Assembly (NCBI GenBank): GCA_023248545.1
Contig: JAHFEF010000007.1
Coordinates: 1-54,813 of the forward strand
Direction of reading: 5' to 3'
DNA from: Myxococcales bacterium
GTDB taxonomy: Bacteria; Myxococcota; UBA727; JABDBI01
DNA length: 54,813 nucleotides
Positions 1-54,813 of the stretch are shown in pieces. Below the pieces are notes generated by a model. That model was not told the DNA's origin and ran no database searches. It saw nothing but the letters and a program-made list of their open reading frames with translations. Numbering within the stretch: position 1 is the first letter of the stretch; every line of letters starts with the position of its first letter. Made by a program: the position numbers and the translations under genes.

Positions 1-6
1 TGTGCG

Positions 7-1515
7 TTATTGGCACTGACCAATTCCCTGATTAGGCGCGGAGCCTTGGTAGCAGGTTTTTCCTGATGTACAAGCAGCTTGGCTATTATTGCCTAGGACG
101 CAGCCTAGACTGCCGCATTGTGGTGTGCATCCGCCGCAAATGCTGCCGGCCGCATTGCAAATACACTGCCCATTGGAACAAGTGTCGGAATTGCCGCTAC
201 AGACTTTTCCGCATCCACCGCAGTTATTGATGTCAGTGCTGGTATTTACGCAGGTTGAAGAACATTGGGTCTGGCCCAGCGGGCACGATGAACCGGCCGT
301 GTTGCTTGACCATAAAGGCATGCGTACATTGCTATAGATGACGAGGTTGCCATCGTTTTGTAGGATGAGAGTGTCTCCCGGGTTGCCGTTTGTGTTTGTT
401 GCGAACGCAGGAGAATTAATATTGTAAACCACGAAATTTCCATCCGTTTGCAGGTATGCGCTTCCATATGCTCCGATATTGGACGTATTGGAGCTAAAAA
501 TTGCTTGGCAACTAGATGAAGGGCAATTGATAAAGCTGTTTGGTATCGTGGTTTTGTAAAGCACGAGATTGCCATCGATTTGTAGAATCAGTTCATAGAC
601 ACCATTTTGGGATGTGATCGCAGAGCCTGGGACGAGAGATGGTATGCCTGCACCCTGTTGTGAGGGAGGTATGGCAGTGCTTTGGAGAGTCGAATTTGAG
701 CCAACTGCTTGGCATCCGCCAGCCCAGCATTGTTGACCATTTGAACACACGTTTCCGCATGCGCCGCAGTTATTGGGGTCGCTAGAGAGGAAAAGACATT
801 CGCCGGAACATGAGGTATAGCCGTTGGGGCAAGGCCAATTAGCTCCGCTATTAATACCAATAGTAGCCCCGCCATCAAGACTAGCACTAAGGACCATGCA
901 GTCTGTAAAATAATCGCCTGGGATAGCGCCTGGGTCTCCAGCCGAAATGAACACACCGCTATAGTAGCGGTTACATGAATTTATTGATCCTGAATGGCCT
1001 GAACAAGCCGAGTTACAATCGCCACTGCAGTTGCCAGGTTCATTTACACATCCACCAAAGGCCGTTGATCCATCCATACATAGACACCCGCAATACCAAG
1101 TAATCCCCGAACACTGAACAAGGTCATACGGTGGCGATCCTGCCCAACTAAAGTCTGACGAAACGCAGACGCCTGCACCGTTACTGGTGGCCTGACACAG
1201 AGAGGAGCCGTTGCCATTCGCATTTAAGGTACATACGTTGCCACACGCCCCACAGTTATTGGTAGTTAGAGTGCCGGAGTTGTATGTACCCACGGTGAGA
1301 TCTATACAGCTTCCATTGCAACATCCCGGCTGTGTCCCACCGCAGACATTCCCCTGGCTTCCACAATTATTCGGGTCGCTTTGGTACAAGGCGTTTGCAC
1401 CACTATTGGCCGCAAGGTTACCGGTTTTGCTTCCATAGTTGGAACTACAACCAAATGATGTGAAGATGATGCTTGAAAATATTAGGCCAAGCGCGATACT
1501 TGCTTGAGTGCCCAT
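7..1515 (-). CDS. Lipoprotein with bulb-type lectin domain and Cys-rich modules
   Basis: Predicted surface lipoprotein of 502 aa. The N-terminus is a lipoprotein signal peptide with a TSFGC lipobox (Cys23). A bulb-type (GNA-like, mannose-binding) lectin domain lies at about residues 298-405. It has all three QxDxNxVxY sugar-binding motifs, starting at Gln312, Gln356 and Gln386. Repeated Cys-rich modules of the type NNCGACGNVC occur at about 48-70, 87-95, 249-270 and 430-450; such modules are common in myxobacterial surface proteins. I chose the ATG at 1515 because a GGGGGA ribosome-binding site precedes it and it starts the signal peptide; an upstream in-frame ATG would add 26 residues. The likely role is binding mannose-type glycans or mediating adhesion, which is inferred from the domain. 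Confidence 0.8.
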   Translation of the reverse strand: MGTQASIALGLIFSSIIFTSFGCSSNYGSKTGNLAANSGANALYQSDPNNCGSQGNVCGGTQPGCCNGSCIDLTVGTYNSGTLTTNNCGACGNVCTLNANGNGSSLCQATSNGAGVCVSSDFSWAGSPPYDLVQCSGITWYCGCLCMDGSTAFGGCVNEPGNCSGDCNSACSGHSGSINSCNRYYSGVFISAGDPGAIPGDYFTDCMVLSASLDGGATIGINSGANWPCPNGYTSCSGECLFLSSDPNNCGACGNVCSNGQQCWAGGCQAVGSNSTLQSTAIPPSQQGAGIPSLVPGSAITSQNGVYELILQIDGNLVLYKTTIPNSFINCPSSSCQAIFSSNTSNIGAYGSAYLQTDGNFVVYNINSPAFATNTNGNPGDTLILQNDGNLVIYSNVRMPLWSSNTAGSSCPLGQTQCSSTCVNTSTDINNCGGCGKVCSGNSDTCSNGQCICNAAGSICGGCTPQCGSLGCVLGNNSQAACTSGKTCYQGSAPNQGIGQCQ

Positions 1516-1671
1516 AATTCCCCCAATGTTGGTAGATAGCAACCAACTCATTGAATCGCCATGAAATCGGGGGAATAGGACGCTTAAAAGCAAACTGTGG
1601 GTTGGTTGGCGGCTGTTATAGGGAAGGCGATCGAGTCATAGCATCTCTGCATTGGTCAGAAACGAGGCCCA

Positions 1672-1983
1672 TTAGGCTATGGCTGATTTATGCGGCCTTA
1701 AAGCAAAACCGAGACCATGTAGAATGGCAAGTATCGTAGGAAATCTAGGCTGACCTGTCTTGGACAAAGTTCTATATAGATTTTGTCTGTTCAGATGAGT
1801 TTTCTCTGCGAGTTTTCCTATTCCGCCTTGAGCATCTGCAATATTTCTTAGCGCCAGAAGAAATGATTCAATATTTTGGTCATTCTCGTATTCTTCGAGT
1901 GCTACTTGTAAATAAGCCTCAGATTCTTTCGGATCTTTTAGGTCTTCAATCAAGCTATCTCTGAAATTTCTTAATTGGCGCAT
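1672..1983 (-). CDS. HigA-type antitoxin (addiction module antidote)
   Basis: Antitoxin-like DNA-binding protein of 103 aa. The C-terminal half (GIGKLAEKTHLNRQNLYRTLS) is a helix-turn-helix followed by the typical 'FPTILAILHGLGFALR' end of the addiction-module antidote family. It lies one base downstream of the toxin gene, so the order is toxin first, as in higBA. The ATG at 1983 is preceded by a strong AAGGAG ribosome-binding site inside the toxin gene's end. In this family the antitoxin neutralises the toxin and represses the shared promoter. Reading upstream of this ATG only runs into the toxin gene in another frame. Confidence 0.8.
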   Translation of the reverse strand: MRQLRNFRDSLIEDLKDPKESEAYLQVALEEYENDQNIESFLLALRNIADAQGGIGKLAEKTHLNRQNLYRTLSKTGQPRFPTILAILHGLGFALRPHKSAIA

Positions 1984-1984
1984 A

Positions 1985-2344
1985 TTATTTTGACTCCTTA
2001 AATTCTTTCCATAACTTTTTGGCCTTTCGGATGTCTTCTTTTTGCGATGATTTATCGCCACCGCAGAGAATAACCACAAGCTGAGTCCCTAATTCACCAA
2101 AATAAACTCGGTATCCTGCTCCGAAATGAAGTTTCAGTTCTAAAACACCTTCTCCGACAGGATCTAGGACCCCTAGATTACCTTCTTCAACTTTAGAAAT
2201 ACGCTTTCTAATACGGGCTCTTACGACGGGATCTTTGAAAGACCTCAGCCACTCTGTATAGGGCTCTCTCCCAAATTGATCCTGGTAGATTTTAACTACC
2301 TTCTTGCTGGTAATCACATCCCAATTGTAGCTTGTGAGCGACAA
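1985..2344 (-). CDS. RelE/HigB-type toxin (Gp49-like addiction module killer)
   Basis: Toxin of 119 aa in the RelE/ParE superfamily, HigB or phage Gp49-like subgroup. Family hallmarks are the EPYTEWLRSFKDPVVRARI segment, the 'LELKLHFGAGYRVYFGE' beta-hairpin and the 'LCGGDKSSQKEDIRKAK' C-terminus. Members usually cleave mRNA at the ribosome. No ATG is available. The longest reading starts with TTG at 2344, and a GTG nine codons in is an alternative; neither has a clear ribosome-binding site. The gene is translationally coupled to the downstream antitoxin and sits beside a MITE-like repeat. Confidence 0.78.
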   Translation of the reverse strand: MSLTSYNWDVITSKKVVKIYQDQFGREPYTEWLRSFKDPVVRARIRKRISKVEEGNLGVLDPVGEGVLELKLHFGAGYRVYFGELGTQLVVILCGGDKSSQKEDIRKAKKLWKEFKESK

Positions 2345-2370
2345 AAGTCAATAGAAATTTATTTTCTTAT

Positions 2371-2499
2371 AATAGAGCTCTTGCATAACCTGAAATATCG
2401 TCATGGCGAGGAGGCGTAGCCGACGCGGCCATCCAGGGTTTATGGATTGCTTCGCTACGCTCGCAATGACGATTCGGAGGGTTTCGCAAGAGCTCTATT
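2371..2499. repeat. MITE-like palindromic repeat with ~20-bp terminal inverted repeats
   Basis: The left end AATAGAGCTCTTGCATAACC and the right end (reverse complement AATAGAGCTCTTGCGAAACC) match at 18 of 20 bases. The interior carries a second inverted pair, ATCGTCAT and ATGACGAT. Translated on the minus strand, the interior gives the 'HCERSEAIHK' string seen in dispersed bacterial intergenic repeats. No transposase is inside. The remaining 2500-2620 shows no gene I can support. Confidence 0.7.
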
Positions 2500-2623
2500 A
2501 AATCGAACTGATGGAGCAGATTTTCCTCGAAAGTCGGGGCAAGATTGAGTTTACCGGGAGCGTGAGCCAATTGCTCAGAGAACACCATTAAAAACCACCT
2601 ATAAGTAGTTATTATCAGGAAAT

Positions 2624-2664
2624 AAAAAAGCCCGCCGAAGCACCTAGTGTACCTCGGCGGGCTT
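2624..2664 (-). terminator. Rho-independent terminator of groES-groEL
   Basis: A GC-rich stem (GCCCGCCGA at 2630-2638 pairing with TCGGCGGGC at 2654-2662) is followed on the minus strand by a run of T. It lies 15 bases beyond the groEL stop codon. Confidence 0.9.
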
Positions 2665-2678
2665 GCAGTCAGGGGGAT

Positions 2679-4379
<1,701 letters not shown>

Positions 4380-4676
4380 TTACAGGTTAATTACGCCCAA
4401 CAGGTCATCTTCTTTGAGGAGCAGGTAAGACTCATTGTTGAGTTTAATTTCGGTTTCGGCATATTTCGCGAACAACACGCGGTCTCCGGGTTTTACGGAC
4501 ACGGGCCTGACAGTGCCATTGTCTAAAACTTTACCGGAACCCACAGCGACAACTTCGCCTTCGAGGGGCTTTTCTTTGGCGCTATCTGGGATAAAAAGAC
4601 CACCTTTGGTTTTGTTATCACCATCCATACGTTTGACCAAGACACGATCATAGAGGGGCTTGAGCTGAGTAGACAT
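4380..4676 (-). CDS. groES: Co-chaperonin GroES (Hsp10)
   Basis: Co-chaperonin of 98 aa that caps the GroEL ring as a heptamer. It shows the '[12 protein letters not shown]' start, the mobile loop with '[16 protein letters not shown]', and the '[19 protein letters not shown]' core. The ATG at 4676 is preceded by AAGGAG at ideal spacing. It is the first gene of groES-groEL, transcribed from a sigma-70-like promoter at 4710-4737. No CIRCE operator (TTAGCACTC inverted repeat) was seen upstream, so HrcA control is not supported here. Confidence 0.98.
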
Positions 4677-4709
4677 AGGTTCTCCTTTGTGAACTTTGAA
4701 TGTCAGTTC

Positions 4710-4737
4710 AAGATAAACGCAGAGAGCCTATGGTCAA
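4710..4737 (-). promoter_or_regulatory. Sigma-70-like promoter of groES-groEL
   Basis: On the minus strand, TTGACC (4732-4737) and TATCTT (4710-4715) are 16 bases apart, 33 bases upstream of the groES start codon. The preceding CCC before TTGA could also be read as a heat-shock-type -35, but no CCCCATNT -10 follows. Confidence 0.55.
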
Positions 4738-4787
4738 GGGGGAGAGAACAGGAAGCCAAACGTGAGACTACGAAGCTAAATAAAAGT

Positions 4788-5363
4788 ATGCCTATTCCTG
4801 TACAGCCCCCTCCTCGTTCGATGAGCGCACAAACACTCGATGTGCTCAACAGTGCTGTTGAGATGAACCGTGAAACATTGGAAATTGCCCACAACTCGAA
4901 CGACAGGCTGGCTTTTCAAGAACAGCAGATCCGCTGTGCAGGCAACCAAGTGGAGCACATTGATAAACAAACCGATCGAGCGGACATACAAGCAGGCAAA
5001 GTGGACTCCTGTTGCGGTTATGGATTTTGGCATTGGTTGAAAATTCGATGTTGTTGCATGGGCGGCGATGCTGTGCGGATTCGAGAAAGTAATCATGCGG
5101 AGCTTGAACGGCGAGAAGCATTGGCACGCGAGCCCTTTGCTCCTCCCGCCCCCCCATTGCCAGTGGTTGTGGTTTCTAACGATCCCATCGATCAGGCAAT
5201 TGATGTATTAGAGCATCAAGTCGAAGAACTAAAAGAAGATGCGCTGGTCAAAAAGCGCGAATTAGCCCTTCAGAATACGATGCTTGATGTGCTTGTCGCA
5301 CAGACCCGAGCAACCGGCCAGCATGTGCAACGTGTCACACGCTATGAAAGACAGATAGATTAG
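4788..5363 (+). CDS. SNAP-25-like protein with two SNARE motifs and Cys-rich linker
   Basis: This 191-aa protein resembles eukaryotic Qbc-SNAREs of the SNAP-25/23 family. Helix 1 (about residues 16-72) aligns without gaps to SNAP-25 from memory: zero-layer Gln44 matches Gln53, and Ile48, Val55, Ile58 and Ala65 fill later layers. Two cysteines (75-76, CCG) lie 31 residues after Gln44, exactly as Cys84 follows Gln53 in SNAP-25. CCC at 88-90 extends the palmitoylation-like cluster. Helix 2 (132-190) has Ile138, Leu141, Val145, Leu148, Ala152, Leu159, zero-layer Gln162 (ALQN), Leu166, Leu169, Val180 and Val183. The two glutamines are 118 residues apart (121 in SNAP-25). There is no signal peptide. 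A GTG at 4689 would add 33 residues but overlaps the groES promoter, so I prefer the ATG at 4788. A generic coiled coil is the alternative. Confidence 0.72.
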   Translation: MPIPVQPPPRSMSAQTLDVLNSAVEMNRETLEIAHNSNDRLAFQEQQIRCAGNQVEHIDKQTDRADIQAGKVDSCCGYGFWHWLKIRCCCMGGDAVRIRESNHAELERREALAREPFAPPAPPLPVVVVSNDPIDQAIDVLEHQVEELKEDALVKKRELALQNTMLDVLVAQTRATGQHVQRVTRYERQID

Positions 5364-5364
5364 A

Positions 5365-5462
5365 AACCTCACCCCTAACCCCTCTCCACCCTGTGGAGAG
5401 GGGAATTAAACCTGGTTTTGAAGTCCCTCTCCACAGGGTGGAGAGGGATTTAGGGTGAGGTT
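5365..5462. repeat. Long palindromic REP-like element
   Basis: Two arms, about 5365-5404 and 5424-5462, form an inverted repeat: CCTCACCCCTAACCCCTCTCC on one side and GGAGAGGGATTTAGGGTGAGG on the other. Each arm itself holds a small hairpin (CTCTCCACCCTGTGGAGAG). Related copies lie at 41204-41261 and, inside a coding frame, at 46945-46997. It fills the gap between the SNARE-like gene and the OTU-kinase gene and may act as a transcription attenuator. Confidence 0.8.
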
Positions 5463-5501
5463 CATTGACCAGTCTGTAATTATTAGGCAGCTTGTTCAAC
5501 C

Positions 5502-7082
5502 ATGAAAGCTGTTGTTTTAATTCTGGTTTTCTGTCTGTTTCCAGCTGGCGCGAGTATTGCGCAGCCAAAGCCTTATCGATTTGGTTTTATTAAACTCGTG
5601 TCTCGGTTGTCTCAGTTGGGCTCCAAGGCGCCCCTGTGGCTAGGCTTGCTCACACGGTTCACGGCCAATCACCGAGGAATCGTTCCGATTTCAGGTGAGA
5701 ACAACGATTGTTTTTTTCATGCGCTGCAGGCTGCCGGAATTAACCTCAACCGTCAGCAGGTGACTCAGTATTTGAGGCAATTGCGTGATGGGCCCAGCCG
5801 CCTCAGAGACATTGCCAGACAGGAACTTCTGTCAACCGATGAAGAGCTTAGCGACGCGATGAATGGGCTTCGAGACTTTATTCGCCAGTTTCCAGGAGAA
5901 TCCATTGAAGAATTTGATCCTGATTTGTTCAATTGGTTTATTTTACGCCTCGAACAAGGTGCACCCATGCCATTTCAACGTGACGGTATGGGCGGCGTTG
6001 ACTTCCTGGAAATATTAGGCCGGCAATTTAACTTCGATATTAGAATTATTGAGTCTACCGATGGCCATGTAATTCATGACTTTAGATGGCCGTTGAGTAC
6101 AAGGAGACGTCGGGTCACGCTGCGCTATAGTTCCTCAGAAGTTGGGCATTTTGATCTGGTGTTGGATAAAGCACTGCCGATTCCAGCTACTAATCAGGAT
6201 CAACTCTCATTTCAATGGCCGAATATAATTGGTTGGGGTTCTTCTGATTCTTGTGGTTCTTCTGCGAAATATCAAATTGTTCGGCAGATTGGCTATGGAA
6301 ATTTTGCCCGTGTCTACTTGGTTCATGACCGTGGTTCGTGCTTTGCGGCGAAGGTAATTGACAAGCTGGGATATTCCGGGGATCCCGAGGTGCTGTTTGA
6401 GGAGGCCGAAAACGAAATCGCTTCTCTCAAAGAATGCAATTGTCCATTTCTTCCGGCCTACATCGGGTCTGATATGAGACGTGAGCCATTGTCTGTAATC
6501 ATTATCATGGGTTATGCCCCTGGAGAAAATTTGCGAGAATATTGGTCTTCTGGAAAATATGTGCCTTCTGAGGATAACGCTATGCAAATCTGGGTGCAGT
6601 TATTGCAGCTATTAGAGCATATGCATTCCAAAAAAATTATGCATCGCGATGTGAAGATAGAAAATATGATCCTAGGACCAGATGGGTTGGTAAGATTGGT
6701 GGATTTTGGTTTTGCACGAACATTTCCAACCGAAAATGAGTCAATGGCAGATCAACTTATGGGAACCGTAGAGTATGTAGCTCCAGAAATGATAGGCCGT
6801 CATTGGTATGATGGTTCCGTCGATATCTGGGCATCAGGGGTAACTTTGTATGTCTTAGCCACTGGACATATGCCTTTTAATGGACGGGATCCAGCCCAGA
6901 CTTTCAGAGCCATCCTAAATTTTCCACACGTGCGTATTCCCAACAATGAACTGGGTTTAATCATTCGTCAAATATTCGTAGAGAGAACCGCCCGACCAAC
7001 AGCAAGCCAATTGCTACAATTGTCCTACGTTCAAAAATACATTCCGAAAACAAACACCACCGAAGATCCTCCGCAGGAATAA
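5502..7082 (+). CDS. Secreted OTU cysteine protease / Ser-Thr protein kinase fusion
   Basis: A 526-aa protein with a Sec signal peptide (residues 1-20, cleavage near SIA-QP) and two eukaryote-like domains. Residues about 58-222 form an OTU-type cysteine protease domain, a fold that cleaves ubiquitin. The nucleophile is Cys70 in NNDCFFHAL and the catalytic His is His216 in GHFDLVL. Residues about 257-512 form a complete Hanks-type kinase: Gly-rich loop GYGNFARV (264-271), Lys284, HRD 381-383 with Asn388, DFG 401-403, and APE 427-429. All catalytic residues are present. The Asp three residues before the OTU Cys is Asn67, which is a variation. The gene lies 138 bases after the SNARE-like gene and 38 bases before a membrane-protein gene. 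It could act as an exported effector on host ubiquitin conjugates; export beyond the periplasm is not shown. Confidence 0.85.
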   Translation: MKAVVLILVFCLFPAGASIAQPKPYRFGFIKLVSRLSQLGSKAPLWLGLLTRFTANHRGIVPISGENNDCFFHALQAAGINLNRQQVTQYLRQLRDGPSRLRDIARQELLSTDEELSDAMNGLRDFIRQFPGESIEEFDPDLFNWFILRLEQGAPMPFQRDGMGGVDFLEILGRQFNFDIRIIESTDGHVIHDFRWPLSTRRRRVTLRYSSSEVGHFDLVLDKALPIPATNQDQLSFQWPNIIGWGSSDSCGSSAKYQIVRQIGYGNFARVYLVHDRGSCFAAKVIDKLGYSGDPEVLFEEAENEIASLKECNCPFLPAYIGSDMRREPLSVIIIMGYAPGENLREYWSSGKYVPSEDNAMQIWVQLLQLLEHMHSKKIMHRDVKIENMILGPDGLVRLVDFGFARTFPTENESMADQLMGTVEYVAPEMIGRHWYDGSVDIWASGVTLYVLATGHMPFNGRDPAQTFRAILNFPHVRIPNNELGLIIRQIFVERTARPTASQLLQLSYVQKYIPKTNTTEDPPQE

Positions 7083-7120
7083 TCGCATCGAATCTTGGTT
7101 ATACCGCACAGAGGTGCGAG

Positions 7121-7720
7121 ATGGCTCGGTGTGCAAAGCTTTTATTTTTGGTCCTGCTGCTCAACCTACCTGCTCTTGCAGAACCATTCTATTCAGCCAG
7201 CCAAATCGCTGTGACAACCTATGTATTTGCAATCGCAGCCCTGGATGCTGTTACCAGTGGCTATACCTATCACACCCAAGAAGTACTCTTGGCGAATAGC
7301 CCAAACACAGAAGAGCGAGATTATGTTTTGATCGCCCTGCCCACTGCTATTGCTGTCTATGGCATTTCGGCGATCACCCTGTTGCCCGCCGCTATTTTAA
7401 GAACCGTGAAAATTATAAACACCGAACAGGGCACCCGTGCATTCATCGGCCTTGAGGCAACAGCGGCATTTTTTGCTGCAATTGGCCTCATTGCCAGCGG
7501 CGTCGCATTCGGATTTGAACAAAACGACAGTGCAGCCGTCGGGATCGTCAACCAAACACACTATGAACGCCCGAAAGAATTTCAACCGATGCTCGCACTC
7601 AGCATTGTCAGTTCGGTCGCCAATCTTTTGGCCGTGTTAATCAATGTCCTCCAAATAGGTGTACCCGGAGAGCCCGTCCTCGTACCGACGCATCAGCCTG
7701 GCGGACTCCTCGAATGTTAG
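7121..7720 (+). CDS. Hypothetical membrane protein, signal peptide plus four TM helices
   Basis: Unrecognised protein of 199 aa. An N-terminal signal peptide (LLFLVLLLNLPALA) is followed by four hydrophobic helices at about 27-45, 68-95, 107-130 and 155-177, with short loops. The ATG at 7121 has an AGAGGT ribosome-binding site and lies 38 bases after the OTU-kinase stop, so the two are probably co-transcribed. The 3' end overlaps the convergent speA gene by 84 bases; the C-terminal 28 residues are therefore antisense to speA and the least certain part. A role with the OTU-kinase protein is only suggested by position. Confidence 0.6.
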   Translation: MARCAKLLFLVLLLNLPALAEPFYSASQIAVTTYVFAIAALDAVTSGYTYHTQEVLLANSPNTEERDYVLIALPTAIAVYGISAITLLPAAILRTVKIINTEQGTRAFIGLEATAAFFAAIGLIASGVAFGFEQNDSAAVGIVNQTHYERPKEFQPMLALSIVSSVANLLAVLINVLQIGVPGEPVLVPTHQPGGLLEC

Positions 7721-9553
7721 ATGTCCTTCACGCACGGCGCTTTCAGCCATGTTGCGAATGCGCTTTAATAAATCCAGGCGGTCATATTCTACATAGCTTA
7801 AGACTTCACTGACCGTATCACCTTGAACCACGTGGTCCAAGCGATATTTGCCATCGGATCGGAGCGACACGTGGACAGCGTTCGTGTCGCCGAACAAGTT
7901 ATGCAAATCCCCCATGATTTCTTGATAAGCGCCAACCAAAAACGCACCCAAATAATACGGCTTGCCACTGGGATGGTGCAATCTAATTGTCGGCTTGACG
8001 TCTTGTAGGTCAATAAACTGGTCGAGTTTTCCGTCGGAGTCACAGCTTAAATCGGCGATAATGGCTTCTTGCGTGGGTTGCTCATCCAACCGGTGCAGCG
8101 GCGCAATGGGGAACAAATGCCCAATGGCCCAAGAATCCGGCAGCGACTGAAAGATCGAAAAATTGCAATAATACGTATCGCTGAGATTTTTATTCAAGCC
8201 TTGCAGGTCTTCAGGGATATAACTTTCGGTGCTGACCGCCGATTGAATGGCTTGGCACGCTGCCCAATATAAATCGTCTATTTTTGCTTTGGTTTCTAGG
8301 TCAATCACACCGTGGCTAAACAGCGTGACGCTTTCTTCTTTGGCTGCTAAAATATCGTTGTAGGCTTCTTGAAAATTTTTCTTGCTGACAACAGATTGGT
8401 AAGCCTCCCAAATCGTGTGCAAAACCGTGTGGTCGTCATCGATGGGCGCCGTGAGGGCTTGTTTGAAATTGCCGACCATCTCGTTGATGCCCAGCACATT
8501 GAATACCAACATGGCATGGTGCGCTACCAGTGCACGGCCAGACTCGGAAACAATGGTCGGGTGCGGCATGTCATTCTCGTCACAGATTTCTTGTGTCGTA
8601 GAAATAATATCATTGGCGTATTCCTGCGTCGAATAGTTCATGGATGAGTGAAAATCGCTGCGACTACCGTCATAATCAACCGCCAAACCACCCCCAATAT
8701 CGAGGTGACTCAAATTCACGCAGCCCATGCGCCTCAAGTTGCAATACAAGTGCGCGGCTTCTCGTGCCGCGTTCTTGATGGCTCTGATCGACGTAATTTG
8801 AGAACCAATATGAAAGTGTAGCAGTTCTAAGCAGCCTAAGATGTCTTCTTTTTTAAGAAGCTCCACAGCCTCGACAATTTCGCGCGCAGTCAGCCCGAAT
8901 TTGCTGCGATCCCCTGAACTATCGGCCCAACGGCCCTTTCCCTTGCTGGATAATTTCGCGCGAATCCCGATGTGAGGCACAAGATTCATACGCTTTGCAA
9001 TGGCAATAATTTGTGGCAATTCAGCAAAGCGATCTAAGATTAAAAACGGTTTTAGACCCAGTCGTTGGGCGTCCAATGCTGTCTCAATATATTCTGCGTC
9101 TTTATAACCGTTGCACAATAAAAGCGAGTCTGCGTCATCTAACAACGCCATGGCGACGAGCAATTCAGGCTTCGAGCCAGACTCCAAACCCAAACCATAG
9201 GGCTTGCCCTGACGCACCAACTCTTCGACCACGTGTCTTTGTTGGTTGACTTTGATGGGCATCACACACCGATAAGTTGATTTGTAGCCGTATTCTCGAA
9301 TGCTTTTTCGAAAGCTTTCAGAGATCACTTGCACCCGACTGCCCAAAATATCGTTAAAGCGCACCAATAAGGGTGGTTGAATGCCTCTCAAACATAGATC
9401 ATCGACCAACTCTTTCAGATCAATGCAAGACTCGCTTTTACCCGTCGGATCGCAGGTCAAATGGCCCTTGGCGTTGATCGAAAAATACGGCGTTCCCCAG
9501 CGAGAAATCAGGTACTGGTCTAGGCTGTCTTGCACGGTCCAATTGCTTTTCAT
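7637..9553 (-). CDS. speA: Biosynthetic arginine decarboxylase (SpeA)
   Basis: PLP-dependent enzyme converting arginine to agmatine, the first step of the agmatine route to putrescine. It is about 638 aa, close to the E. coli enzyme. The Orn/Arg decarboxylase barrel shows the PLP lysine in MPIKVNQQ (about residue 100), 'GLGLESGSKPEL', 'HFHIGSQI', 'DIGGGLAVDYDGS' and 'SESGRALVAHHA'. An upstream in-frame ATG (9565) would add four residues. I prefer 9553 because GAGATG lies just before it. It is divergent from the S55 peptidase gene, with 26 bases between start codons. A LysE/ArgO-type exporter elsewhere in the window could also handle basic amino acids. Confidence 0.95.
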   Translation of the reverse strand: MKSNWTVQDSLDQYLISRWGTPYFSINAKGHLTCDPTGKSESCIDLKELVDDLCLRGIQPPLLVRFNDILGSRVQVISESFRKSIREYGYKSTYRCVMPIKVNQQRHVVEELVRQGKPYGLGLESGSKPELLVAMALLDDADSLLLCNGYKDAEYIETALDAQRLGLKPFLILDRFAELPQIIAIAKRMNLVPHIGIRAKLSSKGKGRWADSSGDRSKFGLTAREIVEAVELLKKEDILGCLELLHFHIGSQITSIRAIKNAAREAAHLYCNLRRMGCVNLSHLDIGGGLAVDYDGSRSDFHSSMNYSTQEYANDIISTTQEICDENDMPHPTIVSESGRALVAHHAMLVFNVLGINEMVGNFKQALTAPIDDDHTVLHTIWEAYQSVVSKKNFQEAYNDILAAKEESVTLFSHGVIDLETKAKIDDLYWAACQAIQSAVSTESYIPEDLQGLNKNLSDTYYCNFSIFQSLPDSWAIGHLFPIAPLHRLDEQPTQEAIIADLSCDSDGKLDQFIDLQDVKPTIRLHHPSGKPYYLGAFLVGAYQEIMGDLHNLFGDTNAVHVSLRSDGKYRLDHVVQGDTVSEVLSYVEYDRLDLLKRIRNMAESAVREGHLTFEESARLMRRYEDGLSGYTYLEDID

Positions 9554-9579
9554 CGGGCATCTCATATAGACTTATATAC

Positions 9580-11262
9580 ATGATGACAAGCCCAAAGGCC
9601 TCTTTCGTTATCATGTTATCTTTGGCTGCAAACTGTTTTGCCGAGTTCTTCGATGCGAAAGCGCTTCGGCCTGGAATGAAAGCGACGGGTTACACCGTAT
9701 TTTCGAGCGCACAAGGCCTTGAGCCCTTCGAACTTGAGATCGTCGGCCAAATGACAAATTTCGTTGGACCCGGCCAAGATTTGCTCATCGCACGGGTTCT
9801 CGGCGAGCGATTCCAGAAATCAAGCGTGGTCGCCGGCATGAGTGGCAGCCCGGTGTATATCGATGGCAAGCTCGTGGGTGCTTTGTCGTACGCGTTTGGA
9901 CGGTTTACCGCAAATGCCGTGGCAGGAATCACGCCGATTCAAAGTATGCTGGCGCACAGAAAAGCTTCCCCCCAATTGGCTGCTTTGCCCAGTGGGTCAT
10001 TGAGGCCGATTGCGTTGTCGTTGGTGGCACAAGGGCTATCACCCAGCGTCGCAAAGCATTTTGACGCCGAGTTGCATCGTCGTGGCTTGGCCTCGCCGGT
10101 ATTAGCAGCTGGCAGTGTCGGAACCAGTTTGCCCAAAACAACCCCACTCTATCCTGGAGCTCCGTTTTCAGCGCTGCTCATCAGTGGCGATATGACTCTG
10201 GCCTGCATTGGAACAGTCACTTGGATGGAGGGTTCTGAGTTTGTTGGCCTAGGACACCCGTTCTTGCAAAACGGTGTCAGCGAGTTGCCCGTCGCCGGCG
10301 CTGAAATTGTGACGACAATTTTTGGGCAAGATGAGCCGTACAAAATGGGACAGCCGACGGAAATCATCGGTGTGTTGACCAGCGATCGGAGCTCTGGAGT
10401 CACGGGTATCGTGGGGAAAAAACCCAGAACCATGCCTTTGGAAGTCCAGTTTGGCGGTAAAACCTGGCATTATAATATTTCGCGCATGGGCAAGGATACG
10501 GCATTTTTAACATCGATGGCCTTCAGTAACAGCCTGGCCATGACGCCTGAGCACGAGTTGGGTGGGACTTATAAAATCAACGTAGAGCTTCAAATCAGCG
10601 GGGGCGAAAAATTAAGCTACGAACGCATGCTGTCGGCTCAAAACCAGCCGTTGGAACCCGGAGCGATTGCCCTGTTTTTGGAGCCGATTGTGATGCTTCA
10701 AAATCAAGATTTTAAAAAAGTTGAGTTTGAAAGCATGAAAGTCCAAGTGACCCATACCGCAGAGATCCGGACGACACGGCTGCTTGGGTTCACAGTGTTT
10801 TCTGAGCCCAAGCCAGACGAACCATTGGAAATGCTGATTTACAGTCAGCCGTGGCAAAAGCCGCTGCAGAAACAGCGTTTGGTGCTCAATATGCCGCGTT
10901 GGAATTCTTCGGGTGCGTATCAGATTATTGGCTTAGACAGGATGTCTAGTTTCAACTTGGAGAAAGAATCTGGCTTTTGGGCTGAGGTTCCCAGTTATGC
11001 TGTCTTGATCAACAAGATACGTTCTTTGCCCAAAGATACAGAGTTGTGTTTCTATTTGAAAGAAACCGGCCAGGCGAGCAATTTTCTGGGATACAACTTG
11101 ACGGATTTGCCTATAAGCCTTAAAGAAACCCTGACAGATGTTAGAGCTGGGTCCGAAATCTCGTTTAACACCAAAGCCACGCGCTTGGGCTGTGCTGATT
11201 TAGGAGAGGTTGTAACGGGGAAAGTTCTGAAGGAATATAAAGAAAATGGCGAAAAAAGGTAA
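9580..11262 (+). CDS. SpoIVB-type S55 serine peptidase, exported
   Basis: Exported protein of 560 aa with a signal peptide (residues 1-21) and a SpoIVB peptidase (S55) domain. The signature [20 protein letters not shown] holds the nucleophile Ser in SGSP (about residue 91), and 'GLGHPFL' is a second conserved stretch. In Bacillus, SpoIVB cleaves SpoIVFA in a sporulation checkpoint. Myxobacterial-type genomes carry long non-sporulation relatives with a C-terminal extension like the one here, of unknown substrate. The last 17 bases overlap the start of rpmG in another frame, so the two genes are translationally coupled. Confidence 0.82.
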
Positions 11263-11416
11263 CCGTGAGCTCGTCAAGCTCGAATCAACCGCTGGCACTG
11301 GTTTTTTCTACGTAACGCAAAAAAATAAGAACAACACCAAAGAGAAGTTGCTCTTGAAAAAGTACGATCCAACCGTCCAGAAGCACGTTGAATTCAAAGA
11401 AACCAAGCTGAAATAA
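11246..11416 (+). CDS. rpmG: 50S ribosomal protein L33 (zinc-free form)
   Basis: Large-subunit protein of 56 aa, starting [15 protein letters not shown] and ending FKETKLK. It is rich in Lys and shows the L33 pattern [19 protein letters not shown]...KYDP. It lacks the CxxC pairs of zinc-binding L33, so it is the C-minus type that does not need zinc. Its ATG lies inside the end of the S55 peptidase gene (17-base overlap) and lpdA begins three bases after its stop. It is therefore the middle gene of an unusual peptidase-rpmG-lpdA run. The start is fixed by homology at the MAKK start. Confidence 0.93.
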
Positions 11417-11419
11417 GCC

Positions 11420-12805
11420 ATGACAACGACACACGACTTGGTGGTCCTGGGCGCAGGCCCGGGTGGTTATGTGGCTGCAGCGCGGGCGTCTGCCCTGGGC
11501 ATGAAGGTTGCCTTGGTTGAAAAAGACCCCCAATTGGGTGGGACTTGTTTACACAGGGGCTGTATCCCCACCAAAGCGCTTTTACACGCTGCGGATGTCT
11601 ATTCCGAGCTCAAAGAGGCGCCCCAGATTGGCATTTCTGTCGAAGGTGTCCGGGTTGAGTGGGACAAAATTCAAAAATACAAATCGCGTGTGATCAGCAC
11701 CAATGCCGGTGGCGTGGCGCATTTGATGAAATCGCGCAAAGTCGAAGTAATTACTGGTTTTGGAAAGCTTAAGAATTCGCACGAAGTTCAAGTTGGGCAA
11801 AATATACTCTCGGGCAAACATATTTTGTTGGCCGTTGGGTCGACACCTCGTGCTCTCTCTTTTGCGCCTTACACGAACCCCAGAATTCTGAACTCTGATA
11901 CAGCACTGGAACTGACCGAGATCCCAGGCTCGCTGGTGATTATTGGCGGCGGCGTCATTGGCATCGAGTTTGCGTCGATTTTTAGCCGTTTTGGCACACA
12001 AGTAACGGTGTTAGAAGCGTTGCCTCGAATTCTAGCCCCTGCCGACGCAGATTGCTCAAAAGAATTAGTCACGCAGTTTGAAAGCAAGGGCGTGAAGTTT
12101 CACACGAGTGTTTCTGTGACTGGCGTTACCGCCAAGGGCAAGACGGTCAAGACAACCTACGCAAGTTCAACGGGCGAACAAGCCGAGATCAGCTCGGACT
12201 ACGTCTTGGTCAGCATTGGCCGGGCGCCACTTACAGCCGATATTGGCCTTGAAAATACGAAGGTCCAGCTTGAAAAAGGCTTTATCAAAGTCAACGGGTT
12301 TATGCAGACAAGCGATCCGAGTATCTATGCGATTGGGGACTGCGTGAACACGCCGTGGCTCGCGCATATTGCATCTGCCGAAGGTGTTTTGGCTGTGACG
12401 CACATGGCTGGTCAACCGGTGGCAGCCATCAACTACGATCATACACCGTCGTGTGTCTACTCAGAACCACCGGTGGCCTGGTCTGGTCTGACCGAAGAAG
12501 AAGCCAAAAAACGCGGCCACGACATAAAGATTGGCCGATTTGACATGGCCAGAAGCGGCAAAGCAGGGATTTTAGGCAAGAAACGTGGGTTTATTAAGTT
12601 TGTGACCGACGCCAAATATGGCGAGATTTTAGGTGTGCATATTATCGGGCCTGACGCGACAGAACTGCTGGCCGAGCCGTCGTTCGCCATGCAAATGGAA
12701 GCAACCATCGACGATATTGCCAGTACGATTCATGCACATCCAACTCTGTACGAGTCAATCTACGAAGCCGCTGCTGCCACAGTGGGCAGAGCGATTCATG
12801 GGTGA
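11420..12805 (+). CDS. lpdA: Dihydrolipoyl dehydrogenase
   Basis: Flavoprotein of 461 aa that re-oxidises dihydrolipoamide in the pyruvate and 2-oxoglutarate dehydrogenase complexes and the glycine cleavage system. The FAD-binding start is LVVLGAGPGGYVAA. The redox disulphide is in GGTCLHRGCIPTK, the NAD-binding motif is IIGGGVIGIEFAS, the second FAD motif is YAIGDC, and the C-terminal His-Glu pair is in HAHPTLYESIYEA. Length is normal. It follows rpmG by three bases. No E1 or E2 genes are in the window, so it probably serves complexes encoded elsewhere. Confidence 0.96.
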   Translation: MTTTHDLVVLGAGPGGYVAAARASALGMKVALVEKDPQLGGTCLHRGCIPTKALLHAADVYSELKEAPQIGISVEGVRVEWDKIQKYKSRVISTNAGGVAHLMKSRKVEVITGFGKLKNSHEVQVGQNILSGKHILLAVGSTPRALSFAPYTNPRILNSDTALELTEIPGSLVIIGGGVIGIEFASIFSRFGTQVTVLEALPRILAPADADCSKELVTQFESKGVKFHTSVSVTGVTAKGKTVKTTYASSTGEQAEISSDYVLVSIGRAPLTADIGLENTKVQLEKGFIKVNGFMQTSDPSIYAIGDCVNTPWLAHIASAEGVLAVTHMAGQPVAAINYDHTPSCVYSEPPVAWSGLTEEEAKKRGHDIKIGRFDMARSGKAGILGKKRGFIKFVTDAKYGEILGVHIIGPDATELLAEPSFAMQMEATIDDIASTIHAHPTLYESIYEAAAATVGRAIHG

Positions 12806-12808
12806 GGT

Positions 12809-13405
12809 TTAAAGCTCTTCGTAGTGCTTCAATATGGCCTTCTCGACCAGCTTCTCTTGCTGAACATACTGTTTAACCCGTTCCAATAAAGCTGCGATCG
12901 GTGCTCCGGGATGAAAACTTGAGTGAAAATGCGGTTTCACATCTTTGGCAAAAATCATGTGTCTGGTCATTTGACAGGCAACGAGCTGAGTGAAGTTACC
13001 AACAAAATACGCGCTCAGTTCAGTTTGACCCTCAGGCAAAAGTACCTGAATGCCCATCTTGCCGGTATTGCCATCAGCGTCATTAATTTCGTTGGCACCT
13101 TTCATATATTCTGGGCGGCCTTCGGTAATACGGCCATCGGCTTCGACGTAAAAATGCCCACCCAATCCACACCATTTTCGATGGTTGATTTCATGAGCTG
13201 CAACCTCTTCAAGAGTCGTTAATCCTGGGTAGCCTGGCTGACGAACTACCATCCGGTCTTTGACATCATCGAATTCAAGTTTGCATGCGTGCGCTGGGTC
13301 AGTTTCTAGACGTGAGAGACTGGCAAAAGTTTTAAGTCCTTCACAAGGGTCTTGAGCCAAGATGGAAACTGAAAAAAGTGAAACAATCAGGGTTATTTTC
13401 TTCAT
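12809..13405 (-). CDS. Exported amidase_2/PGRP-like protein
   Basis: Exported protein of 198 aa with a signal peptide (MKKITLIVSLFSVSILAQ). The body resembles N-acetylmuramoyl-L-alanine amidases of the Amidase_2/PGRP fold, which cut the peptide stem from peptidoglycan. Matching pieces in order are HEINHRKW, GGHFYVEADGRITEGRP, GNTGKMGIQVLLP, QLVACQMTRHMI and HFHSSFHPGAPIAALL. The usual zinc-binding Cys of the CPG motif is replaced here (HPGAP), so activity is uncertain. It is convergent with lpdA, three bases away. A degenerate amidase that binds but does not cut peptidoglycan is the alternative. Confidence 0.55.
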   Translation of the reverse strand: MKKITLIVSLFSVSILAQDPCEGLKTFASLSRLETDPAHACKLEFDDVKDRMVVRQPGYPGLTTLEEVAAHEINHRKWCGLGGHFYVEADGRITEGRPEYMKGANEINDADGNTGKMGIQVLLPEGQTELSAYFVGNFTQLVACQMTRHMIFAKDVKPHFHSSFHPGAPIAALLERVKQYVQQEKLVEKAILKHYEEL

Positions 13406-13436
13406 GTTTTACAGGTTACTAAACTTAAGCAGTTCG

Positions 13437-14654
13437 TCAATGCGGACCCGACTGCCAGCTAAATGACACTTTGTCTACCGGCTTGCCTGCGTTGACTAAA
13501 ACCCTGGGCTCTACAAACTGCGCCTGCCTATTTTTATCTTTTTCGAAGCTAGACCAGCTATTATCTGGAATTGGCGTATTCCCGAGCCAAATCGGATCTG
13601 AACTCTCGGTAATTTTGCTCGGCGTGTCTAATTTGACGATGGGTGCAATGAATCTCCCTGAGTTGGCTTTTTGTGAGAGATCTAACTCAAATAAAGCGCC
13701 CGTTTTGGCCGTTGCAATCAACAGCTTCGAACCCTGTGGGGCGAGAGCCATGATGCGATTGCGATTCTGGAGGCTTAACAAAATATCAGGCTTTGCATTA
13801 CAGTCTGGTTGGCTTGAAAAAAGCTGTCCATTGGGGCCAGTTCCCCAAAAAAGTTTCGACTCTTGAATCGCCAGCGCATAAATCAAATGCTTAGACGATT
13901 CCCAAACCAAGCAACTCGGGTCTTTTTTTGAGATTCGCCAAATTTGTGAACTGGTTGGAGACGTATTAAACGCCGCAAACAAATTGCCCTTTTTATCTTC
14001 GGTGATCGCAATGGTCTCTCCGGCGGCTTTAAATATGGCTTTACCGTCTTGATAGACCGTCCCAGACTGCGCTGAACCCGTATAGTTTTTGTACACCGTT
14101 CTGAATTGATTCTCGGTGCCCACAATGGGTGATTTGCTGACTTCGTAATTTTTGATCGTGAATAGAGAATTGCTGTTGCCAACGAGATACAACGCATCTT
14201 TCTGCACATAGGCACCCAACAGCTGTTCTGGGATCGAAACCATGCGAGCGTTTTGAGACGTATTGGGCTTCACAAAATTCACACCGCCCTGAGGCCCCAT
14301 TAGAATAGCCAGTTCGCCATTGGGCATCGAAATCAACTGGGAAATAATGGGTTGTCCCGATTCAAAAATTAGTCTGGGCTTTTGGGTGGGCTTAATCTGC
14401 CAGACTTGGCCCGGCCCCGAAGTGGCAACATAAATTTCACTGTGGGGCCCCATGGCCATGGCTGTCACGGCGCTGGGCAAATCAACGGTCAGTGTTTTTA
14501 ATGGGTAGCCAACTTCGAGTTTGCCTGATGCAAGCAGCAGGACGTTTTCGAAATGCCCTTTTGAAAAATCGTCAAAATTGTTCCAGGTTTGAGTACCGGC
14601 CCAGCTCGCCCATGGCAAAAGCATCAAAAAAAGGATGACCCGCTTCAAAAACAT
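13437..14654 (-). CDS. Exported beta-propeller protein of unknown function
   Basis: Exported protein of about 405 aa. A signal peptide (FLKRVILFLMLLPWASWA) is followed by repeated blades with the look of a beta-propeller: 'MAMGPHSEIYVATSGPGQVWQIKP', 'QLISMPNGELAILMG', 'AITEDKKGNLFAAFN', 'QIWRISKKD' and 'MALAPQGSKLLIATAKTGALFELD'. No enzyme motif is visible. I use the ATG at 14654 because GGAGAG lies five bases upstream; another ATG four codons earlier is possible. The start overlaps the 3' end of the pseudouridine synthase gene by about 83 bases on the same strand. Confidence 0.65.
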   Translation of the reverse strand: MFLKRVILFLMLLPWASWAGTQTWNNFDDFSKGHFENVLLLASGKLEVGYPLKTLTVDLPSAVTAMAMGPHSEIYVATSGPGQVWQIKPTQKPRLIFESGQPIISQLISMPNGELAILMGPQGGVNFVKPNTSQNARMVSIPEQLLGAYVQKDALYLVGNSNSLFTIKNYEVSKSPIVGTENQFRTVYKNYTGSAQSGTVYQDGKAIFKAAGETIAITEDKKGNLFAAFNTSPTSSQIWRISKKDPSCLVWESSKHLIYALAIQESKLFWGTGPNGQLFSSQPDCNAKPDILLSLQNRNRIMALAPQGSKLLIATAKTGALFELDLSQKANSGRFIAPIVKLDTPSKITESSDPIWLGNTPIPDNSWSSFEKDKNRQAQFVEPRVLVNAGKPVDKVSFSWQSGPH

Positions 14655-15537
14655 ATTTCTCTCCATCCAGGTCTAAACAAACCCGTTTCGCATGTAAAGC
14701 TTGACGTGGTAGAGGGAGTGAAGTCAAATTGGCTTCGCCTTTTGTATAGGCATCAAAATATTCTTCGCCCATCGCGTAGAGCTTATCACCCACAATCGGA
14801 TAACCCTCGAGAGCTAGATGAGCGCGGATTTGGTGCTGACGGCCCGTTTTGGGCGTGCACTCGACCAAGCTCCAGTGCGAAACAGGATCGTAGAAAAGCG
14901 GCCTAAAATCAGTTTGACAGGAGAGACCGTTGGGATCTTCGATCATTTTGATCGCCACCAACCCACGGGCTCCTTGCAAAGCCAGCGGCCTGGAGCACGA
15001 CAAAGATTTTGCGAATCGGCCTTCGACCAGAGCCCAGTAAGTTTTTTCGATTTTGCCGGCCATAAAAGCGCGCTTTACTTGCGACTCCGTTTGCGCGTCT
15101 CGCGTGCAGATTAAAACCCCACTGGTTTCTCGATCCAGTCGGTGACAAGGGTGAATCGGCTCTCCGGGATAATTGGTTTTCAGCCAGTGCGTCAGCGTTT
15201 GATACAAATACCGAGCACTCGGGTGAACAGCCAGATTGCCCGGTTTATTAATCACCAAAAATCGGGCGTCTTCATGCACCACAGGGACCTGCAGGTGCTC
15301 GACTTTGGGTGAGTCTGGCGGCGTGCGCCAGAGTTCAACAGGATCCCCTGCTTTCAGGCGTTTGCTGGCTTTAAGAGGCCGGTATTCGAGTCTGAAATCG
15401 CCGGATTCAATAATTTTCTGGGCCTTATTTCGTGAGATTCGCCCGACATGGTAGACCAGATAGTGATCCGCACGAATGCCATTTAAAAAATCAGGAATTT
15501 TCCAGCGTTGAACAACTTTTTTAGTGGGTACAAGCAT
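14572..15537 (-). CDS. RluA-family 23S/tRNA pseudouridine synthase
   Basis: RNA-modifying enzyme of 321 aa that isomerises uridine to pseudouridine. An S4-type RNA-binding domain occupies about residues 15-75 (GRISRNKAQKIIESGDFRL). The catalytic domain follows, with Asp in HRLDRETSGVLI and the later 'PKTGRQHQIRAHLALEGYPI' motif typical of RluA/RluC/RluD. I cannot tell which uridine is the target. The end overlaps the signal-peptide region of the downstream propeller gene, and the start overlaps the upstream small gene by 17 bases, so the three genes form a tight run. Confidence 0.93.
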   Translation of the reverse strand: MLVPTKKVVQRWKIPDFLNGIRADHYLVYHVGRISRNKAQKIIESGDFRLEYRPLKASKRLKAGDPVELWRTPPDSPKVEHLQVPVVHEDARFLVINKPGNLAVHPSARYLYQTLTHWLKTNYPGEPIHPCHRLDRETSGVLICTRDAQTESQVKRAFMAGKIEKTYWALVEGRFAKSLSCSRPLALQGARGLVAIKMIEDPNGLSCQTDFRPLFYDPVSHWSLVECTPKTGRQHQIRAHLALEGYPIVGDKLYAMGEEYFDAYTKGEANLTSLPLPRQALHAKRVCLDLDGEKYVFEAGHPFFDAFAMGELGRYSNLEQF

Positions 15538-15886
15538 TTTTGATGGATCGGATATCGCCGGTTTGGTCGATGGCCCAAGTATCTTCTCTTAGACTTTTGG
15601 CCGTCGCGATGAGTTCGAATTTTTTATCGTCGTAATGGGAAGTTTTGTAGGTATAATTCTTTTCGTTGGACTTAATCAAGCCTTCCTGGATCAGCATCTC
15701 TAAGGAAGTATAGCTGTGATGGTGCGCATAGTAAAATTTTTCGGCTTCATATAAATGATTGAGCTGTGCTTTGGCTTCACTTTGAACCGACCGGCATTGA
15801 AAAAGCTCAAATTTGGGCCAAGAAATAAAAGCAAGTCCTGCCAGTGTTAAGACCATCAAAGTCCATTTGAGAGAGCGTGAGATCAT
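15521..15886 (-). CDS. Small membrane-anchored protein, pilin-like architecture
   Basis: Unrecognised 121-aa protein. A single N-terminal hydrophobic helix (residues 7-22) is followed by a region like that of type IV pilin-like proteins: QSEAKAQLNHLYEAEKFYYAHH and a 'YTSLEMLIQEGLI' segment are the pattern of the alpha-helical stem and following loop in pseudopilins. The usual prepilin cleavage site (G-F-T-L-x-E) is missing, so it is probably a pilin-fold relative kept in the membrane as is. It overlaps the pseudouridine synthase gene by 17 bases. Confidence 0.55.
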   Translation of the reverse strand: MISRSLKWTLMVLTLAGLAFISWPKFELFQCRSVQSEAKAQLNHLYEAEKFYYAHHHSYTSLEMLIQEGLIKSNEKNYTYKTSHYDDKKFELIATAKSLREDTWAIDQTGDIRSIKNACTH

Positions 15887-15945
15887 GTTTGGGGAGTTAT
15901 CATGACTCTTCCCAAAAGACTATGGCCATGCCATAATCCGCTATT

Positions 15946-16599
15946 ATGGCTACTTCAAAAGCACCTCCGTTTACGTTGTATGAATATAGAGCTTCGCCTT
16001 TTTGCGTAGCAGTTCGAATTGCATTGAATGAATGCGGCGTGACTTTTACCCCTCGCGAAGTCGAGCCCGACAAAGAGCGAACGGCTGCCTTTTTGCGGCG
16101 CAGTCCTTTTGGGCGCTTGCCGGCTCTGGTGGAACACAGACCCAGCGGAGAGTTATCTATTTTTGAATCGCCGGCCATTTTGCATTTTTTGGCTGAGCGT
16201 TTCGAGAAATCAAGCCTGGCTTTTAACGACTTGAGCTCCAAGGCCCAAGCCTTGTCTTGGCTCAGTTTTCTCTCTTCAGGCTTTGGCGATCTGCTTTGGC
16301 GTGTATTGACAGAAGCTCATATCTACGAAGGCCCTGATGCCAGACCCAAAATGTTGGCGACTTTTCATGAGGAATTAGAGCAACAGGTTGATGTACTGGA
16401 CAAGCATTTGGCGCGACGAGCATTTTTAGCTGGCGATTATTCCATTGCCGATACTCTTGCTACACCCCTGTTAGATTTGCTGGATCAGGTCAAGGGTTTA
16501 GATATGGACGGTTATCCGCATTTGTTATCTTGGCGTGAGCGGTTGCGCGGGCGTCCAAGCTACAAGGGCGTGTGGCCAGCAGAAAAAGAAGAAAAGTGA
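15946..16599 (+). CDS. Glutathione S-transferase family protein
   Basis: Protein of 217 aa with the two GST domains. The N-terminal thioredoxin-like domain (about 8-90) has FTLYEYRASPFCVAVRIAL, the cis-Pro in GRLPAL and the glutathione gamma-Glu-binding 'IFESPAILHFLAE'. The helical C-terminal domain (about 97-210) has the 'FLAGDYSIADTLATPLL' N-capping motif. It may detoxify electrophiles by conjugation to glutathione; the exact class is unclear. Its 3' end overlaps the convergent thiL gene by 40 bases. Confidence 0.9.
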   Translation: MATSKAPPFTLYEYRASPFCVAVRIALNECGVTFTPREVEPDKERTAAFLRRSPFGRLPALVEHRPSGELSIFESPAILHFLAERFEKSSLAFNDLSSKAQALSWLSFLSSGFGDLLWRVLTEAHIYEGPDARPKMLATFHEELEQQVDVLDKHLARRAFLAGDYSIADTLATPLLDLLDQVKGLDMDGYPHLLSWRERLRGRPSYKGVWPAEKEEK

Positions 16600-17486
16600 T
16601 CGTAGCCACCCGGCTCTAAGATTTGAAAGCCCTTCGAAGTTTTGATGAGAACTTCGGGGGCTTTTGTAATTTCGCCAATCTCTATCCCAAACTTTGAGTC
16701 AGGTGCTGTAAATAGCAACGCATAATCTTCGCCACCGTAAAGCGCCTGTTCACGCGTGGCTTCTGGATGAGTGGGCACTGTGTGGATTCGCGCGCCCACG
16801 TTTGAAGCTTTGCATAGTCTTGATAAATCTTTGGCTAACCCATCGGAGACATCCATGCACGCGGTCGCAACACCCAGCAATTTTTGGCCCAGTTGAAGCT
16901 CAGCCTTGGGATAAAGATGGATTTCAAGTCCCTCTCCACTTGAGTTTTTCAACCCCGCTGCCGAAGCCCCCAGCGCTTCGCTGACATAAATCTTGTCTCC
17001 GGGTTTTGCTCCCTGCCTCCCCAGCGGCTTCCCAGCCACATCTCCAAATATCGTGATTGCGCAGCTAAAATGATCTCTGGAAGCGCTCAGATCGCCGCCA
17101 TAGAATTCTAACCCGTTTTCTTGACATACTTTGAGAGCACCCTCGCAAAACTGCCTCAAATACCGTGCACTATTTTGAAGCCACGCAGCCGGCAGTTCCA
17201 GCGACCACAGAAATCCGACAGGCTTCGCGCCCATGGCGGCCAGATCTGACAGATTTTGTGTGATGGCTCGATGTCCGGCAGACTCCAAAGGCCCCAGGCC
17301 AATCTTGAAGTCATTATGTTCTTGAAACGCGTCTAAACTCACCACACGGGTGTGGCCTTTGGGGACCGGTGGTAATTCAGCACCGTCATTGAGCAAATTC
17401 TTCGCCCCTGGAGCTAATATTGGCTCAAAAATAGCTTTAATCAGCTCAATAATTTGGCTTTCACTTAAACTCAAATACCAATCCAA
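16560..17486 (-). CDS. thiL: Thiamine-monophosphate kinase (ThiL), divergent
   Basis: ATP-dependent kinase of 308 aa that turns thiamine monophosphate into the active cofactor thiamine diphosphate. It belongs to the PurM/AIR-synthase fold. Diagnostic pieces are NLSDLAAMGAKPVGFL, GGDLSAS, MDVSDGLAKDL and GGEDYALLF. The N-terminal metal-binding region is unusual: NDGAELPP replaces the common GDDAA, and SLDAFQEHNDF replaces TTDALVEGVHF. The start is TTG at 17486 (overlapping the upstream gene by 26 bases); a second TTG at 17474 is better spaced from a GGA. No other thiamine gene is near. Confidence 0.88.
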   Translation of the reverse strand: MDWYLSLSESQIIELIKAIFEPILAPGAKNLLNDGAELPPVPKGHTRVVSLDAFQEHNDFKIGLGPLESAGHRAITQNLSDLAAMGAKPVGFLWSLELPAAWLQNSARYLRQFCEGALKVCQENGLEFYGGDLSASRDHFSCAITIFGDVAGKPLGRQGAKPGDKIYVSEALGASAAGLKNSSGEGLEIHLYPKAELQLGQKLLGVATACMDVSDGLAKDLSRLCKASNVGARIHTVPTHPEATREQALYGGEDYALLFTAPDSKFGIEIGEITKAPEVLIKTSKGFQILEPGGYDHFSSFSAGHTPL

Positions 17487-19062
17487 AAGTCAGCAGAAGT
17501 GGAATGTTCGAGGTTGGCCACGCAGATGAAAAATCGAGACCATTTTGATAAAAATTGTTGATCGGCATGTAGGCTGCCTCAGCTTTTAGATAGATATGGT
17601 CATAAACACCATTGGCGCGCGCCGACTTGGAAACGCTGGGTTCCAGCCAATCCAGAGCAAACATAAGCCCGCCGGCAGCTTCCCAACCAAACATAAAGCC
17701 CATGGGGTTTTTGCCGCCGGGTTCTTTGTCGATTCCACCTTGATACGTAAATAAATATCCAACGGAGACAATACCCCCGCGCACATAGGGAACCAGCGGG
17801 AAATAATCGACCCATGGATCCAAGACATAAGTCAGCTGGGGTCTCAGATGCAGCATGTGCAATCCAGCTGAATCAGAAGATCGATTGTTGGTGAGTGTGC
17901 CATCTGGGTTCACTTGCAGTGCATTCCCACCCGCGTATGTATATGACGTACCCAGGCCTAGTTGTAAGCTTCCAAAATCATCTACTAAGTGCACATCGAC
18001 TTCGACACCCATGAGTGGCAGTAGATTGTCATAGAACATGCTTTGATAGAACGTTCGTGCTCGACTGCCATCTGGCTTGGTGCTGGCATCTAGGTTGGGT
18101 TTGTAAGGAGCCCCTGTGATGCTGAAATTGATCTGGCCAAGATCAGCAAAAACCGGCGGCGCAAGTAATAGAACAAGCAGCAAAGAACGAGCAGACCTGT
18201 GCTTACGTCTTAAAAAAATTCCCAGCACCAATAACAGCATCCAGGTTCCTGGGCTCGATGAAGTCTGGGCGCAGCTCCAGGATAGGGGGTTGGGAGCGCC
18301 GTTGTAGACTTCGGCAAAACCGTCGGTGTTGATGGGCGTGGCTGATTGAGCGGGGGTAGTCCATTGATTGGAGGAGCCTTTGACTCTGGCAATAAAATAA
18401 TAAGGTGTGAAATTGTTCAAGTCCATGACTGTGATAGTTTTCGAGGTGTTTTCTTTGGGCTCTTTGCAATTTGTTGTTGTACCAGCAATCAGATCTATCG
18501 AGCCTTTATCTGTGCTGTAACAAACTTGATAGGTAGTGCTATAGTTGGCTGTGCCGCTTTTGGGATCGTCGACGGTTACAGTTACTTGTTTGTTGCCTGC
18601 GGATAAAGAGATCCCATTTAGGGTGCTTGGGCTAGTGTCATATTTAAACTGTACTTTTGTAACGAAAGCATTATTTTGGTACAAACAGAGGTAGCCAGAA
18701 CCGGAGTTCGGTGTGCTGCAGACCCCTAAAGCACTCAACAGGGCTACTTCTGGTACGGTGACAAGCCCAGAACTATCGGGTCCAAGAATGCCTGTGACCT
18801 GGATGAATGTTCCTGATGGTGTTAGAGGAGGAGCAGGACACGGTGGAACAACTGATGTCGCTGTTTGAATGGCTAAATAGCCAGAGGCTCCACCGTTCGA
18901 CACGATAAGGCCTGATCCTGATAGACTCCGTTTTTGGGACAAGTCATTGCAATTGGTCAAAGTGCTCGTGTCGCTGAATTGACCTAATGGTTGGTTCTGG
19001 GCCAGAATTGTGAACGCGCTGAAGAACATTGAAGCCAAGAAAAAATGATTGAGTTGCTTCAT
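17461..19062 (-). CDS. Fused MYXO-CTERM-like surface protein and outer-membrane beta-barrel
   Basis: A 533-aa exported protein made of two parts. Residues 1-22 are a signal peptide. A Cys-containing domain and a fibronectin-III-like segment (about 125-240) follow. At about 258-287 there is a MYXO-CTERM-like tail: SCAQTSSSPGTW, a hydrophobic stretch, then RRKHR. Such tails normally end a protein. Here the frame continues directly into a second signal-peptide-like stretch (SLLLVLLLAPPVFA) and a beta-barrel domain (about 305-533) ending in Phe-x-Phe-Lys. From memory, the parts resemble the adjacent Myxococcus genes MXAN_2561 and MXAN_2562. No ATG lies at the join; a TTG before the second signal is a weak internal start. 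The ATG at 19062 overlaps the asd stop. Confidence 0.75.
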   Translation of the reverse strand: MKQLNHFFLASMFFSAFTILAQNQPLGQFSDTSTLTNCNDLSQKRSLSGSGLIVSNGGASGYLAIQTATSVVPPCPAPPLTPSGTFIQVTGILGPDSSGLVTVPEVALLSALGVCSTPNSGSGYLCLYQNNAFVTKVQFKYDTSPSTLNGISLSAGNKQVTVTVDDPKSGTANYSTTYQVCYSTDKGSIDLIAGTTTNCKEPKENTSKTITVMDLNNFTPYYFIARVKGSSNQWTTPAQSATPINTDGFAEVYNGAPNPLSWSCAQTSSSPGTWMLLLVLGIFLRRKHRSARSLLLVLLLAPPVFADLGQINFSITGAPYKPNLDASTKPDGSRARTFYQSMFYDNLLPLMGVEVDVHLVDDFGSLQLGLGTSYTYAGGNALQVNPDGTLTNNRSSDSAGLHMLHLRPQLTYVLDPWVDYFPLVPYVRGGIVSVGYLFTYQGGIDKEPGGKNPMGFMFGWEAAGGLMFALDWLEPSVSKSARANGVYDHIYLKAEAAYMPINNFYQNGLDFSSAWPTSNIPLLLTFGLVFEFK

Positions 19063-20060
19063 GAACCTAAATACTCCTTGCAAAGAATCTCAGCGACTTT
19101 CACTGCATTCAGTGCTGCACCGGTGCGCAAGTTATCGCTTGAATACCAAGCCGCCAAGCCATGTGGTACAGAAGTATCCGCCCTGATTCGTCCTACCAAA
19201 GTCATGTCTCCACCAGAAGCTTCCATGGGAGTTGGGTAAAGGTTTTTGCTCAAATCGTCTACAACTAACAACCCTGGGCCCTTGCCCAAAATCTCACGGG
19301 CTTCATCGGCAGAAAGAGCGCGTTCGAATTCCATGTAAACCGCCGCACTGTGGCCATTAAACACCGGGACCCGTGCACAGGTTGCAGCGATTCTAAGTTC
19401 AGGCAAACCCATGATGCGACGTGTTTCGGCAACCAATTTTTCTTCTTCATCCGCAATATAGGGCAAAACATTGAAGGCGATTTGATGCGGGAAAAATCCT
19501 GGCTCACTCTCACGCATATTGAACAAATCACGTGTTTGCTTCTCCAGCTCTTCCATACCAGCCTTCCCAGCCCCTGAAACCGCCTGATAAGAAGCGACGG
19601 TCACATGTTTGAGACCTGCTTTTTTGTGCAACGGCGCCAGCATCTGAACCAGAGGCGTTGAAGTGCAGTTGGGACAGGCAATGATATTTTTCTGACGATA
19701 GTCGGCGATTTTATCCGGATTCACTTCCGGGATCACCAAGGGCACTTCCGGGTCTAATCTAAAAGCGCTGGATTTGTCGATATAAACCGTTGAAGTGCCT
19801 GCGATCCAATCAGCGATTTTGCGTGCAAGAGAGCCATCCACGGCCCCAAAGGCAATGTCGATATTTCGGAAAGATTGTGGACCTAGGGCTTCCACAACCA
19901 ATTCGGTGTCACCAAAATCTATTTTTTCACCGGCTGATTTTTCTGAAGCGAGCAGCCTCAGATTTTCCACGGGGAAATGCCGTTCGTGCAAGATAGAAAC
20001 AAGCTCATGCCCAACAACTCCAGTGGCACCCACGATCGCAATATTAAACTTTCGACTCAT
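19059..20060 (-). CDS. asd: Aspartate-semialdehyde dehydrogenase
   Basis: NADPH-dependent enzyme of 333 aa that reduces aspartyl phosphate to aspartate semialdehyde, the branch point to lysine, diaminopimelate, threonine and methionine. The Rossmann start is IAIVGATGVVGHELVSIL. The catalytic Cys is in ACPNCTSTPLVQML, and the 'YQAVSGAGKAGMEEL' and 'GHSAAVYMEFE' motifs hold other active-site residues. Length is normal. Its stop overlaps the ATG of the downstream barrel fusion gene, and it is divergent from the histone gene. Confidence 0.96.
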   Translation of the reverse strand: MSRKFNIAIVGATGVVGHELVSILHERHFPVENLRLLASEKSAGEKIDFGDTELVVEALGPQSFRNIDIAFGAVDGSLARKIADWIAGTSTVYIDKSSAFRLDPEVPLVIPEVNPDKIADYRQKNIIACPNCTSTPLVQMLAPLHKKAGLKHVTVASYQAVSGAGKAGMEELEKQTRDLFNMRESEPGFFPHQIAFNVLPYIADEEEKLVAETRRIMGLPELRIAATCARVPVFNGHSAAVYMEFERALSADEAREILGKGPGLLVVDDLSKNLYPTPMEASGGDMTLVGRIRADTSVPHGLAAWYSSDNLRTGAALNAVKVAEILCKEYLGS

Positions 20061-20124
20061 GGGTGCGGATATTGGAGTTTTCTCTACCTAAATGCAATAT
20101 CTTCTTAAACCAAAATCAGTTTGT

Positions 20125-20154
20125 TTGACAAAGCTCCTGCTCCCAACATACGAT
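20125..20154 (+). promoter_or_regulatory. Sigma-70-like promoter of the histone gene
   Basis: A perfect -35 TTGACA (20125-20130) and TACGAT (20149-20154) are 18 bases apart, 21 bases upstream of the start codon. An AGGAAGGG ribosome-binding site follows at 20161. This suggests strong expression, as expected for an abundant chromatin protein. Confidence 0.55.
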
Positions 20155-20175
20155 AAGTCTAGGAAGGGCAAATCG

Positions 20176-20361
20176 ATGTCAGATATACTGGTTATAGCAA
20201 GCAAGGTGAAAGCGTTTATCAAAACCCGTTCGGACGGTATGAACGTTTCCGGGTCAACCATGGAAGCACTCACCAAGGTGGTTGAGAAAAAATGCCAGGA
20301 AGCCATCGAAAATGCGAAACGTGACGGTCGCAAAACAGTGATGGATCGCGATATTACTTAG
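20176..20361 (+). CDS. Bacterial histone-fold protein (Bd0055-like)
   Basis: A 61-aa single histone fold of the bacterial type described from Bdellovibrio bacteriovorus (Bd0055). The pattern is intact: an N-terminal helix (DILVIASKVKAFIK), a loop (TRSDGMNVSG), the long central helix (STMEALTKVVEKKCQEAIENAKRDG) and the RKTVMDRDI end that corresponds to the histone RD clamp. Such proteins coat and bend DNA as dimers. The ATG at 20176 follows AGGAAGGG; an upstream reading would add 28 unrelated residues. The gene stands alone, divergent from asd. It could set chromosome architecture together with the H1-like protein at 41.3 kb. Confidence 0.88.
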   Translation: MSDILVIASKVKAFIKTRSDGMNVSGSTMEALTKVVEKKCQEAIENAKRDGRKTVMDRDIT

Positions 20362-20404
20362 CCAAATTGTCAACACTCCCGATACGACCTGCAAGAGGTA
20401 CAGA

Positions 20405-20815
20405 ATGAAAAACAGCTTGTTTGTCTTGTCGTTGACAATTAGTTTCGCTACCAGCGCTTTGGCAGCTTGGAATATTACCTGTCGAAATCAGCCAGAGAAT
20501 GCGGAGCTTATCTTTTCAGAAACCAGTATTTCGGGCGCTCCTGTGCTATCATTTCAATCTGGCTTTGTGTCGATTATCGGTCTCAGTGAGATTTTAATCG
20601 ATTTGTCGGATCAGGGTGATATTCAAGAAGTTAGTGCAGTCCAAAGACCAGAAAAGGATCCTTTATCCTATACCAGCATTAGATTCAGCATTCCAGTTTG
20701 GAGATTGCCAGGCGGCTTTCCTGCCACTGTGCGAGCTGAACTCGGCTGGGGCAGGCGTACGATTGAACAAAAAACATTCACGATGCAATGTACCGCGCAA
20801 AATGTCGTGTACTAA
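20405..20815 (+). CDS. Small exported protein of unknown function
   Basis: Unrecognised 136-aa protein. It has a clear signal peptide (MKNSLFVLSLTISFATSALA) and then a mostly beta-strand-like body with two cysteines (Cys26 in ITCRNQ and Cys130 in MQCTAQ), which may form a disulphide joining the ends. The ATG is preceded by AAGAGGT. It sits between the histone gene and the convergent leuS, 13 bases from the latter's end. The general style (short, exported, two Cys) matches the two small secreted proteins near 53.4-54.4 kb, but no sequence similarity is evident. Confidence 0.6.
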   Translation: MKNSLFVLSLTISFATSALAAWNITCRNQPENAELIFSETSISGAPVLSFQSGFVSIIGLSEILIDLSDQGDIQEVSAVQRPEKDPLSYTSIRFSIPVWRLPGGFPATVRAELGWGRRTIEQKTFTMQCTAQNVVY

Positions 20816-20828
20816 AATTTAGACTAAC

Positions 20829-23363
20829 CTAAACCACCAAGTTCACAATCTTATCTGGCACCACAATGATCTTCTTAGGCGCTGCGCCATTCAAGAAATA
20901 CTTGACTTGTGGCAACTCCAGAGCCTGTTGTTCTACAACTTCTTTAGCGAGACCCCGGGCCACACGCATCTCATCCCGGCGCTTGCCGTTGACTTGAATG
21001 ACAATCACCACTTCATCTTCTGTGCACAAAGCCGGATCAAACACCGGCCAAGAGGTTTTAGAAATCAGCTCTTTCTGACCCAGGCGTTCCCAGAGTTCTT
21101 CGCAAATGTGCGGCGCATACGGTGCCAAGACTTGCAAAAATGTCAGCATGATTTCTTTGGGCAAAGTTTGAGCAGCCGTCGCCTCGTTGACGAAGATCAT
21201 CATCTGCGAGATGGCCGTATTATAGCGTAGCTCCAGGGTATGTTCTTGAACTTGCTTGAGGGTCTTATGCAGTTGACGCCACAGGCCAGGTTCTGAGCTG
21301 CCGGGCTGCTCAGAAAGCTCGCGCTTAGCTAAACGCCATGTGCGCTGAAGAAATCTATACACGCCTTCCACGCCATTGGTTTGCCACGGTTTGACTTGAT
21401 CCAAGGGCCCCATAAACAGCTCATAGAGCCGCATCGAATCCGCGCCATATTTTGCAATCACATCGTCTGGATTCACAACGTTGTAGCGCGATTTAGACAT
21501 TTTTTCGACTTGGGTTTTGACTGGCTCACCGGTTGCTTTTACTGACCAGCTTGAGCCCTTCGATTCGACTTCGTCAGGATAATAATATTTGCCGGCACTG
21601 TCTTGATAGCTGTGTGCCAAAATCATGCCCTGATTAAATAACTTCTGGAAAGGCTCTTTTGTAGACACCACACCGCAGTCATACAAAACTTTGTGCCAGA
21701 AACGGGCATAGAGCAGGTGCAAAACAGCGTGTTCAACACCGCCCACATAGAGATCCACCGGCATCCAGTATTTTTCAAGTTCGGGATCACAGAACTGGTT
21801 GGAATTTTTTGGATCTAGATAGCGCAGATAATACCAGCAAGATCCTCCCCATTGTGGCATGGTATTGGTCTCACGACGGCCGATTTGACCGTTGGGCAAC
21901 TTGACCTCCAGCCAATCTTCAGACGCTCGAGCCAACGGCGGTTGGCCATCTTCAGTGGGTTTATAAGCATCGACTTTGGGAAGTTCAAGTGGGAGAGCGC
22001 TTTCTGGCAGTGGCTGCAAGCTGCCATCTTTGAGGTGAACCACAGGGATCGGCTCGCCCCAGTAGCGTTGACGCGAAAACAACCAATCACGCAGTTTATA
22101 CGAAACTTTGGGTACCGCAAAACCTTTATCTTGGCAGTATTGGATAATTTCATGGCGGCAATCCCCGGAACGCTTACCACTGAATGGCCCAGCGTGTTCT
22201 AAGATGCCATTAATCATATCGGTGTAACAAACTTCTTGGGCACGAACCCGCGCCGCCAGTTCGGGCTCATTGGGTGGCACCAACCCAGGTTGGAGACGAA
22301 GGCCATATTTTTTAGCAAACTTAAAATCTCGGTCATCGTGCGCCGAACATTTGATGATCCCGGTCCCATAGGTAGCGATCGCAAAATTGGCCACCCAAAT
22401 GGGGATGTCGACTTGATTGACCGGATCTTCTACGTAGCGGCCTGTAAATATGCCGTCGGGCTCTTGTTCCGTGCTCCCTTCCCGTTTTTCAACCATTTTT
22501 TTGCTGTAAGCCAAAATCTCAGCGGCATTCGAAATGCCATTGACCAATGTTGGCAACAAGGGGTGATCGGGTGCAATAACAACATAAGTGTCGGCATGGA
22601 ACGTCTCAAAATGGGCACTAAATGTTTGGATATTCAAATCCAGATCTTTGACTTTGGCGGTAAACAGTAGCCCCTCGCTTTTACCAATCCAGTTGCGCTG
22701 CATTTCGATCACGCCTTCGGGCCAATCTAGGCCGTCCAGATCTTGCAGCAAACGCTCCGCATACGCTGTGATCTTCAGCATCCATTGGCGCATGATGCGC
22801 TGCTCAACGGGATCGCCAGTTTCGACATATTTGCCATCTTTGACTTCTTCGTTGGCTAAGACAGTGCAAAGAGCAGGGCACCAGTTCACGGGCACTTCTG
22901 CCAAATAAGCCAGGCCTTTTTCGTAAAGCTTCAAGAAGATCCACTGGGTCCACTTGTAATAATCCGGATCTGCCGTGCTGACTTCGCGCGACCAATCATA
23001 AGAAAACCCAAGCCGCTTGATTTGACGCCTGAAATTATCAATATTGCGCTTGGTAATAATCGCTGGGTGGATATTTTCACGCACAGCAGCTCGTTCAGCC
23101 GGTAATCCAAAGGCATCCCAACCCATCGGGTGCATGACGTTGAAGCCTTGCGCGCGCTTTAACCGTGCCATGACGTCGGTCGCAGTGTAGCCTTCAGGAT
23201 GCCCCACATGAAGGCCTGCACCGGATGGGTACGGAAACATATCTAGAACATAATATTTTGGTTTTTGACGAAGCTTAGATAGATCCTGGGGAAGCTCGAA
23301 AGTTTTGTCTTGTTCCCAGCGGTTTTGCCATTTGGCTTCGATTACAGACGGGTCATAGGTCAT
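20829..23363 (-). CDS. leuS: Leucyl-tRNA synthetase
   Basis: Class I aminoacyl-tRNA synthetase of 844 aa that charges tRNA-Leu. The HIGH-type motif is in FPYPSGAGLHVGHPEGY (about residue 50), the KMSKS motif is EKMSKSRYNVVNPDD, and the CP1 editing domain (about 225-415) lies between, with 'TYGTGIIKCSAHDDRDF'. The anticodon-binding region and the C-terminal domain ending 'KIIVVPDKIVNLVV' are complete. The tRNA-Met gene and the ribosomal alpha operon lie immediately upstream on the same strand. Confidence 0.98.
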   Translation of the reverse strand: MTYDPSVIEAKWQNRWEQDKTFELPQDLSKLRQKPKYYVLDMFPYPSGAGLHVGHPEGYTATDVMARLKRAQGFNVMHPMGWDAFGLPAERAAVRENIHPAIITKRNIDNFRRQIKRLGFSYDWSREVSTADPDYYKWTQWIFLKLYEKGLAYLAEVPVNWCPALCTVLANEEVKDGKYVETGDPVEQRIMRQWMLKITAYAERLLQDLDGLDWPEGVIEMQRNWIGKSEGLLFTAKVKDLDLNIQTFSAHFETFHADTYVVIAPDHPLLPTLVNGISNAAEILAYSKKMVEKREGSTEQEPDGIFTGRYVEDPVNQVDIPIWVANFAIATYGTGIIKCSAHDDRDFKFAKKYGLRLQPGLVPPNEPELAARVRAQEVCYTDMINGILEHAGPFSGKRSGDCRHEIIQYCQDKGFAVPKVSYKLRDWLFSRQRYWGEPIPVVHLKDGSLQPLPESALPLELPKVDAYKPTEDGQPPLARASEDWLEVKLPNGQIGRRETNTMPQWGGSCWYYLRYLDPKNSNQFCDPELEKYWMPVDLYVGGVEHAVLHLLYARFWHKVLYDCGVVSTKEPFQKLFNQGMILAHSYQDSAGKYYYPDEVESKGSSWSVKATGEPVKTQVEKMSKSRYNVVNPDDVIAKYGADSMRLYELFMGPLDQVKPWQTNGVEGVYRFLQRTWRLAKRELSEQPGSSEPGLWRQLHKTLKQVQEHTLELRYNTAISQMMIFVNEATAAQTLPKEIMLTFLQVLAPYAPHICEELWERLGQKELISKTSWPVFDPALCTEDEVVIVIQVNGKRRDEMRVARGLAKEVVEQQALELPQVKYFLNGAAPKKIIVVPDKIVNLVV

Positions 23364-23365
23364 AA

Positions 23366-23442
23366 TGGTGGCGAAGGGGGGACTCGAACCCCCGACCTAT
23401 GGATTATGAGACCATCGCTCTAACCAGCTGAGCTACCTCGCC
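23366..23442 (-). tRNA. tRNA-Met (anticodon CAT)
   Basis: A full cloverleaf of 77 bases on the minus strand. The acceptor is GGCGAGG with CTTCGCC (one G-T pair), the D-arm has AGCTCAGCTGGTTAGAGC, the anticodon loop is CTCATAA, the T-arm has GGGGGTTCGAACCCCC, and the CCA end is encoded. The anticodon CAT would fit elongator Met or Ile2; the close match to elongator tRNA-Met favours Met. It sits between rplQ and leuS. Confidence 0.95.
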
Positions 23443-23456
23443 ATGAGTGGCCTATA

Positions 23457-23810
23457 CTAGGCCACGAGCTCAATGATCGACATAGGAGCCGCATCGCCCT
23501 TACGCACACCATGTTTCATGACGCGGGTATAGCCACCGGCGCGATTCTGGTACTTTGGAGCGATTTCGTCAAACAGTTTTTTCAACACAGCCTGATCGCG
23601 AACGGTCTGATAAGCCTGACGTCTGGCATGCAAATCGCCGCGTTTACCCAACTGAATCAAACCTTCGGCAACACCCCGAAGCTCTTTGGCCTTCGCGTCC
23701 GTGGTGCTAATGCGACCATACTGGAACAACGACGTCGCCATGTTGGCAAACATCGCTTTTCGATGCGAAGAAGTACGGTTCAGTTTTCGACCTTTATTTA
23801 AGTGACGCAT
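23457..23810 (-). CDS. rplQ: 50S ribosomal protein L17
   Basis: Large-subunit protein of 117 aa. It starts [20 protein letters not shown], the standard L17 N-terminus, and continues with '[23 protein letters not shown]' and a C-terminal '[28 protein letters not shown]'. It is the last gene of the alpha operon, three bases after rpoA. The tRNA-Met gene follows. Confidence 0.98.
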
Positions 23811-23813
23811 AAG

Positions 23814-24839
23814 TTAGATTCCATCGCTCGCTTCAGAGGGAGTTGCTGTGGGGGTAGTACCCGGCTTCGGCGGCCAGTTGGTGAGGCGCATACCCAGTGA
23901 GAGACCCATTTCGCCCAAAATTTCTTTGATTTCTTTGAGACTCTTTCGACCAAAGTTCTTGGTTTTGAGCATCTCGCTTTCGCTTTTTTGCACCAAATCA
24001 CCAATGAGGCGAATATTGGCATTGGCCAAGCAGTTAGCAGATCTGACCGAGAGTTCGAGTTCTTCGACTGTTCGGCTCAAGTGATCATTCAGGCGCTCAA
24101 CGCGGTGAGTTGCTTCAGGCAACACGGGTTCGAGATCTTCTGAGAAGTTAATAAAGATCGAAAGCTGTTCTTTCATGATCTTTGCAGAAATTCCAAGTGC
24201 GTCTTCCGGCGTCACAGAGCCATTGGTCCAGATTTCCATGACGAGCTTATCGTAGTCAGTTTGTTGACCGACACGGGCATTGGTAACCTGATAGTTGACT
24301 TTGCGGACGGGGCTGAACAAGGCATCGATAGGAATGGTCCCAACGGCCTGATCTTCATCACGAATCTGATTGGCTGGCACATACCCTCGGCCACCTTTGA
24401 TGGTCAAATCGGCTTTGAATACGCCGCCTTCGGCAACGGTACAAATATACTGCTCAGGATCCAAGATCTCAACCGAAGGATCCACTTCGATGTCTTTGGC
24501 GCGAATTTCACAAGGGCCTTTTTTAGAGATCCGAGCTGATTTCTGAGCCGCATCATGAAGCTTTAGAGTGACTTCTTTGAGATTCAGGACGATTTCAGTC
24601 CCATCTTCTTTGACATCCGGCAGGGAAGTAAACTCGTGCTGAGCACCGTCAACTTTGATAGCCGTAATAGACGAGCCTTGAAGAGAAGACAGCAGCGTGC
24701 GGCGCAGGGCATTGCCCAAAGTGGTGCCATAGCCACGTTCTAGAGGTTCTAGGACAAATTTGCCATAACGGCCGTCGCTGACGTCACGGTCAACAACAAG
24801 GCCTTTCGGCCGAATTAATGTTCGCCAATTTCGATGCAT
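23814..24839 (-). CDS. rpoA: RNA polymerase alpha subunit
   Basis: Alpha subunit of 341 aa that dimerises to start polymerase assembly. The N-terminal domain has '[28 protein letters not shown]' (dimer interface) and 'GRGYVPANQ'. The C-terminal domain (about 255-320) has the '[28 protein letters not shown]' helix set that contacts UP elements and activators. Length is normal. In this operon it directly follows rpsK; the rpsD gene that usually stands between them is absent. Confidence 0.98.
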
Positions 24840-24844
24840 AAAAT

Positions 24845-25231
24845 TTAAACTCTCCTGCGCTTAGCGGGCCTGCAACCATTGTGCGGCACCGGGGTCACAT
24901 CTTTAATTAGGGTCACGCGCATGCCGCTGCTGGCAATGGCGCGCAGAGCAGATTCACGACCAGCTCCAGGACCTTTAATATAGACTTCAAGCGCTTTCAT
25001 ACCGTGATCTTTAGCTCTGCGACAGGCTTCTTCGGCAGCGATCTGGGCCGCAAAAGGAGTGCTCTTTTTAGAACCTTTGAAACCCTTACTGCCACAGCTG
25101 GCCCAAGAAACAGCCGCGCCGGTTGTATCGGTAATCGTTACAATCGAATTATTAAAAGTTGTATAAACGTGAGCGACGCCCTGAGTAACGTTCTTTTTGA
25201 CGCGCTTTTTTGTTTTGACTTCAGTTGCCAT
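24845..25231 (-). CDS. rpsK: 30S ribosomal protein S11
   Basis: Small-subunit protein of 128 aa lining the mRNA channel of the platform. It shows '[28 protein letters not shown]', '[18 protein letters not shown]', '[17 protein letters not shown]' and the C-terminal '[16 protein letters not shown]'. It lies two bases after rpsM and five before rpoA in the alpha operon. Confidence 0.98.
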
Positions 25232-25233
25232 GA

Positions 25234-25596
25234 TTATCTCCGGACCACGCCACGTTTGCCGCCTCTGCGGGTTCTGGCATTAGAGTGAGTGCGCTGGCCA
25301 CGTACGGGCAAGCCCTTACGGTGCCGAAGGCCTCTGTAGCAACCTAGATCCATCAATCGCTTGATGTTCATGGAAACTTCGCGCCTCAAGTCGCCTTCGA
25401 CCTTATAAGTCGCTTCGATCACATCACGGATGCGAGCGATCTCGTCTTCGCCTAAAACGTCTGTGCGTTTGTTTTCATCCACTTTGGCTTTGGCCAAAAT
25501 ATCTTTGGCGATCACGGGACCAATTCCATAGATGTAAGTGAGGGCCGTGCCCATTCTCTTGTTTCGGGGTAAATCTACGCCTGCAATACGTGCCAT
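25234..25596 (-). CDS. rpsM: 30S ribosomal protein S13
   Basis: Small-subunit head protein of 120 aa that contacts tRNA and bridges to the large subunit. It starts [26 protein letters not shown] and ends in the basic tail '[18 protein letters not shown]'. It follows rpmJ by nine bases. Confidence 0.98.
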
Positions 25597-25605
25597 TTTT
25601 GATCG

Positions 25606-25719
25606 TTATCCTTGTCGCTGCTTATGACGGGTATCTTCGCAAATTACACGCACGACGCCCTTACGCTTGACCACTTTACACTTGTCACAAATCCTCTTAA
25701 CAGAGGCTCGTACCTTCAT
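25606..25719 (-). CDS. rpmJ: 50S ribosomal protein L36 (zinc-binding form)
   Basis: A 37-aa protein, the smallest of the large subunit: [20 protein letters not shown] and then the Cys/His end [11 protein letters not shown]. The zinc ligands CxxC, Cys and His are all present. The ATG at 25719 is preceded by AGGAGTCAAAC. It leads the alpha operon segment and is followed by rpsM after nine bases, the usual neighbour order. Confidence 0.95.
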
Positions 25720-25749
25720 GTTTGACTCCTAAAAAATGTGAACTTTTGA

Positions 25750-25777
25750 CTTGTATCGATCTTGCATCCAATGTCAA
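25750..25777 (-). promoter_or_regulatory. Promoter of rpmJ-rpsM-rpsK-rpoA-rplQ
   Basis: On the minus strand, a perfect TTGACA (25772-25777) and TACAAG (25750-25755) are 16 bases apart, 31 bases upstream of rpmJ. The divergent trpS starts at 25800, so the operon starts here rather than continuing from a longer ribosomal cluster. Confidence 0.6.
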
Positions 25778-25799
25778 TAGGCCATAAAGACTTATTTCT

Positions 25800-26864
25800 A
25801 TGACAGCTCATGCGACTTTTGAAGAGGCAATTCGAAAAAGTGAATTAATTTCGGCTGATTTATCCAAAAATCCTCAGAAATATCGAGTTCTAACGGGCGA
25901 TCGACCCACCGGGCCGCTGCATATTGGGCACTATTTTGGGACCTTGGCCAACCGGGTCAGACTCCAAAATAGCGGCCTGGAAAGTTTGATCTTGATAGCG
26001 GACTATCAAGTTTTAACCGATCGGGACTCTGTGGGCCAGATTGCTGCGAACGTCCGTGAGATCTTGTTGGACTATTTAGCTGCTGGCCTGGACCCGTTTA
26101 AACACAAAACCATTATATTTGCGCACAGCGCGATCCCGGAACTTAATCAGCTTTTGCTGCCATTTTTGACTTTAGTCAGCGTGCCCGAGCTAGAGCGTAA
26201 TCCGACGGTCAAAGACGAGATCAAAGCGGCCGGGTTAAATATCATCAACGCAGCAATGCTCATGTACCCGGTGCATCAGGCGGCTGATATTTTATTTTGC
26301 AAAGGCAATTTGGTCCCAGTGGGCAAAGATCAGCTTCCCCATTTAGAGCTTTCTCGCAAGATCGCCAGGCGTTTTAACGAGCGCTACAAAAATATTTTCC
26401 CAGAACCTGATGCTCTGCTCAGCGAGGCTCCGACAATTTTAGGTTTGGATGGCAGCCAAAAAATGAGCAAGTCTCGCAACAATGCCATATTTTTGGGCGC
26501 GTCTGAAGACGAGACGGCGAAGTTAATTAAGTCAGCCAAAACAGATGCTGATCGTCAGATTACCTATGATCCTGAAACTAGACCTGAAGTGGCGAATTTG
26601 CTCAGGCTAATCTCGCTGTGTACAGGCCAAACGCCTGTGCAGGTAGCCGATCAAATCGGAGATCAGGGTTCAGGCAAACTGAAGGCTTTGTTAACAGATA
26701 GCTTGAATGCCTATCTGGCACCCATGCGCAAGCGGCGGTTAGAATTCGCAAAAAATCCGGGCCTTGTATCAAAGGTGCTTAATATGGGTAACCAGCGTGC
26801 GCGTGAGTTCGCAATCAAGACGCTCGACGAAGTTCGAGGGGCAATGGGGATGATTTACGGGTGA
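25800..26864 (+). CDS. trpS: Tryptophanyl-tRNA synthetase
   Basis: Class I synthetase of 354 aa that charges tRNA-Trp. The nucleotide-binding motif is GDRPTGPLHIGHYFG, the second is KMSKSRNNAIFLG (about residue 222), and 'NIINAAMLMYPVHQAADILF' contributes to the tryptophan pocket. The C-terminus ends ...GAMGMIYG. That last stretch of DNA is duplicated three more times downstream (see repeats), so the end of this gene marks the border of an accessory island. Confidence 0.96.
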   Translation: MTAHATFEEAIRKSELISADLSKNPQKYRVLTGDRPTGPLHIGHYFGTLANRVRLQNSGLESLILIADYQVLTDRDSVGQIAANVREILLDYLAAGLDPFKHKTIIFAHSAIPELNQLLLPFLTLVSVPELERNPTVKDEIKAAGLNIINAAMLMYPVHQAADILFCKGNLVPVGKDQLPHLELSRKIARRFNERYKNIFPEPDALLSEAPTILGLDGSQKMSKSRNNAIFLGASEDETAKLIKSAKTDADRQITYDPETRPEVANLLRLISLCTGQTPVQVADQIGDQGSGKLKALLTDSLNAYLAPMRKRRLEFAKNPGLVSKVLNMGNQRAREFAIKTLDEVRGAMGMIYG

Positions 26865-26870
26865 TCACGC
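26843..26870 (+). repeat. trpS 3'-end repeat R1, copy A
   Basis: The native end of trpS and the following bases. The first 28 bases, from AATGGGGATG through the stop to ATCACGC, match 29254-29281 with one difference. Shorter copies are at 28606-28619 and 33839-33856. Confidence 0.85.
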
Positions 26871-26900
26871 CAGAACAGCAAACACAACTTGCCCAAGGGG
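26861..26900 (+). pseudogene. Remnant of SRPBCC-protein gene start
   Basis: GTGATCACGC followed by CAGAACAGCAAACACAACTT matches the start of the gene at 29272 except that 63 bases (21 codons, 29282-29344) are missing. The similarity stops after GGGG at 26900. It indicates that trpS and the SRPBCC gene were once direct neighbours and that the RING/NHL/Uma2 block was inserted between two copies of their junction. Confidence 0.7.
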
Positions 26901-26901
26901 G

Positions 26902-27381
26902 TTATTGGCTAGCACTCGCAGCATTGGTGTCGTTAGGCCTCCGCAGAGTGTCAAATATTGTCCGAGTACCTTTAGGCGGCGGGCGGGGAGCTCCCCTCTG
27001 CAATAGTTGCCAGTAAGTAACTGGAACCTCAAAACCACCGCCGAACCTAACCGGACTATGACTCCTCACTGCAACTGTCCGCCTTTCTGGAACTGTGCGT
27101 TGGAGTTCACAACGATTTATCAGCTCACTGATTTCCCATTTTCTTCTGCAATTGGGGCACGAAATTTGTGTTTTACCTGCTGAATCAGTCACTAATCTTT
27201 GAAGACAGCTTCGACATACATTATGGACGCATTCACAAACCTGCCGCAGATCTTCAGTTCCAAAGCAGATCTGACATTGTTCACACTTATCATCACTTTC
27301 ATCGTCAGAATCCGATTGAGCGAATGCACAGACGCTCACGATGAGCGATAATAAAAGAACCCATAGTGCTTTTCTCTTCAT
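26902..27381 (-). CDS. Exported RING-HC finger protein
   Basis: A 159-aa protein with a signal peptide (residues 1-21) and an acidic linker. A complete C3HC4 RING finger follows: Cys36, Cys39, Cys51, His53, Cys56, Cys59, Cys75 and Cys78, with spacing C-x2-C-x11-C-x-H-x2-C-x2-C-x15-C-x2-C. RING fingers recruit ubiquitin-charged E2 enzymes in eukaryotes. The C-terminal 70 residues are basic and Pro-rich without a known domain. The gene lies 69 bases downstream of an NHL-propeller gene on the same strand and is probably co-transcribed. In eukaryotic TRIM-NHL ligases both domains sit in one protein. A bacterial E3-like effector is a plausible role; E2 binding is unproven. Confidence 0.8.
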   Translation of the reverse strand: MKRKALWVLLLSLIVSVCAFAQSDSDDESDDKCEQCQICFGTEDLRQVCECVHNVCRSCLQRLVTDSAGKTQISCPNCRRKWEISELINRCELQRTVPERRTVAVRSHSPVRFGGGFEVPVTYWQLLQRGAPRPPPKGTRTIFDTLRRPNDTNAASASQ

Positions 27382-27450
27382 AACGGTAAAACCTGCAGGG
27401 CCGCGATTTTATTCAGCCTCAAACCTAGGCTATCATCTGCCAAAAGTGGT

Positions 27451-28551
27451 TTAAACAATTTGATACGCCATGAGGTTAAAAAAAACAAGTTCATTTTCAG
27501 TGTACCATTGAATAGCGATAAGCCCAGAGGGTGTTACTGTGATGAAGTCGACCCAGCGATCTTGAAAAAGATTACCAATGAAGCCAACTTGATGACCCAA
27601 TCGATCAAAAAATCGAATATGGTGGCCCCTTCGTTGCCTGTTTTCCAGCTCTCCCTCGTTATATTCCATCACAGCAATTCTATTGTTGGGAGCGATCGCA
27701 AGTCCGCTTGAGGAATGAATCCTGTTTGGGGATTGGAACTGGCCTATAACAGTTCCATCTTCATTGAAAAAGAGGACACGATGTTGTATTTGTTCAAGTA
27801 CAGCGACTGTTCCCTCTTCGGTGGCTACAACTTCACTTGGGCCCAAGCATTCAGTGGTTCTAACTGCTCCATTGGCATCAAACCAGATAAGACGATTGTT
27901 TCCATAATCCGTCGCTACAATACCACTGGCGGTTATAGCAACGGAACCTATTCTACTGAAATTAATCCCAGCCGCTTGTTTTAGAGTTTCACCGGAACGA
28001 AGAAATCGAATTGTATTCGAATATGGGTTAACTTCAACAACACTGCTATCATGGGCGGTAGCAAATCTACAACGAAAGGTTCCCGGGTTTCGTATTTTGG
28101 TTTGTGCAATCGTTCTCCGACTTGGACCCAGTTGTCGAATCCGACGGATAGTACCAGGAGCTATGCTGGGAAAATAGAAGTGCAAAAAATACCCGTAAGG
28201 ACATATTTCGCTCTCTCCTACCCTCATTCCGCCTGAAGGAGTCTGTTCGAGATGTAGAATTCTCGTGTGCCCTGGTAACGGTATCGAACCCACTTGAACC
28301 ACTTGTAAATACTCAGCCATTACACGAACCACATCAGTCGGAAAAATGCGTGTTAATCGCAAAAGTCCACGTGCCAAGTTTTCTGTCAGAAAAATTTGTT
28401 GACGGTATGCGCCCAATAATGTGATTAAGCCGGGAAGAAGACCCGGCACAAAAGCCATTGAAGGTCGAACATCGCGACCCAAGCATTGTCCTCCGATGAC
28501 AGGAGGAGCTGTCAGAAAAACACAGAAAAGAGCCATGCGCATAACTGGCAT
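27451..28551 (-). CDS. Exported NHL-repeat beta-propeller protein
   Basis: A protein of about 366 aa with a signal peptide (MRMALFCVFLTAPPVIGG). From about residue 160 on it has NHL-like blades: SVAITASGIVATDYGNNRLI, VVATEEGTVAVLEQIQHRVLFF, GLAIAPNNRIAVMEY and ITVTPSGLIAIQWY. The N-terminal part contains a helical segment (FPTDVVRVMAEYL, about 70-82) that faintly recalls the F-box core. The ATG at 28551 has GGA just upstream; ATGs at 28542 and 28536 are alternatives. It precedes the RING protein gene in an apparent two-gene operon that runs opposite to trpS. Confidence 0.7.
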   Translation of the reverse strand: MPVMRMALFCVFLTAPPVIGGQCLGRDVRPSMAFVPGLLPGLITLLGAYRQQIFLTENLARGLLRLTRIFPTDVVRVMAEYLQVVQVGSIPLPGHTRILHLEQTPSGGMRVGESEICPYGYFLHFYFPSIAPGTIRRIRQLGPSRRTIAQTKIRNPGTFRCRFATAHDSSVVEVNPYSNTIRFLRSGETLKQAAGINFSRIGSVAITASGIVATDYGNNRLIWFDANGAVRTTECLGPSEVVATEEGTVAVLEQIQHRVLFFNEDGTVIGQFQSPNRIHSSSGLAIAPNNRIAVMEYNEGELENRQRRGHHIRFFDRLGHQVGFIGNLFQDRWVDFITVTPSGLIAIQWYTENELVFFNLMAYQIV

Positions 28552-28605
28552 ATCCAAAGGAACACTCGGTTTAATCGGAATATTCGCTTTTGTCCGCGCA
28601 GCGGT

Positions 28606-28619
28606 GGGGATGATTTACG
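28606..28619 (+). repeat. trpS 3'-end repeat R1, copy B
   Basis: GGGGATGATTTACG matches trpS exactly. The preceding bases read VRAAVGMIYE in the trpS-like frame, against VRGAMGMIYG in trpS itself. The copy therefore looks like the end of a diverged trpS allele that arrived with the neighbouring DNA. Twenty-six more bases after it resemble copy D. Confidence 0.7.
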
Positions 28620-28649
28620 AATGACAGGCATCATGCTACTTAATGCCAC

Positions 28650-29240
28650 ATGGTTAGTTTAAAGCACACAGAGAGTACAATCGAAGATCTCATAGATCTG
28701 CCTGAAGATACGAAAGCCGAGCTGATTGACGGCGAGATTTATATGATGGCGCCGGCTTTAGCAAGGCACTCGCTCGTAGGTACGGCTCTAACCTCTGAAC
28801 TCTCTACTTACTTCAAAGAAAAACGCAAGAAAGGCCCGCAGGGTGGCGATGGCGATTCATGGCTAATCATTTCCGAAGCTTGGGTCTACTATGATCGCCA
28901 TAACTCGTTTGTCCACGATATCGCTGGGTTTCTTGAAAGAGACCTGCCTGAACTGCCGACCAAAGGCCCCATTGAAGCAAGACCGTCCTGGGTGTGCGAG
29001 ATTCTTTCGCCCTCCAATTGGCGAAATGACACGCAAAAAAAGAGGGTTATTCTTGAAGAACACCAAGTCCCCTATTATTGGCTGGTCGACCCGGAAAGAA
29101 AGACGATTCAGGTATTTGAACTATTGGGCAATACCAAAAGATATGAATTTGTTTACTCAGTTGAAAAGACAGATGGCTTGGTCAAGCTCCCGCCCTTCAC
29201 AGACCTAGAGTTAGACCTGACAGAAGTGTTTCGACACTAG
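28650..29240 (+). CDS. Uma2-family (DUF820) PD-(D/E)xK endonuclease-like protein
   Basis: A 196-aa protein of the Uma2 family. Typical pieces are KAELIDGEIYMM near residue 25, the 'FVHDIAGFLERDLPEL' strand with a metal-binding Asp, 'PSWVCEILSPSN' with the active-site Glu, and 'YYWLVDPERKTIQVFEL'. The fold is that of PD-(D/E)xK nucleases; family members are widespread in cyanobacteria and deltaproteobacteria and their substrates are largely unknown. It lies between two trpS-end repeats and a shortened relic of the same gene is at 33.86-33.93 kb, so it behaves like a moving cassette. Confidence 0.88.
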   Translation: MVSLKHTESTIEDLIDLPEDTKAELIDGEIYMMAPALARHSLVGTALTSELSTYFKEKRKKGPQGGDGDSWLIISEAWVYYDRHNSFVHDIAGFLERDLPELPTKGPIEARPSWVCEILSPSNWRNDTQKKRVILEEHQVPYYWLVDPERKTIQVFELLGNTKRYEFVYSVEKTDGLVKLPPFTDLELDLTEVFRH

Positions 29241-29253
29241 GGCCTGTCATTAA

Positions 29254-29281
29254 AATGGGGATGGTTTACGGGTGATCACGC
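29254..29281 (+). repeat. trpS 3'-end repeat R1, copy C
   Basis: Matches copy A over 28 bases with one difference (GATGGTTTACG for GATGATTTACG). It leads directly into the intact SRPBCC-RING gene, whose GTG start overlaps the former trpS stop. This copy probably preserves the original junction. Confidence 0.85.
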
Positions 29282-29958
29282 TTGTCAGCGCTTTTGCATT
29301 CCTGCTGCCATATGTGGGAGAACCGCCAGAAATCGAGTTCACCCCAGAACAGCAAACACAAATTGCCCAAGGGGATTTGGTTTATCTCTCTGATAACAGT
29401 ACCGATGAGGTTATGGGGAGTACCATTGCATTTCGCGTGAACGCTTCGCCCACAGATATTTGGAGCGTGCTCAGTGACTGGTCCTATGAGATTGGTTTTT
29501 GGCGTGTCAAACAGGTTGTGGGTGACCCGGCGCAAAGTGATGTAGTCCGCCATGGCAAGCTTAGGCTGAGTAGCCTTTGCGCCAACGGGATCTTTGGAAT
29601 CGGCAGTTTCAGGACTCGCGATATGGCTGAAACAATCCATAGAAATTTACGAGTCGTAGTTGCCGGACGTTTATATACAAAGTTTGACCCTGAACCACTT
29701 AGTCCCCTGATGATTGGAGGTCTTCTTGGGGGAAGTATGATGGTGATCATGGCGGTAATCTGTTCCAGGTCTCCATCCAGAGTGATGCCCGTTGTCTATC
29801 CAGGAAGAGGTCAATTTAATACCGGTTGTCCAATGTGCTTTATGGTATCGGATGAACAATTAGGTCACCTTTCTTGTGGTCATACATATCATTTGGGTTG
29901 TATTCAAGAATGGCTTAAAAAAACTAAAGGCGTGATTTGTCCGCACTGCGGGACATGA
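29272..29958 (+). CDS. Membrane-anchored RING-H2 protein with N-terminal SRPBCC-like part
   Basis: A 228-aa protein in three parts. Residues 22-135 resemble the first half of an SRPBCC/START-type lipid-binding domain (TIAFRVNASPTDIWSVLSDW). Residues 146-164 are one transmembrane helix (LMIGGLLGGSMMVIMAVIC). Residues 186-226 are a complete RING-H2 finger: Cys186, Cys189, Cys202, His204, His207, Cys210, Cys223 and Cys226. Membrane RING-H2 proteins are a standard class of eukaryotic ubiquitin ligases. The lipid-binding domain seems to be cut short at the membrane helix, so the gene may be a fusion. It starts with GTG inside a trpS-end repeat. It is separate in sequence from the RING-HC protein 2 kb away, which suggests two acquisitions. 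Confidence 0.78.
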   Translation: MITLVSAFAFLLPYVGEPPEIEFTPEQQTQIAQGDLVYLSDNSTDEVMGSTIAFRVNASPTDIWSVLSDWSYEIGFWRVKQVVGDPAQSDVVRHGKLRLSSLCANGIFGIGSFRTRDMAETIHRNLRVVVAGRLYTKFDPEPLSPLMIGGLLGGSMMVIMAVICSRSPSRVMPVVYPGRGQFNTGCPMCFMVSDEQLGHLSCGHTYHLGCIQEWLKKTKGVICPHCGT

Positions 29959-30083
29959 TGGGTTCCCAAAGCATTGTGCGCATGTGAGAAAGCCGTTTCC
30001 ATTCCAAGTAAGCAGAATACTTCAAAGTTCTGACGAAGTTGAGCGTAGACAGACTCTCATCTTCGGCTTATAGCCTAGGCAAT

Positions 30084-30704
30084 ATGTCCATATTATTTGA
30101 AGGCTTCTTTTTGCAGGCAAGCCTGATTCTTGCGCTGGGAGCCCAAAATCTTTTTGTATTAGAATCAGGTTTAAAAAAGCAACGTTACCTTCTTGTGGCG
30201 AGTTTGTGTTCGCTTTGTGATGCCTTATTGATCACACTAGGTGTTTTGGGTGTTGCAACGCTCTTTGTTCAGATTCCGTTGTTGAAGATTGGTCTTGGCG
30301 TTTTCGGAGTTGCTTTTTTGCTCTGGTACGGCGTTGTCAAACTTTTCGAAAAACCTGCTTCTTTGGAAAACTCTCATGCTCTTAAGAAATCTTCTCATTT
30401 AAGAACCGTTGTCTTACAAACATTGGCATTTAGTATTTTGAATCCCCATGTCTATCTCGATGCAATTGTGTTGATTGGTGGTTACTCGACAACATTTCCA
30501 ACCGCACTTGAACGTGCTTGGTTTGGCGCTGGCGCAGCACTGTTCTCAGTTGTTTGGTTCTTTGGGCTTGCTCTTTTATCTGCTCGCGCCAGCAAACTGT
30601 TAAATAATCCTAAAACAATGCGCATGATCTTTGTGATATCAGGCTGTGTGCTGATTGCTCTCGCGCTCAAACTAGGTATTGATGTGTGGAGCTGGTTAAT
30701 ATGA
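30084..30704 (+). CDS. LysE/ArgO-family amino acid exporter
   Basis: Inner-membrane exporter of 206 aa with about six hydrophobic helices. The family motif is ILALGAQNLFVLESGLKKQR near the N-terminus, followed by 'SLCDALLITLGVLGV' and 'LAFSILNPHVYLDAIVLIGG', which contains the conserved Asn-Pro. ArgO and LysE export arginine or lysine and analogues. The ATG at 30084 begins the family-like N-terminus; a TTG 15 codons upstream adds unrelated residues. It is the only clear transporter in the accessory island. Confidence 0.88.
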   Translation: MSILFEGFFLQASLILALGAQNLFVLESGLKKQRYLLVASLCSLCDALLITLGVLGVATLFVQIPLLKIGLGVFGVAFLLWYGVVKLFEKPASLENSHALKKSSHLRTVVLQTLAFSILNPHVYLDAIVLIGGYSTTFPTALERAWFGAGAALFSVVWFFGLALLSARASKLLNNPKTMRMIFVISGCVLIALALKLGIDVWSWLI

Positions 30705-30731
30705 AAAAGGTGTCAGGCTATACCTTTTCTA

Positions 30732-31052
30732 TTGGTTGACCTCGGCAAGCGCCACGAGAACAGATGCAAGATCTATCGGGTGGAAGTTCAGCAGAAAGGG
30801 GGTATGACGCCTGAAGCTCAACGACAATGGGATTTCTTCGGACACATATTTAAAGCGGTCTTTAAGCGCGTCGATGAGGAAAAATTGAAAGCGTATTACG
30901 CCAAAGCAACGTGGAACTTAGAGGGCATCACCGATATCCATCAGCTATATAGAAAAACGTTTGATGGGATGTATGCGCTCCCAGAGCTTGAGCCTCATCT
31001 GCCTTTATGGAAGAGGAAACCGCTCCAACCTGAACCTTGTCACTTGTCATAA
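30732..31052 (+). CDS. Unrecognised reading frame ending in repeat R2
   Basis: I do not recognise this protein. It could be the C-terminal piece of a longer one. The longest frame begins at a TTG (30732) and encodes 106 residues; an ATG at 30804 follows a GGGGG but at very close spacing. The stretch DEEKLKAYYAKATWNLEGI is charged and helical. The end, YALPELEPHLPLWKRKPLQ, is encoded by a 75-bp segment repeated at 32338. No signal peptide or membrane helix is visible. It may be a gene fragment left by recombination. Confidence 0.3.
   Translation: MVDLGKRHENRCKIYRVEVQQKGGMTPEAQRQWDFFGHIFKAVFKRVDEEKLKAYYAKATWNLEGITDIHQLYRKTFDGMYALPELEPHLPLWKRKPLQPEPCHLS
30968..31042 (+). repeat. 75-bp direct repeat R2, copy 1
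   Basis: Identical to 32338-32412 except for three base changes (96 %). Both copies read YALPELEPxLPLWKRKP in the same frame. A 17-base piece (GCTCCACCCTGAACCTT, one change) recurs at 33812-33828 just before trpS-end copy D. Confidence 0.9.
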
Positions 31053-31157
31053 TCCAACGCATCTCGCATGCCATCCCCATTCGGGTCTAACTGCAGCATG
31101 AACGCAAGATTTTTGATGGCAGTCACGAATATAAGTGCCCAACCTAAAGCGTCCAAA
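31041..31157 (-). pseudogene. Fragment with Ca-binding-like LDPNGDGMRDALDYDK end
   Basis: An open stretch of 38 codons on the minus strand without a start codon. It ends LDPNGDGMRDALDYDK, the pattern of thrombospondin-type-3 or similar Asp-rich calcium loops found at the ends of secreted proteins. It is probably the tail of a lost gene. Confidence 0.3.
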
Positions 31158-31195
31158 TCTTAACCTCTTCAGATAGATCTAGAGGAGGAAATTAA

Positions 31196-31438
31196 ATGGA
31201 AGCACAAACCACACAGAAACAGCCCTGGATTAAGTGGCTCACAATCGGATTTCTTGGTACCTTGGGTATATTATGCCTGTTCGTGACTATACTGGCATTC
31301 AAATTCTCACCCATCCTCTCAGTTGATGAAAAAACAGGTTCAGTTGAAATCCTCGGTGGCATGGTAACGGTCCATGGAGACCCAGACGCTGCCCAAGACG
31401 AAGAAAATGAACATGCTCAGGGAAAAAAGTCCATCTAA
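31196..31438 (+). CDS. Small single-pass membrane protein
   Basis: An unrecognised 80-aa protein. One transmembrane helix (about 15-38, LTIGFLGTLGILCLFVTILAF) is flanked by a positively charged N-terminus and an acidic C-terminal tail (DPDAAQDEENEHAQGKK). The ATG at 31196 has a near-perfect ribosome-binding site (GAGGAGGAAATTAA), which strongly supports translation. It lies 63 bases before the HEPN/MNT toxin-antitoxin pair and may be transcribed with it. Confidence 0.6.
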   Translation: MEAQTTQKQPWIKWLTIGFLGTLGILCLFVTILAFKFSPILSVDEKTGSVEILGGMVTVHGDPDAAQDEENEHAQGKKSI

Positions 31439-31501
31439 AAAAAGAAAAAAGAGTCAAGATTCTGTCTTGCAGTCTTACTGCTATCATGTGAGGAATCGCC
31501 G

Positions 31502-31918
31502 ATGGAACCAGAACTCGATATCCGTTGGAAGCAACGCTTCGATCATTTTCAAAAAGCTCTACAAGAATTTACAGAAGCCGTTAATTTGGCTCATCAAAGG
31601 TCTCTCTCTAAACTTGAGACACAAGGCCTTATTCAAGCATTTGAGTTCACCCATGAACTCAGCTGGAATGTCATGAAAGATTTTATCGCAGCCCACGGTG
31701 ACATGACCATTATTGGTTCAAGAGATGCCACACGCGAAGCATTTCAAAAAGGTCTTATTTCTGAAGGCCAAATATGGATGGACATGATTAAAAGCAGAAA
31801 TCTTACAAGTCATACCTACAATGAAGACGTTGCATTAGATATTGCAGACAGAATAATTCATCAATATTCAGCAAGGTTTAAAGACTTTGAAAAGAAAATG
31901 CTTGAGTTCAAAAAATGA
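31502..31918 (+). CDS. HEPN-domain toxin-like protein (HI0074 family)
   Basis: A 138-aa all-helical protein of the HI0074 nucleotidyltransferase-substrate-binding family. Conserved pieces are GLIQAFEFTHELSWNVMKDF, 'GSRDATREAFQKGLI' and the HEPN R-x4-H motif (Arg99 to His104 in SRNLTSH). In HEPN/MNT modules the HEPN protein is an RNase toxin and the partner nucleotidyltransferase silences it by AMPylation. The ATG follows GAGGAA. The stop overlaps the start of the partner gene by four bases. Confidence 0.88.
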   Translation: MEPELDIRWKQRFDHFQKALQEFTEAVNLAHQRSLSKLETQGLIQAFEFTHELSWNVMKDFIAAHGDMTIIGSRDATREAFQKGLISEGQIWMDMIKSRNLTSHTYNEDVALDIADRIIHQYSARFKDFEKKMLEFKK

Positions 31919-32235
31919 GTCTCTCCAATACATCTGGCCTGAGCCAGGAAACAATCTCGAAAATATGCGGCGTATTCTCTCGATTTCCCGAAATCGATGA
32001 AGCAATTCTTTATGGCTCACGGGCTAAAGGAAACTACCGAGAGGGCTCTGATATTGATTTGACCCTTCAAGGAGATGCTCTTTCTTTGGAATTATTACTA
32101 AAAGTAATGACAGAAATAGACGATCTCATGCTGCCATACAAGTTTGATTTATCCATTCACAAGCATATCAACGATAAACCGCTGCTCGAACATATTCAGC
32201 GGGTTGGAAAAATATTCTACAGGAAACACACATGA
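31915..32235 (+). CDS. MNT-type nucleotidyltransferase antitoxin (HI0073 family)
   Basis: A 106-aa minimal nucleotidyltransferase. The signature is GSRAKGNYREGSDIDL: Gly34-Ser35 followed by catalytic Asp46 and Asp48, and a third acidic position in KFDLSIHKH. It pairs with the HEPN gene just upstream (ATGA overlap). Known partners transfer AMP to the HEPN toxin and block it. Confidence 0.88.
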   Translation: MSLSNTSGLSQETISKICGVFSRFPEIDEAILYGSRAKGNYREGSDIDLTLQGDALSLELLLKVMTEIDDLMLPYKFDLSIHKHINDKPLLEHIQRVGKIFYRKHT

Positions 32236-32337
32236 ACATATGTGCACCATTGATTATCTTTTTACTTTCTACTTCTTAACTGCGTGGACTCATTTGGAAC
32301 TAGGTGCAGGCAACTTGACCGAAATGCACAATACACG

Positions 32338-32412
32338 GATGTATGCACTTCCAGAGCTTGAGCCTGATCTGCCTTTATGGAAGAGGAAACCGCTCCAACC
32401 TGAACCTTGTCA
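32338..32412 (+). repeat. 75-bp direct repeat R2, copy 2
   Basis: Second copy of the 30968-31042 repeat. The surrounding 32236-32520 shows no supported gene; the repeat ends 108 bases before the next start codon. Confidence 0.9.
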
Positions 32413-32520
32413 TAACGTTATCCCAAGAATCATTCAGCGAGATCTTGTTTAGCCAAATTGAAACATAAGTAGATATTACAAAGACACAATCGCGATGGGG
32501 ATCCTTTTCCATGGGGAATT

Positions 32521-33801
32521 ATGCCGAAAAAATATGACCTCACGGTTTATGGCGCCACTGGTTTTACGGGTGTGCAGGCCGCCCGCGCTTTCGCCGATGT
32601 GAGCCAGAGACATGGATTGAAAATCGCGATTTCTGGGCGTAATCACGAAAAATTAAAATCGCTTGCCGCTACTTTGTCACGACCAGTTGATATTTTAGTC
32701 GCAGAAAGTACTGATAAAAAAGCACTCAATCATCTGACAAAGCAAAGCAAGCTGGTTGTTAATCTGGCGGGACCTTTTGCTAAATACGCACCACATTTGA
32801 TTGCAAGCTGCGTTGAAAACCGGTGCAATTACATCGACATCACAGGAGAGGCAACGTTCATTGGTGAAATGATCGAGCTTCACCATCAACAGGCCCAAAA
32901 AAGTGGCGTTCGAATTATTCCGTTTTGCGGTTTTGACTCCATACCCTCGGATATCGGTTGGTACTATATGTTGCGAGAGTGGCGCAAACGATTTCTACAT
33001 TCAAACGAAGCCTGCCAAAAGATAAGTGCTCTTTTTCAAATACGGGGTGGATTTAATGGTGGAACGATTGCGACTGCCATTCAGCTTGCCAAAGAAGGCA
33101 AGGCGCAGGTTCTCAGTCGCAATTTAACCCTATTGTGTGATCCGAATTTGCCACTGCCCAATGCAGGGGCCGATTGGATTGCTCCTCGAAAAATCAAAGG
33201 ACTGGAAGGATATGGTGCACCATTTTTTATGGCACCCATTAACACCCGCGTGGTGAGACGCTCACAGTCTTTATTTGCAAAAGATGAATTGCCGCTCACG
33301 TTTTCACCCTCTAGGGATGTTTTGTATGAAGAGGGACTGTATGTTAAAGAGTCAGTCCCGGCTATGAGCAGTGCGATCAGCACGATGCTTTTTGCGCTCA
33401 ATATTTTTTCGCGTTCCAAAATACTTGCGGCTGTCGTTGAAAAAATTGCGCCCAAGTCTGGCAGTGGACCCTCGGAAGAAAACATGAATTCCGGATTTGC
33501 CAAAGTCAGTTATGTGGCCACAGGTGAACGAGGTTCGATACTCCAAGGGAAGTTTAGATCCGAAGGCGATCCGGGCAATCGGACGACCATTAAACTTCTG
33601 ATACAGGCTGCTTTGTGTCTGGCGCTTGATGAGGAAAGAAAAAAACTACCAGAAGCCAGCGGTGTGCTGACGCCGGCCTACGCATTTAGAGATGTGCTAA
33701 TAGATCGTTTGATCGAAAATGGGGTTCAATTGAGCATTGATAGCCCGGTCGTGAAGCTTACGGCGAAAACGAAACCACATGGACCGACCGCTTCGGATTG
33801 A
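32521..33801 (+). CDS. Saccharopine-dehydrogenase-like NAD(P)-binding oxidoreductase
   Basis: A 426-aa protein of the saccharopine dehydrogenase-like / trans-acting enoyl reductase family. The Rossmann start is DLTVYGATGFTGVQAARAF, then 'KLVVNLAGPFAKYAPHLIASCVENRCNYIDITGE' and 'RIIPFCGFDSIPSDIGWYY' follow, all typical of the SCCPDH/Rv2449c-like group rather than of true lysine-pathway enzymes. Mycobacterial relatives reduce polyketide intermediates in lipid assembly. Substrate here is unknown. The ATG follows GGGGAATT. It lies between an R2 repeat and the R2/R1 remnant at its 3' side. Confidence 0.88.
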   Translation: MPKKYDLTVYGATGFTGVQAARAFADVSQRHGLKIAISGRNHEKLKSLAATLSRPVDILVAESTDKKALNHLTKQSKLVVNLAGPFAKYAPHLIASCVENRCNYIDITGEATFIGEMIELHHQQAQKSGVRIIPFCGFDSIPSDIGWYYMLREWRKRFLHSNEACQKISALFQIRGGFNGGTIATAIQLAKEGKAQVLSRNLTLLCDPNLPLPNAGADWIAPRKIKGLEGYGAPFFMAPINTRVVRRSQSLFAKDELPLTFSPSRDVLYEEGLYVKESVPAMSSAISTMLFALNIFSRSKILAAVVEKIAPKSGSGPSEENMNSGFAKVSYVATGERGSILQGKFRSEGDPGNRTTIKLLIQAALCLALDEERKKLPEASGVLTPAYAFRDVLIDRLIENGVQLSIDSPVVKLTAKTKPHGPTASD

Positions 33802-33838
33802 ATTTGAAAATGCTCCACCCTGAACCTTCAAGCAATGT

Positions 33839-33930
33839 GGGATGATTTACGGGTGACAAGCCTCGTGCTATTCAATGTCATATGGTTAGCTCCCGCCCTT
33901 CACAGACCTAGAGTTGGACCTCGGGGAAGT
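33839..33930 (+). pseudogene. Relic of trpS end plus internally deleted Uma2 gene
   Basis: GGGATGATTTACGGGTGA (33839-33856, repeat R1 copy D) is followed by a sequence resembling 28623-28658 up to the Uma2 start (ATGGTTAG). It then jumps directly to the Uma2 3' end (CTCCCGCCCTTCACAGACC, matching 29187 onward). About 530 bases of the gene are missing, with a two-base AG overlap at the join. A non-functional deletion remnant of the cassette at 28.6-29.2 kb or of a relative. Confidence 0.8.
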
Positions 33931-34020
33931 TAAATCTTCCTCCAACCTGCACCAGGACCGCGACCTAAGCTTTTGATACGGCCGTCTTTTTGCCAGTCTT
34001 TCAAAGCCAACCTATCTGAA
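33931..34020 (-). pseudogene. Possible 3' fragment of an unidentified gene
   Basis: On the minus strand a frame without a start reads RLALKDWQKDGRIKSLGRG and ends PGAGWRKI. The style is that of the last helix and wing of a winged-helix protein. It overlaps the end of the RelE-type toxin gene in another frame. Probably a leftover from recombination; function cannot be told. Confidence 0.25.
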
Positions 34021-34314
34021 TAGTTCTAAATAATCACGTGCACCATGAAGAATGCGATGAACAACAATTTTGTGTTCACGAATCATGTAAAATACTAGAT
34101 AATTTGAAACCACCCAATATCGATATCCTAACTTCTTTAACTGACGTTCATTTGGAATTTTGCCTATTTTAGGATTTTGTCCTAATAAGTCAAAACTCTG
34201 TTCAAATTGGTTGAGAAGCTCATGGCCAGCACTTGCATTATCTGCTGAAACATAGGTGATAATTTCTGAGAGATCATTCTCAGCAACAGAGAGCAAGCGA
34301 ACTTGAAATTTCAT
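34012..34314 (-). CDS. RelE/ParE-family toxin
   Basis: A 100-aa toxin with the ParE/RelE pattern: VRLLSVAENDLSEIITYVS, 'NASAGHELLNQFEQSFDLLGQNPKIGK', 'LGYRYWVVSNYLVFYMI' and 'VVHRILHGARDYLELF'. Family members either cut mRNA or poison gyrase; the HGARDY end is common to both groups. Its ATG overlaps the stop of the upstream antitoxin gene (ATGA), the classic coupling. Confidence 0.9.
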   Translation of the reverse strand: MKFQVRLLSVAENDLSEIITYVSADNASAGHELLNQFEQSFDLLGQNPKIGKIPNERQLKKLGYRYWVVSNYLVFYMIREHKIVVHRILHGARDYLELFR

Positions 34315-34574
34315 GCAATTTTTGCTCTTAAATCTTTCATCACTGCTTCTAAAGTTCTGCCTTCTTGGCCTCTAGATTCTTCGGCTTGTGCTTCAGCAAG
34401 TTTTGCCATCAGATCCAATTGAGTTTTTAATCTGCCATAACTGGCTAAAGACATGAGAACAAGATCTCCTTCCCCATTTTTAGTAATAAAAATTGGCTCT
34501 CCAGAGGCATGCACGAAAGCAGACAACTCTTGAGATTTGTTTCTTAAATCAGAAATAGGTCTTATCATGGTCAT
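34311..34574 (-). CDS. Phd/YefM-family antitoxin
   Basis: An 87-aa antitoxin. The N-terminal DNA-binding half shows IRPISDLRNKSQELSAFV, 'GEPIFITKNGEGDLVLMSLASYGRL' as in Phd/YefM. The charged C-terminus would wrap around the toxin. It precedes the toxin gene and is itself preceded by an inverted repeat that could be its operator. An additional start two codons further in (MIRP) is possible. Confidence 0.9.
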   Translation of the reverse strand: MTMIRPISDLRNKSQELSAFVHASGEPIFITKNGEGDLVLMSLASYGRLKTQLDLMAKLAEAQAEESRGQEGRTLEAVMKDLRAKIA

Positions 34575-34583
34575 GCCCTGATT

Positions 34584-34601
34584 CTATCATAATTTTGATA
34601 G
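34584..34601. promoter_or_regulatory. Candidate operator of the Phd/RelE module
   Basis: A perfect inverted repeat CTATCA-TAATTT-TGATAG lies ten bases upstream of the antitoxin start. Phd/YefM antitoxins bind short palindromes at their own promoters, so this is a natural autoregulation site. Confidence 0.5.
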
Positions 34602-34679
34602 GATTGGCAAGCGGGATGTGGCCAAAGTGGAGGGCGGCTGGACAAATGCTTTAAGCTGTCTTATCTCCTCTGAGGCACT

Positions 34680-35696
34680 ATGAAAAGCAAGATCGACCTG
34701 CGCAGCGACACAGTAACAAAACCCTCTTTGGCTATGAGGCAAGCAATTGCTGAAGCTAAGGTAGGCGACGATGTCATGGGCGAAGACCCCACCGTTAATC
34801 GTCTTGAAGCCTATGCTTCACAACTTTTAGGGAAAGAGGCAGCACTGTTTGTCACCTCGGGCACACAAGGCAATCTGCTCTCTCTTCTTGCACACTGTGG
34901 ACGTGGAGATGCCTGTATTTCCGGATACGAGTCACATATCTATCAATGGGAAACAGGAGGGAGTGCAGCTTTAGGAGGCATCCATCCACGGCCGTTCGCT
35001 TTTGAGAAAGATGGCACTCTGGATCTTCAAAAGATAGCAGCACTCATCAAGCCTGAGGATTGCCACTTTGCTAAAGAAAAGTTGCTGGCTCTGGAAAATA
35101 CCTATTGGGGACGCGCTTTGCCCCTTAAATACCTACAAGAAATCCCCGCATTTGCTAGAAAACATCAACTCAAGACTCACCTAGATGGCGCACGCCTATT
35201 CAATGCAGCTATAGCTAGTTCCGTGCCAGTAAAGGACATCGCTCAGCATTTTGATTCCGTTACTTTTTGTCTCTCCAAAGGGTTGGGAGCTCCCGTAGGC
35301 TCCATGATCTGCGGTACAAAGGAATTCATTGCCAATGTAAGGCGTCTAAGAAAGATGGTTGGAAGCGGGATGCGACAGGCAGGAATTCTTGCCGCAGCTG
35401 GCCTTTTTGCTCTTGAGAACAACGTGACAAGGCTCAAGGAAGACCACGATAACGCCACTTATTTGGCTCAACGACTCTCCAAAATCCCGTCTCTTCAAGG
35501 AAAGGTGGAAGTGCACACAAATATGGTCTTCATGAAGGCAGGGCCTGAAAGACTCACAGCTCTACCCCGGTTCCTCGAAAGTAAAGGAGTCATTATCTGG
35601 GGAGAAGATCCAATACGCCTCGTAACCCATCTCGATGTAAACCGAGCAGATATGGATATCGTTGCCAATACCTTTTATGAATTTTATAACTCTTAG
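34680..35696 (+). CDS. ltaE: Low-specificity L-threonine aldolase
   Basis: PLP enzyme of 338 aa that splits threonine or allo-threonine into glycine and acetaldehyde. It begins with the family hallmark IDLRSDTVTKPSLAMRQA, then 'AKVGDDVMGEDPTVNRLE' and 'LFVTSGTQGNLLSLLAH'. The PLP lysine is in SVTFCLSKGLGAPVGS. Length is normal. It marks the return to ordinary metabolic genes after the accessory island. Confidence 0.94.
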   Translation: MKSKIDLRSDTVTKPSLAMRQAIAEAKVGDDVMGEDPTVNRLEAYASQLLGKEAALFVTSGTQGNLLSLLAHCGRGDACISGYESHIYQWETGGSAALGGIHPRPFAFEKDGTLDLQKIAALIKPEDCHFAKEKLLALENTYWGRALPLKYLQEIPAFARKHQLKTHLDGARLFNAAIASSVPVKDIAQHFDSVTFCLSKGLGAPVGSMICGTKEFIANVRRLRKMVGSGMRQAGILAAAGLFALENNVTRLKEDHDNATYLAQRLSKIPSLQGKVEVHTNMVFMKAGPERLTALPRFLESKGVIIWGEDPIRLVTHLDVNRADMDIVANTFYEFYNS

Positions 35697-35797
35697 CACA
35701 TTTCTCTCAGATTCAATTTAACTCTCCGTGCTTCAACGATACAACTTGTTACATGTTATGTCTGACACTTGTTTCTAATATAGATGGCGTAAAGGTC

Positions 35798-36787
35798 TTA
35801 ACGATCAATCAACCGCATCTGTTGTTCACCATACCGAACACCAGATGTGACACCTGGAGAAAATGTATCGCTCAGCACTTTCATCTCATCTTGAGACAAA
35901 ACAAGCTTCGCGGCATTGAGGTTTTCCTCCAAGAAAGTCCTTCTTTTCGTGCCAGGAATCGGAACAATATCGTTCCCCAAATGAAGTAACCATGCGATGG
36001 CGACTTGACTGGCTGTGGCCTGTTTAGACTTGGCCATTTCTTGAATCACAGAAGCAATATGCTTGTTTGCTTCGAAATTTTCGCCCTGAAACCGCGGGTC
36101 TCTTCGTCGATAGTCGTCTTCAGGATATTCTTCTGCAGGTTTTACATCTCCCGTCAAAAAACCTCGGCCTAAAGGTGAAAACGGTACTAGGCCGATGTGA
36201 AGTTCTCTAAGCAAAGGAATAATGCGTTTTTCTAAGTTTCGCTCCCAAAGAGAATATTCACTTTGAAGTGCAGAGATTGGATGAGTTCGATGTGCTCGTC
36301 GAATGTTTTCTTCCCCGGCTTCTGAAAGACCCAAAAAGCGCACCTTTCCTTGTTTGACAAGCTGGCCCATGCATCCAACCACCTCTTCAATGGGAACTTC
36401 CGGGTCGACGCGATGCTGATAAAGAAGATCAACATGTTCGAGGCCTAGTCGCTTTAAAGACTCTTCAACCACTTTTTGGATATGTTTGGGGTGGCTATCA
36501 ACACCCTCTATCTTTCCATCCACGATTTTGAAACCAAACTTCGTGGCCACGATGGCCTGGTGACGTTTGCCTTTGAGGGCAAGCCCTAAAAGCTTTTCAT
36601 TCGTAAAAGGCCCATAAACCTCAGCGGTGTCAAAAAAATCGACGCCCAGGTCTAAGGCCCGATGAATGGTTGCAATAGATTCCGAATCATTTGGGGTGCC
36701 ATAAGATTGGCTCATGCCCATGCACCCGAGCCCAAGCTCGGATACTTCAAGGCCTTGATTGCCTAATTTGCGCTGATTTAACATCAT
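35798..36787 (-). CDS. Aldo/keto reductase
   Basis: NADPH-dependent carbonyl reductase of 329 aa with the (beta/alpha)8 fold. The catalytic tetrad is visible: Asp in GVDFFDTAEVYG, its Tyr (AEVYG), Lys in ATKFGF and His in LLYQHRVDP. The start RKLGNQGLEVSELGLGCMGM is that of the AKR13-like YajO/YakC group. Two adjacent ATG codons (36787, 36784) can serve as start. The physiological substrate is unknown. Confidence 0.93.
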   Translation of the reverse strand: MMLNQRKLGNQGLEVSELGLGCMGMSQSYGTPNDSESIATIHRALDLGVDFFDTAEVYGPFTNEKLLGLALKGKRHQAIVATKFGFKIVDGKIEGVDSHPKHIQKVVEESLKRLGLEHVDLLYQHRVDPEVPIEEVVGCMGQLVKQGKVRFLGLSEAGEENIRRAHRTHPISALQSEYSLWERNLEKRIIPLLRELHIGLVPFSPLGRGFLTGDVKPAEEYPEDDYRRRDPRFQGENFEANKHIASVIQEMAKSKQATASQVAIAWLLHLGNDIVPIPGTKRRTFLEENLNAAKLVLSQDEMKVLSDTFSPGVTSGVRYGEQQMRLIDR

Positions 36788-36944
36788 TCCTGTCTATGAG
36801 AACAACCTTGTTGATGCAACCACTGTAGTGATGCATTTTTTGGCCCCCTGGACGTAACTACTCAGGCAGGTTTTGATAAATTGGTCAGGATTGCTTTGCC
36901 TCCCACCCACTTGCAAGGCGGTATTTTTATGATATTTAAGTGAG

Positions 36945-37517
36945 ATGACTAAATATGTAAATATAACCCTGCTGCTAGTGAGCATTAGTGGGGGCAGCTT
37001 GGCATACCAAGCCGAAATAAATAATGCAGAGGCTGGTTTTCAGGCTAGAAAACCGGCAGATAGAAAGCTATTGGATGCTTGTAAAGAGGGTAATCTTGAA
37101 CTGGCTCATCAAGCGATAGCAGAAGGAGCCAATGTCAATTTTAGAATAGGCAATACCACACCTCTTCAACTGGCTTCAACGTTTCTAATTGATACTAAGA
37201 GGTTTTGGGAAGTTAGACCATTGCCATCACCAGCATTGGTACGGTTGTTGTTGGCCTATGGGGCGGATCCATTTGTGCGTTTTCATTCACTAGTTATTAA
37301 CGAGTGGACGATTTTGTTCCAGGCGAAATTTTACCTGAGCATGTCTCAAAGATTTTCTTCGTGGGGCGGACAAGGGAACGTATGGACCGAAGAAAGGAGC
37401 TTATTGGCCAAAGAGATTATTCAAATCTTGGAAAAGGTCGAAGTCGAAGCAGAAAAGATTAAAACCAGATTGATCTTTGATGTAGGCGCTTATAGGCCAT
37501 GCAATCAAAGCCTTTGA
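36945..37517 (+). CDS. Exported ankyrin-repeat protein
   Basis: A 190-aa protein with a signal-peptide-like start (ITLLLVSISGGSLAYQ) and two ankyrin-type repeats: residues 41-66 (KLLDACKEGNLELAHQAIAEGANVN with the following TTPLQLAS) and 97-112 (ALVRLLLAYGADP). The C-terminal third is helical and charged (AKEIIQILEKVEVEAEKIK). Ankyrin repeats mediate protein-protein contacts, and exported versions are frequent in host-associated bacteria. It stands alone between a divergent reductase gene and gatC. Confidence 0.75.
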   Translation: MTKYVNITLLLVSISGGSLAYQAEINNAEAGFQARKPADRKLLDACKEGNLELAHQAIAEGANVNFRIGNTTPLQLASTFLIDTKRFWEVRPLPSPALVRLLLAYGADPFVRFHSLVINEWTILFQAKFYLSMSQRFSSWGGQGNVWTEERSLLAKEIIQILEKVEVEAEKIKTRLIFDVGAYRPCNQSL

Positions 37518-37621
37518 ACCAAAGCATTCTAAACCCTATGCGGCCCTCTTGCCCTGTTTTCTTGTTTTTCTTGTTTCGACACTGAGTTGCCACTGGCACA
37601 GGTTTGGGCTAGGAAAATCCC

Positions 37622-37906
37622 ATGCAATTTTCCCACGATGACATGACCAAACTGGCACGCCTCTCTCGGCTTCACCTCAACGAGGCAGAACTCGGCGCAA
37701 GGCAAAAAGATCTGGAGCAAATTCTGGGCTACGTTCAGACCTTGCAAGCCATCGATATTTCTCAAACTAAACCCATGACACATGCCGTTCCGATGGAGCT
37801 GCACCTGCGGGCCGACGAACCGAAACCCGGCATTGGTCGCGAAGGCTTGCTGGGTTCTGCGGGCTATGAAGACGGCTTGATCAAAGTTCCAAAAATTATC
37901 GAGTAA
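37622..37906 (+). CDS. gatC: Asp/Glu-tRNA amidotransferase subunit C
   Basis: Small subunit of 94 aa that ties GatA to GatB in the enzyme that amidates mischarged Glu-tRNA(Gln) and Asp-tRNA(Asn). It has the family pattern MTKLARLSRLHLNEAELGA, 'DLEQILGYVQTLQAIDI' and the Pro-rich 'MELHLRADEPKPGI' linker. The ATG follows TAGGAAAA. gatA starts five bases downstream. gatB is not in this window. Confidence 0.95.
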   Translation: MQFSHDDMTKLARLSRLHLNEAELGARQKDLEQILGYVQTLQAIDISQTKPMTHAVPMELHLRADEPKPGIGREGLLGSAGYEDGLIKVPKIIE

Positions 37907-37911
37907 ATCCT

Positions 37912-39339
37912 ATGAAAACACTTAGTCAAATCAGTCTGGCCTTAAACAAGGGCGAAGTTTCCAGCGTCGAACTCACAAAGGCCTGTCTTGCTAGAATCGA
38001 ACAAAAGAATGCCGAGTTGGGTTGCTATTTGCATGTGGCCAGTGCGTCGGCTTTACAAACAGCAGAACAATCCGATCAACGCCGTCGGCAAGGCCAAGCT
38101 TTAGGTGAACTAGACGGCGTGCCGGTGGGCATCAAAGACATGATTTTTTGCGCTGGCATGCCTGTAACCGCTGCCAGCAAGATTTTGGAAGGCTATCAGG
38201 CACCCTATGACGCCACGGTGACGCGCAATCTCAAACGAGCGGGTGCTGTGATTTTGGGCAAGCTGAATCAAGACGAGTTTGCCATGGGATCTTCCGGTGA
38301 AAACAGTGCTTATCAAGTTTGCAAAAACCCGATTGATCTGACGCGTGCTCCGGGCGGGTCCTCGAGTGGCTCGGCTGCGGCGGTGGTCGCTGATATGGGC
38401 TATGGAACTTTGGGGACCGATACAGGCGGCTCTGTCAGGCAACCAGCCTCTTTTTGTGGCATCGCGGGTTTGAAGCCAACCTATGGCCGCGTGTCGCGTT
38501 ATGGCGTAATCGCTTATGCAAGCTCCCTCGACCAAGTGGGCGTATTTGGGCATGGCGTGAAAGATGCCGCGATGATGCTTTCGGGGATTGCTGGCTATGA
38601 CGAACGAGATTCCACCAGCGTCAACATGCCCGTGCCAAACTATGCAGGCTTATTAACGGGTGAACTCAAGGGCAAAAAAATAGGCATTCCCAAAGAATAT
38701 TTTATTGAGGGCTTAAACCCAGAAGTCAAAGCTTGCGTTGAGAACGCTGTCAAAGCGCTTGAATCACGAGGGGCCCAAGCGATACCCCTATCGTTGCCTT
38801 ATACGAAAGAAGCGTTAGCAACTTATTATATTATTGCGACGGCCGAGGCATCTTCGAATTTGTCACGTTACGATGGCATTCGATACGGGCCTCGATTGGG
38901 CGAAGAGCATGGCCTCAAAGCCGTCTACGAAGAAACGCGTGGGCAGCTGTTTGGCACCGAGGTGAAACGCCGAATTTTGTTGGGCAGCTATGTGCTCAGT
39001 GCGGGCTATTACGATGCCTATTATGTGCGGGCTCAGAAAGTACGCAGCCTGATCGCCCAAGATTTCAGGAAGGCCTTCGAACGAGTCGATGCAATCATTT
39101 GTCCAACCGCCCCGACACCAGCTTTTAAGTTGGGCGAAAAAACAAATAATCCGTTGGAAATGTATTTGGCCGATATTTTCACGATTCCGGTTAATTTGGG
39201 CGGCCTGCCTGGTATTTCTGTTCCCGCGGGCTATTCGAAAGATCAGTTGCCCATCGGCGCGCAACTCATCGGCAAACCATTTGGCGAAGCCGAATTGTTA
39301 AACACGGCCTACGCTTTGGAGAAAGAACTCAATGTCTAA
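37912..39339 (+). CDS. gatA: Asp/Glu-tRNA amidotransferase subunit A
   Basis: Amidase subunit of 475 aa that releases ammonia from glutamine for tRNA-dependent amidation. The Ser-Ser-Lys triad is present: Lys in GVPVGIKDM, and the two serines in the APGGSSSGSAAAVVADMG signature (nucleophile in the TDTGGSVRQPASFCG stretch). The C-terminal 'NLGGLPGISVPAGYS' is standard. It overlaps the HIT gene by eight bases, so gatC-gatA-HIT-pckA form a continuous run. Confidence 0.97.
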   Translation: MKTLSQISLALNKGEVSSVELTKACLARIEQKNAELGCYLHVASASALQTAEQSDQRRRQGQALGELDGVPVGIKDMIFCAGMPVTAASKILEGYQAPYDATVTRNLKRAGAVILGKLNQDEFAMGSSGENSAYQVCKNPIDLTRAPGGSSSGSAAAVVADMGYGTLGTDTGGSVRQPASFCGIAGLKPTYGRVSRYGVIAYASSLDQVGVFGHGVKDAAMMLSGIAGYDERDSTSVNMPVPNYAGLLTGELKGKKIGIPKEYFIEGLNPEVKACVENAVKALESRGAQAIPLSLPYTKEALATYYIIATAEASSNLSRYDGIRYGPRLGEEHGLKAVYEETRGQLFGTEVKRRILLGSYVLSAGYYDAYYVRAQKVRSLIAQDFRKAFERVDAIICPTAPTPAFKLGEKTNNPLEMYLADIFTIPVNLGGLPGISVPAGYSKDQLPIGAQLIGKPFGEAELLNTAYALEKELNV

Positions 39340-39673
39340 GTGCTTATTTTGTGAGATTATTGCCGGAAGAATTCCGGGTGAAATGGTCGGACAGACAGAT
39401 TCGTTGGTGGCGTTTCGCGATATTAACCCCCAAGCGCCGGTGCATGTGCTGATTGTGCCTAAAGAACATATTGAGTCAATGCGCAGTTTAGAAAAAAAAC
39501 ATGCCCCATTGGTCGGCGAAATGGCTTTGATGGCCCAGCAACTGGCTGAAGACGTCGGCTATGGTCAAGATTATCGCTTGGTCATGAATACTGGGATCAA
39601 CGCCGGGCAAAGTGTGTTTCACTTACATATGCATCTGTTGAGCGGCCGAGATTTCACTTGGCCACCGGGGTAG
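39332..39673 (+). CDS. HIT-family protein (HinT-like)
   Basis: A 113-aa histidine-triad nucleotide-binding protein, probably a purine-nucleoside phosphoramidase. It starts with CLFCEIIAGRIPGEMV and carries the triad HLHMHLLSGRDF near the C-terminus. Its start lies inside gatA (eight-base overlap) and pckA begins directly after it. Confidence 0.94.
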   Translation: MSKCLFCEIIAGRIPGEMVGQTDSLVAFRDINPQAPVHVLIVPKEHIESMRSLEKKHAPLVGEMALMAQQLAEDVGYGQDYRLVMNTGINAGQSVFHLHMHLLSGRDFTWPPG

Positions 39674-39677
39674 AAAA

Positions 39678-41192
39678 TTGTACAAGCCGTTCATGCATCA
39701 CAATTTGCCACTCAGTGTTTTGATTGAAGAGGCTATTCGACGAGGCGAAGGCCTGTTAAGTGCACAAGGTGCTTTTGTTGTCCATACGGGCAAATATACG
39801 GGTCGTTCGCCGAGCGATAAGTTTACGGTTGAAGACAATATGACCCAAGACACGGTCTGGTGGGGGCCGATCAATCAAAAAATGCAGCCGGCGCAGGCGC
39901 AAAAACTCTACGAGCGCCTCTGGGCTTATTTGAAGCAGCGGGATTATTTTGCCCAAGATTTATATGCGGGTGCCAGCAAACAACACCGACTCAAAATTCG
40001 CGTGCTTACCGAGCGGGCATGGCACAGTGCGTTTGCCAAAAACATGTTTCTGACGCCGTCGGCGTCTGAATTGGCAGGCTTTGAGCCCGAATTCACTGTC
40101 TATCAAGCACCCGGCTTTAAAGCCGACCCGGCCATGGATGGCACGCGTTCAGAAGTCGGCGTGATCTTGGATTTTGCTGCCAAGCGGATCCTAATTTGTG
40201 GCACTGAATACGCCGGCGAAATCAAAAAAAGCGTGTTCACACTCTTAAACTATATTTTGCCAGGCAAAGGCGTCATGGGCATGCATTGTTCAGCCAACAT
40301 GGCCAATAATGGCGACGTCGCTATATTTTTCGGCTTGAGTGGCACAGGTAAAACTACTTTATCGGCCGACCCCGAAAGACTGTTGATCGGTGACGACGAG
40401 CATGGCTGGGATGAATCGGGCGTGTTTAATTTCGAAGGGGGCTGTTACGCCAAAGTGATCAAGTTGAGTCCCAAAGATGAGCCTGAGATTTTCAAAACCA
40501 CACAAACATTTGGGACGCTGCTCGAAAACGTGGTGATTAACCCGGAAACCCGTGAGTTAGACTTAAACGATGATAGGCTCACCGAAAATACACGTGCCAG
40601 CTATGATATTACGCAGATTTCGAACGCCCATCTCGAGGGCACTGGTGGTCATCCCAAGCATATTATCATGCTGACTTGCGACGCTTTTGGTGTCTTGCCC
40701 CCCATCTCGAAGCTCACACCTGAGCAGGCTATGTATCACTTTATTAACGGCTACACGGCGAGAGTAGCGGGGACTGAGCGCGGCGTCAAAGAACCAACAG
40801 CTGTGTTTTCGGCCTGTTTTGGGGCACCATTTATGGCTAGGCCGCCCAGCGTTTATGGCAAGTTGTTGACCGAAAAAATGGCTCATCACAACGCCCAGTG
40901 CTGGTTGGTGAATACGGGCTGGTCTGGCGGACCCTACGGCGTGGGTAACCGCATGAAGATCAGCTGGACACGGGCCTTATTGCACTCGGCATTATCGGGC
41001 GAACTTCAAAAAGGCCCGTTTGTGAAAGAGCCATTTTTTGGGTTGGCAATTCCCAGCCAGGTTGCCGGTGTTCCCTCTGAGATTCTAGACCCCAAGCGGG
41101 CTTGGAGTGACCCAGCTGCTTATGATGCCAAAGCCAAAGAGCTTTTGAAGTTGTTTAAAGACAACTACGAAGGCAATGTTAACTTGCGGTAA
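39678..41192 (+). CDS. pckA: Phosphoenolpyruvate carboxykinase (ATP)
   Basis: Gluconeogenic enzyme of about 500 aa that turns oxaloacetate and ATP into phosphoenolpyruvate. Characteristic pieces are 'HTGKYTGRSPSDKFTVED', the 'MHCSANM' metal-binding region, the kinase motif GLSGTGKTTLS, 'GDDEHGW' and 'NTRASYDITQISNAH'. The frame opens with TTG at 39678; an ATG at 39693 starts the family-typical HHNLP and may be the true start, though neither has a clear ribosome-binding site. The gene ends at a REP-like hairpin. Confidence 0.96.
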   Translation: MYKPFMHHNLPLSVLIEEAIRRGEGLLSAQGAFVVHTGKYTGRSPSDKFTVEDNMTQDTVWWGPINQKMQPAQAQKLYERLWAYLKQRDYFAQDLYAGASKQHRLKIRVLTERAWHSAFAKNMFLTPSASELAGFEPEFTVYQAPGFKADPAMDGTRSEVGVILDFAAKRILICGTEYAGEIKKSVFTLLNYILPGKGVMGMHCSANMANNGDVAIFFGLSGTGKTTLSADPERLLIGDDEHGWDESGVFNFEGGCYAKVIKLSPKDEPEIFKTTQTFGTLLENVVINPETRELDLNDDRLTENTRASYDITQISNAHLEGTGGHPKHIIMLTCDAFGVLPPISKLTPEQAMYHFINGYTARVAGTERGVKEPTAVFSACFGAPFMARPPSVYGKLLTEKMAHHNAQCWLVNTGWSGGPYGVGNRMKISWTRALLHSALSGELQKGPFVKEPFFGLAIPSQVAGVPSEILDPKRAWSDPAAYDAKAKELLKLFKDNYEGNVNLR

Positions 41193-41203
41193 ATTTTCTT
41201 TGC

Positions 41204-41261
41204 CCCCCTCTCCAGTTGCTGGAGAGGGGGTTGGGGGGTGAGGTAGGACCCTTACCTCACC
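41204..41261. repeat. REP-like hairpins between convergent genes
   Basis: CCCCTCTCCAGTTGCTGGAGAGGGG forms one hairpin; GGTGAGGTAGG and CCTTACCTCACC form a second one (41237-41261) that covers the stop of the H1-like gene. Sequence and arrangement match the REP-like element at 5365-5462. The position suggests a two-way terminator. Confidence 0.65.
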
Positions 41262-42085
41262 GGTCGCTTGAGGCCCCACTCGCCTAATTTGCGGCGAATC
41301 GTGTGCTCTGAAAGCCCCGTCACGGCGGCTAACTGCTTGTTGCTCAGCTTCTTATAGTTTTGCTTGATAAAAGCATTCGGGTTGGCAGGCTTTTTCGAGG
41401 CTGCCTTTTTCTTGGCAGCGACTTTTTTGACGGGTGCCTTTTTCTTCGGCGCGACTTTTTTAGCCACTGGCTTTTTCTTGGGAACTGGTTTTTTCGGCGC
41501 GGCTTTTTTAACGGGCGCTTTTTTCTTGGCGACTGCTTTTTTAGCAGGCACTTTTTTCTTGGGGGCTGGCTTTTTGGCCACCGGCTTCTTCTTGGGTACA
41601 GGCTTTTTAGCCACTGGTTTCTTAGCGGCAGGCTTTTTAGACTCTGTTTTTTTAGCCACAGGCTTCTTGGCCGCTGGCTCAGGTTTCTTTTTGGGCTCTG
41701 GTTTCTTCTTCGTATTGGCTGCAGAGGGCTTGGCAATCTGTGTAATCTGAATCGCAGCCCCTTTGAGCACCCCTTCGCCGCCTGAGACGTAAGCCAACAA
41801 CACTTGGGACGTGCTCGATTCTTTAACACGAGCAAATCGGTTATTGAGTGTGTCGTAGACTAGGCTTCCCACGGCGTAGTTTTCTTTGGAGGAAAGCGGC
41901 TTTCTCTCGTTTTTCTTGACCATGGCAGCGGCGCGTTCAATCATGCCACGACGCCAAGCAAGCGCCCCCTCAGAGGCTTCATCGAATTCTTCGTTATCAG
42001 AAGCAACATTGGCCTCCTCGTCAAATTCGCTGACGCTGTCGTGCAGATGTTCGAGTTCTTCAAGCTGCTTGCTGCTTAATATCAT
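41252..42085 (-). CDS. Histone-H1-like Lys/Ala/Pro-rich protein with C-terminal HTH
   Basis: A 277-aa basic protein in three parts. The N-terminal third is acidic to neutral and contains a small beta domain (YAVGSLVYDTLNNRFARVKES, about 68-110). Residues about 120-232 are a repetitive tail of KKPVAKKPAPKK-type units, as in histone H1 and its bacterial imitators. Residues about 236-277 form a helix-turn-helix (LSNKQLAAVTGLSEHTIRRKL) with a basic end. The tail binds DNA without sequence preference; the HTH may add specificity. Several long frames on the other strand here are only mirror images of the Lys codons. Confidence 0.8.
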   Translation of the reverse strand: MILSSKQLEELEHLHDSVSEFDEEANVASDNEEFDEASEGALAWRRGMIERAAAMVKKNERKPLSSKENYAVGSLVYDTLNNRFARVKESSTSQVLLAYVSGGEGVLKGAAIQITQIAKPSAANTKKKPEPKKKPEPAAKKPVAKKTESKKPAAKKPVAKKPVPKKKPVAKKPAPKKKVPAKKAVAKKKAPVKKAAPKKPVPKKKPVAKKVAPKKKAPVKKVAAKKKAASKKPANPNAFIKQNYKKLSNKQLAAVTGLSEHTIRRKLGEWGLKRPVR

Positions 42086-42133
42086 GCGATTATGTATAGC
42101 TTAAAAATGAGCTCCATGCTAGGGCCATCGATC

Positions 42134-44437
42134 ATGACGAATCAACGATTTAAAAAAGTGTGTGTTGTCGGCGCAGGTGTGATGGGTTCCGGGATCGCGG
42201 CTCAGTTGGCCAACGCAGGGATTTCGGTCTTGATGTTGGATGTCAAAGATTTCGCTCAAACAGGCCTCCAGAAGGCCCTCAAACTCAAACCGGCTTCTTT
42301 TTTTACGCCCAAGCATGCTGAGTGGATTGAAACGGGCTGCCTGGAAACTGACCTAGCCCGTGTCAAAGAGTGCGACTGGGTGATCGAAGCCATTATTGAA
42401 AATCTAGACGTCAAAAAAGACTTTTTTTCAAAACTTGAAGCGCTGGTAAACCCAGGAACCGTGATTTCATCCAACAGCTCCGGCCTGAGTTTGAAGGCCA
42501 TGACCGAAGGGCGATCGGCCAATTTTAAGGGCCATTTTTTACTCACACACTTTTTTAACCCCGTGCGCTATTTGCCCTTGCTAGAAATCGTTGCGTTGCC
42601 GGAAACCAAACCAGAAGTCTTAAAAAGAGTCGCTTGGTTTGGAGAGACTCTTTTAGGCAAAGGCATTGTTTATGGCAAAGACACGCCCAATTTCGTGGCC
42701 AATCGAATTGGCATGTTTGGCATGATGGAGACTCTGAGATTGGCCCAAGAGGGCGGTTACACGCCGACCGAGGTGGACGCCATTTTTGGGCCTTCGATGG
42801 GCAGACCCAAAAGCGCACTATTTAGAACCATGGACGTCGTAGGACTTGATACTTTCATACACGTCGCTGAAAACTACAAAGACGGCTTTGAGATTCCTGA
42901 ATTCTTGAGAAAAATGGTTGCCAATGGCTGGCTAGGCCAAAAAAGCGGCCAGGGATTTTTCAAGAAAGAAGGCAAAGAGATTTTGGCACTCGATTTGGCA
43001 GACATGACCTACAAGCCCAAAGCCAAAGTACGTTTTGATTCTCTGGGCGCGGTCAAAAATCTGAAAACCCTCGAAGAAAAAATCAAGCACTTGGTGTACG
43101 CCAATGATCGAGCTGGGCAATTAGCTTGGAAGCTGACGGCGTCCCTGTGCGTCTACTCAGCCAATAGGCTTTATGAAATTGCCGACGATATTGTCCAGAT
43201 GGACAATGCGCTCAAGTGGGGCTTTAATTTTGCCCAAGGGCCCTTTGAGACCTGGGATACCATTGGTGTTGGCGAATCCCTCGACAAAATGGCCAGCGAG
43301 GGCCTGAAAATCCCCGACTGGGTCAATCAAATGCTGCGTGCAGGCCGTAAGAGCTTTTATGCTGTCGAAAATGGCCAGAGAACTTATTGGGACCCCAAAG
43401 CGGGCCGCGCCAAACCCATTGAAACCAAGAACGTTAGCTTAACGCTTTTAAAGCAAAACCCCACCAAGCTCGTGAAAGACACGATGGCGACGAGTTTGGT
43501 TGACTTGGGTGATGGTGTCTTAGCCTGCGAATTTCATACCAAGATGAACGCCATTGACAACGAAGTTTTGAACGACATCAACGAGGCGATCGACCTCTGT
43601 GAAAGCGGTAAGTTTGACGCCCTGGTGTTGGCCAATGATGGTTCGAATTTTTCGGTGGGCGCCAATATTTTCTTGCTCTACATGGGCGCGATGCAGGGCG
43701 AGTGGGGCCAGATCGAGACCATGATTCGGCTCTTTCAAAACACCGGTGTACGCCTGCGTTACTCCAGTATCCCGACGGTCGCAGCGCCATTTAACATGAC
43801 TTTGGGCGGCGGTTGCGAATTATCTCTGTGGTGCAACGAGATCTGCGCACACGCAGAGCTCTACATGGGCTTGGTCGAGGCTGGTGTGGGTTTAATCCCC
43901 GGCGGCGGCGGAAATATTCGCATGTTGGCCCGAACTCTGCAAGGAGCCGTAGACAACCCAGGGTTCAACACAGACCCAATGATCCAAAGAGCCTTTGAAC
44001 AGGTCGCCATGGCAAAAGTGTCGATCAGTGCTCACGATGCCAAAAGCATGATGATGCTGAATTGCCGAGACTCGATTATTTTGAATCGGCAGCACTTATT
44101 GGAGTGCGCCAAACAACGCGCGCTGGGAATGGTTAAGAGCGAGTACCGGTCTTCTGCGCGGTGCACTTTTAGGTTGCCCGGCAAGAGTACTTTCTCGACG
44201 TTCGATATGGTCTTGAGGTCTCTTCGAGATGGCCATCAAATCAGTGACCATGATTTGAAGATTGCCCAAAAGATCGCCCATGTGATGACCGGCGGCGACT
44301 GTACGCCAAGAGTGCCGGTGCAAGAGCAGTATTTGTTAGACCTAGAGCGCGAAGCGTTCTTATCGCTGTGTGGCGAAGAGAAAACCATGGCGCGCATTGC
44401 CTATATGCTTGAAAACAACAAACCTTTGAGGAACTAA
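42134..44437 (+). CDS. 3-Hydroxyacyl-CoA dehydrogenase / enoyl-CoA hydratase (FadN-type)
   Basis: Bifunctional beta-oxidation enzyme of about 767 aa. The NAD-binding 3-hydroxyacyl-CoA dehydrogenase domain comes first (VCVVGAGVMGSGIAAQLA; 'HFFNPVRYLPLLEIV'; 'GRPKSALFRTMDVVGLDTF'). The enoyl-CoA hydratase domain is C-terminal (about 465-700), with 'GSNFSVGANI' and 'AAPFNMTLGGGCELSLWC' and 'GLIPGGGG'. This order is the reverse of E. coli FadB and matches Bacillus FadN. Frames upstream allow up to 14 more residues; the ATG at 42134 begins the family-like start. The thiolase gene follows three bases after the stop. Confidence 0.93.
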   Translation: MTNQRFKKVCVVGAGVMGSGIAAQLANAGISVLMLDVKDFAQTGLQKALKLKPASFFTPKHAEWIETGCLETDLARVKECDWVIEAIIENLDVKKDFFSKLEALVNPGTVISSNSSGLSLKAMTEGRSANFKGHFLLTHFFNPVRYLPLLEIVALPETKPEVLKRVAWFGETLLGKGIVYGKDTPNFVANRIGMFGMMETLRLAQEGGYTPTEVDAIFGPSMGRPKSALFRTMDVVGLDTFIHVAENYKDGFEIPEFLRKMVANGWLGQKSGQGFFKKEGKEILALDLADMTYKPKAKVRFDSLGAVKNLKTLEEKIKHLVYANDRAGQLAWKLTASLCVYSANRLYEIADDIVQMDNALKWGFNFAQGPFETWDTIGVGESLDKMASEGLKIPDWVNQMLRAGRKSFYAVENGQRTYWDPKAGRAKPIETKNVSLTLLKQNPTKLVKDTMATSLVDLGDGVLACEFHTKMNAIDNEVLNDINEAIDLCESGKFDALVLANDGSNFSVGANIFLLYMGAMQGEWGQIETMIRLFQNTGVRLRYSSIPTVAAPFNMTLGGGCELSLWCNEICAHAELYMGLVEAGVGLIPGGGGNIRMLARTLQGAVDNPGFNTDPMIQRAFEQVAMAKVSISAHDAKSMMMLNCRDSIILNRQHLLECAKQRALGMVKSEYRSSARCTFRLPGKSTFSTFDMVLRSLRDGHQISDHDLKIAQKIAHVMTGGDCTPRVPVQEQYLLDLEREAFLSLCGEEKTMARIAYMLENNKPLRN

Positions 44438-44440
44438 CCC

Positions 44441-45604
44441 ATGAAAGAAATTGCAATTGTATCGAGTGTTCGAACTGCTTTAGGCAAAGGTTTCAAAGGA
44501 ACCCTCAAAGACACGCGCCCGGATGTTTTAGGCGCAATTGTTGTGCGCGAAGCGGTTAAAAGAGCGGGCGTTGAACCGGTTAAAGTCGATGACGTCGTGA
44601 TGGGTTGTACCATGCCTGAGGCTGAGCAAGGCATGAATGTCGCTCGGACCATTGCGCTGTTGGCTGGCCTGCCAAACACCACATCGGCCGTGACTGTGAA
44701 TCGCTTTTGTTCGAGCGGCTTACACGCCATTGCTGATATCGCGAAATCGATTCAGGTAGGTCAAATCGAAATTGGTGTGGGTGGCGGCGTTGAATCGATG
44801 TCGATGGTGCCCATGGGCGGAAACAAACCCAGTGCCTGTCCCGACTTGATGGCGATGATGCCCGAAGCCTATGTTCCGATGGGTTTGACGGCTGAGATTG
44901 TCTCCAAAAGATTTGGCGTGACCCGAGCAGATCAAGACGCGTTTGCTTTGCAGAGTCACCAACGAGCCTTCAAAGCCATTCAAAATGGTTATTTCAAAGA
45001 TGAGATTATTGGTTTTGAGGCGTCTGTTTTTGACGATCAGGGGCGTAAAAAGACGGTTCATTTTGATACCGATGAAGGGCCACGCGCCGATACCAGTTTA
45101 GAGGTCTTGGCGAAGCTTAAACCGGCATTTGATACTCAGGGCACGGTGACCGCCGGGAATGCTTCGCAAATTACCGACGGCGCTGCCGCGGCAGTCTTGA
45201 TGGATCGAAAGCATGCCGAGTCTTTTAAATTGCCCATCATGGGATTTTTTAGGGCATTTGTGACGGCAGGGGTACCCCCGGAAATTATGGGCATCGGACC
45301 GGTGCCAGCGATCCAGAAACTCCTGCACCATACAGGTTTAAAGGTTTCAGATATTGGAGTGTTTGAAATCAACGAAGCATTTGCGGCGCAGGCGTTGTAT
45401 TGCGTGCGTGAGCTAAAGCTAAACCCAGAGATCGTCAACCCGTGTGGCGGGGCGATTGCCTTGGGCCACCCCTTGGGTTGCACGGGTGCGCGTCAAGTGG
45501 CGACGATATTACGTGAGTTAAAGCGCGCGAAGCAACGCTACGGTATTTGCGCGATGTGCATTGGTGGCGGCATGGGTGCGGCAGCATTGGTTGAAGTGAT
45601 CTGA
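44441..45604 (+). CDS. fadA: Acetyl-CoA acyltransferase (thiolase)
   Basis: Thiolase of 387 aa that releases acetyl-CoA in the last step of beta-oxidation. The first active-site Cys is in VNRFCSSGLHAI, 'GGVESMSMVPMGG' and 'NEAFAAQALYC' follow, the His is in GGAIALGHPLGCTGAR and the second Cys is in CAMCIGGGMGAA. It is the second gene of a fadN-fadA operon. The gene order and domain order match the fadNA arrangement of Bacillus. An acyl-CoA dehydrogenase (fadE) is not next to it. Confidence 0.95.
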   Translation: MKEIAIVSSVRTALGKGFKGTLKDTRPDVLGAIVVREAVKRAGVEPVKVDDVVMGCTMPEAEQGMNVARTIALLAGLPNTTSAVTVNRFCSSGLHAIADIAKSIQVGQIEIGVGGGVESMSMVPMGGNKPSACPDLMAMMPEAYVPMGLTAEIVSKRFGVTRADQDAFALQSHQRAFKAIQNGYFKDEIIGFEASVFDDQGRKKTVHFDTDEGPRADTSLEVLAKLKPAFDTQGTVTAGNASQITDGAAAAVLMDRKHAESFKLPIMGFFRAFVTAGVPPEIMGIGPVPAIQKLLHHTGLKVSDIGVFEINEAFAAQALYCVRELKLNPEIVNPCGGAIALGHPLGCTGARQVATILRELKRAKQRYGICAMCIGGGMGAAALVEVI

Positions 45605-46122
45605 TCACAATAGCGCTGAAAGTCCTTTGCAGTCTCTAGAATTGCATCATCTCCGCCCATCATTGGGGGGGTAAACTCGCGCAGAAGTTTGGCATTCCTC
45701 TGACACTTCAATTCAAAGCTAAGCCCTGGATCTTGACGACGAGATTCTCGGAGGAATATGAAACGGTTGGCCAGGGTCATTTGGTTTTGAAGGTGATTCA
45801 CGGCTTGCTTTTGCGGAGCGAGAGAGAGTTGACCGCAGCTATTCAGAAGACCTAGAACGATGGATAGATCGTTGAAATAGGATTCATCAAAATAGGAACC
45901 ATCTGTTTTGAGTTTGGCTCGAATAGGGTCTGTAACATGAACGTAAAGCGCATATATTTTTTTGAAGACGCTTCGGCCGAGTTTAAGCTCTCTTAGAATT
46001 GCCTGAGGAGATTGGTCGGGCTCGGATGGCAATATCGTTGACGGTGCTCGGGGTATAGAAATGCGCTCTAAATCAACGCGGCCTATGACCGGTTGGAGCA
46101 ATAAAAACGAAAATAGTAACAC
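45538..46122 (-). CDS. Exported protein of unknown function
   Basis: An unrecognised protein of 194 aa starting with GTG. The first 14 residues (LLFSFLLLQPVIG) look like a signal peptide. The rest is helical and charged with three cysteines (Cys96, Cys140, Cys171). It is convergent with the thiolase gene and overlaps it by 67 bases; that C-terminal part (AAAPMPPPMHIAQIP) is antisense to the thiolase and low in complexity. There is no visible ribosome-binding site. Moderately likely to be real, because the remaining 500 bases would otherwise be empty. Confidence 0.5.
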   Translation of the reverse strand: MLLFSFLLLQPVIGRVDLERISIPRAPSTILPSEPDQSPQAILRELKLGRSVFKKIYALYVHVTDPIRAKLKTDGSYFDESYFNDLSIVLGLLNSCGQLSLAPQKQAVNHLQNQMTLANRFIFLRESRRQDPGLSFELKCQRNAKLLREFTPPMMGGDDAILETAKDFQRYCDQITSTNAAAPMPPPMHIAQIP

Positions 46123-46143
46123 GGGTTTTTAGCTAGGCTATTT

Positions 46144-47274
46144 TTAGTTTCCTGGGAATACCCATTTCAGTTGTCTAATCTTGTGCTCTGTTTCTTCGAA
46201 TTCAGCCTCAGGATTGCTGCCCATGACGATTCCTGCTCCAGCAGAGAAGTATGTTTTGTTGCGGCCAATATAGAGGCTGCGAATCAAAATGTTAAAATCG
46301 GAGCCATATCGAGAAGAAACATACCCGAATGACCCTGTATAGGGGCCACGAGGGCCGGGCTCGTGTCGCTTGATAGAACGCATGACATTTTCTTTGGGGG
46401 CACCCGTAATTGTTCCACCAGGAAAGATAGCTTTGAAAACAGCGCTCAAATCTGCGCACGTGCGGCCTCGGACTTCAGAGACCAGGTGTAAAACATGCCG
46501 ATAGCGTTCGATCACAAATTGCTCGGGGATATGAACGGAACCTGTTTCGCAAATCTTGGATAAATCATTGCGCATCAAATCGACCAACATGGCGTGCTCG
46601 GCGCGTTCTTTGGTGTTGCTGAGTAAATCTTGTTCGGCGGTGGGGGAGTTTGGCCTTGTGCCGGCAATTGGGCGTGTCCAGATTTGTCCATCGTGAAGTT
46701 TAAATAAGCGCTCGGGGCTTCCTGATACGATCGACCAATCAGGATGTTGTAAGACGCCCATGAAGGGGCTCGGGTGCAGTTGTTTGAGTTGGTGGTAGAC
46801 AGAAAAAGGGTTAGGTTTTTGGCCTGTTAGTTCGAATTGCCGCGAGAGATTCACTTGGTAGACGTCGCCGGCACGAATTTCTCCTTGAATCGCCAAGATA
46901 GACTTCAAAAAGTCGAATCTTTCATAGAGCGAGCGGCATTCCAACTCCCTTTCCCTCTCCCTCTCCACAGGGTGGAGAGGGCCGGGGTGAGGTTCTTCGG
47001 CGGGTGAGGCGAAAAGAAAAAACGCTGCATCGGGGAAGTTGCCGTCCGGTTTGTGGGTCGTTAGACCCAAGTAACTTGCATACTCGTATCCTACAAAGCC
47101 AATCCAAGCGGGAAAAAAATTACTGCCCGGGCTTAATTCGAGTGCTTTTCCCAGAAGAGTTGCCGGGCCAATACAAACGCCGTCTCGAAATAAATCTCCC
47201 GACCTAACTTCGAGGTAGGACACCGGGTTTTTGGCATAGATAAGCTCATTTTCGAAGTCTAAGAGGGCTTGCAT
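46144..47274 (-). CDS. Chorismate-binding enzyme, TrpE/PabB family
   Basis: A 376-aa enzyme of the anthranilate/aminodeoxychorismate synthase component I family. It has 'GDVYQVNLSRQFEL', 'RPIAGTRPNSP', 'ERAEHAMLVDLMRNDLSKIC', 'FPGGTITGAPKENVM' and a near C-terminal 'RSLYIG'. Overall length and look are PabB-like, giving 4-amino-4-deoxychorismate for folate. However the PIAGT motif has Ala where PabB uses a catalytic Lys (PIKGT), which is the anthranilate synthase type. Residues about 93-112 (PHPGPLHPVERERERELE) are encoded by a REP-like repeat that entered in frame. It is divergent from ctaA, 31 bases away. Confidence 0.87.
   Translation of the reverse strand: MQALLDFENELIYAKNPVSYLEVRSGDLFRDGVCIGPATLLGKALELSPGSNFFPAWIGFVGYEYASYLGLTTHKPDGNFPDAAFFLFASPAEEPHPGPLHPVERERERELECRSLYERFDFLKSILAIQGEIRAGDVYQVNLSRQFELTGQKPNPFSVYHQLKQLHPSPFMGVLQHPDWSIVSGSPERLFKLHDGQIWTRPIAGTRPNSPTAEQDLLSNTKERAEHAMLVDLMRNDLSKICETGSVHIPEQFVIERYRHVLHLVSEVRGRTCADLSAVFKAIFPGGTITGAPKENVMRSIKRHEPGPRGPYTGSFGYVSSRYGSDFNILIRSLYIGRNKTYFSAGAGIVMGSNPEAEFEETEHKIRQLKWVFPGN
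46945..46997. repeat. REP-like element inside a coding frame
   Basis: CTCTCCCTCTCCACAGGGTGG and GAGAGGGCCGGGGTGAGG repeat the arm of the 5365-5462 element. It lies inside the TrpE/PabB-type gene and is translated without frame break. Confidence 0.8.
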
Positions 47275-47305
47275 TTGTTCAAACTCAAGTATTTAATGCG
47301 CACTG

Positions 47306-48148
47306 ATGTTTTATTTTTCCTGTGTGTTGGTATTTTTGACGTGGATTTTACTCTGGATCGGGGGCCTTGTAAACCCAATGGGGGCGTCTTTGGCATGCCC
47401 CGATTGGTACTTTGTGCCGACGTGTCATGGCGAGTTGTTACCGGCCATGACGGGTGGCGTATTGTTCGAACATGGGCACAGGCTTTGGGCCAGCATGGTG
47501 GGACTCATGACGGTTGTGTTGGCGATCTGGATCTGGGTTTCCAAAAAAACCGATCGGACCACGAAGAAACTCGCTCTATTGGCCGTTTTTGGTGTGGCGT
47601 TGCAGGGGACTTTAGGCGGCGTAACAGTGCTGTTGGGTCTGAGTGCTGTGTTGTCGACGTTGCACTTGGTTGTCGCAATGGGATTTTTTTGTTTGGTGAT
47701 TTATTTGGCGATGAGATCTGGCCAAAACCCATTAAGACCAGGTCATACTGGAGTCTTGATCGCTTTTTTTCTGACCTTTGTCCAAATTTTGCTCGGTGGC
47801 CTAATAAGACACGTGGGGGCGGGAATGGCCTGTGGGAATGATTGGTTATCCTGCGGTCCCAGTTTTTGGCCGTCGTGGCACTTGGGGCAGCTACACATGC
47901 TGCACCGGTTGGTTGGGTATGCTTTGACAGTGGTGATCGGATGGACATGTATCAGACAGCTTTCTGTGACCAAATGGGCTCTCGTGCCGATGTTGCTCGT
48001 GGTGCTCCAAGTGGCGCTGGGTTTGATGACCGTGGCCACACTGCGCCATGCGCACGTGGTCGCGATGCACACAGCCATTGGAGCACTGACACTGGCGTCG
48101 TTGTGGGTGCTGTATTGGGCCCGCCCTAAAAAAGAGCTAAGTGCCTAA
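47306..48148 (+). CDS. ctaA: Heme A synthase (CtaA/COX15)
   Basis: Inner-membrane enzyme of 280 aa with eight hydrophobic helices that oxidises heme O to heme A for cytochrome c oxidase. The four conserved heme-ligand histidines lie in FEHGHRLWAS, LSTLHLVVA, LHMLHRLVGYA and VAMHTAIGAL. The loop Cys pairs are in 'ACPDWYFVPTCHG' and 'ACGNDWLSCG'. Its presence implies an aa3-type oxidase and an aerobic respiratory chain, encoded elsewhere. It is followed after 73 bases by nrdA. Confidence 0.92.
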   Translation: MFYFSCVLVFLTWILLWIGGLVNPMGASLACPDWYFVPTCHGELLPAMTGGVLFEHGHRLWASMVGLMTVVLAIWIWVSKKTDRTTKKLALLAVFGVALQGTLGGVTVLLGLSAVLSTLHLVVAMGFFCLVIYLAMRSGQNPLRPGHTGVLIAFFLTFVQILLGGLIRHVGAGMACGNDWLSCGPSFWPSWHLGQLHMLHRLVGYALTVVIGWTCIRQLSVTKWALVPMLLVVLQVALGLMTVATLRHAHVVAMHTAIGALTLASLWVLYWARPKKELSA

Positions 48149-48171
48149 GAATTAGGCAAAATTTAAAAGGT

Positions 48172-48200
48172 TTGACAACGGATTTATTTTTGAAATAGTC
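48172..48200 (+). promoter_or_regulatory. Candidate promoter of nrdA-nrdB
   Basis: A perfect -35 TTGACA (48172-48177) lies 45 bases upstream of the nrdA start. The -10 (AATAGT or ATAGTC, at 16-17 bases) is poor. No clear NrdR box pair was seen. Confidence 0.35.
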
Positions 48201-48221
48201 TGGTTGGTCGGAGCGCATATT

Positions 48222-50531
48222 ATGTACGTTATAAAACGTGATGGTTCACGAGAAGAAGTTAAAATTGAAAAAATTCTTACGGCGGTTAATCGCGCGTGTC
48301 GAGGGATCGACAACGTCGAGTCGATTGAAATCGCCAAACGAACCATCAGCGGTTTACACGACGGAAGTACGACACAAGAGCTAGATCGGCTATCGATCGC
48401 AAATGCTGTGATGCTCATGGCGGAAGAGCCAAATTACTCAAAAGTTGCGGCACGCATGCTCTCAGAGAGCATTTTGAAAGAAGTCGGCCGCGATTCGGCA
48501 TTTCGAGATTATCTCAAAGTGGCTGTAGATTCTGGCATGGTGGCTGATCGCGTGCTTGGCCTCGTTCAAGAAAATATCAATGCCATCGAATATGCGATTC
48601 ACCATGAGCGTGATGATTTGTTCGAGTATTTTGGCCTCAAAACCCTAGTAGATCGCTACTTGCTGCGTCATCCAAAAACCCGGTTGGTCATTGAGCGGCC
48701 CCAATGGATGCTCATGCGGGTATCTCTCGGCCTGGCCAATACGGTGGAAGAGGCAATTTCTTTTTATGATTTGATCAGCCAGTTTTACTATTTGCCGGCG
48801 ACCCCAACACTGTTTAACTCAGGCACGCGGCACCCTCAGATGAGCAGCTGTTACTTGCTGACGGTTCGTGAAGACAGTTTAGATGGCATTTATAAGGCGA
48901 TTACAGACTGTGCGATGCTATCCAAATTTTCCGGGGGTCTTGGTTTAGATTGGACACCGGTTCGCTCTTCGGGCTCACTGATCAAGACAACCAATGGGAT
49001 GAGCAACGGCATTATTCCGTTTTTGAAAGTCTTCGATAGCTCGGTGCACGCCGTGAATCAGGGCGGACGCCGCAAAGGCGCCGCGGCGATCTACCTCGAA
49101 CCTTGGCATGGCGATATCGAAGCGTTTTTAGATTTGCGTAATAACACCGGTGCCGAAGAACGACGCACCCATAATCTCAACTTGGCTTTCTGGATTCCAG
49201 ATTTGTTTATGCGCCGTGTTGAGAAGGGCGAAGACTGGAGTTTGTTTTCACCCAACACAGCTCCTAAGTTGCTCACCACTTACGGTGAAGAATTCGACGC
49301 TTGTTATGAGCGCTATGAGCAAGAAGGCCTGGCGACCAAGAAAATGCCGGCGCGCGATTTATATGCTCGCATGACACAGACTTTGGCAGAGACAGGCAAC
49401 GGCTGGTTCTGCTTTAAAGACAAAGCCAATCTGCGCGGCGCCCAGACGGGTGCACCGGGTCAAATTATTCGAAGTTCTAACTTGTGCACTGAGATTCTCG
49501 AAGTGACATCAGCCACTGAGACCGCTGTTTGTAATTTGGGCAGCTTGAATTTGTCCCGTTTTGTTGATCCGAAGGGATTTAATTTTGGCAGACTCAAAGA
49601 AGCTGTTGATCTAGCCGTGACATTTTTGGATCGCGTGGTGGATATTAATTTTTATCCTACGGTAGAGGCCAAAGCTTCTAACCATAAGTGGCGTCCTGTG
49701 GGGCTTGGCATCATGGGTTTGCAAGACGCTTTTTTTAGATTGCGTTTGCCGTTTACGTCGCCTGAAGCCAAAGCTTTGTCCAATCGGATTTCTGAAGAAG
49801 TCTATTATCAGGCGCTTAAAAGCAGCATGAAGTTGGCCAAACAATTCGGCAGCTTTGAAGGCTTTGCGCAGTCACGATATGCCCAGGGGCAATTGCAGGT
49901 CCAACTGGCCAAAGCTTGTGGCCAAGAGCTGCCTGAGTTGCGCTACGATTGGGATGCCATGGCCAAAGAAGTGCAACAAACGGGTTTACGTAACAGTTTG
50001 TTGATTGCGATTGCACCGACGGCAACGATCGCCTCAATTGTCGGCAGCTTTGAAAGCATTGAGCCACAAATCTCGAACTTCTTTAAGCGCGAGACTTTGA
50101 GTGGCGAGTTCTTACAAGTGAATAGATACTTGATCGACGATTTGAAAAAGAGACAGCTTTGGGATGATCAGATGCGTTCCAAGATTATCTCGGCCGAAGG
50201 GTCTGTCCAAAATATCGCCGAAATCCCAGAAGATCTGAAAGCTTTGTACAAGACAGCCTGGGAAATTCCGCAGAAAGACTTGATCGACATGGCGGTCGCT
50301 CGGTCGACATTTATTTGTCAGGCTCAGTCATTGAACCTATTTATTGAGAACCCGAGTCTTGCTAAACTGTCGTCTATGTACATGTACGCTTGGAAGCAGG
50401 GAGTCAAAACCACTTACTATCTGCGCTCCCGAGCGAAGACCAGCATTCAAAAAACGACTGTTCAGGTAGATGACCAACAAGCACTGGCTTGTTCGCTCGA
50501 AAATCCTGAAACCTGCGAGGCTTGCCAATGA
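48222..50531 (+). CDS. nrdA: Ribonucleoside-diphosphate reductase, large subunit (class Ia)
   Basis: Catalytic subunit of about 769 aa making deoxyribonucleotides. An ATP-cone lies at the N-terminus (YVIKRDGSREEVKIEKI, about 1-90). The active-site cysteines are in MSSCYLLTV (redox pair), NLCTEI (radical Cys) and TAVCNLGSLNLS. The C-terminal shuttle pair is in CEACQ. The ATG at 48222 is preceded by GGAG; a TTG six codons upstream is less likely. The stop overlaps the nrdB start (ATGA). Confidence 0.96.
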   Translation: MYVIKRDGSREEVKIEKILTAVNRACRGIDNVESIEIAKRTISGLHDGSTTQELDRLSIANAVMLMAEEPNYSKVAARMLSESILKEVGRDSAFRDYLKVAVDSGMVADRVLGLVQENINAIEYAIHHERDDLFEYFGLKTLVDRYLLRHPKTRLVIERPQWMLMRVSLGLANTVEEAISFYDLISQFYYLPATPTLFNSGTRHPQMSSCYLLTVREDSLDGIYKAITDCAMLSKFSGGLGLDWTPVRSSGSLIKTTNGMSNGIIPFLKVFDSSVHAVNQGGRRKGAAAIYLEPWHGDIEAFLDLRNNTGAEERRTHNLNLAFWIPDLFMRRVEKGEDWSLFSPNTAPKLLTTYGEEFDACYERYEQEGLATKKMPARDLYARMTQTLAETGNGWFCFKDKANLRGAQTGAPGQIIRSSNLCTEILEVTSATETAVCNLGSLNLSRFVDPKGFNFGRLKEAVDLAVTFLDRVVDINFYPTVEAKASNHKWRPVGLGIMGLQDAFFRLRLPFTSPEAKALSNRISEEVYYQALKSSMKLAKQFGSFEGFAQSRYAQGQLQVQLAKACGQELPELRYDWDAMAKEVQQTGLRNSLLIAIAPTATIASIVGSFESIEPQISNFFKRETLSGEFLQVNRYLIDDLKKRQLWDDQMRSKIISAEGSVQNIAEIPEDLKALYKTAWEIPQKDLIDMAVARSTFICQAQSLNLFIENPSLAKLSSMYMYAWKQGVKTTYYLRSRAKTSIQKTTVQVDDQQALACSLENPETCEACQ

Positions 50532-51535
50532 TTTTGGATCACGACTTAGATTTGACACTTCGGCCCATGAAATACCCGCAATTTTTCGAGGCCTATAAAA
50601 ACTCAATTAGAAATATCTGGACGACGGATGAACTGGACTTTTCAGTCGATTTTCAGCATCTGCGCGACCGCTTGACGGCTCCTGAGGCTCATCTCATTAA
50701 GCGATTGGTGGCTTTTTTCGCGACGGCCGATAACTTGGTCGCACATAATTTGGTTTTAAATTTTTACAAACATGTGAACTCTCCAGAATATCGCATGTTT
50801 TTGGGTAAGCAGTTGTTTGACGAAATGCTGCATGTTGAAGCCTACTTGTTACTGGTCGACAATTATATTTCCGAAGCTTCTGAACGCAAAGCGGCTTTTG
50901 ATGCTTATCAGACCATAGAATCTATTAAAGTGAAAGCGGATTTTTGTTTTAAATACATGGATTCGATTGAAAATTTAGACCGGTTGGATACGCTGGATAA
51001 GAAGCGTCAATTTGTGGAAAATTTAATTTGCTTCGCGGCTTGTGTTGAAGGCTTATTTTTCTTTGGATCGTTTGCCTATGTCTATTTTTTGAGAGACAAA
51101 GGCCTTTTGCCAGGATTGGCGACGGCCACCAATTGGGTTTTTAGAGACGAGACCTTGCATATTGAAGTGGCCATGCAAGTGATTGGTGTGATTCGGCAAG
51201 AGTACCCGCAATTATTTGACGCTGCACTGGAGCAAAAAGTGGAGGCGATGATTGAAGAAGCGATCCAGGTCGAGATGGCTTTTTGCAAGGATACGTTGAG
51301 TTTTGGGGTGAGCGGTCTATCTGAAAATATGATGCACCAATACTTGAAATACGTTGCTGATCAGCGCTTTGTTCAAATGGGCATGAAGCGGCGGTACAAA
51401 GCGAGCAACCCATTTCCGTTTATGGTCTTGCAGGATTTGCAGCCGCTCACGAACTTCTTTGAAAAACGTGTGACCGAATATCAAAAAGGCTTTGATATGA
51501 AAAAAGAGTCCGTTGTGTTCAACGAGAGTTTTTAG
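50528..51535 (+). CDS. nrdB: Ribonucleoside-diphosphate reductase, small subunit (class Ia)
   Basis: Radical-generating di-iron subunit of 335 aa. The metal ligands are Asp in FATADNLVAHN, Glu and His in DEMLHVEAY, Glu in CVEGLFFF, and Glu/His in RDETLHIEVA. The radical Tyr is present (DEMLHVEAY), so it is the oxygen-dependent tyrosyl type. The region after the first Asp reads NLVAHN instead of the common GIVNEN. Start ATG overlaps the nrdA stop. The C-terminal end (VVFNESF) resembles the tail that docks into NrdA. Confidence 0.95.
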   Translation: MILDHDLDLTLRPMKYPQFFEAYKNSIRNIWTTDELDFSVDFQHLRDRLTAPEAHLIKRLVAFFATADNLVAHNLVLNFYKHVNSPEYRMFLGKQLFDEMLHVEAYLLLVDNYISEASERKAAFDAYQTIESIKVKADFCFKYMDSIENLDRLDTLDKKRQFVENLICFAACVEGLFFFGSFAYVYFLRDKGLLPGLATATNWVFRDETLHIEVAMQVIGVIRQEYPQLFDAALEQKVEAMIEEAIQVEMAFCKDTLSFGVSGLSENMMHQYLKYVADQRFVQMGMKRRYKASNPFPFMVLQDLQPLTNFFEKRVTEYQKGFDMKKESVVFNESF

Positions 51536-51542
51536 AACGTTT

Positions 51543-52523
51543 ATGAAAGCCATGGCCTTATCGTCATTTAAGCTGGGAGAGCCTTTGGTGATGATGGAAC
51601 TCCCTGATCCAAAACCTGCATTCGGCCAGGTTCGCGTATTCGTGAAAGCCATCGGTGTGAACCCGGTAGATTGGAAAATGCGGACTTATGGGCCCCTACG
51701 CTGGGCAGCGAAAATGCTTCGATGGGTGCGTGTTTCGAAAGGCCCAATGATTATTGGTGTCGATTTCGCTGGGGTGGTTGATGCCGTTGGCCCTGGAGTG
51801 TCAGAGTTTAAGATCGGTGACCGGGTGGTCGGAGGTTGCGATTTCTCCAATGGATTGCCCGGCAGCTACGCAGACACGGTGCTCGTGTACCCAAAACAGA
51901 TAACGCATTTGCCGACCAATATTTCGTTTGATGTAGCCGGAGCTTTGCCCGTTGTTGGCGTGACGGCTTGGCTGAGCGTGGTGACCATGGGGCAGGTGAC
52001 CGCAGGGAAGCATCTTTTGGTGCTTGGAGCGGCAGGCGGTGTTGGGCAGTTTGTGGTTCAGCTGGCGAAGAACGTTCGTGAAGCTTACGTAGTAGGGGTG
52101 TGCTCGACAAAAAATCTAGAACGAGTTCGCCAGTTAGGCGCCGATATTGCGATTGATTATACCCAAGTGGATGCGCTCATTCAGGCCAAACAGCATGGAC
52201 CTTTTGATTGTATTATCGACTGCGTTGGTGATTATTCGGGTTCTGGTTGTCGTTCTATGTTGGCGCCTGGTGGAAAACATATCATGGTTTCTGCCGATAA
52301 AATCCCCTCGATGGTTCAAATTTTCATCCCGCCTTTTTCGAGTAAAATCTTGCTCGCAAAGCCAACAGGTGAACGTTTAAAACCGGTACTTGATGCTGTC
52401 TCCAGTGGCAAAGTCAGGGTCGAGATTGCTCAGCACATGCCTTTGGAAGAGGCCGAAAAAGCCCATGAACTCAGCAAAACACATCGGGTTACAGGAAAGA
52501 TCGTGCTGCAACCGAAAGCTTAA
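51543..52523 (+). CDS. NAD(P)-dependent zinc-less alcohol dehydrogenase / quinone reductase
   Basis: Medium-chain dehydrogenase/reductase of 326 aa, quinone oxidoreductase type. It shows 'VFVKAIGVNPVDWKMRTYG', 'IIGVDFAGVVDAVGPGVSEFKIGDRVVGG', 'AGALPVVGVTAWLSV' and the NADPH-binding 'LLVLGAAGGVGQFVVQLAKN'. The catalytic zinc ligands of alcohol dehydrogenases are lacking, as usual in this subgroup. The ATG at 51543 is seven bases after the nrdB stop; a frame from 51513 would run inside nrdB. The substrate is unknown. Confidence 0.9.
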   Translation: MKAMALSSFKLGEPLVMMELPDPKPAFGQVRVFVKAIGVNPVDWKMRTYGPLRWAAKMLRWVRVSKGPMIIGVDFAGVVDAVGPGVSEFKIGDRVVGGCDFSNGLPGSYADTVLVYPKQITHLPTNISFDVAGALPVVGVTAWLSVVTMGQVTAGKHLLVLGAAGGVGQFVVQLAKNVREAYVVGVCSTKNLERVRQLGADIAIDYTQVDALIQAKQHGPFDCIIDCVGDYSGSGCRSMLAPGGKHIMVSADKIPSMVQIFIPPFSSKILLAKPTGERLKPVLDAVSSGKVRVEIAQHMPLEEAEKAHELSKTHRVTGKIVLQPKA

Positions 52524-52592
52524 TATGCTAAGCGCTCTGTCTTATGTCTAAGCAAGATTCAGGGATCTAGCGTGTCAGACGCCGTTTGCTGC

Positions 52593-53231
52593 TCAACGAC
52601 AGCATCCCTTAATCTCAACGAATGTTCGATTTTTTCCGGAGAAGGCCAGCTTCTTCGCCCACTTACTGGGTATCTCTCGGATCTCTTCAACTGGGATCTC
52701 ACGAACCCTCACATCAAACCCAGCTGCGCAATAGGCTTTCCGGAGAGCATTCACGTCAATATCAGGCAACCCCAAAGCCTTTATCTCAGCAGCATCGGCT
52801 TCTAGACCATAACCGAAGATAATCTTGATTTCCGACGAGGGTTTACCCAATTGAGCTAGCTGATGAAGTAATTCCGGTTCGGGAAGCGCCATGGCCTTTA
52901 ATAACGAACCCCAAGGCAAAATAACCGAGATAGAGTCTGCCAACCCGGCCACCTCACCCGGCGATTGCTCTAGGGACAGCTGACCCAATATCAAGTTGGA
53001 TAAACCACCCTTGGAAGGCTTCAAACTAGCTTTATGAGAAATTTCCTGCAAGTTCTCGGCGTTACTGTCCAATCCGATCACCAATATATCGGGCCAGCTT
53101 CGCGCCAATCGATAAGCATAGGTACCGTCACCAGTACCCATATCAATGTGAACACGACGATAAGAAACCGCGCGTTCAAGTAGTCATCAACGGCTGATTT
53201 TGTCTTTTGACTTACCCTGAATAATAAACAT
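52593..53231 (-). pseudogene. KamB-type 16S rRNA (A1408) methyltransferase with two in-frame UGA codons
   Basis: The frame from ATG 53231 encodes a 212-codon relative of KamB/NpmA methyltransferases, which modify A1408 of 16S rRNA and block aminoglycosides. The N-terminus MFIIQGKSKDKISR fits the family start. Codons 15 and 16 (53189-53184) are both TGA. The same frame then goes on LLERAVSYRRVHIDMGTGDG, SAM motif I, followed by 'LKPSKGGLSNLIL' and 'VILPWGSLLKAM'. Total length matches the family (about 215). The first downstream ATG (53141) lies inside motif I and would lack the strand before it. TGA is a normal stop elsewhere in the window, so the gene is most likely inactive. Confidence 0.78.
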
Positions 53232-53357
53232 AGGGGCGAGATTAGCTCATGTTGAAGCCGTTGGCAATCGTTAAAAACCCTGACCGTCCATCAGTCAATC
53301 GACTGATTCCTACATGCGGGATTTGATCAAAACTTCTTTTTCATCAGGAGGATCTTC

Positions 53358-53870
53358 ATGCGAGTACTTGCTTTGTTTCTATTTTCCGTTCAGGCCGTAG
53401 CATTGGTAGAACCTAATTGGTCTCGAGAAATAAGCACGGAAACCCATGAACTTGATATACCAGTCTCAGCAGTGAACCTAGATTGTAGATCGAACTACAT
53501 GTATGGAATCACTTACAGCTGGGGTCGTTTACATTGGGATGGCCTAAAATCCATTGCACAACTAAAATATGATGGAAATCTATACTCGAAAACATCAGTA
53601 ACCGTTGATGGAGAACTCCAGCTTGGCGCAACTGTGGGAACCACTGAAAATTCATGCCTTTTGCTCAATAACACGGTGAGACGGGCTTCTGAAAAAAATG
53701 GCCTGCTGCACGCGACAGTTATAGTCCATCTTCAAGAAGAATTTACAAACTATAACTCTGACACTTGCATTCGGCAACTTCATGAGGCTGTGCATATGGA
53801 GATTGATGGTATGGAGTTAAACAGCAACAATTTTATTGTGCTTGAGAAAAAACCATGTCAACACAATTGA
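53358..53870 (+). CDS. Small exported protein of unknown function
   Basis: An unrecognised 170-aa protein with a signal peptide (MRVLALFLFSVQAVA). The mature part looks beta-rich (LKSIAQLKYDGNLYSKTSVTVDGELQL) with four cysteines (Cys48, Cys98, Cys138, Cys167). The ribosome-binding site CAGGAGGATCTTC is strong and nearly the same as that of the next gene. The two neighbours may form one expression unit of secreted proteins. No function can be given. Confidence 0.65.
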   Translation: MRVLALFLFSVQAVALVEPNWSREISTETHELDIPVSAVNLDCRSNYMYGITYSWGRLHWDGLKSIAQLKYDGNLYSKTSVTVDGELQLGATVGTTENSCLLLNNTVRRASEKNGLLHATVIVHLQEEFTNYNSDTCIRQLHEAVHMEIDGMELNSNNFIVLEKKPCQHN

Positions 53871-53951
53871 ACAACACAAAACCGTTGCTTATCCAATTTC
53901 GGTAGTTCTCCGATAAAACCATCGAGGCATTTTGCCCAATCGGAGGATCTT

Positions 53952-54431
53952 ATGCGTTTTCTGTTTCTGAATCTCACACTTTTGTTTATTCCAACGCTCT
54001 CTTTTGCGCTGACTTCATCTGAGGATGTGGTTTGTTACGGTGGCATGCACCGCGACAAGCATGTTTATCTGCGCACAGAAAACAGCGACGGTCATAAGAC
54101 TCTTTTGGTGTTCATGTGTGACGGCCCATGCAGCCAGCCTCCCTATTCTTTCGAAGCCAGTTACAACATCAACCGTTTCGAAAGAGTGGTGCAAAACATG
54201 TGCGGATTCAAGCAATATCGCTATCTTGAAATCGGCGCTGAAAGAGATGAAACATATGGTCCAAGCACTGACGCTCATGTCACAGTGGATCTACTAGATC
54301 CGAATTTAGCAGCAACGCTTTATATGAGATTTCCGGGATACAATAAGGATCCCAAAAAACTTGAAGCCACAATCTACCTATCACGTTGTGAACTGGTCAC
54401 GGGCGGCAATCGTCCCGAGGTAGCTCGCTGA
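53952..54431 (+). CDS. Small exported protein of unknown function
   Basis: An unrecognised 159-aa protein with a signal peptide (MRFLFLNLTLLFIPTLSFA). The mature part has five cysteines (VVCYGG, MCDGPCSQ, NMCGFKQ, SRCEL) and a predicted strand-rich middle. The ribosome-binding site CGGAGGATCTT repeats that of the upstream gene (53.36 kb), which also starts with MR. It ends eight bases before the BPL_N-type gene. Confidence 0.65.
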   Translation: MRFLFLNLTLLFIPTLSFALTSSEDVVCYGGMHRDKHVYLRTENSDGHKTLLVFMCDGPCSQPPYSFEASYNINRFERVVQNMCGFKQYRYLEIGAERDETYGPSTDAHVTVDLLDPNLAATLYMRFPGYNKDPKKLEATIYLSRCELVTGGNRPEVAR

Positions 54432-54438
54432 TCTTAGA

Positions 54439-54813
54439 ATGAGACGACGTTTTTTTGTCCTGATCCTATTTCTGAGTATCCATGTTTCCCACGGGGTTTC
54501 GGCTGTTCATTGCGAAACCACTTATGTTTATAACGACGCTGGCGTTGGCCCGGAATCTCTGAAACAGGTTCTTCACACACTTCAAGAACTTTTGCCCCCG
54601 TCATGTCCGGTGCGCACATTGGATGCTGCTGCTGTTCAAGCAGGTGATTGGGTCAAAGACGCCTCGTTGTTGATCATGCCGGGTGGCGCAGATCTTCCTT
54701 ATGCCAGGGCTCTGAACGGGGCCGGTAACGCCGTGATTCGCCGCTACGTTGAAAACGGCGGGGCCTATTTGGGGTTTTGCGCAGGCGCCTATTATGGCGC
54801 AAGTTATGTAGAA
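54439..54813 (+). CDS. BPL_N-domain, class I amidotransferase-like exported protein (partial)
   Basis: The first 125 codons of a gene cut by the window end. A signal peptide (RRRFFVLILFLSIHVSHGVSA) is followed by a domain like the N-terminal domain of fungal and other biotin-protein ligases (BPL_N), a class I glutamine-amidotransferase fold: VYNDAGVGPESLKQVL, 'LLIMPGGADLPYARALNG' and 'GGAYLGFCAGAYYGA' with the nucleophile-elbow Cys. These exported relatives have no ligase part and their role is not known. Confidence 0.85.
   Translation, partial: MRRRFFVLILFLSIHVSHGVSAVHCETTYVYNDAGVGPESLKQVLHTLQELLPPSCPVRTLDAAAVQAGDWVKDASLLIMPGGADLPYARALNGAGNAVIRRYVENGGAYLGFCAGAYYGASYVE

Follow-up and report, generated by a model that had tools for sequence, protein, structure and literature searches.

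A candidate SNAP-25-like, Qbc-SNARE-type protein encoded in a Myxococcota genome

We have analysed a stretch of 54,813 nucleotides (the window) from a bacterium of the Myxococcota. It contains an open reading frame (ORF) for a protein of 191 amino acids (the window protein), and this ORF is confirmed as real, with the layout that had been described for it from the DNA: two heptad-layered helices, glutamines in the registers of SNAP-25 and a Cys-Cys-Gly (CCG) after helix 1 are all present. When the protein is combined in a joint profile with its one full-length relative, from a genome designated G004, the match to SNAP-25 is more than chance. Taken alone, the SNARE likeness of the window protein is not beyond chance and it is not recognised as a SNARE, so that the SNAP-25-like interpretation as a whole is partly supported. 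Judged from its sequence the protein is probably a fast-evolving, injected effector of Qbc-SNARE type, with two helices in the SNAP-25 register and a cysteine-rich linker, that would act within the cytoplasm of eukaryotic host cells.

The gene and its layout

The gene and the elements of its product are as follows.

4788..5363, forward strand: gene for a SNAP-25-like (Qbc-SNARE-type) protein of 191 amino acids, assigned from the ORF, the G004 homologue and the joint profile
4821..5012, forward strand: first SNARE-type helix, residues 12-75; a predicted helix in the SNAP-25 helix-1 layer register, the matching stretch of the relative hitting the Pfam family V-SNARE_C
4917..4919, forward strand: zero-layer Q44, also Gln in the G004 relative and in SNAP-25
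5010..5018, forward strand: Cys75-Cys76-Gly77, paired by hhalign with the CCG of SNAP-25; Gly alone is kept in the relative
5049..5057, forward strand: Cys88-Cys89-Cys90, preceded by aromatic and basic residues and predicted to be an S-acylation cluster; the CCC is common to the relative
5184..5357, forward strand: second SNARE-type helix, residues 133-190; a predicted helix for which hhalign prefers SNAP-25 helix 2
5271..5273, forward strand: zero-layer Q162, His in the G004 relative

The ORF starts with ATG; upstream of this the frame continues without a stop as far as a GTG at 4689. The ATG is favoured because the relative likewise begins M-P-I. The GC content of the gene is 50.3%, compared with 48.1% for the window.

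The zero-layer glutamines Q44 and Q162 lie 118 residues apart, as stated in the original prediction; in the fetched SNAP-25 sequence used as yardstick (P0003) they are Q53 and Q174, with a spacing of 121. The separation of 31 residues from the zero layer to the CCG (44 to 75) is identical in SNAP-25, where Q53 is followed by CCG at 84-86. Each helix of the window protein fills 11 of its 15 non-zero layers in the SNAP-25 register, and shifting the register by 1 to 3 leaves 1-8 of 15 filled (wide residue set, i.e. A/V/I/L/M/F/W/Y/C). Using a strict set (V/I/L/M/F) six layers of helix 1 are filled, a number tied by register -3. The relative has 10/15 and 13/15 non-zero layers filled (wide set), and in its helix 1 register 0 again ties with register -3. 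Layers -4, -3 and -2 of helix 1 are S, G and T in SNAP-25, T, A and S in the window protein and T, G and T in the relative, while helix 2 of the window protein has polar residues at two layers, Lys at -2 and Glu at +7. Between the two bacterial proteins 23 of 32 layer columns are similar, compared with 38 of 74 other helix columns, a difference (one-sided Fisher p 0.039) that comes from a weak, after-the-fact comparison.

Low-confidence structural models (pLDDT 66 for the window protein and 63 for the relative) place helices at residues 12-75, 79-114 and 133-190, and at 35-97, 103-142 and 158-215 of the relative in its own numbering. Neither model matched a SNARE fold. Each chain is thus predicted to carry two SNARE-length helices with a linker between them, and by eye no transmembrane stretch is seen in either protein. 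The two layered helices, the lack of a transmembrane stretch and the cysteines after helix 1 are features shared with SNAP-25 and SNAP-29.

The cysteines of the window protein are at positions 50, 75, 76, 88, 89 and 90. The relative has a single cysteine cluster, CCC at 113-115 in its own numbering, which corresponds to the site of 88-90 shifted by one. In both proteins the CCC is preceded by an aromatic and basic stretch, FWHWLKIR and LWYRFKKAL respectively. In SNAP-25 the four cysteines directly following helix 1 are palmitoylated, and hydrophobic and positively charged residues assist in this, according to the sections available of PMC6422494. By analogy the linker cysteines of the bacterial proteins may be S-acylated. 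In the window protein the shared CCC follows Q44 at a distance of 44-46 residues, later than the CCG at 31-32, which is a difference from SNAP-25. The Cys cluster is therefore conserved only in part; of CCG 75-77 the relative keeps the glycine, but it has the CCC 12 residues further on.

Comparison with SNARE proteins

The window protein alone gives no indication of a SNARE. None is found among its Pfam matches at E <= 1, or in a search of solved structures, and NCBIfam and PHROGs return neither a SNARE nor a function. Its best Pfam match, DUF7858 (E 0.0015), lies below the cut-off of that family and was rejected. An HMM of SNAP-25 scores the protein at 5.0 bits, ranking it 12th of 2,364 reported from a background of 4,667 open frames. 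Neither the window protein (at E 1) nor the relative (at E 5) has the Pfam SNAP-25 family (PF00835) among its matches, and the window protein is therefore not filed in the SNAP-25 subfamily proper.

Such results might be expected of an ordinary bacterial coiled coil that is unrelated to SNAREs, in which the heptads and chance glutamines mimic the layers. Consistent with this, the 5.0 bits are equalled by 66 of 500 heptad-preserving shuffles, from which the protein is thus indistinguishable, and Pfam, NCBIfam and PHROGs assign it no function. Moreover IncA of Chlamydia, which was long called SNARE-like, has a fold that is not that of a SNARE, as described in part of PMC6588587. The relative and the joint profile each place SNAREs first, however, and the SNAP-25 hypothesis had been named ahead of any search. 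Together with the shuffling of the joint profile described below, this makes an ordinary coiled coil quite unlikely in our estimation.

The case for a SNARE is carried by the one relative in G004. V-SNARE_C is a Pfam family that comprises vesicle Q-SNAREs, and helix 1 of this protein passes its model with 28.0 bits (E 2.8e-6), the cut-off being 27.1; the same match is precomputed for the protein in the protein database. In a search of solved structures (E <= 10) SNAREs make up 17 of its 19 matches, 16 of them SNAP-25 and one Vti1-like, the best E being 0.024. The SNAP-25 HMM gives it 19.0 bits, a score attained by none of 500 shuffles (the best reaching 18.7), and when 123 fetched records, with 4,667 distinct open frames, are scored it ranks first with E 2.2e-4, the next being at 0.28. 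When 16 genomes of the order were searched with the SNAP-25 profile nothing was found; because direct scoring finds the relative, this reflects the first look of that search, at least for G004.

The profile made from the two members places SNAP-25 and SNAP-29 at ranks 1-7 among solved structures, and in 9 of the 13 matches overall (best E 0.025). The best of these alignments follows a single path across both helices. Aligned by hhalign with 17 vertebrate SNAP-25 sequences the joint profile gives a probability of 79-81% (E 1.3e-5 to 1.6e-5), pairing Q44 with Q53, CCG with CCG and Q162 with Q174. With query and template exchanged the probability is 65% (E 5.9e-5), and the reversed profile scores 19.2 compared with 40.3 for the true orientation. 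Shuffles that kept the heptad position of every profile column reached the score of 40.27 in 0 of 400 and 1 of 1,640 cases (1/2,040 in all), which is the further argument against an ordinary coiled coil. Scored separately, helix 2 prefers SNAP-25 helix 2 (19.2, against 9.5 for helix 1), and helix 1 gives 22.1 with SNAP-25 helix 2 and 20.3 with helix 1. Concerning the ranking of SNAREs over generic coiled coils, the original prediction is thus upheld by the joint profile and by the relative, but not by the window protein alone, for which no SNARE is returned.

The window protein resembles SNAP-25 in having a zero-layer glutamine in both helices, with a spacing of 118 against 121, and in the joint-profile match. 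It differs in being unrecognised when taken alone, in lacking a PF00835 match, and in that the helix-2 zero layer of its relative is His. The zero-layer Gln is accordingly kept at Q44 but not at Q162. The loss of this second glutamine, the restriction of the family to two members and the weak pairwise scores would all be compatible with a convergent mimic, i.e. a bacterial coiled coil not derived from any eukaryotic SNARE, in which selection has produced a likeness to Q-SNARE helices and which still binds host SNAREs. The LegC proteins of Legionella are described as convergent Q-SNARE mimics in the text available of PMC7542358 and PMC9776023. On the other hand the match is collinear over helix 1, the linker CCG and helix 2, and convergence need not yield such an order and spacing. 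We regard a convergent origin as unlikely, and prefer a Qbc-SNARE-type effector.

Control searches set limits on individual matches. Two coiled-coil proteins of genome G007 gave 0 and 2 matches to solved structures, none a SNARE, and two scrambled versions of the relative gave 1 and 42, again without a SNARE. Since one scrambled relative reached 0.052 with beta-lactamases, a single solved-structure E of about 0.02 proves little. V-SNARE_C exceeds its cut-off in 2 of 195 genomes of the phylum, G004 and G094; in the latter the model (PF12352) passes in a low-complexity stretch with stops, so that it gives false positives. A PF12352 match in G007 lies inside a cytidylate-kinase-like gene (named by eye), and was taken as chance. 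The SNARE family PF05739 has matches at E <= 1 in three of eight genomes of the bacterial family, none over the cut-off; these are noise, because 10 of 14 control genomes match too.

The relative and the gene neighbourhood

The relative is the sole full-length match among 58 surrounding genomes (E 7.4e-25, 32% identity over residues 5-190). G004 belongs to the same family as the window genome but to another genus, and the protein is V4534_05385 at NCBI, from a Myxococcota metagenome-assembled genome (MAG). Weak matches (E < 0.1) in G013, G057, G035, G030 and G023 cover parts of the protein only and were dropped. In the protein database the window protein alone finds one sequence, itself, and the alignment finds two, the window protein and the relative. 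A pattern search of genome contigs for further members gave 101 patterned stretches and no confirmed relative, and a profile run over 195 genomes of the phylum has matches in two, both already in the profile. The family is thus known from two members only. No match to the gene was found in G001, which is of the same genus as the window genome and 99% complete; speA was not found there either by these searches.

The following genes surround the SNARE-type gene in the window.

2679-4355: groEL (PF00118, E 1.5e-75)
4380..4676, reverse strand: groES, a divergent neighbour, from its ORF and named by eye
5502..7082, forward strand: eukaryotic-like Ser/Thr kinase (PF00069, E 7.3e-46), its N terminus hydrophobic and signal-like
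7637..9565, reverse strand: speA-type decarboxylase gene, named by eye; 84% identical in G004

The gene had been placed between groES and an OTU-kinase gene. The groES and the kinase domain are borne out, but an OTU domain is not listed by Pfam at E <= 1. Between its signal-like N terminus and the kinase domain, the product of 5502-7082 has a region that looks OTU protease-like by eye, judged from a motif.

In both genomes the SNARE-type gene is directed towards the 3′ end of speA, so that the one full-length relative has a matching place beside that gene. Beyond speA both have a SpoIVB-like gene (56% identical) and lpdA (81%). The window differs from G004 by insertion of the kinase gene and a gene for a small membrane protein between the SNARE-type gene and speA. 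A different gene follows speA in G007, and in G006 the contig ends there. With 32% identity, compared with 84% for speA and 81% for lpdA, the SNARE-type gene evolves much faster than its neighbours.

We note that the inserted gene at 7121-7720 (forward strand) encodes a small multi-spanning membrane protein of no family (best Pfam match EMP70, E 0.22), and that its 3′ end overlaps speA. Between the SNARE-type and kinase genes, at 5365-5463, there is an imperfect palindrome (CCTCACCC...CTCTCC with its reverse complement), an arm of which occurs nowhere else in the window (2 matches, with 0.02 expected).

A eukaryotic gene might have been misplaced into the bacterial bin at assembly, and the assembly does consist of 41 contigs. 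Yet the ORF is intronless and lies between groES and bacterial genes on a contig of 91 kb, its GC content is like that of its neighbours, and in another genome the related gene is likewise next to speA, on a contig of 929 kb. Contamination is most improbable, and the view that the gene context argues against it stands.

Genome setting, known mimics and proposed function

The window genome comprises 1.78 Mb. The contig from which the window is taken carries an ATP/ADP translocase gene at 77885-79318 (PF03219, E 5.6e-188), a family present in 7 of 8 genomes of the bacterial family and 0 of 14 control genomes. ATP/ADP translocases of this type are known from obligate intracellular bacteria. FHIPEP is found in 5 of the 8 family genomes; the G004 copy is SctV (above cut-off) and not FlhA, and in the window genome two pieces at contig ends favour SctV, i.e. 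type III secretion. The VirB4-type family PF03135 is present in 1 of the 8 and was not found in the window genome. This Myxococcota bacterium of reduced genome is likely to live inside eukaryotic cells. An injected effector is plausible because of the translocase, the SctV-type secretion genes and other eukaryote-like genes in the window.

Bacterial SNARE mimics are already known from Legionella and Chlamydia, and as described in the portions available of the papers cited below they resemble single Q-SNARE helices or IncA. Among the literature matches listed, which are open-licence papers, no title reports a bacterial Qbc-SNARE. A paper by Neveu and colleagues deals with SNAREs in Heimdallarchaeota, and reportedly discusses Legionellales also.

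Like the window protein, LseA of Legionella resembles a Q-SNARE and has a site for lipidation in the host, which in the window protein is a predicted one. From the text available (PMC7542358) it has a single Qc helix related to syntaxin-6 and a C-terminal CAAX for prenylation, and is delivered by Dot/Icm. By contrast the window protein has two helices and linker cysteines, and comes from the Myxococcota and from a genome without a PF03135 match. LegC2, LegC3 and LegC7 (Ylf) are also bacterial Q-SNARE-like coiled coils, and the LegC proteins act on host VAMP4; compared by description, they differ in not being presented as a SNAP-25-like pair of helices in the parts available of PMC7542358 and PMC9776023. 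The original prediction held that the known mimics carry single SNARE-like coiled coils only. This is contradicted by IncA of Chlamydia, which in the available portions of PMC2265411 and PMC2756591 has two SNARE-like motifs per protein and belongs to obligate intracellular bacteria that possess type III secretion, points in which it would resemble the present case. Unlike the window protein, again compared by description, IncA is anchored through a bilobed transmembrane region, and its solved four-helix fold is not that of a SNARE (PMC6588587, in part).

The Qbc-SNARE-type effector that we favour may work as follows. The protein would be exported from the bacterium by type III secretion, SctV-type gene pieces being found in the genome. 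Host acyltransferases would palmitoylate the linker cysteines, anchoring the protein in a host membrane as for SNAP-25. A four-helix bundle could then form in which the two helices of the protein serve as the Qb and Qc strands, with a syntaxin (Qa) and a VAMP (R) of the host as the others. In this way the fusion of vesicles at the membrane that encloses the bacterium might be redirected or blocked. The outcome we favour is that host syntaxin near the bacterium would be occupied in place of the host's own Qbc-SNARE. The polar helix-2 layers incline us slightly towards a blocking role.

A stronger proposal is that the gene encodes a complete bacterial Qbc-SNARE acquired from a eukaryote by an intracellular lineage of Myxococcota, a single injected protein with both t-SNARE helices and a host-acylated linker that would replace SNAP-25 or SNAP-29 of the host in the host's fusion complexes. 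We consider this possible but hold it only tentatively. If the Qbc-SNARE-type reading is true, two of the fusion machine's four helices would come together from one protein of SNAP-25 type, and a third, unrelated lineage (Myxococcota with ATP/ADP translocase) would have reached the same host target. As a small soluble protein, the window protein lends itself to direct study of the control of membrane fusion.

Some further observations were made on the window and on genomes of the same family. The genomes of G003 and G005 are approximately 0.3 and 0.5 Mb in size at 87% and 91% completeness, and G003 has no ATP/ADP translocase match. In the window the gene at 29272-29958 (forward strand) encodes a C-terminal RING-H2 finger (PF13639, E 4.6e-8, over the cut-off), which is a eukaryotic-like E3 ligase domain. 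The short protein encoded at 26902-27381 (reverse strand) combines a signal-like N terminus with a RING-like finger, and is below all Pfam cut-offs (best E 1.1e-4). The gene at 7-1593 (reverse strand) codes for a protein that is rich in cysteine and looks secreted; it has Stig1-like repeats (PF04885, E 8.4e-7) and, weakly matched, a stretch of B-lectin type. In G004 a nucleoside phosphatase of the GDA1/CD39 family (PF01150, E 1.1e-49), whose N terminus is signal-like, is encoded at 3115-4179 of locus L026 (reverse strand), about 8.6 kb from the SNARE-type gene of that genome.
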